This document shows, piece by piece, positions 1-64,000 of a DNA stretch of 64,000 nt. The stretch covers positions 1-64,000 of the forward strand of contig NZ_JABAHY010000003.1 of NCBI RefSeq assembly GCF_012641515.1. The letters run 5' to 3'. Each line of letters starts with the position of its first letter. The stretch's first letter is position 1. Source of the stretch: Nesterenkonia sedimenti (GTDB taxonomy: Bacteria; Actinomycetota; Actinomycetes; Actinomycetales; Micrococcaceae). The translations under genes were made by a program, and so were the position numbers. Under the pieces are notes generated by a model. That model had not been told where the DNA came from. It saw nothing but the letters and a program-made list of their open reading frames with translations, and did no database searches.

Positions 1-89
1 GATCAGGCTGGGCAGGCAGGCCGTGACACGCCCGGGCTATACACACATTTCTGCCTATAACCGTCCATCGCCGAGGTCAGTAGGCAAAG

Positions 90-121
90 AAAAACCCCCG
101 ACCTCATGGTCAGGGGTTTTT
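90..121 (-). terminator. Rho-independent terminator after tRNA-fMet
   Basis: A hairpin with A-run and T-run flanks: five A then CCCC and GACC, a TCAT loop, GGTC, one mismatched A, GGGG and five T. It starts 8 bases beyond the 3' end of the minus-strand tRNA, so it should end that transcript. The symmetric A and T flanks mean it could also stop transcripts entering from the left. Confidence 0.85.
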
Positions 122-129
122 CCTCTTCG

Positions 130-203
130 TTGCGGGGGCAAGATTTGAACTTGCGACCTCCGGGTTATGAGCCCGGCGAGCTACCGAACTGCTCCACCCC
201 GCG
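130..203 (-). tRNA. Initiator tRNA-fMet (anticodon CAT)
   Basis: Read on the minus strand, the sequence folds as a full cloverleaf of 74 nt. The acceptor arms are CGCGGGG and CCCCGCA, giving the C1-A72 mismatch diagnostic of bacterial initiator tRNA. The D-arm is GAGC/GCTC. The anticodon arm is CCGGG-CTCATAA-CCCGG, which has the three G:C pairs typical of initiators. The T-arm is GCAAG-TTCAAAT-CTTGC, and the discriminator base is A. No CCA is encoded, so it must be added after transcription. A promoter lies upstream and a terminator downstream, so it appears to be a single-gene unit. Confidence 0.95.
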
Positions 204-231
204 TTGGGATTCCCGTTTCCGGGACTTATCT

Positions 232-259
232 ATCTTACATGCTGGTTAACGCTGCGCAA
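232..259 (-). promoter_or_regulatory. Sigma70-type promoter of tRNA-fMet
   Basis: On the minus strand there is a -35-like TTGCGC (254-259) and a -10 TAAGAT (232-237) with a 16-base spacer. A start near 225 would leave a 5' leader of about 20 nt before the tRNA. Recognised by eye from consensus and spacing. Confidence 0.6.
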
Positions 260-292
260 AATCGAGCCGGATGGGGCCGATTCCGCTGCCTC

Positions 293-2044
293 TCAGTCGG
301 CGTCGTTGAGGCTGTAGCCCTCACGCGCGAGCTCAAAACTGGCTCCGGTTCGGGTGGACCAGCACTCGATGCCGGACTCATCCGAGGTGCAGGCGAAATC
401 GCCATTGGTGCCGGCATTGCCGTACTGGAGGCTCGCCCCCTGGGAGGAGATAGTGGTTCCGCAGTCGACCTCGGCATCGCCGTCGTCGGTGACCCGCAGG
501 GTCACGTCACTGTCTCCACAGCCGGAGGGCGAGGAGAAGTCGAAATCGTTGATCGTGCAGACCACTGAATCGTCCTCGAGCTCACAGTGAATGTTCTGGC
601 TCGGGGCGGAGAACCCGGAGAGGTTGCTAGCTCCATCAGGGGCCGGGCGCTCCTCTTCCTCATCCTCGTAGTCGAACTCCCAGCGGGTCTCTGCGTCATC
701 CGGGAAGGTGTAGCCCTCCTCGGGGGATGCGGTGATGACCAGACCCTCTTCGGTGACCTCTACCTCAGGTCCGGATTCGCTGTACTCGACACCCTCGACA
801 TCGGGGATCTCGACCAGGTTCTCATCCGGATCATGGGTCGGCTCCTCGGGAGTGACCTCCTCATCCTGCTGCTCGTATTCGTAGTCCCACTGGCTCTGCA
901 CACCCTCGGGGAACTCGTAGCCCTCCTCGGGTTCTGCGGAGATGGTCAGGCCGTTCTCGGGGATTTCGACGACGCCGGGGCCCTCGCTGTAGCTGACACC
1001 TTCGACCTCGGGCACGCTGACCGCATTCGCCTCAGGGTCATGTTGTGGGGCCTCAGGCTCAACGCTGGTGAGTTCCTCGGCAGGATCTTCCTCCTCCCCG
1101 GCCTCTTCCTCTTCGACCTTGGCCTGATCCCCCTGACCCTCTTCCTCGTCATCGAAGGGGTTGCCGAAGAAGATGAAGTACAGGGCGGCACCGGTGGCCA
1201 GAAGCAGAAGCAGCAGAACGATCAGCAGCGCCCAGAGACCACCGCGTTTCTTCTCCTCTTCCTCCTCCTCTTCGAGATGAGGTTCCTGCCAGGGAGCATG
1301 GGGCCGGTAACCGGCATTGGGGTCGTACTGTCCGGGGTGCCCATAGGCGGGGGCAGCCATTCCGGGCGCATAGGCGTACTGGTCGTAGTGGTCCGGCTCC
1401 GGCTCGGGTTCCGGTTCCGGCTCCGCATAGGGCTGCCGGCCACCGACGGCACCGAATTCCTCAGTGGGTTCCGGGGTGCCCGCAGCGGCCGGCATCACTG
1501 TGGTGGACTCAGCGTCAGCTGCGGCGGTAGGCGGCTGGTCCGCATTCCGCCGGGCCAGTGCCGCATCCACCTCGGGGTCGCCGAGGGATCCCAGCCACTC
1601 CAGCAGACCTGGGTAGGCCGCGGGGTTCTCAGCGATCTGCGGCCGGACCTCTGGGTTGGAGGTAGCCAGAGCATGCAGTTCGGCAGGGCTGGTGTTGGAA
1701 TCAGCAGCCTTCAGCGCCTCGGTTGAGGGTTCGGGCTGAGATTCCAATTCCTGGGGAGCAATAGCCTGGGTGGCATCGGGGTCCGTGGCATCCGGTTCCG
1801 GTCCGGTGGCCATGGCCTGAGTCGGCTGCTCACTGAGCGGCTGGTTCCGACGTGCCAGGGCGGCATCCACCTGGGGATCGCCCAGCCCGCCCAGCCACTG
1901 CAGGAGACCCTCATAGGCATTGGGGTGCTCTGCAATGGCAGGGCGAAGCTCCGGGTGATTGGCAGCCAGCTGGTGCAGTTCCGCCGCTGTGGTGCTTGGG
2001 TCTGCAGCCCGATCTGCCGGATCCCCCTGTGGCCAGTTGCTCAT
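293..2044 (-). CDS. LRV-repeat, single-pass membrane protein with secreted acidic repeats
   Basis: 583 aa, function unknown. Residues about 7-66 and 107-166 are two copies of a leucine-rich-repeat-variant-like unit with HELRPAIAEHPNAY- and DPQVDAALARR-like motifs. A Pro/Glu linker (EPEPEPEPEPD) and a Pro/Tyr-rich stretch follow, then KKR and one hydrophobic helix at about 268-293. The outside part has a very acidic segment and two tandem copies of a 55-60 residue module (about 332-390 and 398-460) sharing HDPxxN, VPEVEGV-like and EEGYxFP motifs. The last about 105 residues contain six cysteines and the SAPSQNIHC signature, resembling secreted actinobacterial domains of the DUF6636 kind. The order implies LRV inside and Cys domain outside. 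It starts 19 bases after the UPF0182 stop, with GTAGGAAG as ribosome site, so the two are likely cotranscribed. Confidence 0.8.
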   Translation of the reverse strand: MSNWPQGDPADRAADPSTTAAELHQLAANHPELRPAIAEHPNAYEGLLQWLGGLGDPQVDAALARRNQPLSEQPTQAMATGPEPDATDPDATQAIAPQELESQPEPSTEALKAADSNTSPAELHALATSNPEVRPQIAENPAAYPGLLEWLGSLGDPEVDAALARRNADQPPTAAADAESTTVMPAAAGTPEPTEEFGAVGGRQPYAEPEPEPEPEPDHYDQYAYAPGMAAPAYGHPGQYDPNAGYRPHAPWQEPHLEEEEEEEKKRGGLWALLIVLLLLLLATGAALYFIFFGNPFDDEEEGQGDQAKVEEEEAGEEEDPAEELTSVEPEAPQHDPEANAVSVPEVEGVSYSEGPGVVEIPENGLTISAEPEEGYEFPEGVQSQWDYEYEQQDEEVTPEEPTHDPDENLVEIPDVEGVEYSESGPEVEVTEEGLVITASPEEGYTFPDDAETRWEFDYEDEEEERPAPDGASNLSGFSAPSQNIHCELEDDSVVCTINDFDFSSPSGCGDSDVTLRVTDDGDAEVDCGTTISSQGASLQYGNAGTNGDFACTSDESGIECWSTRTGASFELAREGYSLNDAD

Positions 2045-2063
2045 GACTTCCTACTGTCTCCGT

Positions 2064-5000
2064 TCAGTTGTTGAGCTGATCCTCGAGGGTGAAGAGCTCG
2101 TCGAGTTTCTCCTCAAGCTCCATTTCCAGCTGCAGGTATTCGGAGCGTTCACCCTCGCCGAAGGCGTCATTGCGCTGCTGCCAGAGATCAGCAGCTTCCT
2201 GTCGCAGCTGGTCAAGCTGCTCCTGGTCGCCCTCGACAGTCGGAGTGTCCTCGTCCTCATCGTCCTCAGTGGTGGCTTCCTCAGTCTCTTCCGGAGTGGG
2301 GCTCGGAGATGCTTCCTCCTCGTCCTCCTCCGGCGGTGCCTCAGGATCCTCGACACCACCCTCGACGACCTCGTCCTCGACTGCCTCGGCGTCCACACCG
2401 GCACCTTCAGCAGCCTCGGCTCCGGCATCACCGCCGAAGAGGTCGTCCAGAGCCTCCTGCAGGGTGTCGCCGTAGCCGACATTCTCACCGAAGGCCACCA
2501 GCACCATACGCAGTGCGGGGTAGGCGGCTTCGGTTCCGGCCGACTGGACGTAGACCGGCTGAACATTCAGGATGCCGCCGCCGGCTGGGATGGAGATCAT
2601 ATTGCCGTTGATCACCGTGGAGCCGGCCTGGTCCAGAATGTTCAGCTGGTGGGCGACCGTGGTGTGCGAATCGAAGTTCGCCTGGGTCTGTCCCGGACCG
2701 GGGATGGCTGTCTGACGCGGCAGCTCCAGGAGCCGGAGCCGGCCGTAGTCCTCGGCTTTGACCCCGTCCTCGCCGGTTCCGGCATCACCGGATGCGGCCA
2801 GGAATCCGTAGAGCACGTTGCGCTGCTGACCATCAGCAGTGGTGGCCGGGATGAAGGTAGAGGTCAGCTGGAAGCTGGACTCATCCTGCTGCGGCATCTG
2901 CAGGGTCATGTAGTACGGGGGCTGGTAGATGTCGTCGTCGGTGGTGGGGTCATCCGGAACCGACCACGCGTCATTGCCCTCATAGAAAGTACCGGGATCA
3001 TCCACGTGGTACTCGGTGAGCAGCTCACGCTGAACGCGGAACATATCCTCCGGGTAGCGGACGTGGTCCAGCAGCTCGGCACTCATATCCTCATAGGAGT
3101 TCAAGGAGCTGGGGAACACGGTCTGCCAGGCCTGAAGGATCGGATCCTCATCATCCCAGGCGTAGAGCTCCACAGAACCGTCATAGGCATCAACTGTGGC
3201 CTTGACCGAGTTGCGGATGTAGTTGACCTGACCGGTCAGCTGGGGCCCGCCCTGGGTCAGGGCGTCCTGGGTTGCGGACTCCAGCTGCTGCTCAGTGGAG
3301 TAGGGGAAGTCGCTGGAGGTGGTGTAGCCCTCCACAATCCACTTCACCCGGTCACCGACGATGGCGGGGTAGACGTTCTGGTCGACCTCCAGGTAGGGGG
3401 CGACCTTCTCCACGCGTTCCCGCGGGTGCCGGTCGTAGAGGATCTGAGATTCCTCGTTCATATCTCCGGAGAGCAGGATCTCCGGGGACTGGAAGTTCAG
3501 TGCGTAGATCAGCCGGTTGAAGGTATTGCCCACTGAGGGTCCACCGTCACCGGTGAAGGTGTACTGGGTGTCCTCGCCCTCATCGGCTTCACCTTCAGCG
3601 CCTTCGCCGTCCTCGTCCTCGGTCATCTGGGTGGCTGGGCGGTCCAGCTCCATCGGGGATTCACCCTCAGGCGCGCCCACAATGGAGTACTGCGGGGAGA
3701 ACTCACCGAAGTAGATACGGGGTTCGTAGTCCTCGTCGCTGGCCAGTTCACCGGTGGTGGGGATGCCCTGGAGGCTGAAGTCCGGGCGGCCCTCGGGGGT
3801 GACGGTATTGGCGTTGGCGGCGACCAGTCCGTAGCCGTGGGTGTAGATGAGGTGCTGGTTGACCCAGGAGTCGGAGTCAGTGGTGACCTCACGGGCGGTG
3901 ACCACAGTGTCGACAGTTTCGCCGTCGATCTCGTAGCGGTCGAAGCTCAGCGTGTCCGGGAAGGTGTAGTAGGGCCGGAACTGCTGGAACTGGCGGTAGG
4001 CATTGGAGACCAGATTGGGGTCGAGCAGACGGATGTTCTCGATATTGGCCTCATCGCCCTCAAGAGCACCGGCCTCGGGGGTTGTGGCGGCGTCGTAGTT
4101 CTGCTTCTCCAGCTCATCGAGACCGTAGGCGAAGCGGGTCAGCTCCATATTGCGCTCGATGTAGTCCCGTTCCAGGGTCTGCTCGGTGGGCGAGACCCGG
4201 TACTCCTGAACCAGGAAGGGCACGACGCCGGAACCGATGATCGCTGCCACGATCAGCATGGCAGTACCGATGATCGAGAAGCGCCAGCGGGCGGTGATCG
4301 CGGTGATGATGAAGACCGCGGCGACCAGAGCGGCCGAGATTGCCAGAATTGCCTGGGCGGGGACCACGGCATTGATATCTGTGAACATTGCACCGGCCCA
4401 GTTGCCGCCCTGGTCCTGCAGGGTGCCATAGCGAGCCAGCCACCAGTTCACACCCTGCAGCAGCAGGAACAGTGCGGCGGTGACGGCCACATGCCAACGG
4501 GCACCGGTCTCGACGATGAACTTGCCGTTCTGCTCAATCCGGATGGAGCCGAAGAGGTAGTGACAGAGCACACCGGCGATACCGGCGACCAGCACTGCCG
4601 AGATCAGGAAGCCGACCAGGAAGTTCAGGAACGGCATGGTGAAGACATAGAAGGCAAAGTCCAGGCCGAATTCGGGATCGGTCTGCCCGAAGGGCTCCTG
4701 GTTGAAGAACAGCAGCACTGTCTCCCAGTTGGCCTGGGCGGCGGTGCCGGCGAAGAGACCCATCAGGACCGGCAGTCCCCAGATCAGCAGCCGGCGCATG
4801 GAGGTCAGCGTGGACTGGTAGCGGCCCACAGAATCGCTGACCTGGCCCTCGAGGTCCTGCTGCCGGGAGCGGAATGCGTAGAAGAGGCTCAGCCAGACCA
4901 GCAGACCCATCACCAGGAAGGATGCTGCGAAGATTCCGCCGCGGGCCATCCACTCGGTCCAGAAGACCTCGGAGTAGCCCAGGTGGGAGTACCACATGAC

Positions 5001-5231
5001 CTCGGCGTAGAAGCCGGAGAAGGCGATGAAGGCACCCAGCAGGGCGGCGATGATGATGATCGTGATGATCAGTGCTGATGGCCGCCGGGAGCGACCTCCG
5101 GTCTCCTGGCGCTCGGTGGGGCCGTCCCCGCCGTCGCCGGACCCGGAGGATCCACCTCTACCCCCCGGTCCCGATCCGAAGATGCCTCCGGAAAACGGGT
5201 TCGAATTGCCGAATCCCTGAGAGAAACTCAA
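2064..5231 (-). CDS. UPF0182 family integral membrane protein
   Basis: 1055 aa, the usual length for UPF0182 (M. tuberculosis Rv3193c type). A Gly/Ser-rich cytosolic N-terminus of about 50 residues is followed by roughly seven hydrophobic helices over the first third (for example IITIIIIAALLGAFIAF). A large, probably extracytoplasmic domain follows, with family-like stretches such as RHPRERVEKVAPYLEVD. The tail is a long run of Glu/Asp/Pro/Thr followed by a charged, coiled-coil-prone end (LDQLRQEAADLWQQR). The start is TTG with GAGGAC about 8 bases upstream. The molecular function of the family is unknown. Its place beside a PDZ/Lon-like protease and a zincin-like protein is conserved in actinobacteria. 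Confidence 0.9.
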   Translation of the reverse strand: MSFSQGFGNSNPFSGGIFGSGPGGRGGSSGSGDGGDGPTERQETGGRSRRPSALIITIIIIAALLGAFIAFSGFYAEVMWYSHLGYSEVFWTEWMARGGIFAASFLVMGLLVWLSLFYAFRSRQQDLEGQVSDSVGRYQSTLTSMRRLLIWGLPVLMGLFAGTAAQANWETVLLFFNQEPFGQTDPEFGLDFAFYVFTMPFLNFLVGFLISAVLVAGIAGVLCHYLFGSIRIEQNGKFIVETGARWHVAVTAALFLLLQGVNWWLARYGTLQDQGGNWAGAMFTDINAVVPAQAILAISAALVAAVFIITAITARWRFSIIGTAMLIVAAIIGSGVVPFLVQEYRVSPTEQTLERDYIERNMELTRFAYGLDELEKQNYDAATTPEAGALEGDEANIENIRLLDPNLVSNAYRQFQQFRPYYTFPDTLSFDRYEIDGETVDTVVTAREVTTDSDSWVNQHLIYTHGYGLVAANANTVTPEGRPDFSLQGIPTTGELASDEDYEPRIYFGEFSPQYSIVGAPEGESPMELDRPATQMTEDEDGEGAEGEADEGEDTQYTFTGDGGPSVGNTFNRLIYALNFQSPEILLSGDMNEESQILYDRHPRERVEKVAPYLEVDQNVYPAIVGDRVKWIVEGYTTSSDFPYSTEQQLESATQDALTQGGPQLTGQVNYIRNSVKATVDAYDGSVELYAWDDEDPILQAWQTVFPSSLNSYEDMSAELLDHVRYPEDMFRVQRELLTEYHVDDPGTFYEGNDAWSVPDDPTTDDDIYQPPYYMTLQMPQQDESSFQLTSTFIPATTADGQQRNVLYGFLAASGDAGTGEDGVKAEDYGRLRLLELPRQTAIPGPGQTQANFDSHTTVAHQLNILDQAGSTVINGNMISIPAGGGILNVQPVYVQSAGTEAAYPALRMVLVAFGENVGYGDTLQEALDDLFGGDAGAEAAEGAGVDAEAVEDEVVEGGVEDPEAPPEEDEEEASPSPTPEETEEATTEDDEDEDTPTVEGDQEQLDQLRQEAADLWQQRNDAFGEGERSEYLQLEMELEEKLDELFTLEDQLNN

Positions 5232-5284
5232 CGTCTGTCCTCGTCTCTGGTCATGCTCATATCAGTGCAAGTGTTTGTTCTGCC

Positions 5285-6346
5285 TCAGCGCCCACATGGT
5301 TCGACGCTGTCCAAGTATTCAGTATCACCGTCTCTGACGGCCTCGATGACGGCGACAGCCTCGTCGACGTCATCTACCCCGTAGACCGCGAGGTCGCCGG
5401 GAATCCTGCCCTCCAGCTCATCACAGTTCACGCGTGGTACCAAGAAATGGTCTGCGCCTGCCTCATTGGCGCCCACTGCTTTCTGTGCTGGGCCGCCGAT
5501 GATCCCCACTGTCCCGTCGGGGTCCACCGTGCCGGTGCCGGCCCAATGTTCTCCGCCGGTCAGTGATTCCTCGGTCATCGTGTCGATGAGTCCCAGGGTG
5601 AACATGAGTCCGGCTGAGGGTCCGCCGACGTCCTCGAGCCGGAAATCAACGTCCACGGGGAAGTTGAGCCGGCTGTCGGCACCGATACCTACGTAGTATT
5701 CGCCGTCGGCTTCTTGGAACGTGGGGACCTCAATATTGAGTTCCTCCTCGTCACGGACCACCGTCAATTCTATCGGTTCGCCTTCTGCCTCGTTAACTGC
5801 CTGCCGGAGGCCTTCGATCCCGGAGATCGGCTCCCCTGCCGCTGCAGTGATCTCATCACCGAGCTGGAGCTTCTCCTCCACGCCTTCTTCCACCCCGCGT
5901 TCGGTGAAGCCGACGACGACGAGTTGGGCGTCAAAGTCCACCTCCAGGTGCTCCAGGGCGGCCGCAACAGATATCTGCTGCGAGGAGGCCATAGTGCTGG
6001 TGTTACGCTCGGCGACCTCCTCGGAGGTGGTGCCGGGCGAGTAGACATAGGGTTCGGGGACGACATCCTGGCTGGGTGCCAGCCAGCCCCCGATGACCCT
6101 GGCGACCCGGACATCGGTCACCGGCCCCCCGGAGACATAGGCAGTGGTCAGCGCCAGGGTGCCTTCAGTGGCATAGGTATCTGCACCCTGGACGGTGATC
6201 ACCGGCATCCCTTCGACCTCTCCGATGGTGTCGAAGATCGGGCCGGGGGATTCGATCACATGCGCACCGGGCAGGAACAGCGCGGTAACTCCCAGGGCCA
6301 CTGCCCCGATACCGGAGGCCGCCTGAACGGTTGTGCGCAGGGTCAA
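5285..6346 (-). CDS. PDZ and Lon-like (S16) serine protease, YlbL family
   Basis: 353 aa. A single N-terminal hydrophobic segment (about residues 10-28) should anchor it in the membrane with the rest outside. A PDZ domain lies around residues 130-200 (LQLGDEITAAAGEPISG). The C-terminal third is a Lon-type proteolytic domain with the Ser/Lys dyad visible: Ser244 in GGPSAGLM and Lys289 in GPAQKAVGA. Both catalytic residues are present, so an active protease is expected. It starts with TTG and overlaps the stop of the zincin-like gene by 4 bases (TTGA), implying translational coupling. The substrate is unknown. Equivalent to M. tuberculosis Rv3194c by family and context. Confidence 0.9.
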   Translation of the reverse strand: MTLRTTVQAASGIGAVALGVTALFLPGAHVIESPGPIFDTIGEVEGMPVITVQGADTYATEGTLALTTAYVSGGPVTDVRVARVIGGWLAPSQDVVPEPYVYSPGTTSEEVAERNTSTMASSQQISVAAALEHLEVDFDAQLVVVGFTERGVEEGVEEKLQLGDEITAAAGEPISGIEGLRQAVNEAEGEPIELTVVRDEEELNIEVPTFQEADGEYYVGIGADSRLNFPVDVDFRLEDVGGPSAGLMFTLGLIDTMTEESLTGGEHWAGTGTVDPDGTVGIIGGPAQKAVGANEAGADHFLVPRVNCDELEGRIPGDLAVYGVDDVDEAVAVIEAVRDGDTEYLDSVEPCGR

Positions 6347-7926
6347 GAGTTCTGCCCGCCTGTGGGTCCGTCACTGCCGGGGCCCTCATAGCCGCCGTCG
6401 AGGAGTTTCTTGAGTTCCTCGTCGATATTGGCCGCCTCCTGCTGCCGCTCTTCACGGCGGCGGTGGAAGCCCTGGGGGTCGTCGAGGTCAGCCTCATCGG
6501 GCTGGACATCGGGATGGGACCAGACCTCATCGCGGCCGGCGGCACCATCGGTCTCGCGCAGATGTGCCCAGAGTGCGGCGGCATCGCGCAGCCGGCGGGG
6601 CCGCAGCTCGAGGCCGACAAGTGCGGCGAAGGTGGCCTCTGCCGGCCCACCGCTGGCCCGACGGCGGTTCATAGTCTCGCGCAGCTTCTCCAGGGAGGGC
6701 AGGTGGGATCCGGCCTGGGCGACGACGTCGTCCACCCAGCCTTCCACCAGCGCCAGGGTCGTTTCGATCCGGCGCAGTGCTGCCTCCTGCATCGGCGTGC
6801 GGTCGGTCTGGAAGAGACCGTCGCCGAAGAGGTCCTCCATCTCCTGGGGATTGGAGGGGTCGATCTGGCTTGCGGCCTCTTCGATCCGTTCCATATTGAT
6901 GTGGATTCCGGCGGCATACTGGGCCACGGCGTTGAAGAGATCATCCTGCAGCCAGGGGGCGCGGATGAACAGCCGCATCCGGGCGGCCTCACGCAGGGCG
7001 AGGTAGAGCAGGATCTCCTCGTCCTCGACCTGCAGGCCCTCACCGAAGGCTTTGATATTCGCCGGGATCAGGGCCATAGTGTCCCCGGCCAGGGGCAGGC
7101 CGATATCGGAGGCCGAATGCACCTCGGCTGCCAGCTGTCCGATGGCCTGGCCGATCTGGGTGCCGAAGGCCATCGAGCCCATCCGCTCCATCATGGAGGC
7201 CATCTGCCCGGCTGCATCCGGCGGCAGCATGCCTTTGAGCTCCTCGGGGATATGTGCGCCGTCGCCGTCCTCGAGCTGCTGGCGGACCACCTGGGCCATG
7301 GCCCGGCCCACGGATTCGGCCACCGGGGTGGTCAGCCGCTTCCAGGATTCGAAGGTCTGCTCAATCCACTGCCGGCGGCTGTAGCCCTGACCGATCGCGC
7401 CCACTGCCTCGAAGCTGGTGGCGTCATTAAGCCACATCTCGGCCAGCCGGAGGGCGTCGTCGATCTGTTTGGACTCCGCCGGGGTCACCGATGCGTCATC
7501 GGAGCCGATGGCGGAGACGGCGGCGTTCTTGGCCAGATCCCAGTTGATGGTTTCCTCGCCATCCTGGTTCTGCATGGCGGAGAACATCGCCTGTACCTGG
7601 CCCATGATCTGCTGCATCATGGCCGGATCGGCGCCGAATGCGCCCAGCTGGCTGGGATCGAATTGGCTCGGGTCGAAACCGGGTGGGAAGCCGGGGAAAC
7701 CACCGGCCTGGCCCTGGTCGCCTGAGGACCCGGCCCCGGGGTTGCCGGTGAAGCCCATAGAGGGGCCTCGGTTTGTGGAACCCTGGTTATCGGCGTCGTC
7801 GTTCTTATCGTCTTCACCGCCAGGCTCAGATTTCTCACCGAAGGCTTCGCCGAAGAGTTTGCGCAGGAACTCCTCTTCATTGCCTCCGCGGTCTTCGCCG
7901 GAGTGACCGTCGGACTTATCCGTCAT
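6343..7926 (-). CDS. Zincin-like (DUF2342/TIGR03624-type) protein, probable pseudo-protease
   Basis: 527 aa from the ATG at 7926, chosen because AGGGAG lies 9 bases upstream; the open frame runs about 70 codons further without family-like sequence. The N-terminus is Gly/Asp-rich, followed by Pro/Gly segments (FPGFPPGFDPSQFDPSQLG) and an alpha-helical body. The family is named as a zinc-dependent metalloprotease or putative hydrolase. The position expected to carry HExxH reads LREAARMRLF, so both zinc-binding histidines are Arg and only the Glu is kept. The protein therefore may not bind zinc in the classical way. It is coupled to the downstream PDZ protease and may be a partner or regulator (inference). 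Confidence 0.85.
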   Translation of the reverse strand: MTDKSDGHSGEDRGGNEEEFLRKLFGEAFGEKSEPGGEDDKNDDADNQGSTNRGPSMGFTGNPGAGSSGDQGQAGGFPGFPPGFDPSQFDPSQLGAFGADPAMMQQIMGQVQAMFSAMQNQDGEETINWDLAKNAAVSAIGSDDASVTPAESKQIDDALRLAEMWLNDATSFEAVGAIGQGYSRRQWIEQTFESWKRLTTPVAESVGRAMAQVVRQQLEDGDGAHIPEELKGMLPPDAAGQMASMMERMGSMAFGTQIGQAIGQLAAEVHSASDIGLPLAGDTMALIPANIKAFGEGLQVEDEEILLYLALREAARMRLFIRAPWLQDDLFNAVAQYAAGIHINMERIEEAASQIDPSNPQEMEDLFGDGLFQTDRTPMQEAALRRIETTLALVEGWVDDVVAQAGSHLPSLEKLRETMNRRRASGGPAEATFAALVGLELRPRRLRDAAALWAHLRETDGAAGRDEVWSHPDVQPDEADLDDPQGFHRRREERQQEAANIDEELKKLLDGGYEGPGSDGPTGGQNS

Positions 7927-8051
7927 GGCTGGTGGCTCCCTAGGAAGTAGACGTCTGACCAAGCGTGAAGCCCAGAGTATCCCTGCTACCTGGGGTTTGT
8001 CCGGTTCGTTCGCCCCAGGATGACAGATCAGTGATCCGATGGCGTTCCGTC

Positions 8052-8758
8052 CTACCGGTGCTGGGTCAGGCAGGGGCAGTCCGGATGCTGCCGGGTCTGG
8101 AACTGCATAAGCTCTCCGGCCTCTGCCTGCAGCAGCCATCCGCTGGTTTCCATATCTGCGCTATGACGGCCGTCGATCAGCACCAGGACCTGCCAGACGG
8201 CGAGCGCGGCCGCAGCTGGGATCACCGGTAGGACCGGGGAATCTGTCCCGGGGCTGGGCGGTTCAGGACTGGACGGTACGGTGCTCGACTGCCGATGCCT
8301 GAGCAGACACCCCAGGCAGGGCCCCGAGGGAAGGTTCAGCAGAGGGCCGATCCGTATCTCGACGCCGGTGGGCCTCCGGGGCTGTGCAGCACCGGCAGGA
8401 TGGGGCAGTCGTATCTCAGGGCCTCGGGATGCTGGCCCAGGGCATCCAGTGCCGCAGTTGATACGCAGAGCACCCGAAGGTCTACTCCACTGGTGATCGC
8501 CCCCTCGGGTGCCTCGGCCAATACGCTGGTTCCGCCGGGGTCCTCCAGCAGGGAAAGGGCAGCCTCCGCCCGTGGTCGGCCTTCATCGAGACTGCGGTAG
8601 CTGTTCTCAGCACCGGTGACAGGTGATTCATCGCAGAGCAGCACTGTGCCTATTCCAGCGCTGATGAGGTGTCTGGCCAGGGTGAAGCCCAGTTCCTCGA
8701 GCCCTTCGACCAGGACTGTGCTGAGCCGCCGTCGGGCCTCTGTCACTGCTGCACCCAT
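8052..8758 (-). pseudogene. ThiF/E1-like protein, frameshifted
   Basis: The intact frame from ATG 8758 ends at a TGA at 8336-8338 after 140 aa, and its N-terminus is a Rossmann-like fold (TVLVEGLEELGFTLARHLI, then TVLLCDES). Moving to the neighbouring frame near 8375-8381 lets the reading continue to a TAG at 8052-8054. That second frame carries GVEIRIGPLL, then PCLGCLLRHR, an AAALAVWQVL helix and HPDCPC. These are the CxxC and CxC zinc ligands at the end of ThiF/TOMM-docking type proteins. One missing base in the GGAGGCCCACC tract would explain the break. The restored product would be about 235 aa, shorter than typical. Either a real decay or a homopolymer sequencing error. Confidence 0.7.
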
Positions 8759-8858
8759 ATGGTTATTATTCCGGCCTCACCGCCCCGCCAGCTGAGTTAT
8801 CCACAGCCTGGCCCGGAGTATCCGCGGGTCTCGGCAGGCGCAGGTAGTCTCTGCTGTC

Positions 8859-9395
8859 ATGAGCAGGCAGGGAATCGTGGAGTACCCCATGACCGTGGAC
8901 GGTCAGGAGGTTCGGGTTATCCGATCGGCTAAGCGGCGGCGCACGGTCAGCGCCGCCCTCAATGGTGGGGTGCTGCAGCTGCGGGTGCCGATGCGCACCT
9001 CCCGGGTGGAGGTCGAGGATCATGCCCGGGAGTTCATGAAGCGCTTTGCCGCACGTCAGCCCCAGGCTGCCAAGAGTGACGAGGCCCTGCACTCCCGTGC
9101 TGAGGAGCTGATCGCGAAGTACTTCCCTGATCTGCCGATCAGCCCGAGGTCGGTGACATGGTCGACCCGGCAGCAGAAGCGATGGGGTTCGACGACGACC
9201 ACCGAGGGCACTATCCGGCTCTCAGCCCGGCTGCGGGGGATGCCGGAGTGGGTGGTGGATGCGGTGCTGATCCATGAGTTGGCGCATCTGGTGGAATCCG
9301 GTCACGGCCCGAGGTTCCAGGAGCTGGTCAACCGCTACCCCCGCACCCAGGAGGCCGATGGTTTCCTCGCCGGAGTGCAGTGGGCCAGCACCTGA
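8859..9395 (+). CDS. YgjP/DUF45-type metallopeptidase
   Basis: 178 aa. The zinc site is clear near the C-terminus: HELAHLVESGHGPRF gives HExxH plus the downstream His in HGxxF used by the YgjP (WLM/M48-like) family. An upstream RQQKRWGST matches the family's RxxRWGS-like block. ATG at 8859. It diverges from the ThiF-like pseudogene across 100 bases and converges on uvrD2. No signal peptide or membrane segment is visible, so it is probably cytosolic. The substrate is unknown; homologues are annotated only as metal-dependent hydrolases. Confidence 0.88.
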   Translation: MSRQGIVEYPMTVDGQEVRVIRSAKRRRTVSAALNGGVLQLRVPMRTSRVEVEDHAREFMKRFAARQPQAAKSDEALHSRAEELIAKYFPDLPISPRSVTWSTRQQKRWGSTTTTEGTIRLSARLRGMPEWVVDAVLIHELAHLVESGHGPRFQELVNRYPRTQEADGFLAGVQWAST

Positions 9396-9437
9396 CCTGG
9401 GCCCGATACTTGCCTGCGCCCTCCGGGGCCCCTGCCG

Positions 9438-11582
9438 CTAGGTCTTCAGGTATTCGGTCAGTGCCTCTTTCAGCGGGGCACCGTGCTGTTCGAGCTTCTT
9501 GGTGCCGATCCCCGGGATCTTCAGCAGATCCTCATCAGTTGTGGGCTTATGCTCGGCGACCAGTTCCAGGGTGGAGTCGGCGAAGACCATAAAGGCCTTC
9601 AACTGCAGCCGCTTGGCGTAGTCCAGCCGCCAGGCCCGCAGATGCTCGAAGAGCTGCTCATCGTAGCGGGGCGGGCAGGTCTCACAGCGGCGGCGTTTGA
9701 TCTGGGTGGCCACGGTCAGCACCTCCCCGCAACCGGCACAGGTCACCGGGCCTTTCCGGGTGGCCGCATTGGGGCTGGGCTTTCCGCCGCCGGGGGCGAT
9801 CTTCACGGCGGCGGGCTCCAGACCGAGGCTGCGGCGCAGCGGAATCAGAAACCGAGAGGCCTTGCGCCGACCCCGTCCCCCGGCATGCCGGGCTGAAGCG
9901 TGGGAGAGGTAGAGGTGTTTACGAGCTCGGGTGATGCCGACATAGAGCAGCCGGCGCTCCTCATCGATCTCCCGCTGGGTCTGCGCAAAGGTGATCGGCA
10001 TCAGCCCCTCGCAGAGTCCCGCTAAGAAGACCGCATCCCATTCCAGGCCCTTGGCGGAGTGCAGGGAGGCCAGGGTCACCCCCTCCACGGTGGGGGCGTG
10101 CTGGGCGGCGGAGCGTTCATCCAGCTCCGCGAGGAACTCCCGCAGGGTGAACTCTTCCCGTTCGGCAGCCAGCTGATCAGCGAGGGCGACGACGGCGGCC
10201 AGAGACTCCCAGCGTTCCCGGACCGCACCGGTGGAGGTCGGCGCTTTGGCCGACCAGCCGATGGAGGAGAGCACTCCCCGCACGGCCTCGGGCACTGTTT
10301 CTTCCGGCTCGCCTCCGGCCTCGGGCTGCTGGACCAGGGAGGAGGTGCGCAGGGCGGCCATTGCCTCGCGGATCTCGCGGCGGGAGAAGAACCGTTCCGA
10401 GCCGCGCAGCTGGTAGGAGATCCCTGCACTTGCCAGGGCCTGCTCGAAGGCCTGGGACTGCCCATTGGTGCGGTAGAGCACCGCGATCTGGCTCAGCGCC
10501 GCCCCCTGCTCCTGAAGGGACGAGACCTGTTCGGCCACCCAGGCGGCCTCGGCGTCGTCGTCGGGGTGTTCGGTCAGCACTGGGGTGGGACCGGCCTCGC
10601 GCTGGGAGATCAGCTGCAGCGGGGTCGGCCAGGGGGCCTCATTCCCGCCGAGACCGGGTTTGCGGTCGGCCAGCAGGGTATTGGCCAGGGAGACCACCTG
10701 TGGGGTGGAGCGGTAGTCCCGGATAAGTTTGACCACCTCAGCCTGGGGGTAGCTGCGCCGGAACTGCATGAGGTAGTCGGGGCTGGCCCCGGTGAAGGAG
10801 TAGATGGTCTGGGCGGCATCGCCGACCACGCAGAGCTCCTCACGTCCGCCCAGCCAGTTGTCCAGCAGACGCTGCTGCAGCGGGGAGACGTCCTGGTACT
10901 CATCGACGACGAAATGCCGGTACTGCTGTCTGATCTGGGCGGCGACCCGTTCATCGTTCTCCAGCATGCCGGCGGTGAACAGCAGCACATCCTCGAAGTC
11001 CATCAGATGCTGGTCAGATTTGAGGTCCTCATAGGCCTGGTAGAGCCGGGCGAAGCTCTGGTGATCCACCCCTGCCGGGGCCTCCCGTCCGGTGGCGGCT
11101 TCCACATAACCTTCCGGGGTCAGGGTGGAGACCTTGGCCCATTCCACCTCGGAGGCGAAGTCGCGCAGGCTGGCCCGGTCGGTGGTGATCCGCAGGCGTT
11201 TGGCGGCCTCGGCCAGCAGCCGGACCTTATGGTCGAGGATCTGCGGCATCGTCCCGCCCACGGCCACCGGCCAGAAGTACTGCAGCTGGCGCAGGGCCGC
11301 GGCATGGAAGGTCCTGGCCTGCACGCCCGGGGCACCCAGGGAAGCCAGCCGCGAGCGCATCTCGGCTGCGGCCCTTGCGGTGAAGGTCACAGCCAGCACC
11401 CGGTGGGGGTCATAGACTCCGCTGCGCACCCCGTAGGCGATCCGGCGGGTGATGGCCCGGGTCTTGCCGGTGCCGGCCCCGGCGAGGATGCACAGTGGGC
11501 CGGTCAGTGTGGCAGCGGCAGTGCGCTGTTCCTCATCGAGGCCTTCCAATACGGCTTCGGGGGCATCCTGGGCAACGGTCAT
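9438..11582 (-). CDS. uvrD2: UvrD2-type SF1A DNA helicase with tetracysteine and HRDC domain
   Basis: 714 aa from ATG 11582; upstream codons in the same frame overlap the divergent gene and are not helicase-like. Walker A is AGAGTGKT near residue 40, Walker B is VVDEYQDVSPLQ, and helicase motifs such as LASLHSAKGLEWDAVF and LLYVGITRARKHLY follow. A four-cysteine motif (CAGC and CETC) then links to a C-terminal HRDC domain (IPGIGTKKLEQHG). This arrangement is the hallmark of mycobacterial UvrD2, an ATP-dependent 3'-5' helicase in DNA repair. Convergent with the YgjP gene and divergent from the phosphotransferase, so it is transcribed alone. Confidence 0.92.
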   Translation of the reverse strand: MTVAQDAPEAVLEGLDEEQRTAAATLTGPLCILAGAGTGKTRAITRRIAYGVRSGVYDPHRVLAVTFTARAAAEMRSRLASLGAPGVQARTFHAAALRQLQYFWPVAVGGTMPQILDHKVRLLAEAAKRLRITTDRASLRDFASEVEWAKVSTLTPEGYVEAATGREAPAGVDHQSFARLYQAYEDLKSDQHLMDFEDVLLFTAGMLENDERVAAQIRQQYRHFVVDEYQDVSPLQQRLLDNWLGGREELCVVGDAAQTIYSFTGASPDYLMQFRRSYPQAEVVKLIRDYRSTPQVVSLANTLLADRKPGLGGNEAPWPTPLQLISQREAGPTPVLTEHPDDDAEAAWVAEQVSSLQEQGAALSQIAVLYRTNGQSQAFEQALASAGISYQLRGSERFFSRREIREAMAALRTSSLVQQPEAGGEPEETVPEAVRGVLSSIGWSAKAPTSTGAVRERWESLAAVVALADQLAAEREEFTLREFLAELDERSAAQHAPTVEGVTLASLHSAKGLEWDAVFLAGLCEGLMPITFAQTQREIDEERRLLYVGITRARKHLYLSHASARHAGGRGRRKASRFLIPLRRSLGLEPAAVKIAPGGGKPSPNAATRKGPVTCAGCGEVLTVATQIKRRRCETCPPRYDEQLFEHLRAWRLDYAKRLQLKAFMVFADSTLELVAEHKPTTDEDLLKIPGIGTKKLEQHGAPLKEALTEYLKT

Positions 11583-11708
11583 AGCTCTACGGTACCGGGG
11601 TCGCTGACCGGCTCGGACCAGATATCCACAGGCAGGGGCCCCCAGATATTGGCCCTGTGACCGTGTTTTGACAGGGAAGGAGGCCTCAAGCGGCATAGGC
11701 TGGCATGC

Positions 11709-13364
11709 GTGCGATGGACTTCGATGGAACTGGCGGCTCTGGCTACCCGTGCTGTGCCCGGCCTCTCCCCCACGGGTGTGGCCGATGCCCCCGATGACGC
11801 CCGGGACTTCATGTCCGCTGTGGTCGTCGACGGCGGCGGCAACCGCTGGCGTGTCCGCGGGCCTCAGCATGCCCAGGCTGCTCTGCGCCTGGAGACCGAA
11901 GTTCAGGTGCTGCGCGGGTTCTCCACTGCCATCCGCGCCGAGCTGCCCTTCCGCGTTCCCTCCGTTGCCGGGGCGACCCGGGTCGGGGAGATGCGGATCT
12001 TCGTCTATAACCACCTCCCCGGCGCCCCGGAGGAACTGGCGGCGCTGACCGGTTCGGCCGCCGAGCTGGTCGAGGATCTGGGCCGGACTGTGGCTGCCGT
12101 GCATGACCTCTCGGAGTCGGTGGTCGATCACGCCGAGCTGCCCCGGTACTCAGCCGAGCAGCTGCGTCAGCGTCGGCTCAATGAGCTAGATGCCGCAGCC
12201 GCCACCGGTAAGGTCCCGCCGCTGCTGCTGCGCCGCTGGGAGCATGCCATGGAGGAGAAGGAACTCTGGGAGTTCTCCCCCACTGTGGTCCATGGGGATA
12301 TGCATGAGGACAATCTGCTCATCGAGGGCCCCCGTGTGGTGGCCGTGACCGGGTGGACGGATCTGCATATCGGGGATCCCGCCGATGATCTGGCCTGGTT
12401 GATCGCCTCCCCGAGCCAGCAGTTCGCCGATGCGGTGATGGGTGCCTACCGGCGCAACCTCAAAGGTGAGGCCGATGAACATATTCTGCGCCGGGCCGGC
12501 CTGAGCGCGGAGTTCGCCCTAGCCCGCTGGCTGGTCCGCGGTCAGACCGGAGAGAACCAGCAGATGGTTGAGGAGGCCCTGGGTCTGCTCAACCAGTTGG
12601 CCAATGACATTCAGACCTATGGCGGCCGTCCGATCGCGCTGACCCCGATGGAGGGTGAGGAACCGCGCGGACCCGCTGACACCCAGGACTCCAAACCGGT
12701 GATGCGTGCCGGGGCTGCAGCCACTATCGCCGGTGGTTGGGAAGACGATGACGACGACGAACCGGCAGTGATCATCGACGACGGCACCGATACCACTGGT
12801 GAGGTGAACCCCGGTGCTGATGCTGAGGAAATCTCGGCCACCGGTGATACCTCCGAACAGCCCACCGGCGCTATCCCCTCCCCCGGTGCTGGCGATGATG
12901 AGCCCACCGGTGCCGTGACTCCTATCCGGCCCCGGCCTCAGGCTTCGCCACAGCCCAGCGCACCGGCTGAGGATCCGCCCACCGACCAGCTGCCGGCCTA
13001 TGTGGACGATGTCCAGGAGTTCGAGGAGGATCCGATCTCCTCCTCACTGCCGATTCGTCCCGATGCGCGCAGTGAACAGAGGGCCAAGCAGAAGAATTAC
13101 TTCCCGGCCTCGGCCGCCTCGGCTGCCAGTGGACGTTCGGCGGGATCGGCAGCATCTGCCAGCTCCGCTGCCTCCACGGGGTCAGCTGGTTCCGCGGGCT
13201 CGGCGAACAGCACCGGCTCGGCGGCCTCAGCCCCCTCTGCTGCCAGTGCCGAAGAGTCCGAATCGGAGAAACCGCAGGGTGAGGCCTCCGCGGAGAAGGA
13301 GTCCTCGACATCGGAGGGTTCAATCTATGAGCGCCACCCCGGCCTGCGCCCGCCGGGCAGCTGA
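11709..13364 (+). CDS. Aminoglycoside/macrolide phosphotransferase-fold protein with low-complexity tail
   Basis: 551 aa from a GTG; an ATG at 11724 is an equally good start. Residues 1 to about 310 have the APH/choline-kinase fold: Brenner motif VVHGDMHEDNLL, then the metal-site region VTGWTDLHIGDPADDLAWL. In most family members the latter reads IDW or VDW, where Asp binds magnesium; here it is TGW. The remaining about 240 residues are disordered: acidic, with EPTGAV repeats and then a long Ser/Ala/Gly run (SAASAASGRSAGSAAS). The fold is secure but the kinase activity is doubtful. Similar genes occur next to uvrD2/adnAB in other Micrococcales (from memory), so a housekeeping role rather than drug resistance is likely. 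Confidence 0.8.
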   Translation: MRWTSMELAALATRAVPGLSPTGVADAPDDARDFMSAVVVDGGGNRWRVRGPQHAQAALRLETEVQVLRGFSTAIRAELPFRVPSVAGATRVGEMRIFVYNHLPGAPEELAALTGSAAELVEDLGRTVAAVHDLSESVVDHAELPRYSAEQLRQRRLNELDAAAATGKVPPLLLRRWEHAMEEKELWEFSPTVVHGDMHEDNLLIEGPRVVAVTGWTDLHIGDPADDLAWLIASPSQQFADAVMGAYRRNLKGEADEHILRRAGLSAEFALARWLVRGQTGENQQMVEEALGLLNQLANDIQTYGGRPIALTPMEGEEPRGPADTQDSKPVMRAGAAATIAGGWEDDDDDEPAVIIDDGTDTTGEVNPGADAEEISATGDTSEQPTGAIPSPGAGDDEPTGAVTPIRPRPQASPQPSAPAEDPPTDQLPAYVDDVQEFEEDPISSSLPIRPDARSEQRAKQKNYFPASAASAASGRSAGSAASASSAASTGSAGSAGSANSTGSAASAPSAASAEESESEKPQGEASAEKESSTSEGSIYERHPGLRPPGS

Positions 13365-13457
13365 TCCGGCTGATCGATCCGGCCCCGTGGATTATGGGGT
13401 CACGGCCGTCACATCTGAATTGGGAATGATTGCCGGTTTCCTGAGGTTGGGCGTTCA

Positions 13458-14696
13458 GTGAGCGAGAAGACCCCCACCTCCCAGCCGGTCCCCTTGGTGA
13501 CCAACAGCGGCCCCCACCTGACACGCCGTCAGGTGGCCCTGGCCATTCTGGCCCTGGCCACCGGTGGTTTCGCCATCGGGGTCACAGAGTTCGCGATTAT
13601 GGGACTGCAGCGCGAGATCGTGGCCGATCTCGGGGTCTCCCTGGGCCAGGGCGGCATGCTGGTGACCGCCTATGCCCTCGGTGTGGTGGTCGGGGCCCCG
13701 ATCCTCTCCCTGGGTGGGGCCAAACGGGAGCGCCGCGGTTATGCTCTGCTGCTGCTGGTGCTCTTCATCGCCGCCCACCTGTTCAGTTTCCTGGCCCCGA
13801 ATTTCGAGACCCTGGTCGTCTCCCGTTTCCTCTCCGGGCTGCCCCATGGGGCTTTCTTCGCCACGGCCGCGCTGATGGCTGCTCAGATGGCCGGACCGGC
13901 CAAACGCGGCCGGGCTATTGCCGTGGTGCTCTCGGGTCTGGCCATCGCCAATCTCACCGGTGTGCCGGCGGTGACCTGGGTGGGTCAGGCCTTCGGCTGG
14001 CGGTGGATGTTCGCTGTGGTCGCCATCCTGGGTGCGATGACCATGCTGGCCCTGTTGATCTATGCCCCACGGATCCACCCGCCCCAGGGCGCCTCGGTCC
14101 GCGGGGAACTGCGTGCCCTGGCTAATCAGCGGCTCTGGGTCGGCATCGGACTGGCGATCATCGGATTCTCCGGAATGTTCGCCATCTACACCTATCTGAC
14201 ACATGTGGCGGTGGAGGTCACCGGTTTCAGTGACAGCTTCCTGCCCTGGGTGGTGCTGATCTTCGGCTCCGGAATGGTCACCGGCACATTCCTGGGCGGC
14301 TATTTCTCAGATAAGTCTGTCTTGGGCACAGTGCTGGTGGCGATGAGCCTGGTGGCACTGTTCATGACGCTCTTCGGCCTCTTGGCCCATATTCCCTGGC
14401 TGATGCTTCTGCTGCTGTTCCTGGTGGGCTGCTCGGCCTCCACCCTGGGCCCTTCGATGCAGACTCATCTGATCGACACCGCCCCGAAGGCCCCGCAGCT
14501 TGCGGCAAGTTTCCACCATTCGGCCTTCAACGCTGCCAATGCCCTGGGTGCGGTCGCCGGTGCCCTGGTGATCGCCGATCGTGAGGGAGACTGGCTGCGC
14601 GCCCCCGCCTATGTGGGCGCGGCCGCAGCGGTGATCGGTGTGCTGATCACCCTCTACGCCATCATGCTGACCAAACGGGCCGGCCAGAAGGTCTGA
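13458..14696 (+). CDS. MFS exporter, DHA1 (AraJ/Cmx-like) family
   Basis: 412 aa with about 12 hydrophobic helices. Motifs GGFAIGVTEFAIMGL (helix 1), TAYALGVVVGAP (helix 2) and the loop KRERRGYALL are typical of the DHA1 drug/arabinose-efflux branch of the major facilitator superfamily. A proton-driven exporter is expected; the substrate cannot be read from sequence. GTG start, 93 bases after the phosphotransferase gene, possibly cotranscribed. Its 3' end overlaps the convergent adnB gene by 35 bases. Confidence 0.88.
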   Translation: MSEKTPTSQPVPLVTNSGPHLTRRQVALAILALATGGFAIGVTEFAIMGLQREIVADLGVSLGQGGMLVTAYALGVVVGAPILSLGGAKRERRGYALLLLVLFIAAHLFSFLAPNFETLVVSRFLSGLPHGAFFATAALMAAQMAGPAKRGRAIAVVLSGLAIANLTGVPAVTWVGQAFGWRWMFAVVAILGAMTMLALLIYAPRIHPPQGASVRGELRALANQRLWVGIGLAIIGFSGMFAIYTYLTHVAVEVTGFSDSFLPWVVLIFGSGMVTGTFLGGYFSDKSVLGTVLVAMSLVALFMTLFGLLAHIPWLMLLLLFLVGCSASTLGPSMQTHLIDTAPKAPQLAASFHHSAFNAANALGAVAGALVIADREGDWLRAPAYVGAAAAVIGVLITLYAIMLTKRAGQKV

Positions 14697-17600
14697 CTCC
14701 GCGGATGAGTTCCTGCAGCTCTTCGGCGCTCTGCAGGCGCTGGGGAGTCAGTGTCCGACCGGCGTCGAGATAGACGAAGTGGGCGTTGATCTGCTCCGCC
14801 GGGACCCCGTAGATCCTGCTGAAGGCCAGCCGGTAGATGGCCAGCTGCAGCTGTTTGGCCTCGAGGTCCGCCCCGGTGGGCACTGATCCAGTCTTCCAGT
14901 CGACCAGATCCCAGCTGCACTGGGCCATCTTCGCGTTCCGCTCGAGCTTGGGCAGCTGCTCCCAGCGTTCGAAATCCCCGGTGCCCAGCTGCCTGCCCTG
15001 AGGGTCTGAGCCGAACACGGCATCGATCCGGCCCCGGAGCATCACGCCCTCCACAGAGGTCTCCACCGGGATCTCCATGGCGAAGACCTGCCGCTGAGCC
15101 CAGGGGGTGGACCGGAAGTTCTCCTTGACCGTGGCGAGGTCGAAGAGCTGCTCGAGGTCCTTCTCGGTAGAGACGGCGTCGTCGATCTCTGGGAAAGGTG
15201 CCACGGCGTCGAACTGCTGCTCCACCCAGGCGTGGACCACGGTTCCGCGCCGGGCCTGGCGGTGCGGGCGCTGTGGGACGGGCCTGCGGACCTGCTCGAG
15301 CACTGGCTGGGGGTCCTGGGCCAGGGCCACCACTGTGGAGGCGCTCATCTGGGCTGGAAGCTCGGTGCCTCCCCGGTCGCGCCGGGCCAGCTGGTGGCGG
15401 CGGATCACGGCCTGGGCCTGGGCAAGCCAGCCTCGCCGGGGTGATTCCTGTTGGGCCTCAGAATCGACGACGACGTTCTCGGCTGCCGCCTCCCGCACTG
15501 CCTGTGCGGCGGCGGTCATCGCCGGTCGGCGGGTGGGCAGCTGCTGGGGCTGTTCATCGGCCACCGGGTGGTATTCGTCCACACTGGTGGGATCCTCGGT
15601 ATCAGCCCGTTCCAGGCGCACTCGTCTCATAGGCACCGCGGCCAGGGGGTCATAGGGCCATTGGGCTTCGGTGAGCAGCCCGGCCTCGGGGTTCTCCGGC
15701 TGATCCTCGGGGTCGAATTCGTACCAGTTCAGCTCGGTGAAGCTCTCCGGCTGGTTGGTCTCCTGGGCGGCCTGCCTGATGTCGCTGAGGAATTCGCTGG
15801 CCTCCTTGCCCCCGGATGCACCGTAGAAACTGGCTCCTGTGCAGATGAGCCGGCTGCGTGCCCGGGTGAGGGCGACATAGGCCAGGCGGCGCTGTTCCTG
15901 GCGGCTGAAGGCATAGCAGTCCTCGCTGAAGACCCGTCCGCCGGTGTTCTCATAGGCTTTGGTGGAATTGCGTCCCGAGGAGCAGACCCAGAAGCTGATG
16001 CTCTCCTGGTCGGAGTCCCATTGGGGCAGGGCCGCATGGTCACCGCGCAGGGGCCAGGGCAGATTCGCCTGGGCGTTGAGCCAGTTCTGTGCCCGGGCCC
16101 GGGCGGCGGGGAAGAGGTCCTCGCGCAGCCCAGCCACCGCCACCACATCCCATTCCAGCCCTTTGGAGGCGTGGACGGTCAGCAGTTGCACTGCCCCGGG
16201 GGCCGGTTCCTGGGCGGCCTGTTCCAGACCCCGCTCATTGGCTGCGGCGGCATCGAGCCAGTCGAGGAAACCGGTGAGATCAGTGGGGTCTTCTCCTTCG
16301 GCGAAGCTCTGGGCATAGCCGATCAGCGCATCCAGCTGGGCGGTGGGATGAGCAGCGGGCTGGGCGCCTGCTGAGTCTGTGGGGCCTGTGTCCTCAGAAA
16401 CCGGGCGGGCGGCGACCTCCACATCCAGACCGGTCTCCTGCACCAGGCGGTGGATCAGGGTGCCGAGGTCGAGGCCGATGAGCCGGCGCAGGGTCGCGAA
16501 ATCTTGTTTCGCCCCCAGCAGGCGCTGGGCTCCCTCGGTGGAGAATCCCAGGCTTTCGGTGAGTCGTTGGGTGTCCTCGGGCAGGGCGGCCAGGGCTTCG
16601 GCCAGGGACTGCAGCTCCGCGGTATCGGCCTCTGCGGTGGTCAGCGGCTCCTCGCCGGCGGAGGGGCGGCGCCGGCCGGCCAGGGATGAGGCATAGGCTC
16701 CCAGTCGGTGCAGATCCCGTGGGCCGATTCGGTAGCGGGCTCCGGCCAGGATCCGCATCAGGGCATCGGAACGGCCGGGGTCATTGAGCACCCGCAGATA
16801 GCTGATGGTCTCTGCCACCTCGGGCACATGCAGCAGTCCCTGCAGGCTCAGCAGTTGGTAGTGCACTCCGGCGGCTCGTAGGCCTTCTGCGATGGCGGCC
16901 AGCCGGCCGTGGGTGGGCGCCAGCACCGCACAGGAGGGCTGTTCCTCCGTGGGTTTCGCAGTCCCCTCATCGGTGTTCACCACCTGACGGAGTTGGGCGA
17001 TGATCGCCTCGGTCTCCTCGGCTTCGGTGTGGAAGAAGCCATAGTGGACCTCACCGGCTGCCACTTTCTCCGGCGGCAGGATGGGCTCGCCCCCGGAGCT
17101 CAGCGGCTGCTCGGGGTCTTTATCCGCCTGATCGGGGGTGATCAGGGGCTTCAATTCGCCACGTAGCTTCGCAGTGGAGGCATCCCAGGGGTTATCGGCG
17201 TCCCTGCTCAGCGGGGCGACGATGGCGTTGGCGGTGGCCAGGATGCTGCGCCCGTTGCGCCAGGCCACGGTCAGCTGGCGGATGGGGGCCGGCCGGTATC
17301 TGGGGGTGGCGTCGTCGTTCTCGGTCCGGGGGAATCGGTGGGGGAAGGAGAAGAGCTGGCCTGCCGAGGCTCCGCGGAATCCGTAGATGGACTGATTGGG
17401 GTCGCCGACGGCGGTGACGGCCTTCTCGGTGCCGGCTCCGTAGAGTTGGGCGAAGAGTTCCAGCTGGGCGTAGGAGGTGTCCTGGAATTCGTCGAGCAGC
17501 ACCAGCCGGTATTTCTCCCGTTCGGCCTCCACAGCCTGGGGTGCCTCCTGGACGATCCGGACGGCATGGCGCAGGAGGTCACCGAAGTCCATCACCCCCA

Positions 17601-18450
17601 GTTCTGCCTTGGCCTGGTGGTATTTGGTGACCAGTCCGGGCAGGGCCTGCCGGGTCTTCAGCAGATCCAGCAGGGCCTGTTCCTTCTGGCCGAGCTTGGG
17701 GGGTTTGGGCTGGTAGTCGGGGTCCTTGGCGAGTTTCTTCTGCTCCTTGGCCTCATGTTCGGCGAATTTGAGGTCCCGGAGGCGCTCGGCGCGTTCGATC
17801 TCGGTCTGCAGGAAACCGACGACGTCGGCGGGGTTCCTCAGATGCTCGGCACAGTCACCTGCCAGGGTGAGCACCTGTCCGGGCAGGGAGCTGACAGTTG
17901 CCCCGGTCTCCACGAAGGTGTGGCCCTCCTCGAAGCTCTCCACAAGGGGGGCGACGATCTGCCAGGCCTGGGCCTCTCCGATGAGCTGGGTTTCGGGTTC
18001 CAGGCCGATATGCATCCCGTATTCGGTGACCAGGGATTGGGCATAGGCGTGGTAGGTGGAGATCACCGGGGCCAGCAGGGCGGCGGGGTCCAGCTGGGCG
18101 GTTGCCGGGCCGGTGTCCTCAGACTCGGCTGGCAGCAGGGTTTCGGCGGTGATGAGCCCAGCCCGCAGAAGGTGGGCGAGTTTGCCGGTGACCCGTTCGC
18201 GCAGTTCTCCGGCTGCTTTGCGGGTGAAAGTGACCCCGAGGATCTCATCGGGCCGGATGATCGCATTGGCCACGAGGTAGACCACCCGGTCGGCCATAGT
18301 GGCGGTTTTGCCGGATCCTGCCCCGGCGATCACCAGGGTGGGTTCCAGGGGCGCTTCGATGACCTTACGCTGTTCGGGGGTGGGCGGTGGGTTCCCGAGG
18401 GCCTGGGCGATCTCGGTGGAGCTGTAGCGGGGATGCTGGCCTGCACTCAT
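14662..18450 (-). CDS. adnB: AdnB-type helicase-nuclease subunit
   Basis: 1262 aa from ATG 18450, which forms an ATGA overlap with the adnA stop; a GTG 30 bases upstream is less likely. The N-terminal UvrD-like motor has an intact Walker A (VIAGAGSGKT), Walker B (VLLDEFQDTSYAQ) and SF1 motifs VHASKGLEWDVVAV and LAYVALTRARSRL. The C-terminus is a RecB-like PD-(D/E)XK nuclease: GRIDAVF, LVDWKTG and KQLQLAIYRLAF. In mycobacteria AdnAB is a dimeric motor-nuclease that resects double-strand breaks, and AdnB supplies the main motor. Longer than the M. smegmatis protein (about 1095 aa). Its last 35 bases overlap the convergent MFS gene. Confidence 0.92.
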   Translation of the reverse strand: MSAGQHPRYSSTEIAQALGNPPPTPEQRKVIEAPLEPTLVIAGAGSGKTATMADRVVYLVANAIIRPDEILGVTFTRKAAGELRERVTGKLAHLLRAGLITAETLLPAESEDTGPATAQLDPAALLAPVISTYHAYAQSLVTEYGMHIGLEPETQLIGEAQAWQIVAPLVESFEEGHTFVETGATVSSLPGQVLTLAGDCAEHLRNPADVVGFLQTEIERAERLRDLKFAEHEAKEQKKLAKDPDYQPKPPKLGQKEQALLDLLKTRQALPGLVTKYHQAKAELGVMDFGDLLRHAVRIVQEAPQAVEAEREKYRLVLLDEFQDTSYAQLELFAQLYGAGTEKAVTAVGDPNQSIYGFRGASAGQLFSFPHRFPRTENDDATPRYRPAPIRQLTVAWRNGRSILATANAIVAPLSRDADNPWDASTAKLRGELKPLITPDQADKDPEQPLSSGGEPILPPEKVAAGEVHYGFFHTEAEETEAIIAQLRQVVNTDEGTAKPTEEQPSCAVLAPTHGRLAAIAEGLRAAGVHYQLLSLQGLLHVPEVAETISYLRVLNDPGRSDALMRILAGARYRIGPRDLHRLGAYASSLAGRRRPSAGEEPLTTAEADTAELQSLAEALAALPEDTQRLTESLGFSTEGAQRLLGAKQDFATLRRLIGLDLGTLIHRLVQETGLDVEVAARPVSEDTGPTDSAGAQPAAHPTAQLDALIGYAQSFAEGEDPTDLTGFLDWLDAAAANERGLEQAAQEPAPGAVQLLTVHASKGLEWDVVAVAGLREDLFPAARARAQNWLNAQANLPWPLRGDHAALPQWDSDQESISFWVCSSGRNSTKAYENTGGRVFSEDCYAFSRQEQRRLAYVALTRARSRLICTGASFYGASGGKEASEFLSDIRQAAQETNQPESFTELNWYEFDPEDQPENPEAGLLTEAQWPYDPLAAVPMRRVRLERADTEDPTSVDEYHPVADEQPQQLPTRRPAMTAAAQAVREAAAENVVVDSEAQQESPRRGWLAQAQAVIRRHQLARRDRGGTELPAQMSASTVVALAQDPQPVLEQVRRPVPQRPHRQARRGTVVHAWVEQQFDAVAPFPEIDDAVSTEKDLEQLFDLATVKENFRSTPWAQRQVFAMEIPVETSVEGVMLRGRIDAVFGSDPQGRQLGTGDFERWEQLPKLERNAKMAQCSWDLVDWKTGSVPTGADLEAKQLQLAIYRLAFSRIYGVPAEQINAHFVYLDAGRTLTPQRLQSAEELQELIRGVRPSGRPVWSA

Positions 18451-21400
18451 GGTTGGGTCACCTGCTTGGTGTCGGTGCACAGGGGGCAGAGGGGGCCGAT
18501 GCGGCAGCCGGCCCGGGAGGTGGAGTCCTGATTGGGCTCATGCCGGGCGGTGAAGCTGGCCGAGGTCATCGTTTCGGTGGCGGCGGTGAGCTGCTTCCGC
18601 GGCCAGGCGGCGGGGTCATCCAGGGGCGCGGAGTCCTGCTCGCGCAGGGTGTGGTTCTGGTTTGCGGCCACAAACAGCAGGGCGCTCTGGTGGATGGGGG
18701 CCTTGAGCTCCTCGGGCAGTTCGGCCTCGGTGAGCAGCAGTTGGTAAAGGCCCAGCTGGGGGTGGCGGGACATCTCTGCCCCGGGTGTGGCCCGGCGGCC
18801 GGTTTTGAGGTCGACGATGTAGAGCTGACCCTCGGGGGTGCGCTCGATCCGGTCGATGGTGCCGCTGATCCGCACCAGCTGCTCATTACTGCCGGTGGGT
18901 ACCGTCAGCTCTGCCTCGGCGTGCAGCTCGGTGCCCAGCAGCTGCCGAGAGGCGGCCCGGGCGTGGTACTGAGCCAGTTGGCGCAGCATGTCCTGGGCGC
19001 GTTCCCATTCGGCATCGGCCTGCCAGCCGGGCTTCAGCCCCAGGGCGTCCCAGCGTTTGGCCAGGGCTTCGGTGAGCACCTCGGGGTCGGATTCCTCGGG
19101 GTGTTCCTCGGCCACTGCGTGGATGAGCACGCCCAGGGATCGGGCGAAGTCAGTGGCCTCGGTGCCTCCGGCGGCTGAGGTGAACCAGGCCAGGGGGTTG
19201 GTGATGGCCTTCTCCACGGCTGAGGGGTAGATGGAGATCTTCTCCTCAGGGTCGTGGAGTCCGCGGGTATCGGTGAGCTCGGCCAGGCCCCACCACTGCT
19301 GGGGGTCGGCTCCTCTGATCCCGGCATCGGCGAGGGCGGCCAGGGCCTGGGCTGCTTCCTGGGCCTCGGGGGACTGCAGCTGGTCCTGGGCGGCACTGGT
19401 CTCCAGGAACCGGCGCAGTTCGGCCACCAGCCTGGCGGAGGTTGGGGGTTCGGGTCGCAGTTGGGTCACTGCAGGCCGTTGGTCGGCGGGGGTGACCAGA
19501 TCCAACAGGAGGCTGGGCTGTTCCTCGGCCGATTCCACGGCCAGGGCGAAGACCCGGTGGCTGGCCCGGGAGGCGGCTGCGGCGAAGAGCCGGTATTCGT
19601 CCTGGAGGACGGTGAGGCGTTTGATCAGCGGGTTCTGCTGGCCGGTGCTGCCGTATTCGATGAGGTCCACCAGTTCGGTGGTGCCCAGCAGGGCCCCGCG
19701 GGGGCGCAGATTCGGCCAGCGTCCCTCTTGGAGTCCGTAGAGGATGACAGTGTTGAACTCCCGGCCGGCGGCGGTGGTCGGGGTGAGGATCTCCACGGAG
19801 TCCTCGGGGGCGGCGGTGGCGGCGAGGCTGTCCATGGGCAGTTCGATCCGCCGCATGTGGTCGACGAAATCGGCGGCGGTGGCCCGGGGGTTCTGGTCGG
19901 CGAAGCGTTCGGCTGCCTGGAACAGGGCCAGCACGGAGTCCAAATGTCGGTCCGCCCGTTCGGCTTCCATCCCGCTGCCTTCGGTGGTCTCAGCCCAGCC
20001 TGTCGTGACCCGGGCTGCCTCCCAGACCGCCCAGAGCACCTCTTCGGGTCCGGCGGTCTCGGTGGTCTGTTCACCGATGGTCTCCCGGGCTGCCTGCAGC
20101 ATGCGCGCTGCCCGACCCAGACCGTAGGCGACTCCTGGGTGTTTCTCCACTGTCGTGACCAGTACGGGGTCCTCGGGGTTATGGACAGCGGTGAACAGCA
20201 GTTGTTCGGCGCTGCGGGGTGCACGCTGCTGCTCTGCGGCTGCAGCGCGTTCGGCCCGCAGCAGCAGCTGCCGGAGGCTTCGCTGGGTCAGGGGGTCGGT
20301 GTCTCCGTAGGGGCCACTGAGCAGGCTCAGCAGCAGCTCCAGGTCCAGTTCTGCCTGCTGTTCCTCGGTGGGCGCTTCCTCGTCGGGGAGGCTGGGCTGG
20401 GAGTATCGGGCCAGGATCTCTAGCAGTGGGGTCACTGCCGGTTCCTGGTTGAGGACGAACTCGCTCATCGACTGCCGGACCGGGACCCCACGGGCGCGCA
20501 GCTGTCGGGCCAGGCCATGGGCGGTGGAGCCACTTCGGGCGATCACCGCGATCTGGCCGAAGGGCACCCCGTGGCTGTCGTAGCGCTCCAGGATCTCAGC
20601 TAGCACTGCCTGTTCGGCGATATGTTCTCCCGCTGCGGTGGCTGCTGCGACAGTGACCTCGTCTTCTCCCCCGGTGGCACCTGTTTCAGTCCCAGCTTCG
20701 GCAAGCTCGGCCTCCTCGGCCCTGCGCAGTTGGGCAGGGCCCACTGCCCCGATTCGCTGCACCACTCGGGAGTAGAGCCGGCTGATCTCACCGCGCAGCC
20801 GATGGCTGCCCTCCAGGATCTGAATCTGAGGCTGGGCACCGGGCAGACCTGCCTCGGCATCGGGGGACATCAGCGCCTTGGTGGTCCAGTCCCGCAGCTT
20901 ATCCGGGCGGGCTCCGCGGAAGCCCTGAACGGCGGTATCGGGGTTGGCGAAGGCCAGCACGTCTTTGCCGGCACCGACCAGGCGCAGCAGTCGCAGCACA
21001 TTGGATCCGGCCTCCTGGAGGTCGTCGATGACCAGCAGTTGCAGCCGTTGCCGTTCGGCTGCGAGGAACTGCTCATCTGCCTCCAGGACCTCACATGCTG
21101 CCTGGATGAGCCCAGCTGGATCGAAGGCATCGGCGTATTCGGGGCTGTCCAGCAGCCGCCGGTAGGCTGCGTAGATCTCAGCGGCCACCTGCCATTCCTG
21201 CCGGTTGTGTTCGAGGCCGAGGCTGTGCAGCTGCTCAGCGGTGATGCCCTGTTCGCTGCAGCGTTCGATCAGTTCCCGGACCTCTTTGCGGAAACCTTCG
21301 GTGGTCGCAGCCTCGGCCAGGGAGCCGGGCCAGGCCTGGTGACCGTGTTCGGCGGCGAACTCCGCCAGGATCTCGCGCAGGATCCGGTCCTGCTCGGCAC

Positions 21401-21737
21401 CGGAGAGCAGCCGGGGTGAGCGGGCGCTGAAGCGTAGGACCCGGCGTCGTCGTGCCTCTCCCAAAAGCCAGAATGCGTAGGCGGCGAATGACCGGGAGGG
21501 CTGGTCGCTCAGCGAGGCCTCGGGACCGGTGGCGCTCCATTGGAGCTCGAGGCTGTCGCGGATTCGGGCTGCTGTGGCGCGGGTGGGTGAGAGGATGCTC
21601 AGCCGGCGGGCATCATGGCCGGCCTGCAGGAACTTCAGACCCGCGGCGACTGCCTGTTCAGTTTTGCCCGATCCCGGCCGTCCGTAGACCAGGATCGGTC
21701 CACTTCCCGGGGGCGGGAACCCTCTACATTGGTTCAT
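18447..21737 (-). CDS. adnA: AdnA-type helicase-nuclease subunit
   Basis: 1096 aa from ATG 21737; the open frame extends 67 codons further but that part is not family-like. A P-loop (YGRPGSGKT) lies about 30 residues in, and a Walker B-like LLVIDDLQEAG follows. Recombination-type motifs are diverged, as expected for the weaker AdnA motor. The C-terminal nuclease has GTIDRIE, YIVDLKTGRR and HPQLGLYQLLL, the Asp, Asp-x-Lys and Gln-type residues of the RecB family. The end carries CRIGPLCPLC, reminiscent of a partial Fe-S motif, but I see no partner cysteine before the nuclease domain. First gene of a coupled adnA-adnB pair. Confidence 0.9.
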   Translation of the reverse strand: MNQCRGFPPPGSGPILVYGRPGSGKTEQAVAAGLKFLQAGHDARRLSILSPTRATAARIRDSLELQWSATGPEASLSDQPSRSFAAYAFWLLGEARRRRVLRFSARSPRLLSGAEQDRILREILAEFAAEHGHQAWPGSLAEAATTEGFRKEVRELIERCSEQGITAEQLHSLGLEHNRQEWQVAAEIYAAYRRLLDSPEYADAFDPAGLIQAACEVLEADEQFLAAERQRLQLLVIDDLQEAGSNVLRLLRLVGAGKDVLAFANPDTAVQGFRGARPDKLRDWTTKALMSPDAEAGLPGAQPQIQILEGSHRLRGEISRLYSRVVQRIGAVGPAQLRRAEEAELAEAGTETGATGGEDEVTVAAATAAGEHIAEQAVLAEILERYDSHGVPFGQIAVIARSGSTAHGLARQLRARGVPVRQSMSEFVLNQEPAVTPLLEILARYSQPSLPDEEAPTEEQQAELDLELLLSLLSGPYGDTDPLTQRSLRQLLLRAERAAAAEQQRAPRSAEQLLFTAVHNPEDPVLVTTVEKHPGVAYGLGRAARMLQAARETIGEQTTETAGPEEVLWAVWEAARVTTGWAETTEGSGMEAERADRHLDSVLALFQAAERFADQNPRATAADFVDHMRRIELPMDSLAATAAPEDSVEILTPTTAAGREFNTVILYGLQEGRWPNLRPRGALLGTTELVDLIEYGSTGQQNPLIKRLTVLQDEYRLFAAAASRASHRVFALAVESAEEQPSLLLDLVTPADQRPAVTQLRPEPPTSARLVAELRRFLETSAAQDQLQSPEAQEAAQALAALADAGIRGADPQQWWGLAELTDTRGLHDPEEKISIYPSAVEKAITNPLAWFTSAAGGTEATDFARSLGVLIHAVAEEHPEESDPEVLTEALAKRWDALGLKPGWQADAEWERAQDMLRQLAQYHARAASRQLLGTELHAEAELTVPTGSNEQLVRISGTIDRIERTPEGQLYIVDLKTGRRATPGAEMSRHPQLGLYQLLLTEAELPEELKAPIHQSALLFVAANQNHTLREQDSAPLDDPAAWPRKQLTAATETMTSASFTARHEPNQDSTSRAGCRIGPLCPLCTDTKQVTQP

Positions 21738-21895
21738 CGTTGCTTCGCTTCCCCACCTCTTCGCTTGGCGATGAGCCGGGTCTCCGGCCCACTCATCCTG
21801 CCACCTTAGAACTCTATCCGGACACGGCGGGGTTCCGTGGTCCCATCGGGGCTGGGGCGGAGTCGGCACAGCTTCACAGCCGGGGGCGTGCTCGC

Positions 21896-21931
21896 GTACC
21901 GTGGAGACGGTACAGCCGGTGTGAATCCGGC
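21896..21931 (+). other. Paired hairpins in the SseB gene leader (cobalamin-riboswitch-like element)
   Basis: Two adjacent stem-loops lie 29-64 bases before the SseB start. The first is a perfect 7-bp stem with a 4-base loop (GTACCGT-GGAG-ACGGTAC). The second is GCCGG-TGTGAAT-CCGGC followed by AC. The second resembles the GCCGGTG-AATCCGGC element of cobalamin riboswitches, but no B12 box (AGCCAGGAGACC-like) is found nearby, so an intact riboswitch is not supported. Confidence 0.35.
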
Positions 21932-21959
21932 ACCCCATACGGAAGGTATAGAGGTACCA

Positions 21960-22385
21960 ATGTCCCAGGAAGCTTTCGCCGCCCAGCCCGACCTTAAAGA
22001 GAAGATGGTCACCGCCGCAGACGGGGAGACCACCACTGAGCAGCTGGTTGAGGTGGTCAACTCCTTCCTGAATTCGCAGGTATACCTGCCGTCAGTGGAG
22101 CAGCCGGGCGAGGACGGTTCGGTCAACCCCCTGATGCTGCAGGACACCGATGAGAATCCGGTGATGCCGCTGTTCTCCTCCCCCGAGGAAATTCCTGCGG
22201 AGTACACCGAGCAGGCCCCGCATGTGGCTGTGGTCTCCGGTGTGGGTGTGCTGCAGGCTGTCACCAATGCCTCGATCATCATCGATCCCGGCGCTGATCA
22301 CCAGTTCCCGCTGTCGCTGGAGCAGATGGCAGCCATCCGTGAGCAGATCGCCGGTCAGCTGGACGAGGACCCCCAGCAGGGCTGA
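21960..22385 (+). CDS. SseB-domain protein
   Basis: 141 aa from ATG 21960, with GGAAGG and AGAGGT upstream; the open frame reaches back to 21837 across the hairpin leader and is not used. The body matches the SseB N-terminal domain fold (VEVVNSFLNSQVYLPS, then NPLMLQDTDENPVMPLFSS and VSGVGVLQAVTNASIIIDP). No membrane segment or signal peptide. The family's role is poorly known (named for enhanced serine sensitivity in E. coli). It begins a four-gene plus-strand run with the exonuclease and two membrane proteins. Confidence 0.82.
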   Translation: MSQEAFAAQPDLKEKMVTAADGETTTEQLVEVVNSFLNSQVYLPSVEQPGEDGSVNPLMLQDTDENPVMPLFSSPEEIPAEYTEQAPHVAVVSGVGVLQAVTNASIIIDPGADHQFPLSLEQMAAIREQIAGQLDEDPQQG

Positions 22386-22448
22386 ACCTGCCCCTAGGCC
22401 TGGGCCTGCCACCACGCCGTGTCCGCCCGCGACGGTATCGTTACGGGC

Positions 22449-23171
22449 ATGGAGAGCGAAGCACTTTTTGAGATCCAGCCCTCGGCTGATTCCTGGCACC
22501 GACGGCGTCGGGTGGGTTTCGATCTGGAGACCACCTCCCGGTTTCCCGCCGAGGCGCGGATCGTCTCCGCAGCACTGGTGGCATTAGATGACGATGACGA
22601 TAACGCCTCCCCGGTGGTGCGTGAGTGGCTGGTAGATCCCGGGATTCCGATCCCGGAGGAGACCGTGGCCATCCACGGGATCAGCACTGAGTATGCCCGC
22701 GAGCACGGCCAGGACCCAGCGGTTGCCATTGAACAGCTGGTGATCGCCCTGACTGAGGAGTTCGATGCCGGTTCGGCGGTTGTGGTGATGAATGCGCCCT
22801 ATGACCTCGGTGTGCTGCGGGCTGAGGCCGCCCGCTATGGGCTTCAGTTCCCCGAGCCCCGGCCGGTGATCGATCCCCTGGTGGTGGATAAGCAGGTGGA
22901 TAAGTACCGGCGCGGGAAGCGGCGTCTGGGTGATCTCTGCGGTGTCTATGGGGTACTGCTCAATGAGGCTCATTCGGCGGCCCCGGATGCCCTGGCCACC
23001 GTGCAGGTGGCTGACTGTCTGGCCGAGAAGTTCCCGGAGCTGCAGATGCCGGCCGGGCAGCTGCATGATCTGCAGGTGGGCTGGCGGGCCGAGCAGGCTG
23101 CGGATTTCCAGGCCTATCTGCAGCGGCAGGGTAAGACCGATGCGTTCATCGATGGGTCCTGGCCGCTGTGA
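22449..23171 (+). CDS. DEDDh 3'-5' exonuclease (DNA polymerase III epsilon-like)
   Basis: 240 aa from ATG 22449. The DEDDh motifs are in order: VGFDLETTS (Asp/Glu), VVMNAPYDLGVL (Asp) and HSAAPDALATVQV (His and Asp). This is the proofreading exonuclease fold of epsilon and RNase T. The short run DDDDD in the early strand region is unusual. Because it stands alone without a polymerase subunit, it is more likely a repair or RNA-trimming exonuclease than the replicative epsilon. In the same direction as SseB, 63 bases apart. Confidence 0.87.
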   Translation: MESEALFEIQPSADSWHRRRRVGFDLETTSRFPAEARIVSAALVALDDDDDNASPVVREWLVDPGIPIPEETVAIHGISTEYAREHGQDPAVAIEQLVIALTEEFDAGSAVVVMNAPYDLGVLRAEAARYGLQFPEPRPVIDPLVVDKQVDKYRRGKRRLGDLCGVYGVLLNEAHSAAPDALATVQVADCLAEKFPELQMPAGQLHDLQVGWRAEQAADFQAYLQRQGKTDAFIDGSWPL

Positions 23172-23198
23172 CGCTCAGCGGTGAGGAACAATAGTCCT

Positions 23199-23432
23199 AT
23201 GACTGATACCCCTGAGAACGAACCTGGGCCGGAGAGCGAGCCCGACCGAGAGGAAGACCTCGACGTCGAACGCTCCCCCACCGGAGGGCTGCCCTGGTCG
23301 ATCATCATCATCGCGGTGGTGATCTTTGCGGTGCTCTACTGGGCGTTCCGCAGCTGGCGCAGCCAGCATGTCAGCTATACCGGCGATGCTGCCGAACAGC
23401 TGACCGGGGTGCTGACTATCCTCGGACTATGA
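23199..23432 (+). CDS. Small single-pass membrane protein, unknown
   Basis: 77 aa from ATG 23199 (GTGAGGA upstream). The first about 35 residues are Glu/Asp/Pro rich, then one hydrophobic helix (WSIIIIAVVIFAVLYWAF) and a basic, then polar, short tail. No family recognised. It lies 27 bases after the exonuclease and 15 bases before the next membrane protein, so it probably belongs to the same transcript and may partner the following gene. The direction of insertion (acidic end in or out) cannot be settled; the RSWRS after the helix suggests a cytosolic C-terminus. Confidence 0.65.
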   Translation: MTDTPENEPGPESEPDREEDLDVERSPTGGLPWSIIIIAVVIFAVLYWAFRSWRSQHVSYTGDAAEQLTGVLTILGL

Positions 23433-23447
23433 TCCGGAAGGGGGCAG

Positions 23448-24350
23448 TTGCACAGCGTGTCAGATGAGAAGACCCCAGAGGGTGAGCGCGCCGAGCCTGA
23501 GGAGGCTCAGGCCGAGAACGCTGAGCCTGAACTCACTATCTCTGAACACACTGAGCCGCTGACCGCCGAGCGGACAGTTCCGCTCCACGACGCCCTGCAG
23601 GCCACCACCCCGATGCCTGCGCATTACTCCCCGCACCACTACACCGCGCATCCGACGGCGACTACCCCGGAAGAACCGCAGTCGGTGGAGGATGCCGAGG
23701 AGCCCCCGCGGTGGGGCGGGCAGCGTCGGCTGCTGCTGATCGCCGCAGTGGTGATCATCCTGCTGGGTTCAGTTCTGGTCTTCGTCCGTGCCGTGGCACC
23801 GGATCAGCCCACTGCCGCAGAGGTCTTCGGTGAGCTCGAGGCCGAGGGCCGGGAGTGGACCGAAGTCCGCCAGGAGGTCCGTGAGGCCGGAGTCGGCGAC
23901 GGCGACTATTCCGTACTCGAGCCTGAGGGCTTGGAACTGGACCCAAGTGTTGACCTCCTGGTGGAGGAGGTCGAGATCGCTGGGGATGATGAGGTCACTG
24001 TCACCTTGGAACCGCATTTGGGGCAGCTCATCGAAAGCCAGGATCTGGTGGGCACCAAATGGCCTGCGGCCCAGGACCAGCTCGCCGAGCTTGGCCTGGA
24101 GTACGAGCAGGACTATGAAGTCGTCACTGACGGAGGCACTGTCTATATCGGACACAACTGGTCAGTGGCCGATATCGACGCCGATGCCTCGACCCCTCAG
24201 GTTCTGCTGACCAATGATGTGCGCAATTCGGTGCAGGAGACTGCCGATGACTTCGGCAGCTGGTCGGCGGACCGTTGGGATGATCTGCGCAACTGGGACC
24301 CCCGCGAGTCCTGGGAGGATGCCCAGGACTGGTTGGGAGACCTCTTTTAG
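23448..24350 (+). CDS. Single-pass membrane protein with PASTA-like extracytoplasmic domain
   Basis: 300 aa from TTG 23448 (AGGGGG just upstream); GTG 23457 is an alternative. About 95 acidic, Pro/Thr-rich residues precede a transmembrane helix ([19 protein letters not shown]). The outer part contains [18 protein letters not shown], which matches the start of a PASTA repeat, followed by a strand-rich segment. The last about 40 residues are Trp/Asp rich and amphipathic ([18 protein letters not shown]). PASTA domains commonly bind peptidoglycan or other wall material, so a cell-envelope role is inferred. Converges on hemL with a 4-base overlap. Confidence 0.7.
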
Positions 24351-25654
24351 GCGGTGGCCTCGGCAGCTGCCCGGGCGGCTGCTGGCAGGGCCTGCAGAAT
24401 CCGGTCCACGGCGGCGTCGTCGTGTGCTGCGGAGAGGAACCAGGCCTCGAAGACGCTGGGCGGCAGGTAGACCCCGGCATCGAGCATGGCGTGGAAGAAC
24501 GGTCCGTAGCGGAAGGATTCCTGGCTCTGGGCCTCGGTGTAGTTATGCACTCCGGTGGCGGAGGTGCCGAAGGCCACTGAGAACAGGGAGCCGACCTTCT
24601 GGATGCTGTGTTCCACCCCGGCGTCGTTCAGGGCGGCGGTCAGCGCCTCGGCGACCACCTCGGCTTTGCTGTCGATATGTTCGTAGACCTCGGCAGTGGC
24701 GGCTTCCAGGGTGGCAACACCGGCGGCCATGGCCACCGGGTTCCCGGGGAGGGTTCCTGCGTGGTAGACCGGCCCGGTGGGCGCCAGGTGTTCCATGACC
24801 TCTCGGCTTCCGGCCACTGCGGCGGTGGGCAGCCCTCCGCCGATGACCTTGCCGAAGGTGAACAAATCCGGGGTCCAGCCCTCCTGGCGACCGGAGGCGC
24901 CCCAGTAGCCGGCCTCGGTGATCCGGAAGCCGGTCATCACCTCGTCGAAGATCATCTTCGCGCCGTATTTGCTGGTGAGGTCGCGGATGAGCTGGTTGAA
25001 TCCGGGCTCCGGGGGAACGACACCCATATTGGCTGGGGTCGCCTCGGTGATCACCGCAGCGATGTTCTCCCCGTGCTCGTTGAAGACCGTTTCCAGCCCG
25101 CTGCGGTCGTTGTACTCCAGGACGATGGTCTCCGAGGCCTGCGCCTCGGTGACCCCGGCTGAACCGGGCAGTCCGAGGGTGGCCACACCGGAGCCGGCGG
25201 CCGCCAGCAAACCGTCGGAGTGGCCGTGGTAGCAGCCGGCGAATTTGACCACGAGGTTCTTCCCGGTGGCTCCGCGGGCCAGCCGCACTGCAGTCATTGT
25301 GGCCTCGGTGCCGGTGGAGACCATGCGGATCATCTCCGCTCCGGGAACCCGGTCCCGGACGAGTTCAGCCAGCCGGGCCTCGGAGGGGTGAGATGTGCCG
25401 AAGCCGAGGCCTGCGTCCACGGCCTTGCGGACGGCCTCGGTGACCTCAGGGTGCTTATGGCCCAGCAGCGCCGGACCCCAGGAGCCTACGAGGTCCACAT
25501 ACTCTTTGCCCTCAGTGTCGGTGAGGTAGGGGCCCTGGCCGGAAATCATGGCCACCGGTGTCCCGCCCACAGATCCGAAGGCACGCACCGGGGAGTTGAC
25601 TCCCCCGGGCATGAGGTTCTGGGCGGTTTCGAACAGCTGGGCGTTGGTGGTCAT
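24347..25654 (-). CDS. hemL: Glutamate-1-semialdehyde 2,1-aminomutase
   Basis: 435 aa, normal for HemL. It converts glutamate-1-semialdehyde to 5-aminolevulinate with PLP, the second step of the C5 haem route after HemA. Family blocks: [18 protein letters not shown] at the N-terminus, [22 protein letters not shown] and the PLP-lysine site [12 protein letters not shown]. It follows hemB by only 8 bases, so the two are cotranscribed. Convergent with the PASTA-like membrane protein. Confidence 0.96.
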
Positions 25655-25662
25655 GTAGCTCC

Positions 25663-26694
25663 TCAGTCATGCAGCCAGCGGGCTGCTTCGGCGGCGTAGT
25701 AGGTCAGGATGTTGCCGGCGCCGGCGCGCCGGATAGCGGTCAGTGATTCCAGGACAATGGCCCGACGGTCCACCCAGCCCTGGGCTGCGGCGGCCTCGAT
25801 CATCGCGTATTCCCCGGAGACCTGGTAGGCGGAGACGGGCACATCGGAGATCTCAGCGACATCGGAGAGGATGTCCAGATAGGCGCTGGCGGGTTTGACC
25901 ATCACCATATCGGCGCCCTCGGCGAGGTCCAGTTCGACCTCGCGGCGGGCTTCGGTCCGGTTGGGGGCATCCATCTGGTACTGCCGGCGGTCACCGGTGA
26001 GCTGGGAGTCCACGGCTTCGCGGAAGGGTCCGTAGAAGGCGGAGGCGTATTTGGCGGCATAGGCCAGGATGGGCACCTCCTGGTGGCCGGCCTCATCGAG
26101 GGCATCGCGGATGACTCCGACCTGTCCGTCCATCATCCCGGAGGGGGCGACGACGTCGGCGCCTGCGGCTGCCTGGACTACTCCCATCTGGGCGTAGAGC
26201 TCGAGTGTGCGGTCATTGTCCACAGATCCGGTGGCGTCCAGGACCCCGCAGTGACCGTGGTCGGTGAACTCATCCAGGCAGAGATCGGCCATCACCGGCA
26301 GCTGCTCGCCCACGGTGTCCTTGACCGCGCGGATGCTGCGGTTGAGGATCCCCTCAGGGTCGAGTCCGGCGCTGCCCTCGGCGTCTCGTTCGGCGAGGAT
26401 TCCGAAGAGCATAATCCCGCCCAGTCCGAGGTCGGCGGCGTCCTTGGCTGCGCTGAGCAGGCTCTTCTCGGTGTGCTGGACGACCCCCGGCATGGAGTTG
26501 ATCGGTTCGGGTTCGCTCAGCCCTTCCCGGACGAAGACCGGGAGGATGAAATCGGCCGGGTGCAGGCGGGTTTCAGCGACCAGCCGGCGCAGCGCGGGGG
26601 TGCGGCGCAGCCGGCGGGGGCGGGCGTAAGGGAAAGTCACGCCCACCAGTCTAGGCGGTTCATCCGGGCAGGACCCACCGTTAACTGCGCCCAT
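25663..26694 (-). CDS. hemB: Porphobilinogen synthase (5-aminolevulinate dehydratase)
   Basis: 343 aa from ATG 26694, which has a strong GGAGG 7 bases upstream. Starting at GTG 26640 would give 325 aa, closer to the usual N-terminus, so the extra 18 residues need checking. The two active-site lysines are visible in [13 protein letters not shown] and [10 protein letters not shown]. The metal region reads [14 protein letters not shown]: two of the three zinc cysteines of the E. coli type are present and the middle one is Asp. It condenses two 5-aminolevulinate molecules. Operon with hemL; the promoter should lie in the 155-base gap shared with the divergent aminotransferase. Confidence 0.95.
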
Positions 26695-26849
26695 GGTTAT
26701 ACCTCCGAATCGCAGGATTATGAGTGGGCAAGGGTGGATCACACGCCGCGGCTTGCCACAGCTGTGGCCATCATCTCCGTTACGCTCGAGACTGAGCTCG
26801 TTGCAGGGGCGCCCCGGGTGGGAGCCCACGACACGTTAGGGAGACATCA

Positions 26850-28100
26850 GTGACCGCAGTATCCCCCGCCTTCTGGAACCCCCAGGCGCATATGCCCACC
26901 GTGATGGACCGGCAGGTCGTCATCGAACGCGGTGAGGGCGCCTACGTCTACACCCAGGATGGCCAGCGGCTGTTCGATGGTTCGGCCGCGCTCTGGTACG
27001 CGAATGTGGGCCATGGTCGGGCCGAAATCGCCGAGGTGGCCGCCGAGCAGATGCGGAAACTGGAGACTTACCACACCTTCGGACGCTATGTGAATGACCA
27101 GGCTCAGGCGCTTTCGGAGCGGCTGCGTGAGCTGGCGCCGATGGCCGATGCAAAAGTCATCCTCAACGCCGGTGGCTCCGATGCTGTGGATGTAGCCTGC
27201 AAACTGGCCCGCCGCTACTGGCAGGTCGAAGGTGCCCCGGCTAAGAAGATCATCCTCTCCCGGGAGTCCGCCTACCATGGGCTCCACGCCTATGGCACCT
27301 CAGTGGGTGGGCTGGATTTCAACCGTGAGGGCTATGGCACCGAATCCCTGATTCCGGAGACCGCCCGGGTCTCCCGTGATGACATCGAGGCCGTTGAGGC
27401 GGAGATCCTGCGCATTGGGCCGGAGAATATTGCGGCCTTCATCTCCGAGCCGATTATGGGAACCGGTGGTGTGCATCCGCCGGCCCCAGGGTATTTGGAG
27501 GGGCTGCAGCGGTTGGCCGCTGAGCATGACTTCCTGCTTATCGCCGATGAGGTGATCACTGGTTTCGGCCGAACCGGGCAGATGTTCGCCTCCCAGCGGT
27601 ATAACCTCAGCCCCGATATTGTCACCATGGCCAAGGGCATCACCTCCGGCTATGCCCCGCTGGGCGGCATCCTGGTGGCCCCGCGAGTCTGGGAGCCCTT
27701 CTTCACCCGTGGGGCTGAGTCTCCGGTCTACCGGCATGGCACCACCTATTCCGGGCATGCCACCTCCTGCGCTGTGGCGATGAAGAACCTGGACATTCTC
27801 GAGGCAGAACACCTCGTGCAGCGGGCCAAGGAGCTGGAGACGGTGCTGGCTGAGGCCACCACCGTGCTGGAGGGCCACGCTTTGGTGAAGGATATTCGGG
27901 TCGGCGGCTTCCTGGCCGGTATTGAACTGGATCCGGCCATCAGCGGTGAGGCCCTGGCCGATACGCTGATTGAGCGCGGGTTCATCTTCCGCCCGCTTCC
28001 GGGCAATAACCTGCAGATGAGCCCACCCTTTGTGACCACTGACAGTGAGGTTCACACGGCGGTGAAGGCGATTAAGGACGCCTTGGATACCGCTGCCTAA
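26850..28100 (+). CDS. Class III PLP aminotransferase inserted in the haem cluster
   Basis: 416 aa, GTG start with AGGGAG about 8 bases upstream. Class III signatures: VILNAGGSDAVDVACKLAR, SAYHGLHAYGTS, LIADEVITGFGRTGQM and the PLP-lysine site TMAKGITSGYAPLG. Omega-aminotransferases of the beta-alanine/taurine/GABA/putrescine groups look like this; the donor cannot be decided. It is related to HemL in fold but lacks HemL's [10 protein letters not shown]-terminus. It stands in reverse orientation between hemD and hemB, and its 3' end overlaps hemD by 29 bases. Confidence 0.88.
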   Translation: MTAVSPAFWNPQAHMPTVMDRQVVIERGEGAYVYTQDGQRLFDGSAALWYANVGHGRAEIAEVAAEQMRKLETYHTFGRYVNDQAQALSERLRELAPMADAKVILNAGGSDAVDVACKLARRYWQVEGAPAKKIILSRESAYHGLHAYGTSVGGLDFNREGYGTESLIPETARVSRDDIEAVEAEILRIGPENIAAFISEPIMGTGGVHPPAPGYLEGLQRLAAEHDFLLIADEVITGFGRTGQMFASQRYNLSPDIVTMAKGITSGYAPLGGILVAPRVWEPFFTRGAESPVYRHGTTYSGHATSCAVAMKNLDILEAEHLVQRAKELETVLAEATTVLEGHALVKDIRVGGFLAGIELDPAISGEALADTLIERGFIFRPLPGNNLQMSPPFVTTDSEVHTAVKAIKDALDTAA

Positions 28101-28806
28101 GGACATCGACGACGCCGGCCGCTGTGGGTTCGGCGAGCACGGCATCGGCGGGCCGACCCCGCTGATTCAGCGTGAGGGCAGTGGGTTCTCCGATGGCCAA
28201 TACGGTGATCTCCGGGGTATCCAGCTGCGCCCAGACCTCTGCTGCAATGGAGCTGGTGATCAGCACCGTATCCCCCCGGCTGAGCTGGTCTGTCTCCGGA
28301 TGGGGCAGGGCCACTGTGGCATAGGCAGTGACCCAGGTGATTTCCCAACCCCGCTCTGCCAGCCCCTGGGCCAGCTGGGATCGGGCCTGGGCTGATTGGG
28401 GCAGCAGTAGCCTGTCGCTGGTCTCGGGTGCAGGCAGCTCGGCGAGGATTCCTGCCGCACTGTGCTCGGCTGGCATCCATACCTGGGTCAGACCTGTGAG
28501 CTCCTCGAGGACCCGCGCTGTTCCGGGTCCGACGACGCCGATCTGCGTGGTCTGCGGAACGCTGCCGTCCCACCCAGCCTCTATCAGCGACCGCACAGTG
28601 TTCCCGCTGGTCAGCAGCAGCCAGCTGAACTCCCCTGCAGCCAGCTGATCAAGCGCAGCCCTCAGCTGTCCCATGTCCTGGGGCAGTACCTGTTGTGTCA
28701 GTGGGAGATGGTCCACTGCATAGCCGGCATCTCTCAGCCCGGACTCCAGCGCCCCGGACTGTTCAGGGTTCCGGGTCAGCAGGATCTTCTCGGGGGCAGC
28801 TGCCAT
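28072..28806 (-). CDS. hemD: Uroporphyrinogen-III synthase
   Basis: 244 aa, normal for HemD, a poorly conserved family. Recognised from the start KILLTRNPEQSGALESGL, from WLLLTSGNTVRSL and IGVVGPGTARVL, and from its place right after hemC (15-base gap). It closes and inverts ring D of hydroxymethylbilane to make uroporphyrinogen III. Its last 29 bases overlap the convergent aminotransferase gene. Stable protein alignment is needed to confirm catalytic residues, which are not strongly conserved in this family. Confidence 0.88.
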   Translation of the reverse strand: MAAAPEKILLTRNPEQSGALESGLRDAGYAVDHLPLTQQVLPQDMGQLRAALDQLAAGEFSWLLLTSGNTVRSLIEAGWDGSVPQTTQIGVVGPGTARVLEELTGLTQVWMPAEHSAAGILAELPAPETSDRLLLPQSAQARSQLAQGLAERGWEITWVTAYATVALPHPETDQLSRGDTVLITSSIAAEVWAQLDTPEITVLAIGEPTALTLNQRGRPADAVLAEPTAAGVVDVLRQRYPRRP

Positions 28807-28821
28807 GCTCAGCGCTCCGGT

Positions 28822-29841
28822 CTAGGAGTCGACGACGTGTTTGAGCAGGCCTTTGTCCTCGGCCAGTAGGGTCTCGGCGACCTCGGCTCCCAAACGGGCA
28901 GCCTCGTCCACGGCCACATCCCGGTCAGCCCCCATGGAGAGGTGAATCTCGGCCCCGGCCCGCTGGGATTCCGAGCCGTCGGGGGCGCAGACCACTGTGT
29001 CCAGCCGGAGTCGGACTCCGCCGTCGGGCTCATCGGTGGCCCGGGCCAGCCCGCCGATAGGTGCCGCGCAGCCGGCGTTGAGCCGGGCCAGCAGGGCGCG
29101 TTCAGCGGTGGTCTCCAGGCGGGCTTCCATATCCTCCAGGGTCGCCAGACCCACGCCCAGTGGGGCGGTGATCGCTGCATCGGCGGCCCTGACCTCCACG
29201 GCGAGTGCTCCCTGCCCGGGGGCGGGGGTCATCACCTCGGGGGCCAGCAGTTCGGAGATATGGTGCTCCAGACCGAGGCGAATAAGCCCTGCCCCGGCAA
29301 GCACCACGGCGTCGAGGTCTCCGCGTGGGGAGTCCCCGGCCTGGGGTGATTTCTCACCCGCATCCTCCCGACCACGGACTCGGGCCAGGCGGGTGCCCAC
29401 ATTGCCGCGGATATCGACGATCTGCAGATCACTGCGGGCGGCCAGCAGCTGAGCTGCTCGGCGCGGGGATCCGGTGCCGATCTTGGCACCGGAGGGCAGT
29501 TCCTCAAGGCTGAGGTCATGGGCCGAGCAGAGGGCATCGCGGACCTCTTCACGCTGCGGGACTGCGGCAATGGCCAGTTCCTCAAGATCCTTAGCCGGCA
29601 GGTCCTTCAGGGAGTGCACGGCCACATCGACCTCGGAGTCCAGCAGGGCTTTGCGCAGGGCTGCGGCAAAGACGCCGGTTCCGCCCAGCTGGCTCAGCGG
29701 TCCGGTGAGCACATCTCCTTCGGATTTGATGGTCACTAGCTCGTAGTCGAATCCCGCGCCGGTGGCCAGTGCCTCGGCGGCGGTGGTGGACTGGGCCAGG
29801 GCCAGCTTGGACCCGCGGGTCCCTACTCGGAATGTCTGCAT
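28822..29841 (-). CDS. hemC: Hydroxymethylbilane synthase (porphobilinogen deaminase)
   Basis: 339 aa. RVGTRGSKLALAQS at the start and VHSLKDLPA are family signatures. Cys258 in LNAGCAAPIG is the residue that carries the dipyrromethane cofactor. It polymerises four porphobilinogens into hydroxymethylbilane. ATG start, 23 bases after the end of the ferrochelatase gene, and 15 bases before hemD. Part of the minus-strand hemE-cgoX-chdC-cpfC-hemC-hemD series. Confidence 0.96.
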   Translation of the reverse strand: MQTFRVGTRGSKLALAQSTTAAEALATGAGFDYELVTIKSEGDVLTGPLSQLGGTGVFAAALRKALLDSEVDVAVHSLKDLPAKDLEELAIAAVPQREEVRDALCSAHDLSLEELPSGAKIGTGSPRRAAQLLAARSDLQIVDIRGNVGTRLARVRGREDAGEKSPQAGDSPRGDLDAVVLAGAGLIRLGLEHHISELLAPEVMTPAPGQGALAVEVRAADAAITAPLGVGLATLEDMEARLETTAERALLARLNAGCAAPIGGLARATDEPDGGVRLRLDTVVCAPDGSESQRAGAEIHLSMGADRDVAVDEAARLGAEVAETLLAEDKGLLKHVVDS

Positions 29842-29864
29842 AGGGCTAACAGTAACGGGACTGT

Positions 29865-31025
29865 CTAGCTCCCCTGCAGCGGGGTGCCCCAGCCGCCGTC
29901 GGTGGTGAGGTCGCTCCAGTCACCGGGGACAGTCTGTTCACCGGTGGCCAGCGGCTGGCCTTCGGCTCCGGTGATGTATTCGCCCATGATGTCGACCAGT
30001 CCGGAGACGAACTCGGGGTGCACGCCCACAGTCGGTGCCCGGTGGAAGGCCAGGCCCTGCTCCTCGGCGGTCTCCTTGGCCTCAGTGTCGAGGTCCCAGA
30101 TGACCTCCATATGATCGGAGACGAACCCAAAGGGCACGACGACGACGCCGGCGTAGCCGTTCTGGGCGTCCTCTTCGATCTGGTCGTTGATATCCGGTTC
30201 CAGCCAGGGGGTTTCGGGGCTGCCGGAGCGGGACTGGAAGACCACCTGGTAGTCCACATCCTTGGCTTCGGGCACTGCCTGCATGAGGTAGTCGGCGATT
30301 GCCTGGTGCTGGGCGGTGTAGACGTCGGTGCCGAAGAGTTCCTTGATCCGCGCCGGTCCCTGACGCTCTGCCACGGCGGAGGGGATGGAGTGGGTGACGA
30401 ACAGGACCTTGGTCTTGCCCTCGGAGCCCTTCTCGCTCAGCTGCTTGCTGACATCGCTGAGACCGGCGCTGAGGAATTCCTCATTGGGCTTGGTGAAGGC
30501 TTTGTCGTAGAAGAACTGACGGACCTTGACCAGGTTGAGTTCCCCGCGCAGGCCGGTCTCGTCCAGGGTGCGCTCGAAGTCCTCGAGGTACTGGTCATTG
30601 CTGGAGTATCCGGCGTAGGCGGAGGTCACCAGCACCAGCACATCGCGGTGGCCGCCCTGGTGCATCTTCTTGAAGCTGTCGGCGAAGTAGGGGTCCCAGT
30701 TGCGGTTGCCCCAGTAGATCGGGATGTCGATCTCTCGTTTGGCCAGCTCGGTCTCCAGGGCGGCGATGAGGTCGCGGTTCTGCTCGTTGATAGGGCTGAT
30801 GCCGTCATTGGCCCGGTAGTGGGTGGCGACCTCTTCGAGTCGCTCATCGGGGATTCCTTTGCCGCGGGTGACGTTACGCAGGAAGGGGATGACGTCATCC
30901 TGGCCTTCGGGGCCGCCGAAGCTGGCCAGCAGGATGGCGGTATAGCTGCGGCGTTCGCCTTCGGCGGGGGTCTGGGCGACGTAGTCGGCGGGCAGTGCTT
31001 TGGCGGCGGGTGCGGTGCTGCTCAT
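29865..31025 (-). CDS. cpfC: Coproporphyrin ferrochelatase
   Basis: 386 aa (HemH family). ILLASFGGPEGQDDVIPFL, YWGNRNWDPYFADSF and LFVTHSIPSAVAER are family blocks, the last with the metal-site His. In actinobacteria the enzyme inserts iron into coproporphyrin III, just before ChdC, and the neighbouring chdC and cgoX genes fit this. The translated protein has no cysteine at all, so it cannot hold the [2Fe-2S] cluster that many actinobacterial ferrochelatases carry. It begins 2 bases after the chdC stop, implying tight coupling. Often annotated hemH. Confidence 0.93.
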   Translation of the reverse strand: MSSTAPAAKALPADYVAQTPAEGERRSYTAILLASFGGPEGQDDVIPFLRNVTRGKGIPDERLEEVATHYRANDGISPINEQNRDLIAALETELAKREIDIPIYWGNRNWDPYFADSFKKMHQGGHRDVLVLVTSAYAGYSSNDQYLEDFERTLDETGLRGELNLVKVRQFFYDKAFTKPNEEFLSAGLSDVSKQLSEKGSEGKTKVLFVTHSIPSAVAERQGPARIKELFGTDVYTAQHQAIADYLMQAVPEAKDVDYQVVFQSRSGSPETPWLEPDINDQIEEDAQNGYAGVVVVPFGFVSDHMEVIWDLDTEAKETAEEQGLAFHRAPTVGVHPEFVSGLVDIMGEYITGAEGQPLATGEQTVPGDWSDLTTDGGWGTPLQGS

Positions 31026-31027
31026 GA

Positions 31028-31810
31028 TCAGGAGAGGACCTCGAGGATGTCAGTGGTGTTGGGCAGTCGGCGTCCGGTGTAGAAGGGGGTTTCGTCCCGG
31101 ACGTGGTATCGGGTTTCGGATTCGCGGAGCTTGCGCATCATATCCACGAGATCCGTGAGTTCGGGGGCTTCCAGTGCCAGCAGCCATTCCCAGTCGTTGA
31201 GGGCGAAGGCGCTGGTGGTGTTCGCCAGCACCGAGGGGAACTCCTGGCCGAGCTGGCCGTGTTCGCGCAGCATGGCACCGCGTTTGGCGGGGTCCATGAG
31301 GTACCAGTCGTAGCTGCGGTTGAAGGGGTAGACCACCAGCCAGTCCTCGGCCTCGACTCCGCGGGTGAAGGCGGGCACATGGGCACGGGCGAACTCCGCA
31401 GTGCGGTGGACCCCCATTGCGGAGAAGGCAATCTCGGTCTGGTTGAGCAGCTCGGTGCGGTGCAGCTGGCGCAGGGCGGCCTGGAGCTTTTCGGCCTTAT
31501 GGCCGGTCAGCCACAGCATGATGTCGGCATCGGCGCGCATTCCGGAGACGTCATAGGTCCCGCGCAGTTCGACGGCATCGTCGTCGGTTCCGAGTCCTTC
31601 TCCGGCCAGGGCGGCCACGGCCTCTTCGAACTCGGCGGTGATCTTCTCGGCTTTACGGCCGCTGGGAGCTTCATTACGGTTCTTGGGCTCCCACCAGTCC
31701 GTGGCAGAGCGGGTCTCGGTCCGCTGAAAGACGGCGAACAGGGTATACCAGTCCTTACCGGAGGAGTTGACCTCTTCAGGGGTGCGCTTAGGGTTGCGGC
31801 CGTAGCTCAT
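31028..31810 (-). CDS. chdC: Coproheme decarboxylase (HemQ, chlorite dismutase-like)
   Basis: 260 aa from ATG 31810 (GTGGAG upstream, family N-terminus SGKDWYTLFAVFQ); the frame is open a further 40 codons. The motif YPFNRSYDWYLMD contains the catalytic tyrosine region and LREHGQLGQEF the region of the proximal haem histidine. It converts coproheme to haem b, the last step of the coproporphyrin-dependent route. Located between cgoX and cpfC. A perfect dyad (31842-31860) sits 32 bases upstream of the start, a candidate operator, with a TAGAGT -10-like box near the start codon. Confidence 0.93.
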   Translation of the reverse strand: MSYGRNPKRTPEEVNSSGKDWYTLFAVFQRTETRSATDWWEPKNRNEAPSGRKAEKITAEFEEAVAALAGEGLGTDDDAVELRGTYDVSGMRADADIMLWLTGHKAEKLQAALRQLHRTELLNQTEIAFSAMGVHRTAEFARAHVPAFTRGVEAEDWLVVYPFNRSYDWYLMDPAKRGAMLREHGQLGQEFPSVLANTTSAFALNDWEWLLALEAPELTDLVDMMRKLRESETRYHVRDETPFYTGRRLPNTTDILEVLS

Positions 31811-31841
31811 GGGCTCCACTCTATCGCGCGTGTGTGGGTGA

Positions 31842-31860
31842 CTTCTACACGGCGTAGAAG
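31842..31860 (-). promoter_or_regulatory. Dyad operator candidate upstream of chdC
   Basis: Perfect 7-bp inverted repeat CTTCTAC-ACGGC-GTAGAAG (plus-strand reading), overlapping the likely -35 region of chdC. The core TTCTAC-N5-GTAGAA recurs, with one changed base in one arm, over the hemA promoter (34651-34667). The regulator is unknown; iron- or haem-responsive control would be a natural guess. Confidence 0.5.
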
Positions 31861-31949
31861 ACCGCTTGGCGGTGTTCATTCCCTCAATCGCCTTGGAAGC
31901 CCCCGAGCGAGCTCGGGTCTCCTCTCGGCTCAATTGGCAGCAGAAACAC

Positions 31950-33326
31950 TTACTTCAGGAGGCTCTGAATGACCTCGCGAGCATCGGGGATGATCTGCGC
32001 TAATCCGGTCCCGGCATAGGACTCCCCCACCACGGCGATCCGGGTGCCAGTCTGCGCGGATGTGGCCAAGCTCTCGCGCAGACTCCTGGCTGCTTCGCTG
32101 GCCGCACCACGGCGCCAGCGCACCACCGTGTGGTCCAGAACCCGCTCGGGGCTGATCGAGGTTCCGGTCAGCCACGGGAGATCAGTCAATGCGGCGGCAT
32201 GCAACTGCTCATCGGTGGAGTCAAAGCCCAATCCACCGGTCTCTCCGGCCCGACCATAAGAGAGCCGCAACAGGTGGTGGCTGGAGCCGAGGTTCTCCTG
32301 CAGCGCCTCAGCGGCCCAGCTCCATTTGGCCGAGATATGGGTCATCGCCTTAGCCCGGATATCGGTGACCTGCGGGGCCACCAGCATGCCGGTCCCCCGC
32401 GGATGGGAGTCCAGCTCCGGGGCGTGGACCAGCAGGCTCACCAGGGCCACACCAGTTCCAGTCTGGGCGGCCGGCGGTGTCTGCTGCACAGGCTGTTCGT
32501 CTCCGCCGATGAGCTGGGCTGCCTGTGCGGCATCGAGGGCGGGGACGACGACGTCGTAGTCCCCTTCCCAGAGGAAATGGCTGTCGGAGTGACGCAGGGA
32601 GTGGTTCAGGTGGACCTGGGCGCCGAGTTCGGCCAGCTGCTCCTGCAGTGCGGTGACCAGAGTGTTCATCCCGCCGGTCAGGGACTGCACGGCCGAGCCC
32701 GCCGGCGCTGAGGCGCGGATTCCGGCCACGGCCCGGGCTAGGGAGCCTTCCTCCAGCATCCGGTCGTAGAGCTTGGGGTGGGCGGTGCGGATGCTCAGCT
32801 GGTGGGGTCCGGCTGAGTGGACTCCGGTGGTGATCGGTGCGACCAGCCGGTCCACTACCGCAGAGCCCATGCGGTCGGCCACCACCTCACCGAGGGTCGG
32901 CGCCTGCCCGGGTGTCCAGGTCATCTCCGCGGTGAGATCCTCGGCGGCGCGCCGGGCAGCCTCTGGTCCCAGGAGTGCGAGGACATCTGCGGCCTCGGGG
33001 TCCCCGGGGATGCCCATGATGCCGGTTGCCGGCAGTGGGGCGGCCAGCTCGGGCAACTGCAGCCAGGCCCCTGCCGGATTCGGAGACACGATGCGTTCGG
33101 CCAGTCCGAGCTCCGAGAGGAAGTCCCGGACCGCTGGGGTACGCGTAGCAAAAGCTTCAGCCCCAGCATCGGCCTTTATCCCGGCAAGCGCCACGGGTGC
33201 GATGGAGCCGCCGAGGCGGTCAGTGGCCTCGAAGAGCTCAACCGCGGCTCCGCTGCGGGCAAGCTCCCAGGCTGCGGTCAGCCCGGCGATACCCCCACCG
33301 ACGACGGCGGCCCGGGGCTGGCTCAT
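31950..33326 (-). CDS. cgoX: Coproporphyrinogen III oxidase (HemY-type)
   Basis: 458 aa. N-terminal FAD-binding Rossmann motif AAVVGGGIAGLTAAWELARSG followed by the LFEATDRLGGSI block, and a C-terminal FAD motif VVGESYAGTGLAQII. This is the oxygen-dependent HemY/CgoX family, which in gram-positives oxidises coproporphyrinogen III to coproporphyrin III. Older annotations call it protoporphyrinogen oxidase (hemG/hemY). ATG start; hemE lies 112 bases upstream with palindromes between, so it may have its own promoter. chdC follows after 139 bases. Confidence 0.93.
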   Translation of the reverse strand: MSQPRAAVVGGGIAGLTAAWELARSGAAVELFEATDRLGGSIAPVALAGIKADAGAEAFATRTPAVRDFLSELGLAERIVSPNPAGAWLQLPELAAPLPATGIMGIPGDPEAADVLALLGPEAARRAAEDLTAEMTWTPGQAPTLGEVVADRMGSAVVDRLVAPITTGVHSAGPHQLSIRTAHPKLYDRMLEEGSLARAVAGIRASAPAGSAVQSLTGGMNTLVTALQEQLAELGAQVHLNHSLRHSDSHFLWEGDYDVVVPALDAAQAAQLIGGDEQPVQQTPPAAQTGTGVALVSLLVHAPELDSHPRGTGMLVAPQVTDIRAKAMTHISAKWSWAAEALQENLGSSHHLLRLSYGRAGETGGLGFDSTDEQLHAAALTDLPWLTGTSISPERVLDHTVVRWRRGAASEAARSLRESLATSAQTGTRIAVVGESYAGTGLAQIIPDAREVIQSLLK

Positions 33327-33356
33327 CGGGGCACCTCGCAGCCGTCCATTTCAGAC

Positions 33357-33420
33357 CTTCCCAGCGACATTCCATCTTCCGGGCGAAATTTCGCGAGGAA
33401 ACTACAATACGGCTGGGAAG
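33357..33420 (-). promoter_or_regulatory. Palindromes in the hemE-cgoX gap
   Basis: A perfect 12-bp palindrome GCGAAATTTCGC (33383-33394) sits inside a wider inverted repeat, CTTCCCAGC (33357-33365) and GCTGGGAAG (33412-33420). On the minus strand, TATTGT just upstream of the inner palindrome could be a -10 box of a cgoX promoter. These may be an operator for cgoX or a processing/termination structure after hemE. Confidence 0.4.
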
Positions 33421-33438
33421 ACTCGGGCGGCATAGGGC

Positions 33439-34578
33439 TCACGGTTCGATGGAGTGGATGAGCTCCACGACCCGGGTCAGCACCTCGGGGTCAGTCTCCG
33501 GGGGCACACCGTGGCCGAGGTTGAGCACATGACCGGCGGCACCGGAACCTGCTTCGACCACTTTGCGCACGTGGTCCTCCAGCACGGAGAAATCTGCTGG
33601 CAGCAGGGCAGGGTCAATATTGCCCTGCAGCGGGGTGTCCGCGCCCAGGCGGCGGGTGGCCTCAGCGAGATTCAGCCGGTAGTCGATGCCGACCACATCG
33701 GCACCAGCGGTCTTCATCAGATCCAGGACCTCACTGGTGCCGGTTCCGAAGTGCACCAGCGGGGCGGTGACTCCCTCGACACCCTGCAGGCCCCGGACAT
33801 GTTCCAGGGCTGCGGTTGAATGTGGCAGAACATGGCGCTGGTAGTCCTCCCGCCCCAGGGAGCCTGCCCAAGAGTCGAAGAGCTGTGCGGCAGAGGCGCC
33901 TGCCTCCAGCTGGGCGCGCATAAAACGCCCCGAGGCCTCAGCGGCCCATTCGGCCAGGGCGGCCCAGGTCTCCGGATCGGCATGCATCATCGTGCGCGGT
34001 CCGAGGTGGTCCCGGGAGGGCCGGCCTTCGACCATATAGGCCGCCAGTGTGAAGGGGGCTCCGGCGAAGCCGATCAGCGGCACGGCAGTTCCGTCGGGGC
34101 CGAGGGTGTCCAGTTCGGCCACTGTCCGCTGGACGGCCTCGGTGATGGGGGCGAAGGCGTCGTCGTCGATTTTTGGCAGCGCGACGACATCGGCGGCGGT
34201 ACGTACCGGGGAGCCCAGAACTGGGCCCACACCGGGTTTGATCTCCACATCGATGCCGGCCAGGCGCAGCGGGATGACGATATCGGAGAAGAAGATCGCA
34301 GCGTCCACATCATGGCGACGCACCGGCTGCAGGGTGATCTCGCTGGCCATCTCCGGATCCAGGCAGGAATCCAGCATGCTGGTGCCCTCGCGCAGCTTCC
34401 GGTACTCCGGCAACGACCGGCCGGCCTGGCGCATGAACCACACGGGGCGACGGCTGGGCTTGGCGGTCTCCCCTGCACTATTACGCGAGCCCCGGTACTG
34501 ATTGATCAGCGGCGCATCGGCAGTGCGGCCGGTGGCCAGGGGATGGTCGGCAGGCAGCTGGGCGGAAGTCATATCCAC
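33439..34578 (-). CDS. hemE: Uroporphyrinogen decarboxylase
   Basis: 379 aa from GTG 34578; ATG 34572 is just as likely. RPVWFMRQAGRSLPEYR with its substrate-binding Arg/Gln residues, ILPLRLAG-like VIPLRLAGIDVEI and the C-terminal NLGHGVPPETDPE are family signatures. It removes four carboxylates from uroporphyrinogen III to give coproporphyrinogen III. First gene of the minus-strand haem series, divergent from hemA across 99 bases. No strong ribosome site is visible. Confidence 0.95.
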   Translation of the reverse strand: MDMTSAQLPADHPLATGRTADAPLINQYRGSRNSAGETAKPSRRPVWFMRQAGRSLPEYRKLREGTSMLDSCLDPEMASEITLQPVRRHDVDAAIFFSDIVIPLRLAGIDVEIKPGVGPVLGSPVRTAADVVALPKIDDDAFAPITEAVQRTVAELDTLGPDGTAVPLIGFAGAPFTLAAYMVEGRPSRDHLGPRTMMHADPETWAALAEWAAEASGRFMRAQLEAGASAAQLFDSWAGSLGREDYQRHVLPHSTAALEHVRGLQGVEGVTAPLVHFGTGTSEVLDLMKTAGADVVGIDYRLNLAEATRRLGADTPLQGNIDPALLPADFSVLEDHVRKVVEAGSGAAGHVLNLGHGVPPETDPEVLTRVVELIHSIEP

Positions 34579-34650
34579 ATTGTGCCAGGGTTTGTCCCAC
34601 GGTCGCGGATGTCACATCTTCGCTGAGAGCTCAGCTGTCCCACATCCGGT

Positions 34651-34668
34651 TTCGACACGCTGTAGAAT
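34651..34668 (+). promoter_or_regulatory. hemA promoter -10 with overlapping dyad
   Basis: TTCGAC (34651-34656), five bases, GTAGAA (34662-34667): the same layout as the chdC dyad. The right arm overlaps a -10-like TAGAAT (34663-34668). A start about 7 bases downstream would fall at or near the hemA GTG at 34678, which has no ribosome site, so a leaderless mRNA is likely. A repressor bound here would block the promoter. Confidence 0.5.
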
Positions 34669-34677
34669 ATAAGCGCC

Positions 34678-36147
34678 GTGGTTCTCTTTTCACTTGTCGC
34701 AACCCACTCAGATCTTGACCTGGAGACGGTCGGGACTCTCTCCTCAGGAGCGGCCGATGTCGCCGCTTCTGTGAGTCTGCCTGCCGTCACGCTGGCCACC
34801 TGCAACCGCATGGAGATCTACGCGGAGGCTCCGGCCGATTCCCCCGATGCCGTTGAGCACAGCCGCGAGCAGTTGCTGGAAGCTGTGGCTGAGTCCTCCG
34901 GGTTGGACAAAGAGACCGTAGCCAATTCTTTCCGTGTGCTGGTCGACGATGCTGCCGTCAAGCACCTCTTCGAGGTCGGGGCGGGCCTGGACTCCGCGGT
35001 CATTGGTGAACGCGAGATCGCCGGCCAGGTCCGGCGTTCGCTCAGCGAGGCCCAGACTGCCGGCACCGCATCCGGGTCCCTGACCAAACTCTTTGAGTCC
35101 GCCACCCGTGCGGCCAAGGAGGTCGGGGCTAAGACTGCCCTGGGCGCCCGTGGGCGCTCGATTGTGTCGGTGGCACTGGATATCGCCGGTGATATGCGCG
35201 GCGATGGCGCCCAGTTCTACCGGGATGCCCGCGTGGTCCTCATCGGCACCGGCGCCTATGCCGGGACCTCCCTGGCCCAGCTGGGCGAGCGGGGCGTGCC
35301 GGATATTTCGGTGTTCTCCGGTTCCGGCCGCGCCGAGCAGTTCCTGGCCGAGCGCGGTGAGGCCTTGGCTGAGCGTGGCAGCACCGCTCGCGCCCTGCAG
35401 ATGGACCAGCTGGCTGAGGCTTTCCGTTCCGCTGATGTGATCATCGGCTGCTCCGGGGGCAACCGGCAGATCACCGCCGCTGAGATCCGCTCCCTGGCTG
35501 GACTCGATGAGCGGCAGGAACCGCTGACCGTCATCGATCTCGCCCTTTCCCATGACTTCGCCCCCGATGTTGCTGATCTTCCCGGGGTTGACCTCATCAC
35601 TCTGGAGTCGGTGAAACTCGCCGCCCCGGATGAGACGGAGTCCTCCCTGGAACAGGCCCGTTCGGTGGTGACCGATTCGGTCCAGCAGTTCCTCTCCGAG
35701 CGTGCTGAACGCAGCGCCGATGACGCCATCGTCACCCTGCGCCGCCATGTCCAGTCCCTGCTGGATGAGGAGATGGAGAAGGTTCGAAAGCACCACGGCT
35801 GCACTGCCGCGGCCGAGGAGGTTGAATTCGGTCTGCGCCGGATCGTGCGCAAACTGCTGCATACTCCCACGGTGCGCGCCCGCGAGCTGGCCGCCGAGGG
35901 CCGCGGTCAGGATTATGTGGCCGCCTTGGAGACCCTGTTCGACCTCAAGGTTCCCAGCGCGGAGGACACTCAGCGCACCTCTGCCCCGCGGCGTCGTCGT
36001 GCCGAAGAATTCTCCGCAGCTGAACTGGCACAGATGGCCAATTACCTGCAGCAGGTCCCAGATGGTGGGTTCTGCCGCCACCATAAACCGGGCGAATTCA
36101 GTGTTGAGCGCTTCGAGGCGCTCAACCAGCTGCGCCGCAGCGCCTGA
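34678..36147 (+). CDS. hemA: Glutamyl-tRNA reductase
   Basis: 489 aa, GTG start. TLATCNRMEIYAEA contains the catalytic Cys42. The middle has the NADPH Rossmann region (VVLIGTGAYAGTSLAQLG) and GCSGGNRQITAAEIRSL. The C-terminal dimerisation helices follow. It reduces glutamyl-tRNA(Glu) to glutamate-1-semialdehyde, the committed and usually regulated step of the C5 route. Divergent from hemE. The segment after residue 435 is more basic and is a lineage-specific tail (RRRRAEEFSAAELAQM). Confidence 0.95.
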   Translation: MVLFSLVATHSDLDLETVGTLSSGAADVAASVSLPAVTLATCNRMEIYAEAPADSPDAVEHSREQLLEAVAESSGLDKETVANSFRVLVDDAAVKHLFEVGAGLDSAVIGEREIAGQVRRSLSEAQTAGTASGSLTKLFESATRAAKEVGAKTALGARGRSIVSVALDIAGDMRGDGAQFYRDARVVLIGTGAYAGTSLAQLGERGVPDISVFSGSGRAEQFLAERGEALAERGSTARALQMDQLAEAFRSADVIIGCSGGNRQITAAEIRSLAGLDERQEPLTVIDLALSHDFAPDVADLPGVDLITLESVKLAAPDETESSLEQARSVVTDSVQQFLSERAERSADDAIVTLRRHVQSLLDEEMEKVRKHHGCTAAAEEVEFGLRRIVRKLLHTPTVRARELAAEGRGQDYVAALETLFDLKVPSAEDTQRTSAPRRRRAEEFSAAELAQMANYLQQVPDGGFCRHHKPGEFSVERFEALNQLRRSA

Positions 36148-36217
36148 TTTCACGCGCTGACTACACCTTTCAGGACCCCCCAGGAAACGTTCGGGCTGGC
36201 TCCCGCAAAGGCCCGTA

Positions 36218-36250
36218 AATGTAGTAGCCGATGGCAACAGTTACTACATT
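36218..36250 (+). promoter_or_regulatory. 9-bp inverted repeat before the acidic lipoprotein
   Basis: AATGTAGTA (36218-36226) and TACTACATT (36242-36250) are exact inverted copies separated by 15 bases. The second arm ends 13 bases before the lipoprotein ATG. It could be a dimeric-repressor operator or an mRNA hairpin masking the ribosome site (GGACGGAA). The AT-rich arms stand out against the GC-rich background. Confidence 0.45.
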
Positions 36251-36263
36251 CAGGACGGAACTT

Positions 36264-36620
36264 ATGAGCAGCGTTACCTCGACCCGCAATCTCGCAGCGT
36301 TTCTGGGCATCGGCGCCCTGACTCTGACCCTGGCTGCCTGCGGCGATGACGGCGACAGCGACAGCGACTCCACCGCATCGGGCCCGTTTTCTGCCTCCGA
36401 CACCGAGGAAGAAACTCACAGCGAGCCCGACTCCACTGAGGAGGAGGTTGAGGAGCCCGAGGAGGACCTGCTGGAGGAAGACGACGCCCAGGACCCCGCT
36501 CAGGAAGAACCAGACGCCGAAGAGGACCCCCTCGAGGAAGAGGACGACGACGAGGAGGACTCCACCAGGCTCGCAGTAGATCTGGCCGAGGAGTTCAGCG
36601 AGAACTGGGAGAACCGCTAG
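36264..36620 (+). CDS. Acidic lipoprotein, unknown
   Basis: 118 aa from ATG 36264. A lipoprotein signal peptide with lipobox LAAC (cysteine about residue 24) is clear. The mature protein is almost entirely Asp, Glu, Ser, Pro and Thr (for example DAEEDPLEEEDDDEEDST), ending with a short amphipathic helix (LAVDLAEEFSENW). No family recognised. It should be anchored to the outer face of the membrane; an ion- or protein-binding tether is conceivable but unsupported. Transcribed after hemA with an inverted repeat in the 116-base gap. Confidence 0.75.
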   Translation: MSSVTSTRNLAAFLGIGALTLTLAACGDDGDSDSDSTASGPFSASDTEEETHSEPDSTEEEVEEPEEDLLEEDDAQDPAQEEPDAEEDPLEEEDDDEEDSTRLAVDLAEEFSENWENR

Positions 36621-36754
36621 GCCTGAACCCTCACCTTCCCGCCCGTAGCGTCAAGGTTCTTCCAAGCTCGCATTACGCCTGCGCTGACCTGGGGTTTTTA
36701 GTGTTACGAGTGTTCGTTGAGCAGAACCCTTCAATCAACGGAAGGTGATTGAGA

Positions 36755-37834
36755 ATGCAGCTGAACACTCTTCGGAAAATCTACGAGGCCCAGGCACCCT
36801 TCGCCACGGTCTACCTGCAAGCCCAGTCAGCCAGCGCCAATGCCGAACAGGAGGTCAGGCTGCGGTGGGACGCCCTGCGCAAGCAGCTGGCTGAAGCTGG
36901 CGCTCATGACCGCACCCTGGCAGCTCTGGATGATGCAGTACTCGGCGAGGACCCCGGCGCGGTCCAGACCGAGGGCCGGGTCCTGGTGGCCAACCGGACC
37001 GGTCTGCTGCTGGCCGAAGATTTCGACGCCACCCGCGATGGCGGCGACCATGCGGTGCTGGGCGAACCTCCTGCCCTGGGCGACTACATCCGCCAGCGGG
37101 CCCGCTCCGTAAAAGCCCTGGTGGTATTGGTGGATAAGGAGCGCGCCACCGTCCGGCGTGATGTCTTCACTTCCACCGCCGTGCTGGACGCCGGGGCTGA
37201 GTCATCGGTGGAAGGTTCGGCAACCGAGACCGTCAATAAGCCCCGCGAGGGCGCTGAGCACCACCGGCGGATGCAGCAGCGGGCCGATGAGGCCGCCTGG
37301 CTGAATATCCGGGATATCTCTGAGCATGTGCGCAAGACTGCCCAGCGCTGGCGCCCCGATGCTGTGCTGGTCGCCGGTGAGGTCCAGGGCCGGAAGCTGC
37401 TGCTGGATGAGCTGCCCACCGAGCTCTCTGAGATCGCCCATGAGGTCGAGACCGGTGGCGGTATCCCCAATGATTCCGGTGACGAGGGCGCTCATGAGGC
37501 CCTCGCCCAAGCCCTGCAGGACACTGTCCGGGAGATCACTATCACCCGAACCAAGGAGCTGACCGAACGCTTCGGTGATGCCCGTGCCAATGGCCTGGCA
37601 GTCGAGGGTGCCGAGGATATTCGACGGGCTGCCCAGCTGGGCGCCATCGAGACTCTGCTGCTGCGCTATGACAGTGAAGCTGCCGAGGAGGATCAGCTCC
37701 TGCAGGCCGCGGCTCGGGTTGACGCCGCTGTTGCCCTGGTGGGCGCCTCGGTCACCGATAACGCTGCCGCGATCCTGCGCTATGAGGCACCGGTGGATCA
37801 GATGGGCGCTGATCCTGCCTCCCAGCTTGCCTGA
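36755..37834 (+). CDS. Rv2629/Vms1-type peptide-release-factor-fold protein (baeRF-like)
   Basis: 359 aa from ATG 36755, with GGAAGGTGA well placed; a TTG 6 bases upstream is less likely. Signatures: LRKIYEAQAPFATVYL at the start, VVLVDKERATVRRDVF in the second domain and LLLRYDSEAAEEDQLLQAAARVDA near the end. This matches actinobacterial homologues of archaeal/eukaryotic release factor eRF1 and Vms1 (M. tuberculosis Rv2629 group). A link to stalled-ribosome handling or dormancy is suggested in the literature for the family; here it is inference. Single gene upstream of ligA. Confidence 0.82.
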   Translation: MQLNTLRKIYEAQAPFATVYLQAQSASANAEQEVRLRWDALRKQLAEAGAHDRTLAALDDAVLGEDPGAVQTEGRVLVANRTGLLLAEDFDATRDGGDHAVLGEPPALGDYIRQRARSVKALVVLVDKERATVRRDVFTSTAVLDAGAESSVEGSATETVNKPREGAEHHRRMQQRADEAAWLNIRDISEHVRKTAQRWRPDAVLVAGEVQGRKLLLDELPTELSEIAHEVETGGGIPNDSGDEGAHEALAQALQDTVREITITRTKELTERFGDARANGLAVEGAEDIRRAAQLGAIETLLLRYDSEAAEEDQLLQAAARVDAAVALVGASVTDNAAAILRYEAPVDQMGADPASQLA

Positions 37835-37865
37835 GGCGGTCCCGGCAGCCCCGCCGGCTGACTAG

Positions 37866-40195
<2,330 letters not shown>

Positions 40196-40196
<1 letters not shown>

Positions 40197-41038
40197 TGAC
40201 CTATTCCGAGAACCTCAATGAGCTCTTGGCCATCGCCCGAGAAGCTGCCGCGGCCGGTGCCGCAGTTCTGGCCGAACGGGATGAGGTTGCCCCTGCGGGT
40301 CTTCCGTTGGAGGCCACCAGCCACGGTATTGAGACGAAGTCCTCTGCCTCGGATTTCGTCACCGATTTCGATAAGCGCGCCGAGGAGGCTGTCCGGCAGG
40401 TGATCACCGCTCGTCGGCCCCATGATGTGATCTCCGGAGAGGAATACGGCACCACCGAGGTGACCGAGCCCTCCGGCTACCGGTGGTCCATCGATCCCCT
40501 GGATGGGACGACGAATTTTGTCCGCGGCATCGTCTACTACTGCACGTCCGTGGCGGTTCAGGACCCGGAGGGTGAGTGGATCATCGGTGTGGTTCAGGCC
40601 CCGGCCCTGCAGCGGATCTGGTGGGGCGCCCGAGGCATCGGCGCCTATACCGCCCGGGGCGAGGGTGAGCCGGTTGCCATCACCGGCCCCAAGGGGGAGC
40701 TGAATTCTGGCCTGCTGGCCACCGGTTTCGGCTATGACCCCGCCCGGAAGGCTCAGCAGGTGGAGTCCGTGGGTCTGATGAATGAGCATTTCGGCAATAT
40801 CCGCCGATTGGGGGCCGCAGCCCTGGATATCTGCCTGGTCGCCGATGGCACCCAGGACGCCTATGCCGAATACGGCACCCAGGAGCATGACTGGGCCGGT
40901 GGTGCTGTGATCGCCGAAGAGGCTGGGGTCCCTGTGCGGCGCCCGGCATCCGGTGATGGGGCAGACCAGCCCGATTGGTGCATCATCGGGCGGATCGGCA
41001 TCGAACCCCAGCAGCTGAAACCCACCCCGCGCGCCTGA
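40196..41038 (+). CDS. Inositol monophosphatase family phosphatase
   Basis: 280 aa, ATG overlapping the ligA stop by one base. Metal-binding motifs: SDFVTDFDKRAEEAV (early), GEEYG, WSIDPLDGTTNFVRG and EHDWAGGAVIAEEAG. These are the FIG/IMPase superfamily residues. Substrates in actinobacteria include inositol-1-phosphate, histidinol-phosphate and 3'-phosphoadenosine phosphates, which cannot be told apart here. Translationally coupled to ligA and followed by a fructosamine kinase, so all three are likely cotranscribed. Confidence 0.9.
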
Positions 41039-41054
41039 GTTTGGCGGGACGGCC

Positions 41055-41834
41055 ATGAGCTTCACCAAGCACTCCCCCGGCAGACCGGAGGCCGCCATGG
41101 TCGAGGCCGCTGGCCTACGCTGGTTGGCCTCGGCCAGACCCCAGGGTGGACCACGGGTGGCTGAGGTGCTCTCAGTGGAACCCGGCCGGTTGGAGTTAGA
41201 GCGGATTACGACAACGTCGCCGACTCCGCAGGCTGCCGAGGAATTCGGTGCAGCTCTGGCGAGGATGCATGGGTCCCTGCAGCCTGGCACTGCCTTTGGT
41301 GCACTGCCCCCGGACCATCCCGATACCCCTCCCCTCTTTGGGCCTGCCGAGCAGTTGCTGGAGGTCGGTGACGGTAAGCATGCGACCTGGGGCGCTTTCC
41401 ACGCCCAAGAACGCCTGGCGCTGATCCTAGAACTGCTGGGACCCGAGCTCAGTCCCAGTGATGATCGAACCTTGCGAGCAGCCTGTGAGCGGATCGCTTC
41501 CGGGGAGCTGGATCAGGATGAGCCGGCCGCGCTGATCCACGGTGACCTCTGGAGCGAGAATGTACTCTGGCATGCCCAGGAGGGTGCGGTGCTGATTGAC
41601 CCGGCTGCTCATGCTGGGCACCGGGAGTCTGATCTGGCGATGCTTCAGCTGTTCGGGCTGCCGCATCTGGAGCGGGTCCTGGCCAGTTATCAGGAGCAGG
41701 CGTCCCTGGCTGAAGGGTGGGAGGACCGAGTGCCGGTGCACCAGCTCTTCTTCCTCGCCGTGCATTGGCTGCTCTTCGGCCCCAGCTACCGCCGCCCCAC
41801 TCTCGCCGCTGCTGAACGGGCCCTAGCCCTCTAG
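41055..41834 (+). CDS. Fructosamine kinase family protein
   Basis: 259 aa. APH/FN3K kinase fold: LIHGDLWSENVLWH (Brenner motif with FN3K's GDLWSGN-like form), VLIDPAAHAGHRESDLAML (metal Asp with the family's DPxxxGHRExDLAM block). FN3K homologues phosphorylate sugar-amine adducts and help deglycate proteins. The N-terminus is shorter than the usual 285-300 aa, starting at KHSPGRPEAAMVEAAGL. ATG 17 bases after the phosphatase stop. A hairpin follows the stop. Confidence 0.87.
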   Translation: MSFTKHSPGRPEAAMVEAAGLRWLASARPQGGPRVAEVLSVEPGRLELERITTTSPTPQAAEEFGAALARMHGSLQPGTAFGALPPDHPDTPPLFGPAEQLLEVGDGKHATWGAFHAQERLALILELLGPELSPSDDRTLRAACERIASGELDQDEPAALIHGDLWSENVLWHAQEGAVLIDPAAHAGHRESDLAMLQLFGLPHLERVLASYQEQASLAEGWEDRVPVHQLFFLAVHWLLFGPSYRRPTLAAAERALAL

Positions 41835-41846
41835 GTCTCTTAACGA

Positions 41847-41884
41847 CGGATGCCCCCGACCCCTTTGGGGGCCGGAGGCATCCG
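41847..41884. terminator. Bidirectional hairpin between FN3K and AGCS genes
   Basis: CGGATGCC and GGCATCCG form an outer stem with an inner GC-rich stem (CCCC against GGGG). It lies between convergent genes, 13 bases after one stop and 22 bases after the other. No T-run on either side, so termination efficiency is uncertain. Confidence 0.55.
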
Positions 41885-41905
41885 GTCAGGTTGCTCAGAG
41901 AAGGG

Positions 41906-43531
41906 TCAGCGGTTCAGGGCCTTCTCATCCTCCAGAGGCTCTGGGTCCTCCATGAGGCGGCCGGCCTTGCGGTCGGCCAGGTACTGGTTGACCTCGGCCT
42001 TGACCTTCGGAGCCAGGATCACGAGGCCAACAACGTTGATGAAGATGCACAGGAACAGTGCAGCGTCAGCGAACTCGAGGATGGAACCGAAGGAGGTCAG
42101 GCAGCCCATGACCACGAAGATCAGCACGATCGCCCGGAAGATGGTGTCCTTCACGGGGGACTTGCCGAAGAGGTAACGCCATGCCTGGGTGCCGTAGTAG
42201 GACCAGGTGACGATGGAGGAGAAGGCGAACAGTGCCACTGCCACCATCAGCACAGCCGGGAACCAGCTCATCACCGTTGCGAAGCCTGCGGAGGTGACCT
42301 CCACGCCGCCGGCCTCGCCGACCACGTAGTTCGGGCTGGCGATAATGATCACCAGTGCGGTCATGGTGCAGACCACCACAGTGTCGATGAAGGGCTCCAG
42401 TGCTGCCACGAAACCTTCGGAGGCCGGGCGGCGGGTCTTCACCGCTGCGTGGGCGATGGGTGCCGAACCGATGCCTGCCTCATTCGAGAAGGCTGCACGC
42501 TGTGCACCCAGGAAGATGATGCCGAGGATACCGCCGGCAACTGCATCATGACCAAAGGCGCCGGTGATGATCTCACCGAAGGCTCTGGGCACCTGGTCGA
42601 TATTGGCGATGACCACAATCAGTGCGCCTACCACATACACAATCGCCATGGCCGGAACCAGGGTGGCGGTGACCTTACCGATGGACTTGATACCACCGAT
42701 GATCACCAGGCCGACCAGACCGGCGAAGATGATGCCGATGACGAATGCGCCGGCAGTGCTGTTGAGGAAGTCGGCCAGGCCAGTGCCCTCGAAGTAGGTG
42801 TTGGACACCTCGCGGGCCTGGGTCATGGTCTGGTTTGTCTGGTACATACCGCCACCGCCGATACCGAAGAGGATCAGCGCGATGGCGAAGATACCGGTGA
42901 TGATGGCGGTGGGCACCTTGCCCAGCTTCTTGAAGGCATGCTTCAGGTATTGGAAGGGTCCACCGTGGACCACACCGTCTTCGTCGATATAGCGGTACTT
43001 CACACCGAGGGTGCATTCGACGAACTTCGTACACATGCCGAAGAGTCCGAAGATCACCATCCAGAAGGCGGCACCGGGACCACCCAGGGTGACCGCCGCG
43101 GCGACACCACCGATGTTTCCGAGTCCGACCGTTGCCGACAGTGCCGAGGTCAGTGCCTGGAAGTGGCTGACCTCGCCGGGGTCATCCTTGCGGGAGTACT
43201 TCCCGCGGACAATCTCCAGCGCCACCTTGAATCCGGTGAACTGGATGGCCTTGAAGTAGATGGTGAAACCGATAGCAGCCAGGATCGACCAGATGACAAC
43301 AATCATCAGGCTCTGTTCGTTGACCTCCGGCCCCCAGAAGATCACGCTGCCGAACCAGGAAGACACCGGACCAAAGCCGGTGTCGACGCCGCAGGCAATA
43401 TCGTCTAGGAAAGTTTCCCGAATCGCTGGATCACATGATGCGGGGTCCGTTTCGGGGTCAAAGCCATTGGTGGTGGCCTCCCCGTTTTCTTCGGCCTCCT
43501 CGGCCAGAAGAATGCCTTCTTGAGCAGTCAT
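41906..43531 (-). CDS. Alanine/glycine:cation symporter (AGCS family)
   Basis: 541 aa. An unusual acidic N-terminus of about 60 residues with two cysteines precedes about ten hydrophobic helices. AGCS blocks: FQALTSALSATVGLGNIGGVAAAV (Na+/substrate site, quoted in parts), GGPGAAFWM and AAFSNEAGIGSAPIAHAA. It takes up alanine or glycine with sodium. ATG with GGGGATGAG upstream; 230-base AT-rich leader region before it. Convergent with the fructosamine kinase gene. Confidence 0.93.
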   Translation of the reverse strand: MTAQEGILLAEEAEENGEATTNGFDPETDPASCDPAIRETFLDDIACGVDTGFGPVSSWFGSVIFWGPEVNEQSLMIVVIWSILAAIGFTIYFKAIQFTGFKVALEIVRGKYSRKDDPGEVSHFQALTSALSATVGLGNIGGVAAAVTLGGPGAAFWMVIFGLFGMCTKFVECTLGVKYRYIDEDGVVHGGPFQYLKHAFKKLGKVPTAIITGIFAIALILFGIGGGGMYQTNQTMTQAREVSNTYFEGTGLADFLNSTAGAFVIGIIFAGLVGLVIIGGIKSIGKVTATLVPAMAIVYVVGALIVVIANIDQVPRAFGEIITGAFGHDAVAGGILGIIFLGAQRAAFSNEAGIGSAPIAHAAVKTRRPASEGFVAALEPFIDTVVVCTMTALVIIIASPNYVVGEAGGVEVTSAGFATVMSWFPAVLMVAVALFAFSSIVTWSYYGTQAWRYLFGKSPVKDTIFRAIVLIFVVMGCLTSFGSILEFADAALFLCIFINVVGLVILAPKVKAEVNQYLADRKAGRLMEDPEPLEDEKALNR

Positions 43532-43765
43532 TTATGTCTCATCCCCTCAGTGGATGGTCAAAGGCGAGTATTTACGGTTGTTCGGAGTCGTAAGTACACA
43601 CAACCCCCTGGGTGGTGTCCCAGAATGTTCCTAATCTACTCAGCTGGTGTTTCCGCTGGTTTGCGGAACAGCCGCTCAGTGTTACAAGAACATTTCACGG
43701 TGCGACATACATTACACGCATGTCAGCTGCATCACACGTATATCTTCAAGGAAAGTTCAAACCTT
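43532..43765. other. AT-rich intergenic leader of the AGCS gene
   Basis: No gene is visible here. The stretch is markedly richer in A and T than its surroundings. On the minus strand it holds a hairpin GTTCCGC/GCGGAAAC (43651-43670 region) and a -10-like TAGATT (43634-43639). No glycine-riboswitch signature (tandem CCGAAGG/CTCTCAGG-type elements) was found. Confidence 0.5.
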
Positions 43766-43817
43766 TAAGAAAAACAACGACGGCGCCTCCCACATTGAGA
43801 AGCGCCGTCGTCGTTGT
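43766..43817 (-). terminator. Rho-independent terminator of the gatCAB operon
   Basis: On the minus strand ACAACGACGACGGCGC pairs with GCGCCGTCGTTGT (3-base bulge), loop about 15 bases, then TTTTTCTT. It starts 14 bases after the gatB stop. Confidence 0.85.
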
Positions 43818-43831
43818 ATGTATTTGTGGGT

Positions 43832-45349
43832 TTAGCCCTCGATGCCCAGTTTCGCCAGGACGATTTCGCGGACCTTGCCGGCATCTGCCTGGCCGCGAGT
43901 CTCCTTCATCACCGGGCCGATCAATGCACCGATGGCCTTCAGCTTGCCCCCGGCGACCTTCTCGACCACGTCAGGATTCTCTGCCATGGCCTTCTCCACA
44001 GCGGCGGTGAGCGCACCGTCATCGGAGACGACTTCCAGACCGCGGGCCTGCACGATCTCAGCGGGGCTGCCTTCGCCCTCGAGGTGGTGCTCCAGGACCT
44101 GGCGGGCGATCTTATCGTTGATCTTGCCCTCATCGATCAGCACATTCAGCGCCACGATGGTCTCAGGCTCCACGCCCAGTGCGGCGGGTTCGATATCCCG
44201 GGCATTGGCCAGGCGGGAGATCTCACCCATCCACCATTTACGCGCCACTGCGGGGCTGGCGCCCTGTTCGACAGTCTCCTCGATCTGGTCCATGAGGCCA
44301 GCGGCGACCACATCGCGGAACTCCGCATCGGAGTAGCCCCATGCCTCACGCAGCCGGCGGCGACGAACCGCAGGCGGTTCCGGCAGCTCGGCGCGCAGCC
44401 TCTCGATCCATTCCTGGGTCACCGTGATCGGCACCAGGTCAGGCTCGGGGAAGTAGCGGTAGTCATCGGCATCGGACTTCGGCCGCCCGGAGCTGGTGGT
44501 CCGGGAGGTCTCCAGCCAGTGCCGGGTCTCCTGGATGATGGAACCGCCGGTGGAGAGAATCCCGGCGTGCCGGCGGATCTCGAAGTGCACCGCCTGTTCC
44601 ACCGCGCGGGTGGAGTTGACGTTCTTGGTCTCCGAGCGGGTGCCGAAATCTGTGGTTCCCTTCGGCATCAGCGAGACATTGGCGTCGCAGCGGACATTGC
44701 CGCGCTCCATCCGGGCATCGGAGATGTCCAGACCCTTGACGATGTCGCGAATAGCAGTCACATATGCCCGGGCGATCTCCGGTGCCCGCTCACCGGCTCC
44801 GGTGATGGGTTTGGTGACGATCTCGATCAGCGGGACACCGGTGCGGTTGTAGTCCACCAGGGAGTAGTCGGCTCCCTGGATGCGCCCGGAGGTTCCGGCG
44901 TGGGTCAGCTTGCCGGCGTCCTCCTCCATATGTGCGCGTTCGATCTCCACCCGGAAGGTCTCGCCGTCGTCGAGTTCCACATCGAGGTAGCCGTCATAGG
45001 CGATGGGCTCGTCGTACTGGGAGGTCTGCCAGTTCTTGGGCAGATCCGGGTAGAAGTACTGTTTGCGGGCGAACCGGCAGTACTCGGCGATCGAGCAGTT
45101 CAGCGCCAGGCCGAGTTTGATGGCCGATTCCACGGCTTTGCCGTTGACCACCGGCAGGGTCCCGGGCAGGCCGAGGTCCACCTCGTTGACGTTGGTATTG
45201 GGCTCATCGCCGAAGGCATTGGGCGCGGAGGAGAACATCTTAGATTTGGTGTTCAGCTCCACATGCACCTCGAAGCCGAGGACCGGGTCGTATTTCTCCA
45301 GGGCCTCCTCGAAGGAGAGCGGCTGGGCTTCAGTCTGTGTCTCAGTCAT
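43832..45349 (-). CDS. gatB: Aspartyl/glutamyl-tRNA amidotransferase subunit B
   Basis: 505 aa from ATG 45349, with GAGGAGAG upstream. YDPVLGFEVHVELNT, VNEVDLGLPGTLPVVNG and SDYRYFPEPDL-like DDYRYFPEPDL are GatB signatures. The C-terminal YqeY-like tail (KAIGALIGPVMKET) binds tRNA. With GatC and GatA it amidates Glu-tRNA(Gln) and/or Asp-tRNA(Asn). Last gene of gatC-gatA-gatB, 11 bases after gatA, with a terminator downstream. Confidence 0.96.
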   Translation of the reverse strand: MTETQTEAQPLSFEEALEKYDPVLGFEVHVELNTKSKMFSSAPNAFGDEPNTNVNEVDLGLPGTLPVVNGKAVESAIKLGLALNCSIAEYCRFARKQYFYPDLPKNWQTSQYDEPIAYDGYLDVELDDGETFRVEIERAHMEEDAGKLTHAGTSGRIQGADYSLVDYNRTGVPLIEIVTKPITGAGERAPEIARAYVTAIRDIVKGLDISDARMERGNVRCDANVSLMPKGTTDFGTRSETKNVNSTRAVEQAVHFEIRRHAGILSTGGSIIQETRHWLETSRTTSSGRPKSDADDYRYFPEPDLVPITVTQEWIERLRAELPEPPAVRRRRLREAWGYSDAEFRDVVAAGLMDQIEETVEQGASPAVARKWWMGEISRLANARDIEPAALGVEPETIVALNVLIDEGKINDKIARQVLEHHLEGEGSPAEIVQARGLEVVSDDGALTAAVEKAMAENPDVVEKVAGGKLKAIGALIGPVMKETRGQADAGKVREIVLAKLGIEG

Positions 45350-45360
45350 GTTTTCTCTCC

Positions 45361-46902
45361 TCACACATCCACGGACGATGACGCCAGATCGGGGATCTGC
45401 TGCCAGATGACCTCGCCCTTGCCGCCCAGCAGCTCTTCCAGGGCAGCGGCGGCGTGGTAGACCCGGGCGTCCTCCTTGGCTGGGGCCAGGAACTGGATGC
45501 CCACCGGCAGGCCATCGCTGAGACCGGCGGGGACGTTGATTCCGGGGATTCCGGCGAGGTTTGCCGGGATGGTGGCGATGTCGTTGAGGTACATGGCCAT
45601 GGGGTCGTCGGTCTTCTCACCCATCTTGAACGCCACCGTGGGTGCGGTGGGGCTGATGAGCACATCGGCCTGTTCGAAGGCGGCGTCGAAGTCCCGCTGG
45701 ATGAGCGTGCGGATCTTCTGGGCCGAGCCGTAGTAGGCGTCGTAGTAGCCGGCCGAAAGGGCGTAGGTGCCCAGGATGATGCGGCGCTTGACCTCTTCGC
45801 CGAAGCCTGCGGCGCGGGTTGCTCCCATCACCCGTTCGATTGTCAGCGGACCTTCCTCGGGCAGTACGCGTGTGCCGTAGCGGACCCCGTCATAGCGGGC
45901 AAGGTTCGATGACGCCTCCGAGGGCATGATCAGGTAATAGGCACCCAGGGCGTAGTCGAAGCTGGGGCAGTCGACCTCCACGATCTCCGCCCCTGCCTCG
46001 CGCAGGGCGTCCAGGGAGGAGTTGAAGGCATCCAGCACACCCTGCTGGTAGCCCTCACCGGTGGCCAGCTGCTTGATGACACCGATCTTCTTCCCGGCGA
46101 CATCGTGGGTGCGGGCGGCATCGACCAGTGCCGGAACGGGCTCCGGCAGGGAGGTGGAGTCCTTGGGATCGTGACCGCCGATGAGTTCATGCAGCAGGGC
46201 TGCATCCTCCACGGTGCGGGTGACCGGACCGATCTGGTCCAGGGAGGAGGCCATGGCGATCGCACCGTAGCGGGAGACTCCGCCATAGGTGGGCTTGGTG
46301 CCGACTGTGCCGGTGAAGGCACCGGGCTCGCGGATGGAACCGCCGGTGTCGGTACCCAGGGCCAGCGGGGCTTCGAAGGCTGCTACTGCCGCGGCGGAGC
46401 CACCGCCGGAGCCGCCGGGGATCCGCTCGATGTCCCAGGGGTTGCGGGTGGGGCCGAAGGCCGAATGCTCGGTGGAGGAGCCCATGGCGAATTCGTCGAG
46501 GTTGGTCTTACCCAGGATGGGCAGCTTGGCCTCCCGAATCTTCTCCACCACGGTGGCGTCATAGGGGCTCATCCAGCCCTCGAGGATCTTCGAGGCTGCG
46601 GTGGTGGGCTGACCCTTGGTGACGATGAGGTCCTTGATCGCGATCGGAACACCAGCCAGGGGGTGGAGCTTCTCGGCCTCGGCTCCCCCGGCGACGCGGA
46701 TCTTATCCACCTCGGCTGCGGTGGTCAGTGCTTCCTCGGCGCTGACGTGCAGGAAGGCATTCAGGGTGGGTTCAACTGCCTCGATGCGGTCCAGGTGGGC
46801 CTGGGTGAGGTCGACCGAGGTGATTTCCCCTGCCCGCAGTTTCGCTGCCATCTCGGCGGCGGTGAGGCGGATGAGGTCTGTGGAATGCGGCGTCGTCGTC
46901 AT
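45361..46902 (-). CDS. gatA: Glutamyl-tRNA amidotransferase subunit A
   Basis: 513 aa from ATG 46902 with GAGGAG upstream; the frame continues 38 codons back into gatC and is not used. Amidase-signature residues: Lys in [12 protein letters not shown], cis-Ser in [13 protein letters not shown] and Ser nucleophile in [11 protein letters not shown]. It hydrolyses glutamine and channels ammonia to GatB. Separated from gatC by 7 bases. Confidence 0.96.
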
Positions 46903-46909
46903 CGTCTTC

Positions 46910-47206
46910 TTACTCCTCGTCCAGGATTGCGGGAACCTTGAACCGGCCGTCCTCGGCATCGGGGGCGTTGGCCAGGGATTCCTCGGCAGTGTAGGTGTGG
47001 CCGATGACGTCCTCACGGAAGACGTTAGTCAGCGCCACCGGGTGGCTGGTGGCCGGGATGTCCTCACCGGCTGCCTCCTGAACGGTTTTGACCGAGTCGA
47101 CGATCACCCCCAGTTCACCGGTCATCTTTTCCAGTTCGGCCTCACTCATCGAGATATGGGCGAGTTTTGCCAGATGCTCGACGTCGGCGCGCGAGATGTC
47201 AGCCAT
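46910..47206 (-). CDS. gatC: Glutamyl-tRNA amidotransferase subunit C
   Basis: 98 aa. [19 protein letters not shown] and the tail [16 protein letters not shown] are the GatC family ends. It stabilises GatA/GatB assembly. First gene of the operon; GAGGGAG lies 5 bases before ATG, and a TAGGAT -10-like box is found about 50 bases upstream. Confidence 0.95.
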
Positions 47207-47328
47207 GCAACTCCCTCATCGGGTTTCTTTGGGGATCAGAATCTTCTCGCCGTTCATCCTATCGGCTGAGGATCAGTGGCCCGGGCCCACCAGGGATTAT
47301 TGCTCTTTAATGCCCCCGGGGTGGGATG

Positions 47329-48114
47329 TCACTTGGTGACATCGACCAGGATGACGGTCACATTGTCCCGGCCGCCGTGGCGCAGGGCCTGGTGGATCAG
47401 CCAGTCCACAGTCTCCTGGGCGTTGCGCCCGGCATTGAGGATCTGCGCGATCTGGTCATCGGTGAGCTCACCGGTGAGCCCATCGGAGGCCACCAGCAGA
47501 CGTTGGCCCGGAGTCACGGTGGCGGTGCTGAAATCTGCACCCCACATATCCCCTGCACCCAGTGCCCGGGTGATGACATTGCGCTGGGGGTGGGAGTGCA
47601 TCTCCTCGGCGGTGATCATCCCGGAGTCCATCAGTTCCTGCACCTGGGAGTGGTCCCGGGTCAGGCGGATGAGGGCGCCGTCGTTGAGCAGGTAGGTACG
47701 GGAGTCACCGATGTTGAAGATCAGCCACTGCCACTGGCCCTCGGGGGTCTCACCTGCGTCGGTGTCTTCGGCTTCGACAACCACAGCACCGGAGAGAGTG
47801 GTGCCGGCCTTGGAGTCGGTGGCCTCCCGGATGCGGGAATCGGCGTCGTCGAGGAATCGCTGGACATCTTCCTGGGTGACTTTGCCCTCGGCGGCCTCCC
47901 AACCCTCGGCCAGGGCCTGAACGGCCAAGGAGGAGGCGACTTCGCCGGCCTCGTGGCCGCCCATACCGTCTGCGACGGCGAAGAGAGTGTCGGTGACGAC
48001 GAAGGAGTCCTCGTTGAGTTCGCGGCGCAGCCCGACATGGGAGCCGTAGCCATACTCCACGTACGGAACTCGGGGCTCCTCTGTACCCTCAGGCTTCTCA
48101 GCGTTCATCGTCAC
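47329..48114 (-). CDS. PP2C-family Ser/Thr protein phosphatase (PstP-like)
   Basis: 261 aa from GTG 48114; ATG 48108 is an alternative. Motifs: LRRELNEDSFVV (first metal Asp), VADGMGGHEAGEVAS, NIGDSRTYLL and VASDGLTGELTD, then GGRDNVTVILVDV. It lacks the transmembrane and extracellular tail found in mycobacterial PstP, so it is cytosolic. No protein kinase gene lies nearby. It follows the cyclase and a possible small ORF. Confidence 0.92.
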   Translation of the reverse strand: MTMNAEKPEGTEEPRVPYVEYGYGSHVGLRRELNEDSFVVTDTLFAVADGMGGHEAGEVASSLAVQALAEGWEAAEGKVTQEDVQRFLDDADSRIREATDSKAGTTLSGAVVVEAEDTDAGETPEGQWQWLIFNIGDSRTYLLNDGALIRLTRDHSQVQELMDSGMITAEEMHSHPQRNVITRALGAGDMWGADFSTATVTPGQRLLVASDGLTGELTDDQIAQILNAGRNAQETVDWLIHQALRHGGRDNVTVILVDVTK

Positions 48115-48126
48115 CCGTCTATCTTG

Positions 48127-48309
48127 TCACAGCTTGTCCCGGCGGCGGGCACGCCGTGACGTGGCCCGTGCAATGCCCAGCATCCCACGGGTCCCGACGT
48201 CACGGTTCCCGTCCCGCCGCCTCTCGCTCGGCTGCAGTGGCGCCGAGCTTCGCACCATGAAGTCGGCATCGCGCAACGCTGCTGCCTCATCCTCTATCAA
48301 ATCCGCCAT
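48127..48309 (-). CDS. Possible small basic protein between cyclase and phosphatase
   Basis: 60 aa. It overlaps the cyclase stop by 23 bases and ends 12 bases before the phosphatase start, filling the gap exactly. The first third is acidic (ADLIEDEAAALRDAD) and the rest strongly basic (ATSRRARRRDKL). No ribosome site is visible before ATG 48309 and no family is recognised. Position favours translational coupling, but a chance open frame in GC-rich DNA is equally possible. Confidence 0.3.
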   Translation of the reverse strand: MADLIEDEAAALRDADFMVRSSAPLQPSERRRDGNRDVGTRGMLGIARATSRRARRRDKL

Positions 48310-49555
48310 ACCGCGGGGAGGAGCGCAGCAGCATGCTGGGGGCCACCTCCCCGAACCCGCGCACTACCCGGGGTGGCTGCGGCACCAGCAGGTAGTCCTC
48401 ACTGGCCTCCAGGGAGGCTGCCGTTGAGGCGTCCACCAGAATGGTTCCGGGGTCGGCCAGGGCGGTCAGCCGGGCAGCAAGGTTCACCGTGGGTCCGTAG
48501 ATGTCCCCCATCCGGGACAGAACCCGCCCCCAGACCACTGAGACCCGGGCTTCGGGAAGCATGTCATCGGCGGCGATGGCCTCGGCCAGGGCCAGGGCGA
48601 TCTCTGCGCCGGCCTCCGGGGTCTCTGCGTTATAGAGGACTTCATCGCCCACTGTTTTGACCAGTCGTCCCCCGCCGATGGAGATGATCTCGGCGCAGGT
48701 GGATTCGAAGCGCTGCACCATCTGCGCCAGAGTCCGTTCGCTCATCTGGCGGGACAGAGAGGTGTAGGAGACCAGATCGGCGAAGCCCACCGCCCGGGCC
48801 AGGGGCAGAGGCGCATCGGGTTCGGAGCCGTCCCGCCCTCGGGAAACTGATGCCAGGCCGGATTCCACGCGGACGGTCAGCCGCTGCAGGGCGGCTGAGA
48901 GTTGGCGCCGCCAGGCGTAGCCCATCAGCTGCTGGATGGGCCCGACAAGCTGGGGCAGGGCTTCGACCACGTGGCTGCGGGCCTCGGCGTCGGAGTACTG
49001 CTCATTGGCGATCTTGTCCTCAACCAGGGCTTCGATCTGCCAGACCACCATTCGGTCGGTCATCTGACCCACCGAGCGGGTCAGGGAGATCGCTGTCTCC
49101 TCATTGAGGTGTCCCTCGCGGACCAGTTGGACCATCTGGGCTAGGGATTCGGCATCGGCCTCGGTGAAGGCTTTGACGTCGTCGTCGAGGTTGGGGAATC
49201 CCAGGGCGCGCCAGAGCTTCCGGGCCGATCGGGTGGAGACTCCCATCCGTTCGGCCATCTGCCGGTAGGTCAGAGTCCGCTCGGCCCCCAGCAGCCGCTG
49301 CTCCAGCTGTCGGATATTGCGGTGCCATTCCCTCTCCTGCATGCTCGGCTTGGGGATGGGTGCGGTGGCGGAGTTCGCCTCGGAGGGCAGGAAGCCTCGC
49401 TCCTCGGCAGTGTTGACCTGCGGGATCGGGCTGGTCTGCGGGGAAGTCTTGGCTGAGTGGAAATCGGACCAGTCGCCCCTGGCTTCGGCGAGTTCATCGG
49501 GTGTGTAGGCCCCGGGCTCACTGAGCCGGGTGATCTCCCCGGTCTCATCGGCCAT
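48287..49555 (-). CDS. Class III adenylate/guanylate cyclase with HTH-like N-terminal domain
   Basis: 422 aa from ATG 49555 (GGCGGGAC upstream). Residues about 80-120 look like a helix-turn-helix (LTYRQMAERMGVSTRSARKL), followed by a helical segment. The C-terminal cyclase domain (about 250-410) has FADLVSYT (first metal Asp), LVKTVGDEVLY (Lys and second Asp region) and NLAARLTAL (Asn/Arg of the transition-state site). So the active-site set seems complete. No membrane helix. This Micrococcales-type arrangement resembles Rv1264-like proteins with a regulatory N-terminus; nucleotide specificity is open. Confidence 0.9.
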   Translation of the reverse strand: MADETGEITRLSEPGAYTPDELAEARGDWSDFHSAKTSPQTSPIPQVNTAEERGFLPSEANSATAPIPKPSMQEREWHRNIRQLEQRLLGAERTLTYRQMAERMGVSTRSARKLWRALGFPNLDDDVKAFTEADAESLAQMVQLVREGHLNEETAISLTRSVGQMTDRMVVWQIEALVEDKIANEQYSDAEARSHVVEALPQLVGPIQQLMGYAWRRQLSAALQRLTVRVESGLASVSRGRDGSEPDAPLPLARAVGFADLVSYTSLSRQMSERTLAQMVQRFESTCAEIISIGGGRLVKTVGDEVLYNAETPEAGAEIALALAEAIAADDMLPEARVSVVWGRVLSRMGDIYGPTVNLAARLTALADPGTILVDASTAASLEASEDYLLVPQPPRVVRGFGEVAPSMLLRSSPRYGGFDRG

Positions 49556-49571
49556 ATAGTCCCGCCTGGGG

Positions 49572-50192
49572 TCAGTACCCACCGCGGCCCCCGAAGGACG
49601 CGCCGTGGACGTCTCCACGGGACGCCATCTGGGCTTGGCGGGCAGCATATGCCTGCTGGGCCGCATAGGCCCCGGCCTGCTGCCGGCGGCGGTATTCGGC
49701 CAGCTGTTCGCCGATGAGAGTGTTGAAGTGTTCGGCGTCGGGCATCTCGCGCAGCGTGGTGCGCTGGAAGGTTCCGTGGGCGCCGTGGACGATCTGGATG
49801 TCTCCGCTTCCGGCCACCGACTGCATCTGGGACTGGCGCAGTTCAACCTGGGTTGTCAGCCCCAGGGGCACCACTGCTGCCTGGGCGGCTCCGATGAGGT
49901 TCTTCTGCACGATCCGTTCGGTGGTCAGGAAGGTATAGCGGTTCAACCAGATGATCAGTGGTTTGACGGTGCCGAAGGCCAGGGTCAGCAGTCCGCCGGT
50001 CCAGATCAGAAAGGAGCCGAGATGGCTGTAGTGCTGGATGAACTCCGGCTGGGTTCCCCGGGAGATGTACCCCAGCAGGAAACTCATCAGCGCGATGGTC
50101 ACCAAGAGATTGATCGCAGCCGGCAGCAGGGCTCGGTGGTGAGCGCGGGTGCGGATGATGACCTGCTCGCCATCGACGAGCTTGAGCAACAT
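49572..50192 (-). CDS. PH-domain (YdbT-like) membrane protein
   Basis: 206 aa with AGGAGGG a few bases before ATG. Two hydrophobic helices (about residues 22-45 and 58-85) then a bacterial PH-type domain: YTFLTTERIVQKNLI, LRQSQMQSVAGSGDIQIV and the FQRTTLREMPDAEHFNTLI end. The last 40 residues are Ala/Gln/Arg and Gly-rich. Function unknown; such proteins sit at the membrane. Followed after 16 bases by the cyclase gene. Confidence 0.85.
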   Translation of the reverse strand: MLLKLVDGEQVIIRTRAHHRALLPAAINLLVTIALMSFLLGYISRGTQPEFIQHYSHLGSFLIWTGGLLTLAFGTVKPLIIWLNRYTFLTTERIVQKNLIGAAQAAVVPLGLTTQVELRQSQMQSVAGSGDIQIVHGAHGTFQRTTLREMPDAEHFNTLIGEQLAEYRRRQQAGAYAAQQAYAARQAQMASRGDVHGASFGGRGGY

Positions 50193-50246
50193 ACCTGACC
50201 CTCCTGTTCTGATCGCTGCCCACCGTGTGAAGCTGGAGCCTCTAGT

Positions 50247-51947
50247 CTACGTTCCGTTCCGCTCCTGGATCACACCGGCCCCGATCCACCACATCAGAAG
50301 GTAGTCATCGCCCACCTCTGAGATGCGCACACCGGGTACATTCTCGACGACGTCGAAATCGGTGGTCTCACCGGTGACGGGGTCAAAGATTCCGCCGGGG
50401 TTCACCTCACCGTCGAACTCTGTCTGGATCTGGACCATTCCTTCACTGATCACGTCGAAGGTATTGACAGGGCATGGACCATCAGTGGCGAAATCACATT
50501 CCCAGGTGGTCTCTCCGGTGTTGAGGTCAACTACCCGGTAGTCCGCGTCCCAGCGAGAATCGTTGACAAAGAGGCGGTCCCCTATCACGGTGGTCCCGGA
50601 GGGGTAGCCGGTCTCCTCTCCGGCCATGACATGTTCAATCCGGAAGACCTCTTCCCCGTCGGTGTCCAGCATCACCAGTTCCGCCGAAGCAAATTCGTCC
50701 TCCTCGACCTCCTGGGGTTCAGCTACCAAAATGCCGCCCTGGCCGTTGAGGGCTTCGGGAGCGGTCTCAACCAACAGGGCGAAGGTGTTCTCATCCTCGG
50801 GGTACTGCCAGAGCTGCTCCCCGGTTTCGGCATCGAGGGCATAGATGCCCAGCTCCTCATGCCCTTCTCGGGAGCCCGGGCTGAGACTGCCTGGTCCGGT
50901 CTCGCCTATGAGGTCGCGATACTCGCTGCTGTAGGCGGCTGAGTTGATGCCATAGGGGCTGACCATCAGCAGCTCACCGGGGATCGACGCCGCGGTATGC
51001 ACCAGATCCAGTCTTGGCACCCCGGGGATATCGGCCTCCCAGGCCACCTCTCCCGTGGTGAGGTCCACCGCTGAGACCGTTGCCGGATCGTGGTTGGCCC
51101 CGTGGAGAACCGCAGTGATTTCATCATCAACCCGAACCCGTTCTCCATCGGCCGGTAAGGTGTAGCCGCGGTCTGCCATGGGATTGCGCCAGGGTTCGCC
51201 GAGGCGGATGCAGTCCTGTTCTTGGCCAGTTTCTCGGTCAAAGCTCAGCACATGGACCTGTGGTGAGCGCCCCGGTCCCATATCCGAGCGCAGAATCGGG
51301 ATCTCGAGGCCAATGTTGTCCTCACCAGCGGAGAGCACCCGCGGCCAGCCGGGGTCTTGGACTGCACCGTCATGCCCCAGGGTCAGTGTCGGTTCCAAGA
51401 CTTCCGCACCCTCGGCCCGCTGCTGAGCGATCTTCTCGGGGGTGATGATCGATGCCTTCCTAGGGAAGTCCCGGTCCTCATCCCATCGGCTCCAGTGGGT
51501 GAAGAGAACCCCGTCAACAGATTCAATGATCTGTTCACGGGCGACCCGCTCGGTGGTGTAACCGGGCGGAACCTCCTCATGGGTGAGACTTGAACCGTAG
51601 ATGGGGGTGGCATCGAGCTGCTCGGCGAGCTCCTCCACCGCAGTGATGTACTCCTCTGGCTCCACCTCGTAGTCATAGGCGGCGGGGTCAACCAGCTCGA
51701 AATGCTCTTCATCAATGCTCTCGGGGTAGTGCTCCCAGGCGGTCCAGACGGCGTCGTCGTCAGTCTGTTCAGCCACCTGCACGGTCTGGCCGCAGGCTAA
51801 TCCTGCCCAGCCGAGCACGGCGGTGCGCCGGTCTTCGCTGAAACCGATGAACCCCCCGATCAGTGCGAGTACAGCGGCAGCTGCCAGTCACACCTTTGGC
51901 CCGGGAAGCCAGCGGCGTTTAGGTGTCTTCACTTCTTCATCAGCCAC
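50247..51947 (-). pseudogene. Membrane-anchored PQQ-type beta-propeller protein interrupted by in-frame TGA
   Basis: The original start is a GTG at 51947 (VADEEVKTPKRRWLPGPKV). Codon 20, at 51888-51890, is TGA. The same frame then continues through a transmembrane helix (LAAAAVLALIGGFIGF) and the whole beta-propeller down to 50247. A restart at GTG 51818 would make 523 aa but without the N-terminal anchor. The body shows propeller blades such as GVDLTTGEVAWEADI-like VSAVDLTTGEVAW, LDAETGEQLWQYP and VDLNTGETTWECD. A single TGG-to-TGA or CGA-to-TGA change would explain the break. Function otherwise unknown (PQQ-like repeat proteins often work at the cell surface). Confidence 0.75.
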
Positions 51948-51966
51948 GATGTACGTTCCGTTCCGC
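50248..51966. repeat. 15-bp direct repeats flanking the beta-propeller gene
   Basis: TACGTTCCGTTCCGC occurs at 50248-50262, spanning the gene's stop codon, and exactly again at 51952-51966, just upstream of its GTG start. This spacing suggests recombination between tandem copies of the gene, leaving the 3' end of a lost paralogue. Confidence 0.6.
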
Positions 51967-51983
51967 GTTTATCCAATGACCTC

Positions 51984-52883
51984 TCAGGCGGCATCGTAGC
52001 GCAGGTGGATCACATCTCCGCTGTTGAACGACTGCCGGTATGGGGCCACCGTCTCCCAGAGATGGGCTGGTCCTCCCCCGGCTTCGGCATCCAATGGGGT
52101 ACGACGACGGCTTGTCACCTCAATGGTCAGGGCCCCGTCTGGTTCCACGGCGGTAGCCCGTCCGCGTACCGCGGTTTGGTCGGGCAGTTCGACGCGAACT
52201 TCCTCACCGATAGTTCCGATGACTGCGATGATGTCTTCACGGATGGGATCGATATCGCCTTCGCCCTGGATGCGGTGGATGAGTTCGGCGAAATCGGTCA
52301 GCCAGGCTGCCAGCAGTTCGGTGCGCATTGTGCCGGTGGTCTGCGGACGTTCCAGCAGCACGGAGGTGGCGGTGGGAACCGGCAGCTGCTCGGCGGTCTG
52401 CAAGACGTTGATTCCGCAGCCGAGGATGACAGTCTGGGGGTTCTCGGGCGGCACCATGGCGAGGATGCCGGCAATTTTACGGCCGTGGACGTGGACATCA
52501 TTGGGCCATTTCATACTGGCTGGGATGCCGTGGCGGCGCAGCACACCGATCAGGGCGAGGCCGGCGGCGAGGCTGAGCCAGTGGCGCTGTTCCGGAGGCA
52601 GGCTGGGTTGCAGCACTACAGAGGTGGAGAGAGTGGTTCCCGGCGGTGAAGCCCAACCGCGCTGCATCCGCCCGCGCCCTGCGGTCTGTTCCTCGGCGGT
52701 GAGCACAGAGAGGTGGGGCCAGGTTTCGGTGAAGTCAGCCTCGGCGGCCGCGGCCAGGAGGTCGGCGTTGGTGGAGCCGGTGGATTCGACTTTGACCAGT
52801 CGGCTGAACAGCCCGGTCTCGACCAGCCGGGCCTGCAGCTGGTCCATATCCAGGGGATTGTCCAGAGCGTTCGGTTCACCCAT
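51984..52883 (-). CDS. birA: Biotin-[acetyl-CoA-carboxylase] ligase
   Basis: 299 aa from ATG 52883; the frame runs 51 codons further without family sequence and into the reductase gene. Ligase motifs GRGRMQRGWASPPG (biotinyl-AMP loop), KWPNDVHVHGRKIAGIL and a C-terminal SH3-like domain. There is no N-terminal HTH, so it is a monofunctional ligase and not a repressor. It biotinylates carboxylase subunits of acyl-CoA carboxylases. TAGGTT lies 10 bases upstream of ATG, consistent with a short or absent leader. Confidence 0.93.
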   Translation of the reverse strand: MGEPNALDNPLDMDQLQARLVETGLFSRLVKVESTGSTNADLLAAAAEADFTETWPHLSVLTAEEQTAGRGRMQRGWASPPGTTLSTSVVLQPSLPPEQRHWLSLAAGLALIGVLRRHGIPASMKWPNDVHVHGRKIAGILAMVPPENPQTVILGCGINVLQTAEQLPVPTATSVLLERPQTTGTMRTELLAAWLTDFAELIHRIQGEGDIDPIREDIIAVIGTIGEEVRVELPDQTAVRGRATAVEPDGALTIEVTSRRRTPLDAEAGGGPAHLWETVAPYRQSFNSGDVIHLRYDAA

Positions 52884-52912
52884 CACATGAGCAAACCTAC
52901 TGCATGCGGGGT

Positions 52913-53878
52913 TCAGGCTCCTGGTCGGCCTTGGCGCCAGTAGCCCATGAAGCTGACCTGCTTCCGGGAGAGCCCGAGTTCTTTGACTAGGTGTCGGCGC
53001 AGCCCGGTGATGACTCCGGCTTCCCCTGCCAGCCATGCGTAGTCGTTGAATTCCTGGGGCTGGGCGACCTCCCAGAGGAGGTCCTCCTCCCCCAGCTCGG
53101 GAATCTCACGGTCGCCTGGGGTGCGTTCGGGGACTGCGCGCAGCCGTCGCTGCCAGTTGGCGCCCCAGCTGCGGACAGCCTCTTGGAGTTTGCTGCCCAG
53201 TGGTGCGCCCTCGCGCGGCAGCCAGGTGATGCTGACCTCGGAGGGGGTCTCAACTGCTTGGAGACTGTCCTCGAGAGTGGGGACTTCGAGGTAGGCGTGC
53301 CCGGTGTAGTCGGCTGGCAGTGACTCCAGAATGGCGCAGATCGCCGGTGCTGCGGTTTCGTCCCCTGCCAGTAGGAGGTTGCGCGCACTGCCTGGGGTGA
53401 AGTCGATGCCGCCGCCTGATTCGGCGGCCCGCCGGTCGGGTCCAATGATGATCAGTTCAGCACCGGGCTGGGCATTGGCCGCCCAGGAGGCGGCGGGACC
53501 GGAGCTGCCGTCATCGTGAGTGTGCAGCACGAAGTCAATATCCACCTCACGCTGTGAGTGGCGGATGCTGCGCACAGTGTAGGTCCGGATGGGGTTACGT
53601 TCGGTCTCATCCAGCTGCCGCCAGGCGTTGTACCACTGCATCACCGGAGGCGCGGGATCTGCCAGCAGCCCTATCTCGGGGTAGCTGCCATCGGGGCGAG
53701 GCAGGAAGAGTTTGATGCGCTGATCCCAGGCGATCTCAGTGCCGCCGGCCGGTCCGAAGTGCTGGAGGTCCTCAGCAGTGACGGTGACCCGCAGGAAGTG
53801 GGGGGTGAGTATCTCAGTGCGCGCCACCTCGGTGCGGAAGGCACGGGTGGGTACTGGCGCTGTCATGGTGGCTGGCAT
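52913..53878 (-). CDS. Siderophore-interacting protein (NADPH-dependent ferric-siderophore reductase)
   Basis: 321 aa. N-terminal FAD-binding domain (TPHFLRVTVTAEDLQHF, then IRTYTVRSIRHSQREVDIDF) and a C-terminal NADPH domain (LLAGDETAAPAICAIL, WLAGEAGVITGLRRHL, RKQVSFMGYWRQG). SIP-family enzymes (ViuB/FscN-like) reduce Fe(III)-siderophores in the cytosol to release iron. No uptake genes are adjacent. A dyad is found 41-52 bases upstream. ATG 53866 is an alternative start. Confidence 0.93.
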   Translation of the reverse strand: MPATMTAPVPTRAFRTEVARTEILTPHFLRVTVTAEDLQHFGPAGGTEIAWDQRIKLFLPRPDGSYPEIGLLADPAPPVMQWYNAWRQLDETERNPIRTYTVRSIRHSQREVDIDFVLHTHDDGSSGPAASWAANAQPGAELIIIGPDRRAAESGGGIDFTPGSARNLLLAGDETAAPAICAILESLPADYTGHAYLEVPTLEDSLQAVETPSEVSITWLPREGAPLGSKLQEAVRSWGANWQRRLRAVPERTPGDREIPELGEEDLLWEVAQPQEFNDYAWLAGEAGVITGLRRHLVKELGLSRKQVSFMGYWRQGRPGA

Positions 53879-53918
53879 TAGGAGATAACTGTATACCGAA
53901 ATTCATGCGGACCGGTAT

Positions 53919-53930
53919 TAGGTGCACCTA
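53919..53930 (-). promoter_or_regulatory. Iron-box-like palindrome upstream of the siderophore reductase
   Basis: TAGGTGCACCTA is a perfect 12-bp palindrome with AT-rich flanks. It contains TTAGGT and ACCTA half-sites like those of DtxR/IdeR boxes, but the two halves are too close for the standard 19-bp form. It overlaps the stop codon of the amidohydrolase. Iron control is plausible from gene function, not shown. Confidence 0.4.
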
Positions 53931-55391
53931 TATCTCGCGGTGGGTGAATCGCCCGCCGACCAGGGTGGCCGCAACCGTCATCTGGCGTAGCTGGTCCCGG
54001 TCACAGGTGAAGGGGTCGGCCTCGATGACTGCGATGTCGGCGAGGTCACCGGCGCGGACGGTGTCCCGGCCTCGGGTGGATGCTGCGAGCGCGGCCTGGA
54101 CACTGATCCGCTGTTCGGGATGCCAGGACTCACGCTCACCGCGGGAGCGGTGGACTGCTGCTGAGATCGCCACCCAGGGGTCAAGGGGTGCCACCGGTGC
54201 ATCCGAGCCCAGCCGCAGCTCCACACCGAGTTCCAGCAGGGAGTGCAGGGGGAAGGCCCGCTGGGTGCGTCCTGCCCAGTAGGCATCGGCGACGTCGCGG
54301 TCGTCCATGGCATGTTCGGGTTGTACGGAGGCGGTCAGGCCCAGATCGGCGAAGCGGGGCAGGTCTTCATCCTTGAGCAGCTGGGCGTGTTCGATGACCC
54401 CGGTCATGCCGAGGCTTTCGAAGGCGTCCAGGACAACGGTATTGGCCCGGTCCCCGATGGCGTGGATGGCTGCGGCGATCCCATTGTCTCGGGCGGTGCG
54501 CAGGAGTTCGACGAGTTTATCGGCGGGCACAGTGGCCATTCCGCAGGGGTGTGGGTGGCCGGGGTCAATCCCGGGGTAGGAGTCCCAGCACCAGGCGGTG
54601 CGGGTGTTCAGGGAGCCGTCCGAGATGACTTTCAGCGGCCCCATGGTGATCAGCCCGCTGTCTCCGACGGGGTCGCCGGTCTTCAGTCCGGCGGCCACGG
54701 CTTGGTCGAGCCGGTCGGGCCAGACGCTGATCTCAACCCTGAGTTGGTCTACGCCATCGGCAACCCGCTGGGGCCAGGCCACCATATTGTCGGTGTTCTC
54801 GAAATCGACGACGCCGACCACTCCCCTGGCTGCGGCAGCCTGTGCGGTCTGCTGGTACTGCTCGGCGGTGAGGGTCACCGACTGTTGGAGGCGTTCCAAT
54901 GCGGGGAACCAGTCGTTTTCTCGGATGACACCGTCGGCTTCGGCCCGGACTCCGAGCATCTCTTCTGCGGCGGTGTTGAGCCAGGCGCAGTGGAGGTCCC
55001 CGGCGATCATGACCGCTGGGAGACTGCCGGTTGCCTCATCCAGGGCTTCGCGGCTGGGGGTATCGGGCCAGAGCCCGTCCCGGAAGCCGAAGCCAACTAG
55101 GGGTTCGCTGCGGTCTGCGGCATGCTGGGCGGCCAGCTGGGCCACCTCAGCGGCGGATTCTGTGGCCGAGAGGTCAATGCGCTGCTGCTGAATGGTCCAC
55201 TGGTCGAAGTGCACGTGGTGGTCCCACAGCCCGGGGATGACCCAGCGACCGCTGAGGTTCACTGCCTCTGCCTCCGGTGCTGTGACTGTCCCTGCCTGCT
55301 CGACGGCAGCGACACTCCCCGCCCGGATCAGGAGGTCGTACTCTCCAGTTTCGCCGGGGATACGCGTATTGGTCAGCAGGAGCTCACTCAC
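53928..55391 (-). CDS. YtcJ-type amidohydrolase
   Basis: 487 aa. Amidohydrolase metal site: GLWDHHVHFD (HxH), MGPLKVISDGSLNTRTAW (in place of a carbamyl-Lys region), HAIGDRANTVVLDA and GSDAPVAPLDPW. These are the YtcJ (DUF1446/PF07969) blocks. Such enzymes hydrolyse amides or N-formyl compounds, but the substrate is unknown. It overlaps the end of the serine hydrolase by 8 bases and ends 50 bases before the siderophore reductase, so the group may be one transcript. Confidence 0.88.
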   Translation of the reverse strand: MSELLLTNTRIPGETGEYDLLIRAGSVAAVEQAGTVTAPEAEAVNLSGRWVIPGLWDHHVHFDQWTIQQQRIDLSATESAAEVAQLAAQHAADRSEPLVGFGFRDGLWPDTPSREALDEATGSLPAVMIAGDLHCAWLNTAAEEMLGVRAEADGVIRENDWFPALERLQQSVTLTAEQYQQTAQAAAARGVVGVVDFENTDNMVAWPQRVADGVDQLRVEISVWPDRLDQAVAAGLKTGDPVGDSGLITMGPLKVISDGSLNTRTAWCWDSYPGIDPGHPHPCGMATVPADKLVELLRTARDNGIAAAIHAIGDRANTVVLDAFESLGMTGVIEHAQLLKDEDLPRFADLGLTASVQPEHAMDDRDVADAYWAGRTQRAFPLHSLLELGVELRLGSDAPVAPLDPWVAISAAVHRSRGERESWHPEQRISVQAALAASTRGRDTVRAGDLADIAVIEADPFTCDRDQLRQMTVAATLVGGRFTHREI

Positions 55392-56781
55392 TCAGGGTCC
55401 TCTCGTCACGGTAGGCACGGTAGTTCTCAATGGGCCAGGTGCTCTGGGCCCCGAATCGTACAGAGCGGATCTGCCCGGCGTCATCGCGGGTGACCCTAAC
55501 CGGCTCACCGGGGTTGGCGAAGCCGGGGACTTCCTCGTGGATCAGCCTGCCGTCTTTAACCTGAATACGACTGCTGGCCTGTGCGGGATCCGGCAGGCGG
55601 GGATTGATCATATGAAGGATCCCACCGAGATCGGTGACGTCGAAGACGCCCCAGAGGTAGGCGAATCTGCCGCTGAACCGCAGATCCTCAGGCACCAGCT
55701 CCGGTTCCTCCTGGGCGGCCTTAATCGCGAGGTCGATCAGTTGGATGACCCCGCGGGCAAGGGCTCCTGCGGGTCCATCGACTGCATTGGTCAGCACGGA
55801 GACGACCAGACCATCTTTGGGGTCGATGAATGTGATGGTGATATGTCCCGGGTATCCGCCGGAGTGCCCCACCAGTTCGCGGTCACCGACTTTGTCCAGG
55901 GCCAGCCCGAGCCCGTAGCGGCCGACTTCTCTGCCGCGGACGGCGATAGTGGACTCCTGCCGCTGCATCAGTCGTTTGGAGGCATCGCTGATCAGCGATT
56001 CATTGCCCATCACATGGGCAGCCCCATAGCGAGTCAGGTCCGCTGCAGTTGAGTACCAGCCGGTGGCAGCCGCCATCCCGCGGGTGTCGACATGGGGGAC
56101 CACTCGACGGGGGTCTGTGGGGGTGATCAGCCCCGTGTGTCCGGCGGCATATTCCTCAGCTCGTTCCGGATCGTATTCGGCACCGGAATGGGTCAGTCCC
56201 AGCGGCTGGACGAGATGCTCCTCGCAGAGCTGCTGATAGCTGGCACCGCCGGCTGACTCAAGAATGAGTCCCAGGAGGCTGTACCCGATATTGGTGTACT
56301 TGAAGTGCAGGTTGGGTTCGAAGACAACCGCCTCCCGGCGGGCGACGTCGATGACCTCCTCCCGGTCCAGGAAGTCATGGTGCCGCTGCCAGAAGTCGCC
56401 GTCGGAGGAGTCCCTGATGATGCCGCCCTGATGGCCGAGCAGCTCGCGGATGGTCACCGGTGCCACTGGGCTCTCGGCCAGTTCGGTGATGTGCTGCCCG
56501 ATAGTGTCGTCCAGCCGGAGCGCCCCGCGTTCCACCAGTCGAAAGACCAGCACACTGGTCATAGTCTTCGAATGTGAGGCGATGCGGAACAGGTGGTCGG
56601 TGGTCAGCTTCTCCCCGGTCTCCGCATTGGCCTCGCCCCAGGCGTGGTTGACCAGAAGCTCATCGCCGCGTGCGACGGCAAGCTGAAAGCCCACCACCCC
56701 GCGGTATTCGGCCTGGAAGCTTGCCCAGTCACTGAGATAGGGCGCGATACTGCGGAGGGTGGGCATCGGGTCGAAACTCAT
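55384..56781 (-). CDS. Serine hydrolase, class C beta-lactamase/DD-peptidase-like
   Basis: 465 aa. Active-site Ser in SHSK (RIASHSKTMTSVLV), YTN in FKYTNIGYSLLG and HSG in VGHSGGYPGHIT. These match the SxxK, YxN and HxG motifs of the beta-lactamase-like family. No signal peptide, so a cytosolic esterase or peptidase is more likely than a wall enzyme. A C-terminal beta-rich domain of about 130 residues follows (FSGRFAYLWGVFDVTDL). Translationally coupled to the downstream amidohydrolase. Confidence 0.9.
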   Translation of the reverse strand: MSFDPMPTLRSIAPYLSDWASFQAEYRGVVGFQLAVARGDELLVNHAWGEANAETGEKLTTDHLFRIASHSKTMTSVLVFRLVERGALRLDDTIGQHITELAESPVAPVTIRELLGHQGGIIRDSSDGDFWQRHHDFLDREEVIDVARREAVVFEPNLHFKYTNIGYSLLGLILESAGGASYQQLCEEHLVQPLGLTHSGAEYDPERAEEYAAGHTGLITPTDPRRVVPHVDTRGMAAATGWYSTAADLTRYGAAHVMGNESLISDASKRLMQRQESTIAVRGREVGRYGLGLALDKVGDRELVGHSGGYPGHITITFIDPKDGLVVSVLTNAVDGPAGALARGVIQLIDLAIKAAQEEPELVPEDLRFSGRFAYLWGVFDVTDLGGILHMINPRLPDPAQASSRIQVKDGRLIHEEVPGFANPGEPVRVTRDDAGQIRSVRFGAQSTWPIENYRAYRDERTLSE

Positions 56782-56829
56782 GCTCGCCTTTCATCGAGTG
56801 CGGTACACCCTTCGAGCATATGCCCCGGT

Positions 56830-59800
56830 TCAGCCCTTGAGCTGATCGGCCAGCCGGTGGAAGTGCTTGGAGGCGTTGCCGAACCGGTGCAGGGTCATCG
56901 AGACCGACTGTTCCTTGACCCAGTGGCGCAACTCGACCCGGCCTGAATGGGTGACGGGATCGTCCAGCAGAGCGACCTCGGGACGGTGGGCGACCTTCTC
57001 GCGGAGCTCGGGGCTGATCTCCCCCAGGTGGCGGACTCGGATGCCGACGCCGGCGTCGTACTCTCCGGAGGCCAGCTTCTCGGCGAACTCCTCATCGTCC
57101 TCCTTCACCGGTTTCACGCTGCGCCGCTTGGCCAGGGTCTTCAGTGATTTCACTGCCCGGTCATCGGCATCGGGGTGGTAGGAGATCACGGGGTTGACCT
57201 CGGCTGCAGCCGCGGCCAGCAGCACACGGATGACTTCCTTGCTGCGAGCACCGGGGGCCAGGCGCAGCAGCACCTCTTCCTTCCGGTAGCGGAAGATATT
57301 GGCCTCCGAAGTTAGGCCGGTGGGGTCCTTGGCCACGCCGAATTCCTGAGCCCACCAGTGGGTGTCATCTGTGGCGGCGACCTTCAGTGCCTCGAAGGCT
57401 TCGGGCCCGGCCAGGGATTCCACCTCTACGGTGTGCAGAAGATCCTCCACGATCTGGTTGTTCACCTCTGGCTCGACAACCTTGGTGGGGTCGACGGCGT
57501 CGTTCCAGGTGCCGAAGAGCATCACATAGTTTGGGCCACCAGCCTTGGAGCCCAGCCCCACCGAGGATGCCTTCCAACCTCCGAAGGGCTGGCGCTGCAC
57601 AATCGCACCGGTGATTCCCCGGTTGACGTAGGCGTTGCCGACTTCGACGTTCTCCAGCCACTGGGCGACCTCTTCGGTCTCCAGGGAGTGGATACCGCCG
57701 GTGAGGCCGAACTCGGTCTGGTTCTGGTACTCGATGGCGGTTTCGAGGTCCTTGGCCTCCATGAGCCCCAGCACGGGGCCGAAGACCTCGGTGAGGTGGA
57801 AGAAGCTGCCGGGTTTGACCCCGGCTTTGATCCCGGGGCTCCACAGGCGGCCGGTGTCATCGAGCTGCTTGGGCTCCACCAGCCACTCCTCCCCCGGTTC
57901 CAGGGTGGTCAGGGCGCGCTTGAGCTTATCGCTGGGCAGTTCGGTCAGAGGGCCCACAGTGGCCGAGAGGTTCTGCGGCCAGTCCACCACCAGGGATTTC
58001 GCGGCATCCACCAGCTGGCGGCGGAATCGTTCAGAGCTGTAGACACTGCCGACCAGGATGCCCAGGGAGGCCGCTGAGCATTTCTGCCCGGCATGCCCGA
58101 AGGCGGAGTAGACGAGATCGGCGACGGCGAGGTCACGGTCGGCCGAGGGAGTGATCACCAGGGCATCCTTGCCGGAGGTCTCGGCGTTGATGTTCAGCTC
58201 CGGTTTCCAGGAGCGGAACAGGGCGGCGGTCTCCGAGGCGCCGGTGAGGATGATCCGGTCCACACCCTGGTGGGAGATCAGTTTCTTACCAGCATCGCGT
58301 TCATCGGGATAGATCCCGTGCAGCACCTCGCGGGGCACCCCTGCGTCCCAGAGGCACTCCAGGAGTGCCATGGAGCAGTGCGGGGTGGGGTTGGACGGCT
58401 TGTGGATCACTGCGGCACCGGCGGCCAGTGCTGCGGCGGTGCCGCCGGTGGGGATCGCCAGGGGGAAGTTCCACGGCGGGGTGATCATCACCAGTTTGTC
58501 GGGGGTGAACTCGGCGTGTTCGACCTCCTCCAGGGCCAGGGCGCTGTGGGCGTAGTAGCGCAGGAAGTCGATGGCCTCGGAGATCTCGGGGTCCGACTGG
58601 GCGACTGCCTTGCCCACCTCGGCTGCCGCCACGGAGGCGAGGTGCCCGCGGCGGGCGGCCATGATGTCTGCGGCCCGGTAGAGAATCGCGGCCCGTTCAG
58701 CGGCAGGGCGTGCGGCCCATTCCTCGCCGGCAGCCCGGGCCTTCTCCACCAGTGCGTCGACCTCCTCAGCGGCCACTTTCTCCGGCAAGGACTGCTGAGC
58801 TAGCCATTCGGGGGTCGCCCGTGCCACGACCTCTTCAGCCCAGCGCTGGTTGGCCTCCAGGGAGGGGTTGGTATCGGGTTCATTGCGGAACTCAGGGATC
58901 CCGGCGGAGTAGTCTCCGGGCTCGTTGCTCTCCTCGGCCAGCCGGTCCTGTTGGTGGTTGGCTGCCGGTGGGGTCTCGCCGTCTGTGGCGATGATCTGCG
59001 CCAGGGTGCTCACTGAGCTGCGGAACCGGGCCTCCTCGCGGCGGAAGATCTCGCTGCCCTGACCGTTGCTGTCCACCGAGAGTTCGAAGATTCCGGACAT
59101 GAAGTTCTCGCTGGCGGCGTTCTCCTCCAGCCGGCGCACCAGATAGGAAACGGCGACGTCGAACTCCTCAGGCCGGACGGCGGGGACATAGAGCAGCAGT
59201 TCGCCGACGTCCTCGCGGATGGTCTGTTGCTGCTCTGCGGCCATGCCCTGGAGCATTTCGAACTCCAGGCGGTCGGTGACCCCGCGTTCGACGCCCATCA
59301 GATGTGCGAAGGCGATGTCGAAGAGGTTCTGTCCGGCCACACCGAGCCGGACTCCGCGCATCCGCTCGGTGGTCAGCAGCCAGTGCAGCACCCGCTTGTA
59401 GTTCGCATCAGTTGCCTCTTTGGATTCGCAGGTGACCACTGGCCAGTCGTGGATATCAGCGTGCACCCGCTCCATGGCGAGGTTCGCACCTTTGACCAGG
59501 CGGATCTTGATGCCGGCGCCGCCGTCGTCGACCCGCGCATTGGCGAATTCGGTGAGCTCCTGCACGGCGGCCAGGGCATCGGGGAGGTAGGCCTGGATGA
59601 CGATGCCGGCCTCATAGTTCTTCAGTTCCGGCAGGGAGAGCAGGCGTTTGAACACGGCGATGGTCAGCCGCAGGTCCTGGTACTCCTCCATATCCAGGTT
59701 GATGAATTTGGTGCCCACCGGGGCCTTGGCGGCCTCGGTGTAGAGCGCGGTGACCCGTTTGGCCACGTAGTCAACGGTCTCCTCGTAGCCCCACATGGAG

Positions 59801-60387
59801 ATCTGGCTGGCGATGGAGGATGCCTTGATGGAGACGTAGTCCACGTCTTCGCGGCGCAGCAGGCGAACGGTGTCCTCGAGGTGCTTATCGGCCTCGTCCT
59901 CACCGAGGACTGCCTCGCCCAGGAGATTGATGTTCAGCCGGTTGCCCTGTTTCTTGATCTGCTTGACGGCTTTGCCGAACTGCTTGTCGCGGGCGTCGAC
60001 CACCATATGGCCGACCATTGAGCGCATCCGGTTCCGCGCGGTGGGGACCACAACATTGGGCATCATCCGCCCGGCGGCGGAGCCGGCCTGGATCTGGGCG
60101 CGGTCGAGTTTGTCCAGGGTGTCGGGGGCGAGCTCACCGAGTTCGTTGAGCGCTTTGGCAGCGGCTTTGGTGTCCTCGGTGCGGATGACTCGGTCCACGA
60201 ATCCCACGGTGAAGTCCAGGCCGGTGGGATGGGCGAGCACCTGGGAGAGGCGTTTGGCCGAGGCATGGGGTTTGATTCCGGAGGCCTGGGTCTTCTGCAG
60301 CCAGGTGGTGACCTTCTGCACTGCCCCATCGGCCAGCCGGTTCAGCTCCTGCTGGACGTTCTGCTCGGTGGAAGTGGTGTCGCTCAT
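56830..60387 (-). CDS. putA: Bifunctional proline dehydrogenase / glutamate semialdehyde dehydrogenase
   Basis: 1185 aa from ATG 60387 (GAGAGGAC upstream); the frame continues 25 codons further into the regulatory region. Residues up to about 500 are the FAD-dependent proline dehydrogenase barrel (YVSIKASSIASQ, IRLVKGANLAMERV). The middle is aldehyde dehydrogenase with the NAD site and Cys770 in GHAGQKCSAAS. The tail contains the C-terminal PutA domain. It oxidises proline to glutamate. No N-terminal DNA-binding domain is visible, so it is not the self-repressing type; a divergent LysR gene probably regulates it. Confidence 0.95.
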   Translation of the reverse strand: MSDTTSTEQNVQQELNRLADGAVQKVTTWLQKTQASGIKPHASAKRLSQVLAHPTGLDFTVGFVDRVIRTEDTKAAAKALNELGELAPDTLDKLDRAQIQAGSAAGRMMPNVVVPTARNRMRSMVGHMVVDARDKQFGKAVKQIKKQGNRLNINLLGEAVLGEDEADKHLEDTVRLLRREDVDYVSIKASSIASQISMWGYEETVDYVAKRVTALYTEAAKAPVGTKFINLDMEEYQDLRLTIAVFKRLLSLPELKNYEAGIVIQAYLPDALAAVQELTEFANARVDDGGAGIKIRLVKGANLAMERVHADIHDWPVVTCESKEATDANYKRVLHWLLTTERMRGVRLGVAGQNLFDIAFAHLMGVERGVTDRLEFEMLQGMAAEQQQTIREDVGELLLYVPAVRPEEFDVAVSYLVRRLEENAASENFMSGIFELSVDSNGQGSEIFRREEARFRSSVSTLAQIIATDGETPPAANHQQDRLAEESNEPGDYSAGIPEFRNEPDTNPSLEANQRWAEEVVARATPEWLAQQSLPEKVAAEEVDALVEKARAAGEEWAARPAAERAAILYRAADIMAARRGHLASVAAAEVGKAVAQSDPEISEAIDFLRYYAHSALALEEVEHAEFTPDKLVMITPPWNFPLAIPTGGTAAALAAGAAVIHKPSNPTPHCSMALLECLWDAGVPREVLHGIYPDERDAGKKLISHQGVDRIILTGASETAALFRSWKPELNINAETSGKDALVITPSADRDLAVADLVYSAFGHAGQKCSAASLGILVGSVYSSERFRRQLVDAAKSLVVDWPQNLSATVGPLTELPSDKLKRALTTLEPGEEWLVEPKQLDDTGRLWSPGIKAGVKPGSFFHLTEVFGPVLGLMEAKDLETAIEYQNQTEFGLTGGIHSLETEEVAQWLENVEVGNAYVNRGITGAIVQRQPFGGWKASSVGLGSKAGGPNYVMLFGTWNDAVDPTKVVEPEVNNQIVEDLLHTVEVESLAGPEAFEALKVAATDDTHWWAQEFGVAKDPTGLTSEANIFRYRKEEVLLRLAPGARSKEVIRVLLAAAAAEVNPVISYHPDADDRAVKSLKTLAKRRSVKPVKEDDEEFAEKLASGEYDAGVGIRVRHLGEISPELREKVAHRPEVALLDDPVTHSGRVELRHWVKEQSVSMTLHRFGNASKHFHRLADQLKG

Positions 60388-60474
60388 CAGCTTCGTCCTC
60401 TCCTGGATTTTCGCGGCCCTGGACTGAACCCTGCGGGCTGGACCTCTTTCCAGAGTAGGCATTGACTGTCTTTG

Positions 60475-60491
60475 ATTCGATAGAATCGAAT
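60475..60491. promoter_or_regulatory. LysR-type operator between putA and lysR
   Basis: ATTCGAT-AGA-ATCGAAT is an inverted repeat with 7-bp arms. It fits the T-N11-A form of LysR sites. It lies at about -30 to -46 relative to a putA start predicted from a TACTCT -10 box (minus strand, 60452-60457), and about 50-65 bases before the LysR start. Good site for both activation of putA and autoregulation. Confidence 0.6.
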
Positions 60492-60539
60492 GAAAATCTC
60501 CGGAAGCATCGGATTATCACTAAGTTCAGGGGCGTGGCC

Positions 60540-61430
60540 GTGCTGAATCTGCATCGACTCCAGCTGCTGCATGAGTTTCGGCTGCGCGGCACGGTTTCTG
60601 CCGTAGCCAGTTCTTTGGGCTACAGCCCCTCCACGGTCTCCCAGCAGTTAGCCCAATTGGAGAACGACGCCGGGGCGGTGATCTTCCAGCGCGATGGCCG
60701 GACTCTGCGGCTGACCGCAGCAGGGCTTCGACTGGCCGAGCATGCTGAGGCGATGCTGGATATGCAGGATGACGCCCTGCGTTCGCTGACTTCGGCGGAA
60801 CCGGAGCTGGGTGGGCTACTGCGACTGTCGGTCTTCCAGTCTGCTGCTCTGACTTTGGTCCCCTCGGCGTTGAGCCAACTGAAGGCACAGCATCCAGAAC
60901 TGCGGGTCGAAGTCGTCCAGGCCCCTCCGGAGCAGGCGCTCTTCGATCTGGCCGGTAGGCGTCATGACCTCGTGGTGGCTGAGCAGTATCCGGGGATGAG
61001 CAGGCCCCGGCAGGCAGAGTTCGATATCGAGCCACTTGGCTCCGATCGGCTGTGGCTGATTGTGCCGGCGCAATTGGCCGAGGTCGACGCTGAGGACCTC
61101 GATGCGTATCCCTGGGTGATGGAGCCGGCTGGAACGGCCTCCCGTGAGTGGTCACTGCAGCAGTGCCGGGCTTTGGGCTTCGAACCGGATATTCGGTTCA
61201 CCACAGATGATCTCGCTTCACATCTGCGGCTGATCGGTGCCGGGCTGGCCGTGGGGATTCTGCCGGAGCTGTTCCTGACCGGTCACCAACTGCAGGGGCT
61301 GGCACTGAAATCGCTGCCCCAGGAGCCGGTGCGGACTATCTTCACCACTGCTCGCCGGTCTTCAGCACAGGCGCCGGCTGTTCAGGCCTGCCGGCAGAGC
61401 CTGGCCGAGGCGTTCAGAAATTTCGAGTAG
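60540..61430 (+). CDS. LysR-family transcriptional regulator
   Basis: 296 aa from GTG 60540 (CAGGGG upstream); the frame continues 26 codons further across the operator, which is non-coding. N-terminal winged HTH: LHRLQLLHEFRLRGTVSAVA, then YSPSTVSQQLAQLENDAGA. The effector domain follows (LRLSVFQSAALTLVPSALS). Divergent from putA, so a proline-dependent activator is the best guess. Its last 17 bases overlap the convergent MBL gene. Confidence 0.93.
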   Translation: MLNLHRLQLLHEFRLRGTVSAVASSLGYSPSTVSQQLAQLENDAGAVIFQRDGRTLRLTAAGLRLAEHAEAMLDMQDDALRSLTSAEPELGGLLRLSVFQSAALTLVPSALSQLKAQHPELRVEVVQAPPEQALFDLAGRRHDLVVAEQYPGMSRPRQAEFDIEPLGSDRLWLIVPAQLAEVDAEDLDAYPWVMEPAGTASREWSLQQCRALGFEPDIRFTTDDLASHLRLIGAGLAVGILPELFLTGHQLQGLALKSLPQEPVRTIFTTARRSSAQAPAVQACRQSLAEAFRNFE

Positions 61431-62055
61431 CGCCCTCTCGGAGGCTGATGACCTCAGTGCCGGTGAGGTTGCTGATCTGACGAGAGAGCAGTTCCCGGCC
61501 CCGGTCGGAGAGCAGTTCGTCATGAATCGGGATGCTGTATTTGGGCACCTCGAGGCCACGGACGAACTCCACATGCTCTTTCATCGCCGCCCAGGGACCC
61601 ATCAGCGGTAAGGCCAGAACATCGACGCCTCCCGGGGTGGTGTCCAGGGCGTCGCCGGGGTGGAAGAAGGTGGGCTCGCCTTCGGCGTGCAGAAGATAGC
61701 CGATGTTGTGGATGGCCGGGATGTCTTGGTGGATGATCGCGTGGTTTCCTCCGACGGTCTCAACGCGGATATTGCCCACGGTGAGGTTCTGTCCGGGGGT
61801 CACTGATTCAGCCCCTGGGAGCAGGACCACCTGTTCGACGTCGTCGGCGGTGTAGACGGCGGCCTTGGAGTTGGCTTCCAGCAGAGTTTTGGCGTTCTCG
61901 GGGTCCACGTGATCAGCATGCTGGTGGGTGATCAGCACCGCGTCGAGGTCAGTGATCTCGTGCCAGAGATCGGAGAAGGCGCCGGGGTCGATCAGGATCC
62001 GGGTATCGGCTGCCTCGACCAGTACACAGGCATGTCCAAGGTGTGTGACCAACAT
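61414..62055 (-). CDS. MBL-fold metallo-hydrolase (UlaG-like)
   Basis: 213 aa. HQHADHVDPENAKTLL is the HxHxDH metal motif. GNHAIIHQDIPA, then FFHPGDALDTTPGGVDVLALP and PIHDELL complete the metal ligands. Short MBL proteins of this type are usually hydrolases of unknown substrate. ATG 62055. Overlaps LysR by 17 bases; 43 bases separate it from the MocR gene on the same strand. Confidence 0.9.
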   Translation of the reverse strand: MLVTHLGHACVLVEAADTRILIDPGAFSDLWHEITDLDAVLITHQHADHVDPENAKTLLEANSKAAVYTADDVEQVVLLPGAESVTPGQNLTVGNIRVETVGGNHAIIHQDIPAIHNIGYLLHAEGEPTFFHPGDALDTTPGGVDVLALPLMGPWAAMKEHVEFVRGLEVPKYSIPIHDELLSDRGRELLSRQISNLTGTEVISLREGATRNF

Positions 62056-62098
62056 GTCCCCATAGTTGCAGACTCCTGAGGCTCTGTCAGCACGATAT

Positions 62099-63496
62099 CT
62101 ATCCCAGGAGCCTGCCGAGAATTTTCGCCGCCTCGGGATAGCTGCCGGGATCGCGGCCGGCGTAGGTCATCCGGATAAAGGGGGCCACCGGTTCGGCGGG
62201 GAAGAGTTCATCACCGGGGACCACGCTGACTCCGGCCAGTTCGGCCTCCCTGATGAATCCGCTCAGCTCTGCGCCCTCGGGCAGGCGGGCCCAGAGGTTG
62301 AGTCCACCCCGGGGCCGGGTTTCGATATGCAGCTGTGGGGCATATTCGGCCAGGCTGCCCAGCAGGAGGTCCCGGCGGGAGGCCAGCTGTTCGTTGACGT
62401 TCTTGAGGTGAGTCTTCCAAGCCGGCTGGTTGACCACATCCAGGGCGGCGGCCTGCAGCAGCTCGCTGACATAGATCGACTCCGACTGGGTGGCATGCAG
62501 CAGTCGGTCTCGGACTGGTCCGCGGGCGACTACTCCGGCCACGCGCACAGAGGAGGAGACGCTCTTGGTCAGCGAGCGCAGATAGATCACATGCCCGGCC
62601 TCGTCCTGGGCGGCCAGCGGCTGCGGTGCGGAGTCGATGGCGAAGTCATGGGCCCAGTCGTCCTCAATGAGGAAGGCCTTGTGCCGGCGAACAGTCTCCA
62701 GAATCTCATGGCCCAGTTCGGGGCTCCATTGAGCCCCGGTGGGGTTGGCGTAATTCGGCTGGGCGTAGAAGACGCGGGCACCGGTTTGGGCGAAGGCCCG
62801 TTCGAGATCGGAGGGATCTGGTCCCTGGGCTGAGCTGGGAATCGGCACAATCTCCACATTGGCCTGGGCGGCGGCCAGAATGGCGCCCCAGTAGGTGGGT
62901 GATTCCATGATCAGTGGCTCCCCCGGGCCGATCAGAGAGCGGAAGGCTGCGCTGAGCCCGCCTTGGCTTCCCGGAAAGATGACGACGTCGTCGGCGGTGG
63001 GCGCTGAAAGCCTCGTCGACATGGACTCTGCCAGTTCTGCGGCAAACCAGGCTCGCAGTGCAGGTGATCCGGCCGGAGACGGGCTGTTCAGGAAGGCACG
63101 GTTGCGGGCCCGGTTGAAGGCCGAGCGCAGCAGGCGTTCAGGCAGCAGTTGGGAGTCGGGGAATCCGGAGCTGAGGTCGAAGGTGCCGGGTCGCGGCTGC
63201 CGCAGAGCGGCGGCCATATGCAGCGACCGCGATCTCCCCGCGCCCAGGGCTCCGGTCTGCCAAGAGTAGTCATGGGCACGAACCGGTCGCAGGGATCTCA
63301 CAAAACTGCCGACGCCGGGGCGGCTTTCGACCAGCCCCTGGACAGCGAGCTGGCGGAGGGCCTTCTGCACGGTCACCGGACTTGCGGAGTAGTCCTGAAC
63401 AAGCTGACGGGTGCTGGGCAGTTTGGCCCCTGGAGCAGCAGAATCTATCCAGGAGGACAACCCCTGAACGATTCGCTGACTGCTATCCTGTTGCAT
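62099..63496 (-). CDS. MocR/PdxR-type GntR-HTH and aminotransferase-fold regulator
   Basis: 465 aa from ATG 63496; the frame continues back into the LysE promoter region. N-terminal GntR winged HTH (LPSTRQLVQDYSASPVTVQK, residues about 27-46). The body is a fold-type I aminotransferase with PLP-lysine in YLRSLTKSVSSSVRVAG. Such regulators bind PLP or amino-acid adducts and control vitamin B6, amino-acid or exporter genes. It diverges from a LysE-family exporter, likely its target. A TACTAT -10-like box 8 bases before ATG suggests a leaderless mRNA. Confidence 0.93.
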   Translation of the reverse strand: MQQDSSQRIVQGLSSWIDSAAPGAKLPSTRQLVQDYSASPVTVQKALRQLAVQGLVESRPGVGSFVRSLRPVRAHDYSWQTGALGAGRSRSLHMAAALRQPRPGTFDLSSGFPDSQLLPERLLRSAFNRARNRAFLNSPSPAGSPALRAWFAAELAESMSTRLSAPTADDVVIFPGSQGGLSAAFRSLIGPGEPLIMESPTYWGAILAAAQANVEIVPIPSSAQGPDPSDLERAFAQTGARVFYAQPNYANPTGAQWSPELGHEILETVRRHKAFLIEDDWAHDFAIDSAPQPLAAQDEAGHVIYLRSLTKSVSSSVRVAGVVARGPVRDRLLHATQSESIYVSELLQAAALDVVNQPAWKTHLKNVNEQLASRRDLLLGSLAEYAPQLHIETRPRGGLNLWARLPEGAELSGFIREAELAGVSVVPGDELFPAEPVAPFIRMTYAGRDPGSYPEAAKILGRLLG

Positions 63497-63507
63497 GGGA
63501 ATATATA

Positions 63508-63517
63508 GTAGCGCTAC
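63508..63517. promoter_or_regulatory. Palindrome in the MocR-LysE gap
   Basis: GTAGCGCTAC is a perfect 10-bp palindrome overlapping the likely MocR -10 region. It is a candidate autoregulatory or shared operator. MocR proteins often use direct repeats, so this is only suggestive. Confidence 0.35.
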
Positions 63518-63616
63518 CGCCACTAGCACACCACCGTTACTCTCCCGCTCGGGCCTCCTCTGGGGCTTCCTGGGCGCGACTACGCTGAACCGCCACGGGG
63601 AGAGTAGGTTGTTTCG

Positions 63617-64000
63617 GTGACCACGTTTCTGCCAGTGATCCTCTTCTTCATCGCCGGGGCCGGCACCCCGGGTCCGAATAACACCATCGCGATGGCGTCG
63701 GGAGCCAATTACGGTTTTCGGCGCACCATCCCCTGTATTGCCGGAGTGAACGTCGGCTTCCCGACCATGCTGGTACTGGTCGGACTGGGCCTCGGTGGAG
63801 TCCTGGCCCAGTGGCCCTGGCTGCTGGACATTCTGCGGCCGATCGGTGTGCTGTATCTGCTGTGGCTGGCCTGGCGCATCGCCACCGCACCCACGGAGGT
63901 CCAAGCCCGAGGAACCGGAAAGCCGCCGAGCTTCACCCAGATGGCGCTCTTCCAGTTCGTCAACCCCAAGGCGTGGACTCTGGTAGTTGCCGCTGTTTCG
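63617..64000 (+). CDS. LysE-family amino-acid exporter, cut by the window edge
   Basis: 128 codons are visible, without a stop. GTG start with GGAGAG about 10 bases upstream. GAGTPGPNNTIAMASGANYGF is the LysE/RhtB signature after helix 1 (quoted at its full short length), followed by hydrophobic helices and a basic loop. Members export lysine, threonine, homoserine or similar compounds. Divergent from the MocR-type gene by 120 bases, so probably controlled by it. Confidence 0.9.
   Translation, partial: MTTFLPVILFFIAGAGTPGPNNTIAMASGANYGFRRTIPCIAGVNVGFPTMLVLVGLGLGGVLAQWPWLLDILRPIGVLYLLWLAWRIATAPTEVQARGTGKPPSFTQMALFQFVNPKAWTLVVAAVS

Follow-up and report, generated by a model that had tools for sequence, protein, structure and literature searches.

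Mycobacterial BlaI has been reported, in one excerpt of PMC5473688, to bind the cytochrome bd and ATP synthase promoters; part of PMC12565901 likewise describes its binding to the atp-operon promoter. In M. tuberculosis, BlaI is paired with BlaR (Rv1846c-Rv1845c), a partner protease that lacks an extracellular beta-lactam sensor according to the same excerpt of PMC5473688. The operator sequence of mycobacterial BlaI was not found in the accessible portions of PMC8765290 or PMC4301838; PMC10581053 was a false match (blaIII), and PMC8265638 contained nothing on the terms looked for. Outside the mycobacteria, part of a commentary on Synechocystis (PMC7896320) describes PetR-PetP, a BlaI-like repressor with a BlaR1-like protease acting on electron-transport genes.

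Here we analysed one window, the whole 64,000-nucleotide stretch of Nesterenkonia sedimenti DNA, together with the genome from which it comes and its relatives. We think it highly likely that an inverted repeat upstream of chdC and hemA is the operator of a BlaI/MecI-family repressor, which would govern a respiratory regulon, repress its own gene and be relieved by a protease. This kind of system is already known, because mycobacterial BlaI has been reported at the promoters of cytochrome bd and ATP synthase; what looks new is the operator form, together with the haem and aa3 branch. Among the matches listed from titles and abstract openings of the open-licence literature, no BlaI-controlled haem/oxidase regulon was found. 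Like M. tuberculosis BlaI-BlaR, the Nesterenkonia group has a sensorless protease partner and sites at cydA (in relatives) and atpB. Different from that system, its sites are also located at genes for haem synthesis, haem O/A, aa3 oxidase and cytochrome c maturation. Like Synechocystis PetR-PetP, it is predicted to be a repressor-protease pair over electron-transport genes; PetR-PetP differs in being a copper-responsive plastocyanin/cytochrome c6 switch (PMC7896320, in the part available). With staphylococcal BlaI/MecI-BlaR1/MecR1 it shares the MecI/BlaI sequence match and the paired membrane protease, but unlike BlaR1/MecR1 the protease is 315 residues in length and without a penicillin-binding domain, and the targets also differ. 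HrrSA of Corynebacterium glutamicum resembles the predicted system in acting on haem response and terminal oxidase expression in an actinobacterium, but is a two-component system (PMC7337898, in part).

The putative chdC operator (31842–31860, minus strand) reads CTTCTAC-ACGGC-GTAGAAG, one perfect inverted repeat of the form CTTCTAC-N5-GTAGAAG, and the ATG of chdC (31810) is 31 bases away. The putative hemA/hemE operator (34651–34667, plus strand), TTCGAC-ACGCT-GTAGAA, is located between the divergent hemE and hemA genes; TTCGAC-N5-GTAGAA has one mismatch to the consensus, and the GTG of hemA (34678) is 10 bases downstream. An earlier note had pointed out both dyads, and both were found. Its distance of 32 bases before chdC becomes 31 to the ATG, and its agreement at 14 of 18 aligned bases was near enough, the two 17-mers being identical at 14 of 17 positions. 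With up to two mismatches, the window contains five dyad matches against 0.28 expected, and none of 100 shuffles got to five; the dyad is a genuine feature that chance does not account for. The remaining three matches (7568, 57424 and 62754) lie within ORFs and are probably chance occurrences. Start codons are predictions, and the genes were called mechanically: the script set the starts at 34771 (hemA) and 31819 (chdC), instead of which GTG 34678 and ATG 31810 were used, and one mechanical ORF from TTG 31933 would cover the chdC site. The putative -10 hexamer of hemA, TAGAAT (34663–34668, plus strand), overlaps the right arm of the operator and is 9 nt from the GTG start; counted by eye, it is present in 22 of 30 hemA rows from genus genomes. 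By inspection, this predicted overlap is plausible, and conservation of part of the right arm may reflect its use as a -10.

The gene behind the first dyad, chdC (coproheme decarboxylase/HemQ; 31028–31810, minus strand), matched NF042928 with 289.6 bits (cut-off 235) and PF06778. On the same strand follow hemH (ferrochelatase; 29865–31025; NF000689 and TIGR00109 above cut-off), which is presumably co-transcribed behind chdC, judging from the 2-bp spacing, hemC (hydroxymethylbilane synthase; 28822–29841; TIGR00212 above cut-off) and one hemD-like gene (uroporphyrinogen-III synthase; 28072–28806; NF004593 E 3e-21, under the curated cut-off). Also on the minus strand are a protoporphyrinogen/coproporphyrinogen oxidase gene of the hemG/hemY type (31950–33326; TIGR00562 99.4 bits, cut-off 97.85) and hemE (uroporphyrinogen decarboxylase; 33439–34578; TIGR01464 above cut-off), which is divergent from hemA and starts 72 bp from the operator. 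hemA itself (glutamyl-tRNA reductase; 34678–36147, plus strand, GTG start) matched NF000750 from residue 1 and TIGR01035, both above cut-off.

Both sites are kept in most relatives, hemA less fully, which supports the earlier proposal of one operator and one regulator common to chdC and hemA. Among 30 Nesterenkonia genomes, the chdC site is present upstream with at most one mismatch in 28 and absent in two; the hemA site is present in 19 at this level and in 23 with up to two mismatches, and six hemA loci, one of them a fragmented gene, have no recognisable dyad (four or more mismatches). Random-stretch controls at up to two mismatches gave 0/300 for chdC and 2/300 for hemA. The best 30 loci retrieved with ChdC of another genus also carry the chdC site with at most one mismatch. 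A HemA search of the named genome collection yielded eight loci from Nesterenkonia and one from Arthrobacter (52%), 71 remoter loci being left out. In 24 genus genomes, 16–32 sites were counted in each (at most one mismatch) versus 5–11 for the reversed control, and 14 genomes of other families contained 0–5 sites versus 1–10.

The blaI gene is located outside the window (G000:C1:420160-420495). Its product contains a Penicillinase_R winged-helix domain (PF03965, 87.9 bits, gathering 22.6). The best solved match is 2g9w (E 5.5e-17), whose entry title is conserved hypothetical protein and which we take to be mycobacterial BlaI; the MecI and BlaI chains 1okr and 1sd4 are also matched. Identity as a CopY/TcrY copper repressor was rejected, the TIGR02698 score of 35.7 bits being below the cut-off of 121.95. 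Next to blaI lies a gene for a BlaR-type membrane metalloprotease, 315 residues in length, whose membrane helices were judged by eye. Its only Pfam matches are M48, above cut-off, and M56, which is weak and below it; the Pfam scan revealed no penicillin-binding or beta-lactam-sensing domain. His192, Glu193 and His196 of the HExxH motif are kept in at least 95% of 59 protease rows, and in 61 of 62 loci (28 of the genus, 23 from elsewhere in the family and 11 of 28 phylum loci) a gene for such a protease lies behind blaI. The blaI promoter carries the site with at most one mismatch in 28/28 genus loci and in the best 23 loci of other genera (23/23); the random-stretch control for blaI is not valid, since the stretches could include the real site. 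Among 28 BlaI-like loci across the phylum, many of them distant paralogues, 19 had no upstream match better than four mismatches.

Presence of the site follows that of BlaI. No site at all was found in 16 of 18 BlaI-less family genomes, versus one of 131 BlaI-bearing ones (Fisher 2e-18, a value that ignores shared ancestry, the 18 BlaI-less genomes belonging to three genera, g17, g20 and g35). Two BlaI-less genomes still carry sites (G108 two, G192 one), and four g33 genomes with one site each have only distant BlaI matches (E 5e-14 to 9e-11), yet were counted as BlaI-bearing. With up to two mismatches, 16 of another 20 BlaI-bearing genomes, whose stretches were hand-picked rather than random, have the chdC site and four lack it; it is present in none of the 18 BlaI-less genomes and is absent in both BlaI-bearing g20 genomes examined. 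A cydA match was obtained in 134 of 149 family genomes. The best 30 cydA loci of the family all have a divergent blaI with two or three putative operators between, and none of 11 cydA loci of BlaI-less genomes has a site (up to two mismatches, about 500 bp). One could also suppose that some other transcription factor binds the motif, blaI being just one of several targets and lost together with that factor. We consider this unlikely: blaI itself does carry the site, and binding by BlaI is a prediction, but a second regulator would have to have disappeared from those genomes that lack BlaI, within genera in which chdC and, for the most part, cydA are retained. The TAC/GTA dyad recurs with the same spacing before blaI in a more distant family, where TACGAC-N5-GTAGTA is present upstream of 5/5 close BlaI loci. 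Such a TAC/GTA core dyad is a trait of BlaI/MecI operators, and the motif suits it.

The genome as a whole contains 13 perfect copies of TTCTAC-N5-GTAGAA and a further 11 with one mismatch. All 13 perfect copies are outside ORFs as called, 7–135 bp ahead of a predicted start; the perfect motif is thus not scattered at random through coding DNA as called. Of 20 upstream sites, ten precede haem, oxidase, cytochrome c or ATP synthase genes, one precedes blaI, and nine precede other or unknown genes with no evident part in respiration (among them lysS and SDR/DUF3099). The sites include those at ctaB (haem O synthase), at the ABC operon ending in ctaA (haem A synthase), at the cytochrome oxidase subunit genes ctaC and ctaE, at the assembly factors SURF1 and CtaG, at the resA operon (cytochrome c maturation) and at atpB (ATP synthase), the last being found in this genome and in two more of the genus. 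In relatives, cytochrome bd and sdhC join the list; the CydA query gave no match in this genome. Scanning of genes adjoining the 20 sites revealed no beta-lactamase or PBP gene. For G003 and G008, the one-mismatch sites C1:164853 (hemA), C1:371135, C3:17184 and C4:125657 and C11:13295, C57:122837 and C64:2952 (chdC), respectively, were left out of the gene reading, as was the G003 TACTAC match C11:72399; their hemA and chdC sites are covered by the genus-locus alignment instead, and the site totals of both genomes are at least those listed.

A haem-only operator was rejected on the strength of these targets. That one haem or iron sensor uses the dyad as the operator of a dedicated haem regulon is very unlikely: the dyad does stand at both chdC and hemA/hemE, but 18 of the 20 upstream sites precede genes other than those of haem b synthesis, and a site precedes blaI and co-occurs with the BlaI gene. 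The haem regulon of the earlier note is too narrow, because haem synthesis is one branch of the respiratory regulon, whose likely regulator is of the BlaI/MecI family.

The consensus is TTCTAC-R-NNN-Y-GTAGAA. Mobile or structural elements, or -10 fragments without a regulator, are extremely improbable as its source, since, for all the resemblance of the hemA right arm to a -10 (TAGAAT), both arms are kept while the three central bases of the spacer are free to vary (215 distinct perfect sites), the flanks of the 20 sites show little conservation, and copies go with particular genes and with the presence of BlaI. Chance origin is ruled out by the shuffles, the reversed controls, the avoidance of called ORFs and the BlaI co-occurrence.

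A BlaI-type repressor seems to direct the assembly of the oxygen-respiration machinery. Computation established the sites, which genes follow them, how far they are conserved and the BlaI co-occurrence; binding, repression, co-transcription, cleavage and signal we infer from the sequence. A BlaI relative very probably docks on the dyad; its dimer would bind TTCTAC-N5-GTAGAA with one arm per protomer and block the promoters of hemA/hemE, chdC-hemH-hemC-hemD, ctaB, the ctaA-ending ABC operon, ctaC and ctaE, as well as those of SURF1, CtaG, the resA operon and atpB, of cytochrome bd and sdhC in relatives, and of blaI itself. Under impaired respiration (candidate signals are oxygen, NO, copper or quinone redox state), removal of the repressor by the protease would induce the whole gene set together. 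Such a concrete and testable wiring diagram outlines how one bacterial family may tie its haem supply to the assembly of oxidases, using a repressor family best known from antibiotic resistance. It also hints at the reason for a mycobacterial BlaR that has no beta-lactam sensor, the signal of which could be sought in harmless soil bacteria. More tentatively, and we lean somewhat against it, actinobacterial BlaI and its sensorless BlaR-like protease could be at root a respiratory master regulator of cytochrome bd, aa3 assembly, haem supply and ATP synthase that responds to membrane redox state, copper or haem, beta-lactamase control being a later add-on in some lineages.

TACTAC-N5-GTAGTA was also tried as genus consensus and rejected, with 1–8 matches per genome (at most one mismatch) versus 11–33 for the reversed control in 30 genus genomes. 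Most TACTAC-type genus matches among those listed are mixed TTCTAC/TACTAC sites.

The profile search named chdC (31028..31810, minus strand) and hemA (34678..36147, plus strand, GTG start), around which lie hemE (divergent from hemA), a hemG/hemY-type oxidase, hemH, hemC, a hemD-like gene and hemB; among named genomes, HemA is closest to that of N. muleiensis (80% identity) and, at 79%, that of N. ebinurensis, which places the window very probably in Nesterenkonia. Re-reading of the sequence recovered both dyads described in the earlier note, the perfect CTTCTAC-N5-GTAGAAG by chdC (31842–31860) and TTCGAC-N5-GTAGAA, with one mismatch, by hemA (34651–34667). The window contains five matches to TTCTAC-N5-GTAGAA at up to two mismatches where 0.28 would be expected, a count that no shuffle out of 100 attained; the remaining three matches are inside ORFs. 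One mechanical ORF starting at a TTG would cover the chdC site. At 34663–34678, the putative hemA −10 stops 9 nt ahead of the GTG, which suggests that the hemA message is near-leaderless.

To describe conservation, the best match was sought within 300 bp upstream of both genes in 30 genomes of the genus. The chdC site has no mismatch in 18, one in 10 and five in 2; the hemA site has one mismatch in 19, two in 4, three in 1 and four to six in 6, and is perfect in none of the 30. Control stretches of coding DNA reached two mismatches or fewer in 0/300 (chdC) and 2/300 (hemA) cases. In two hemA rows the left arm is lost but GTAGAAT remains; the promoter thus probably preserves part of the right arm. 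In one genome (G016, locus L214; 62% complete), hemA is split into six matching pieces, one of them with a stop, and chdC into two, consistent with a poor assembly. Of the 30 best chdC loci from other genera, 28 match perfectly and 2 have one mismatch. Among 20 further BlaI-bearing genomes, our own pick from many genera, 16 have a chdC match at up to two mismatches; chdC of two BlaI-bearing genomes of genus g20 has four.

As the earlier note had proposed, the motif was searched over the genome and its relatives, and in the genus it proved enriched over the control, the pattern read backwards. At up to one mismatch, the own genome has 24 sites versus 8 for the control, all 24 genus genomes searched have 16–32 versus 5–11, and 14 genomes of other families have 0–5 versus 1–10. 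None of the 13 perfect sites of the own genome falls within a called ORF, and each has a predicted start 7–135 bp away. Among the 11 one-mismatch sites, four fall within coding sequence or at its end, probably by chance, and seven precede a gene: hemA/hemE, ctaC, atpB (with the site in the 3′ end of atpI), either SURF1 or a glyoxalase-like gene, the gene of a 131-aa protein, either CarD or a lipoprotein, and a 66-aa ORF that CtaG-CopD follows.

The 20 upstream sites fall to haem b synthesis (2; chdC and hemA/hemE), other respiratory genes (8), blaI (1) and other genes (9). Among the eight respiratory targets, the haem O synthase gene ctaB (TIGR01473) and the genes of the actinobacterial aa3 subunits II (ctaC) and III (ctaE) score above their cut-offs, and Pfam identifies SURF1 (PF02104) and a CopD-CtaG fusion. 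An ABC ATPase and permease make up another target, with ctaA (PF02628) next in line; a further one is a ResA-like thioredoxin (below its NCBIfam cut-off), with DsbD-TM, ResB and cytochrome c assembly proteins behind it. The eighth is atpB. The other nine are SDR/DUF3099, a universal stress protein, a pyridoxamine-oxidase-like protein, a BNR-repeat protein, lysS, either CarD or a lipoprotein, and three proteins, 131, 132 and 212 aa long, that match no Pfam family. These three (L041 4083–4478, L031 4065–4463, L029 4025–4663) stand behind an operator, recur in other genomes and are candidates for new respiratory factors. A perfect operator lies 16–17 bp upstream of lysS (lysine–tRNA ligase) in two species (G000:C56:180828, equal to L034 6029; L309 3001), where a respiratory reason is not evident. 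The universal stress protein, the pyridoxamine-oxidase-like protein and, in genome G003, a calcium-type P-ATPase also have the operator (G000:C23:186352, G000:C56:113043, L311 8355); together, they are reminiscent of the mycobacterial hypoxia (DosR) set.

The candidate binder, a 112-aa Penicillinase_R protein (PF03965), is encoded outside the window by a gene with one perfect site upstream. Close homologues were found in 28/30 genus genomes, the two without being 65% and 82% complete. A site at up to one mismatch lies within 300 bp upstream of blaI in 28/28 genus loci and within 450 bp in all 23 best loci of other genera. A second paralogue, 35% identical, is present in the own genome (G000:C1:57608-57913), and eight other genus genomes have second copies. 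The cydA gene was matched in 134/149 family genomes; in the best 30 of these loci, blaI is divergent, starts 132–377 bp off, and two or three operators lie between, those adjoining cydA being spaced 18–26 bp, mostly 23–25. This tandem arrangement suggests that control is tightest at blaI-cydA. At E ≤ 1e-40, the CydA query finds no match in the own genome.

BlaI is missing (no hit at E ≤ 1e-8) from 18 of the 149 family genomes. TWCTAC-N5-GTAGWA is absent from 16 of these 18 (G108 has two, G192 one), whereas G137 is the only site-free genome among the 131 with BlaI, four of which, in genus g33, have distant hits only and one site each. The co-occurrence gives a Fisher value of 2e-18, with shared descent ignored and all 18 genomes belonging to three genera. 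The contrast repeats within g20 and g35, where a site precedes cydA in 4/4 BlaI-bearing genomes. None of the 11 cydA loci of BlaI-less genomes (g17, g20, g35) has a site at up to two mismatches within about 500 bp. chdC is present in all 18 BlaI-less genomes and none has an adjoining match at up to two mismatches; two have one at three mismatches, as do 10/150 shuffled stretches.

Most own targets recur, not every one in both, among the matches listed for two further Nesterenkonia genomes (at least 20 and at least 16 stretches). Both have ctaB, ctaC, SURF1, ResA, atpB, the ABC gene, blaI and chdC, and add cytochrome bd subunit I (PF01654) with two operators and sdhC (TIGR02970 above cut-off). 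Every listed site was read in three genomes from other genera (18 stretches): all three have chdC, the ABC gene and blaI-cydA, as well as a relative of the 131-aa protein, and one each has ResA, the pyridoxamine-oxidase-like gene or a flavohaemoglobin (with globin and reductase domains; NF009805 below cut-off).

The dyads had been read as a haem-regulon operator of chdC and hemA. The site is indeed kept at both in most genus genomes, but the haem-only scope did not hold, 18 of the 20 own upstream sites being elsewhere; the reading is partly supported and is to be widened to a BlaI-family respiratory regulon with haem synthesis as one branch. Most likely, by analogy with the family, a BlaI dimer would repress at start-proximal operators, and proteolysis upon respiration failure would relieve it. 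A match to the own BlaR-like membrane metalloprotease, in some cases partial, lies downstream of blaI on the same strand in 61/62 loci. Its HExxH and Cys160 are conserved in 95% or more of 59 rows; the own protein (L027 6642–7586) has no sensor domain by Pfam, and Cys160 is a possible redox or metal switch.

BlaI-type respiratory regulation is of a kind already known, from mycobacterial BlaI reports and a cyanobacterial parallel. These papers describe reported binding of mycobacterial BlaI at cytochrome bd and ATP synthase promoters together with a mycobacterial BlaR without beta-lactam sensor (PMC5473688), binding and repression by BlaI at Rv1303, in the atp operon (2025; PMC12565901), regulation of the atp operon by BlaI (review; PMC5874750), atp genes as predicted BlaI regulon members (sigma-C paper; PMC7924339), and the functionally parallel PetR-PetP pair (PMC7896320). 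None of the open-licence matches listed describes, in its title or abstract opening, a haem and aa3 branch, this form of operator or the blaI-cydA arrangement seen across the family.

In 215 distinct perfect sites from the loci retrieved, a purine opens the spacer in 84% (both strands counted), so the operator reads TTCTAC-R-NNN-Y-GTAGAA, with the middle three bases free. Upstream of 28 BlaI-like loci across the phylum, the best match has up to two mismatches in 4, three in 5 and four or more in 19. The five three-mismatch loci are of one single family (43–47% identity) and all read TACGAC-N5-GTAGTA, with equal spacing and another outer arm. Locus L052, from another family, has two TACTAC-type dyads 19 bp apart (G051:C1:1880942 and 1880961) and no BlaI match within its 3 kb. 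blaI is also divergent to cydA in two other families (L399, no mismatch; L400, two).
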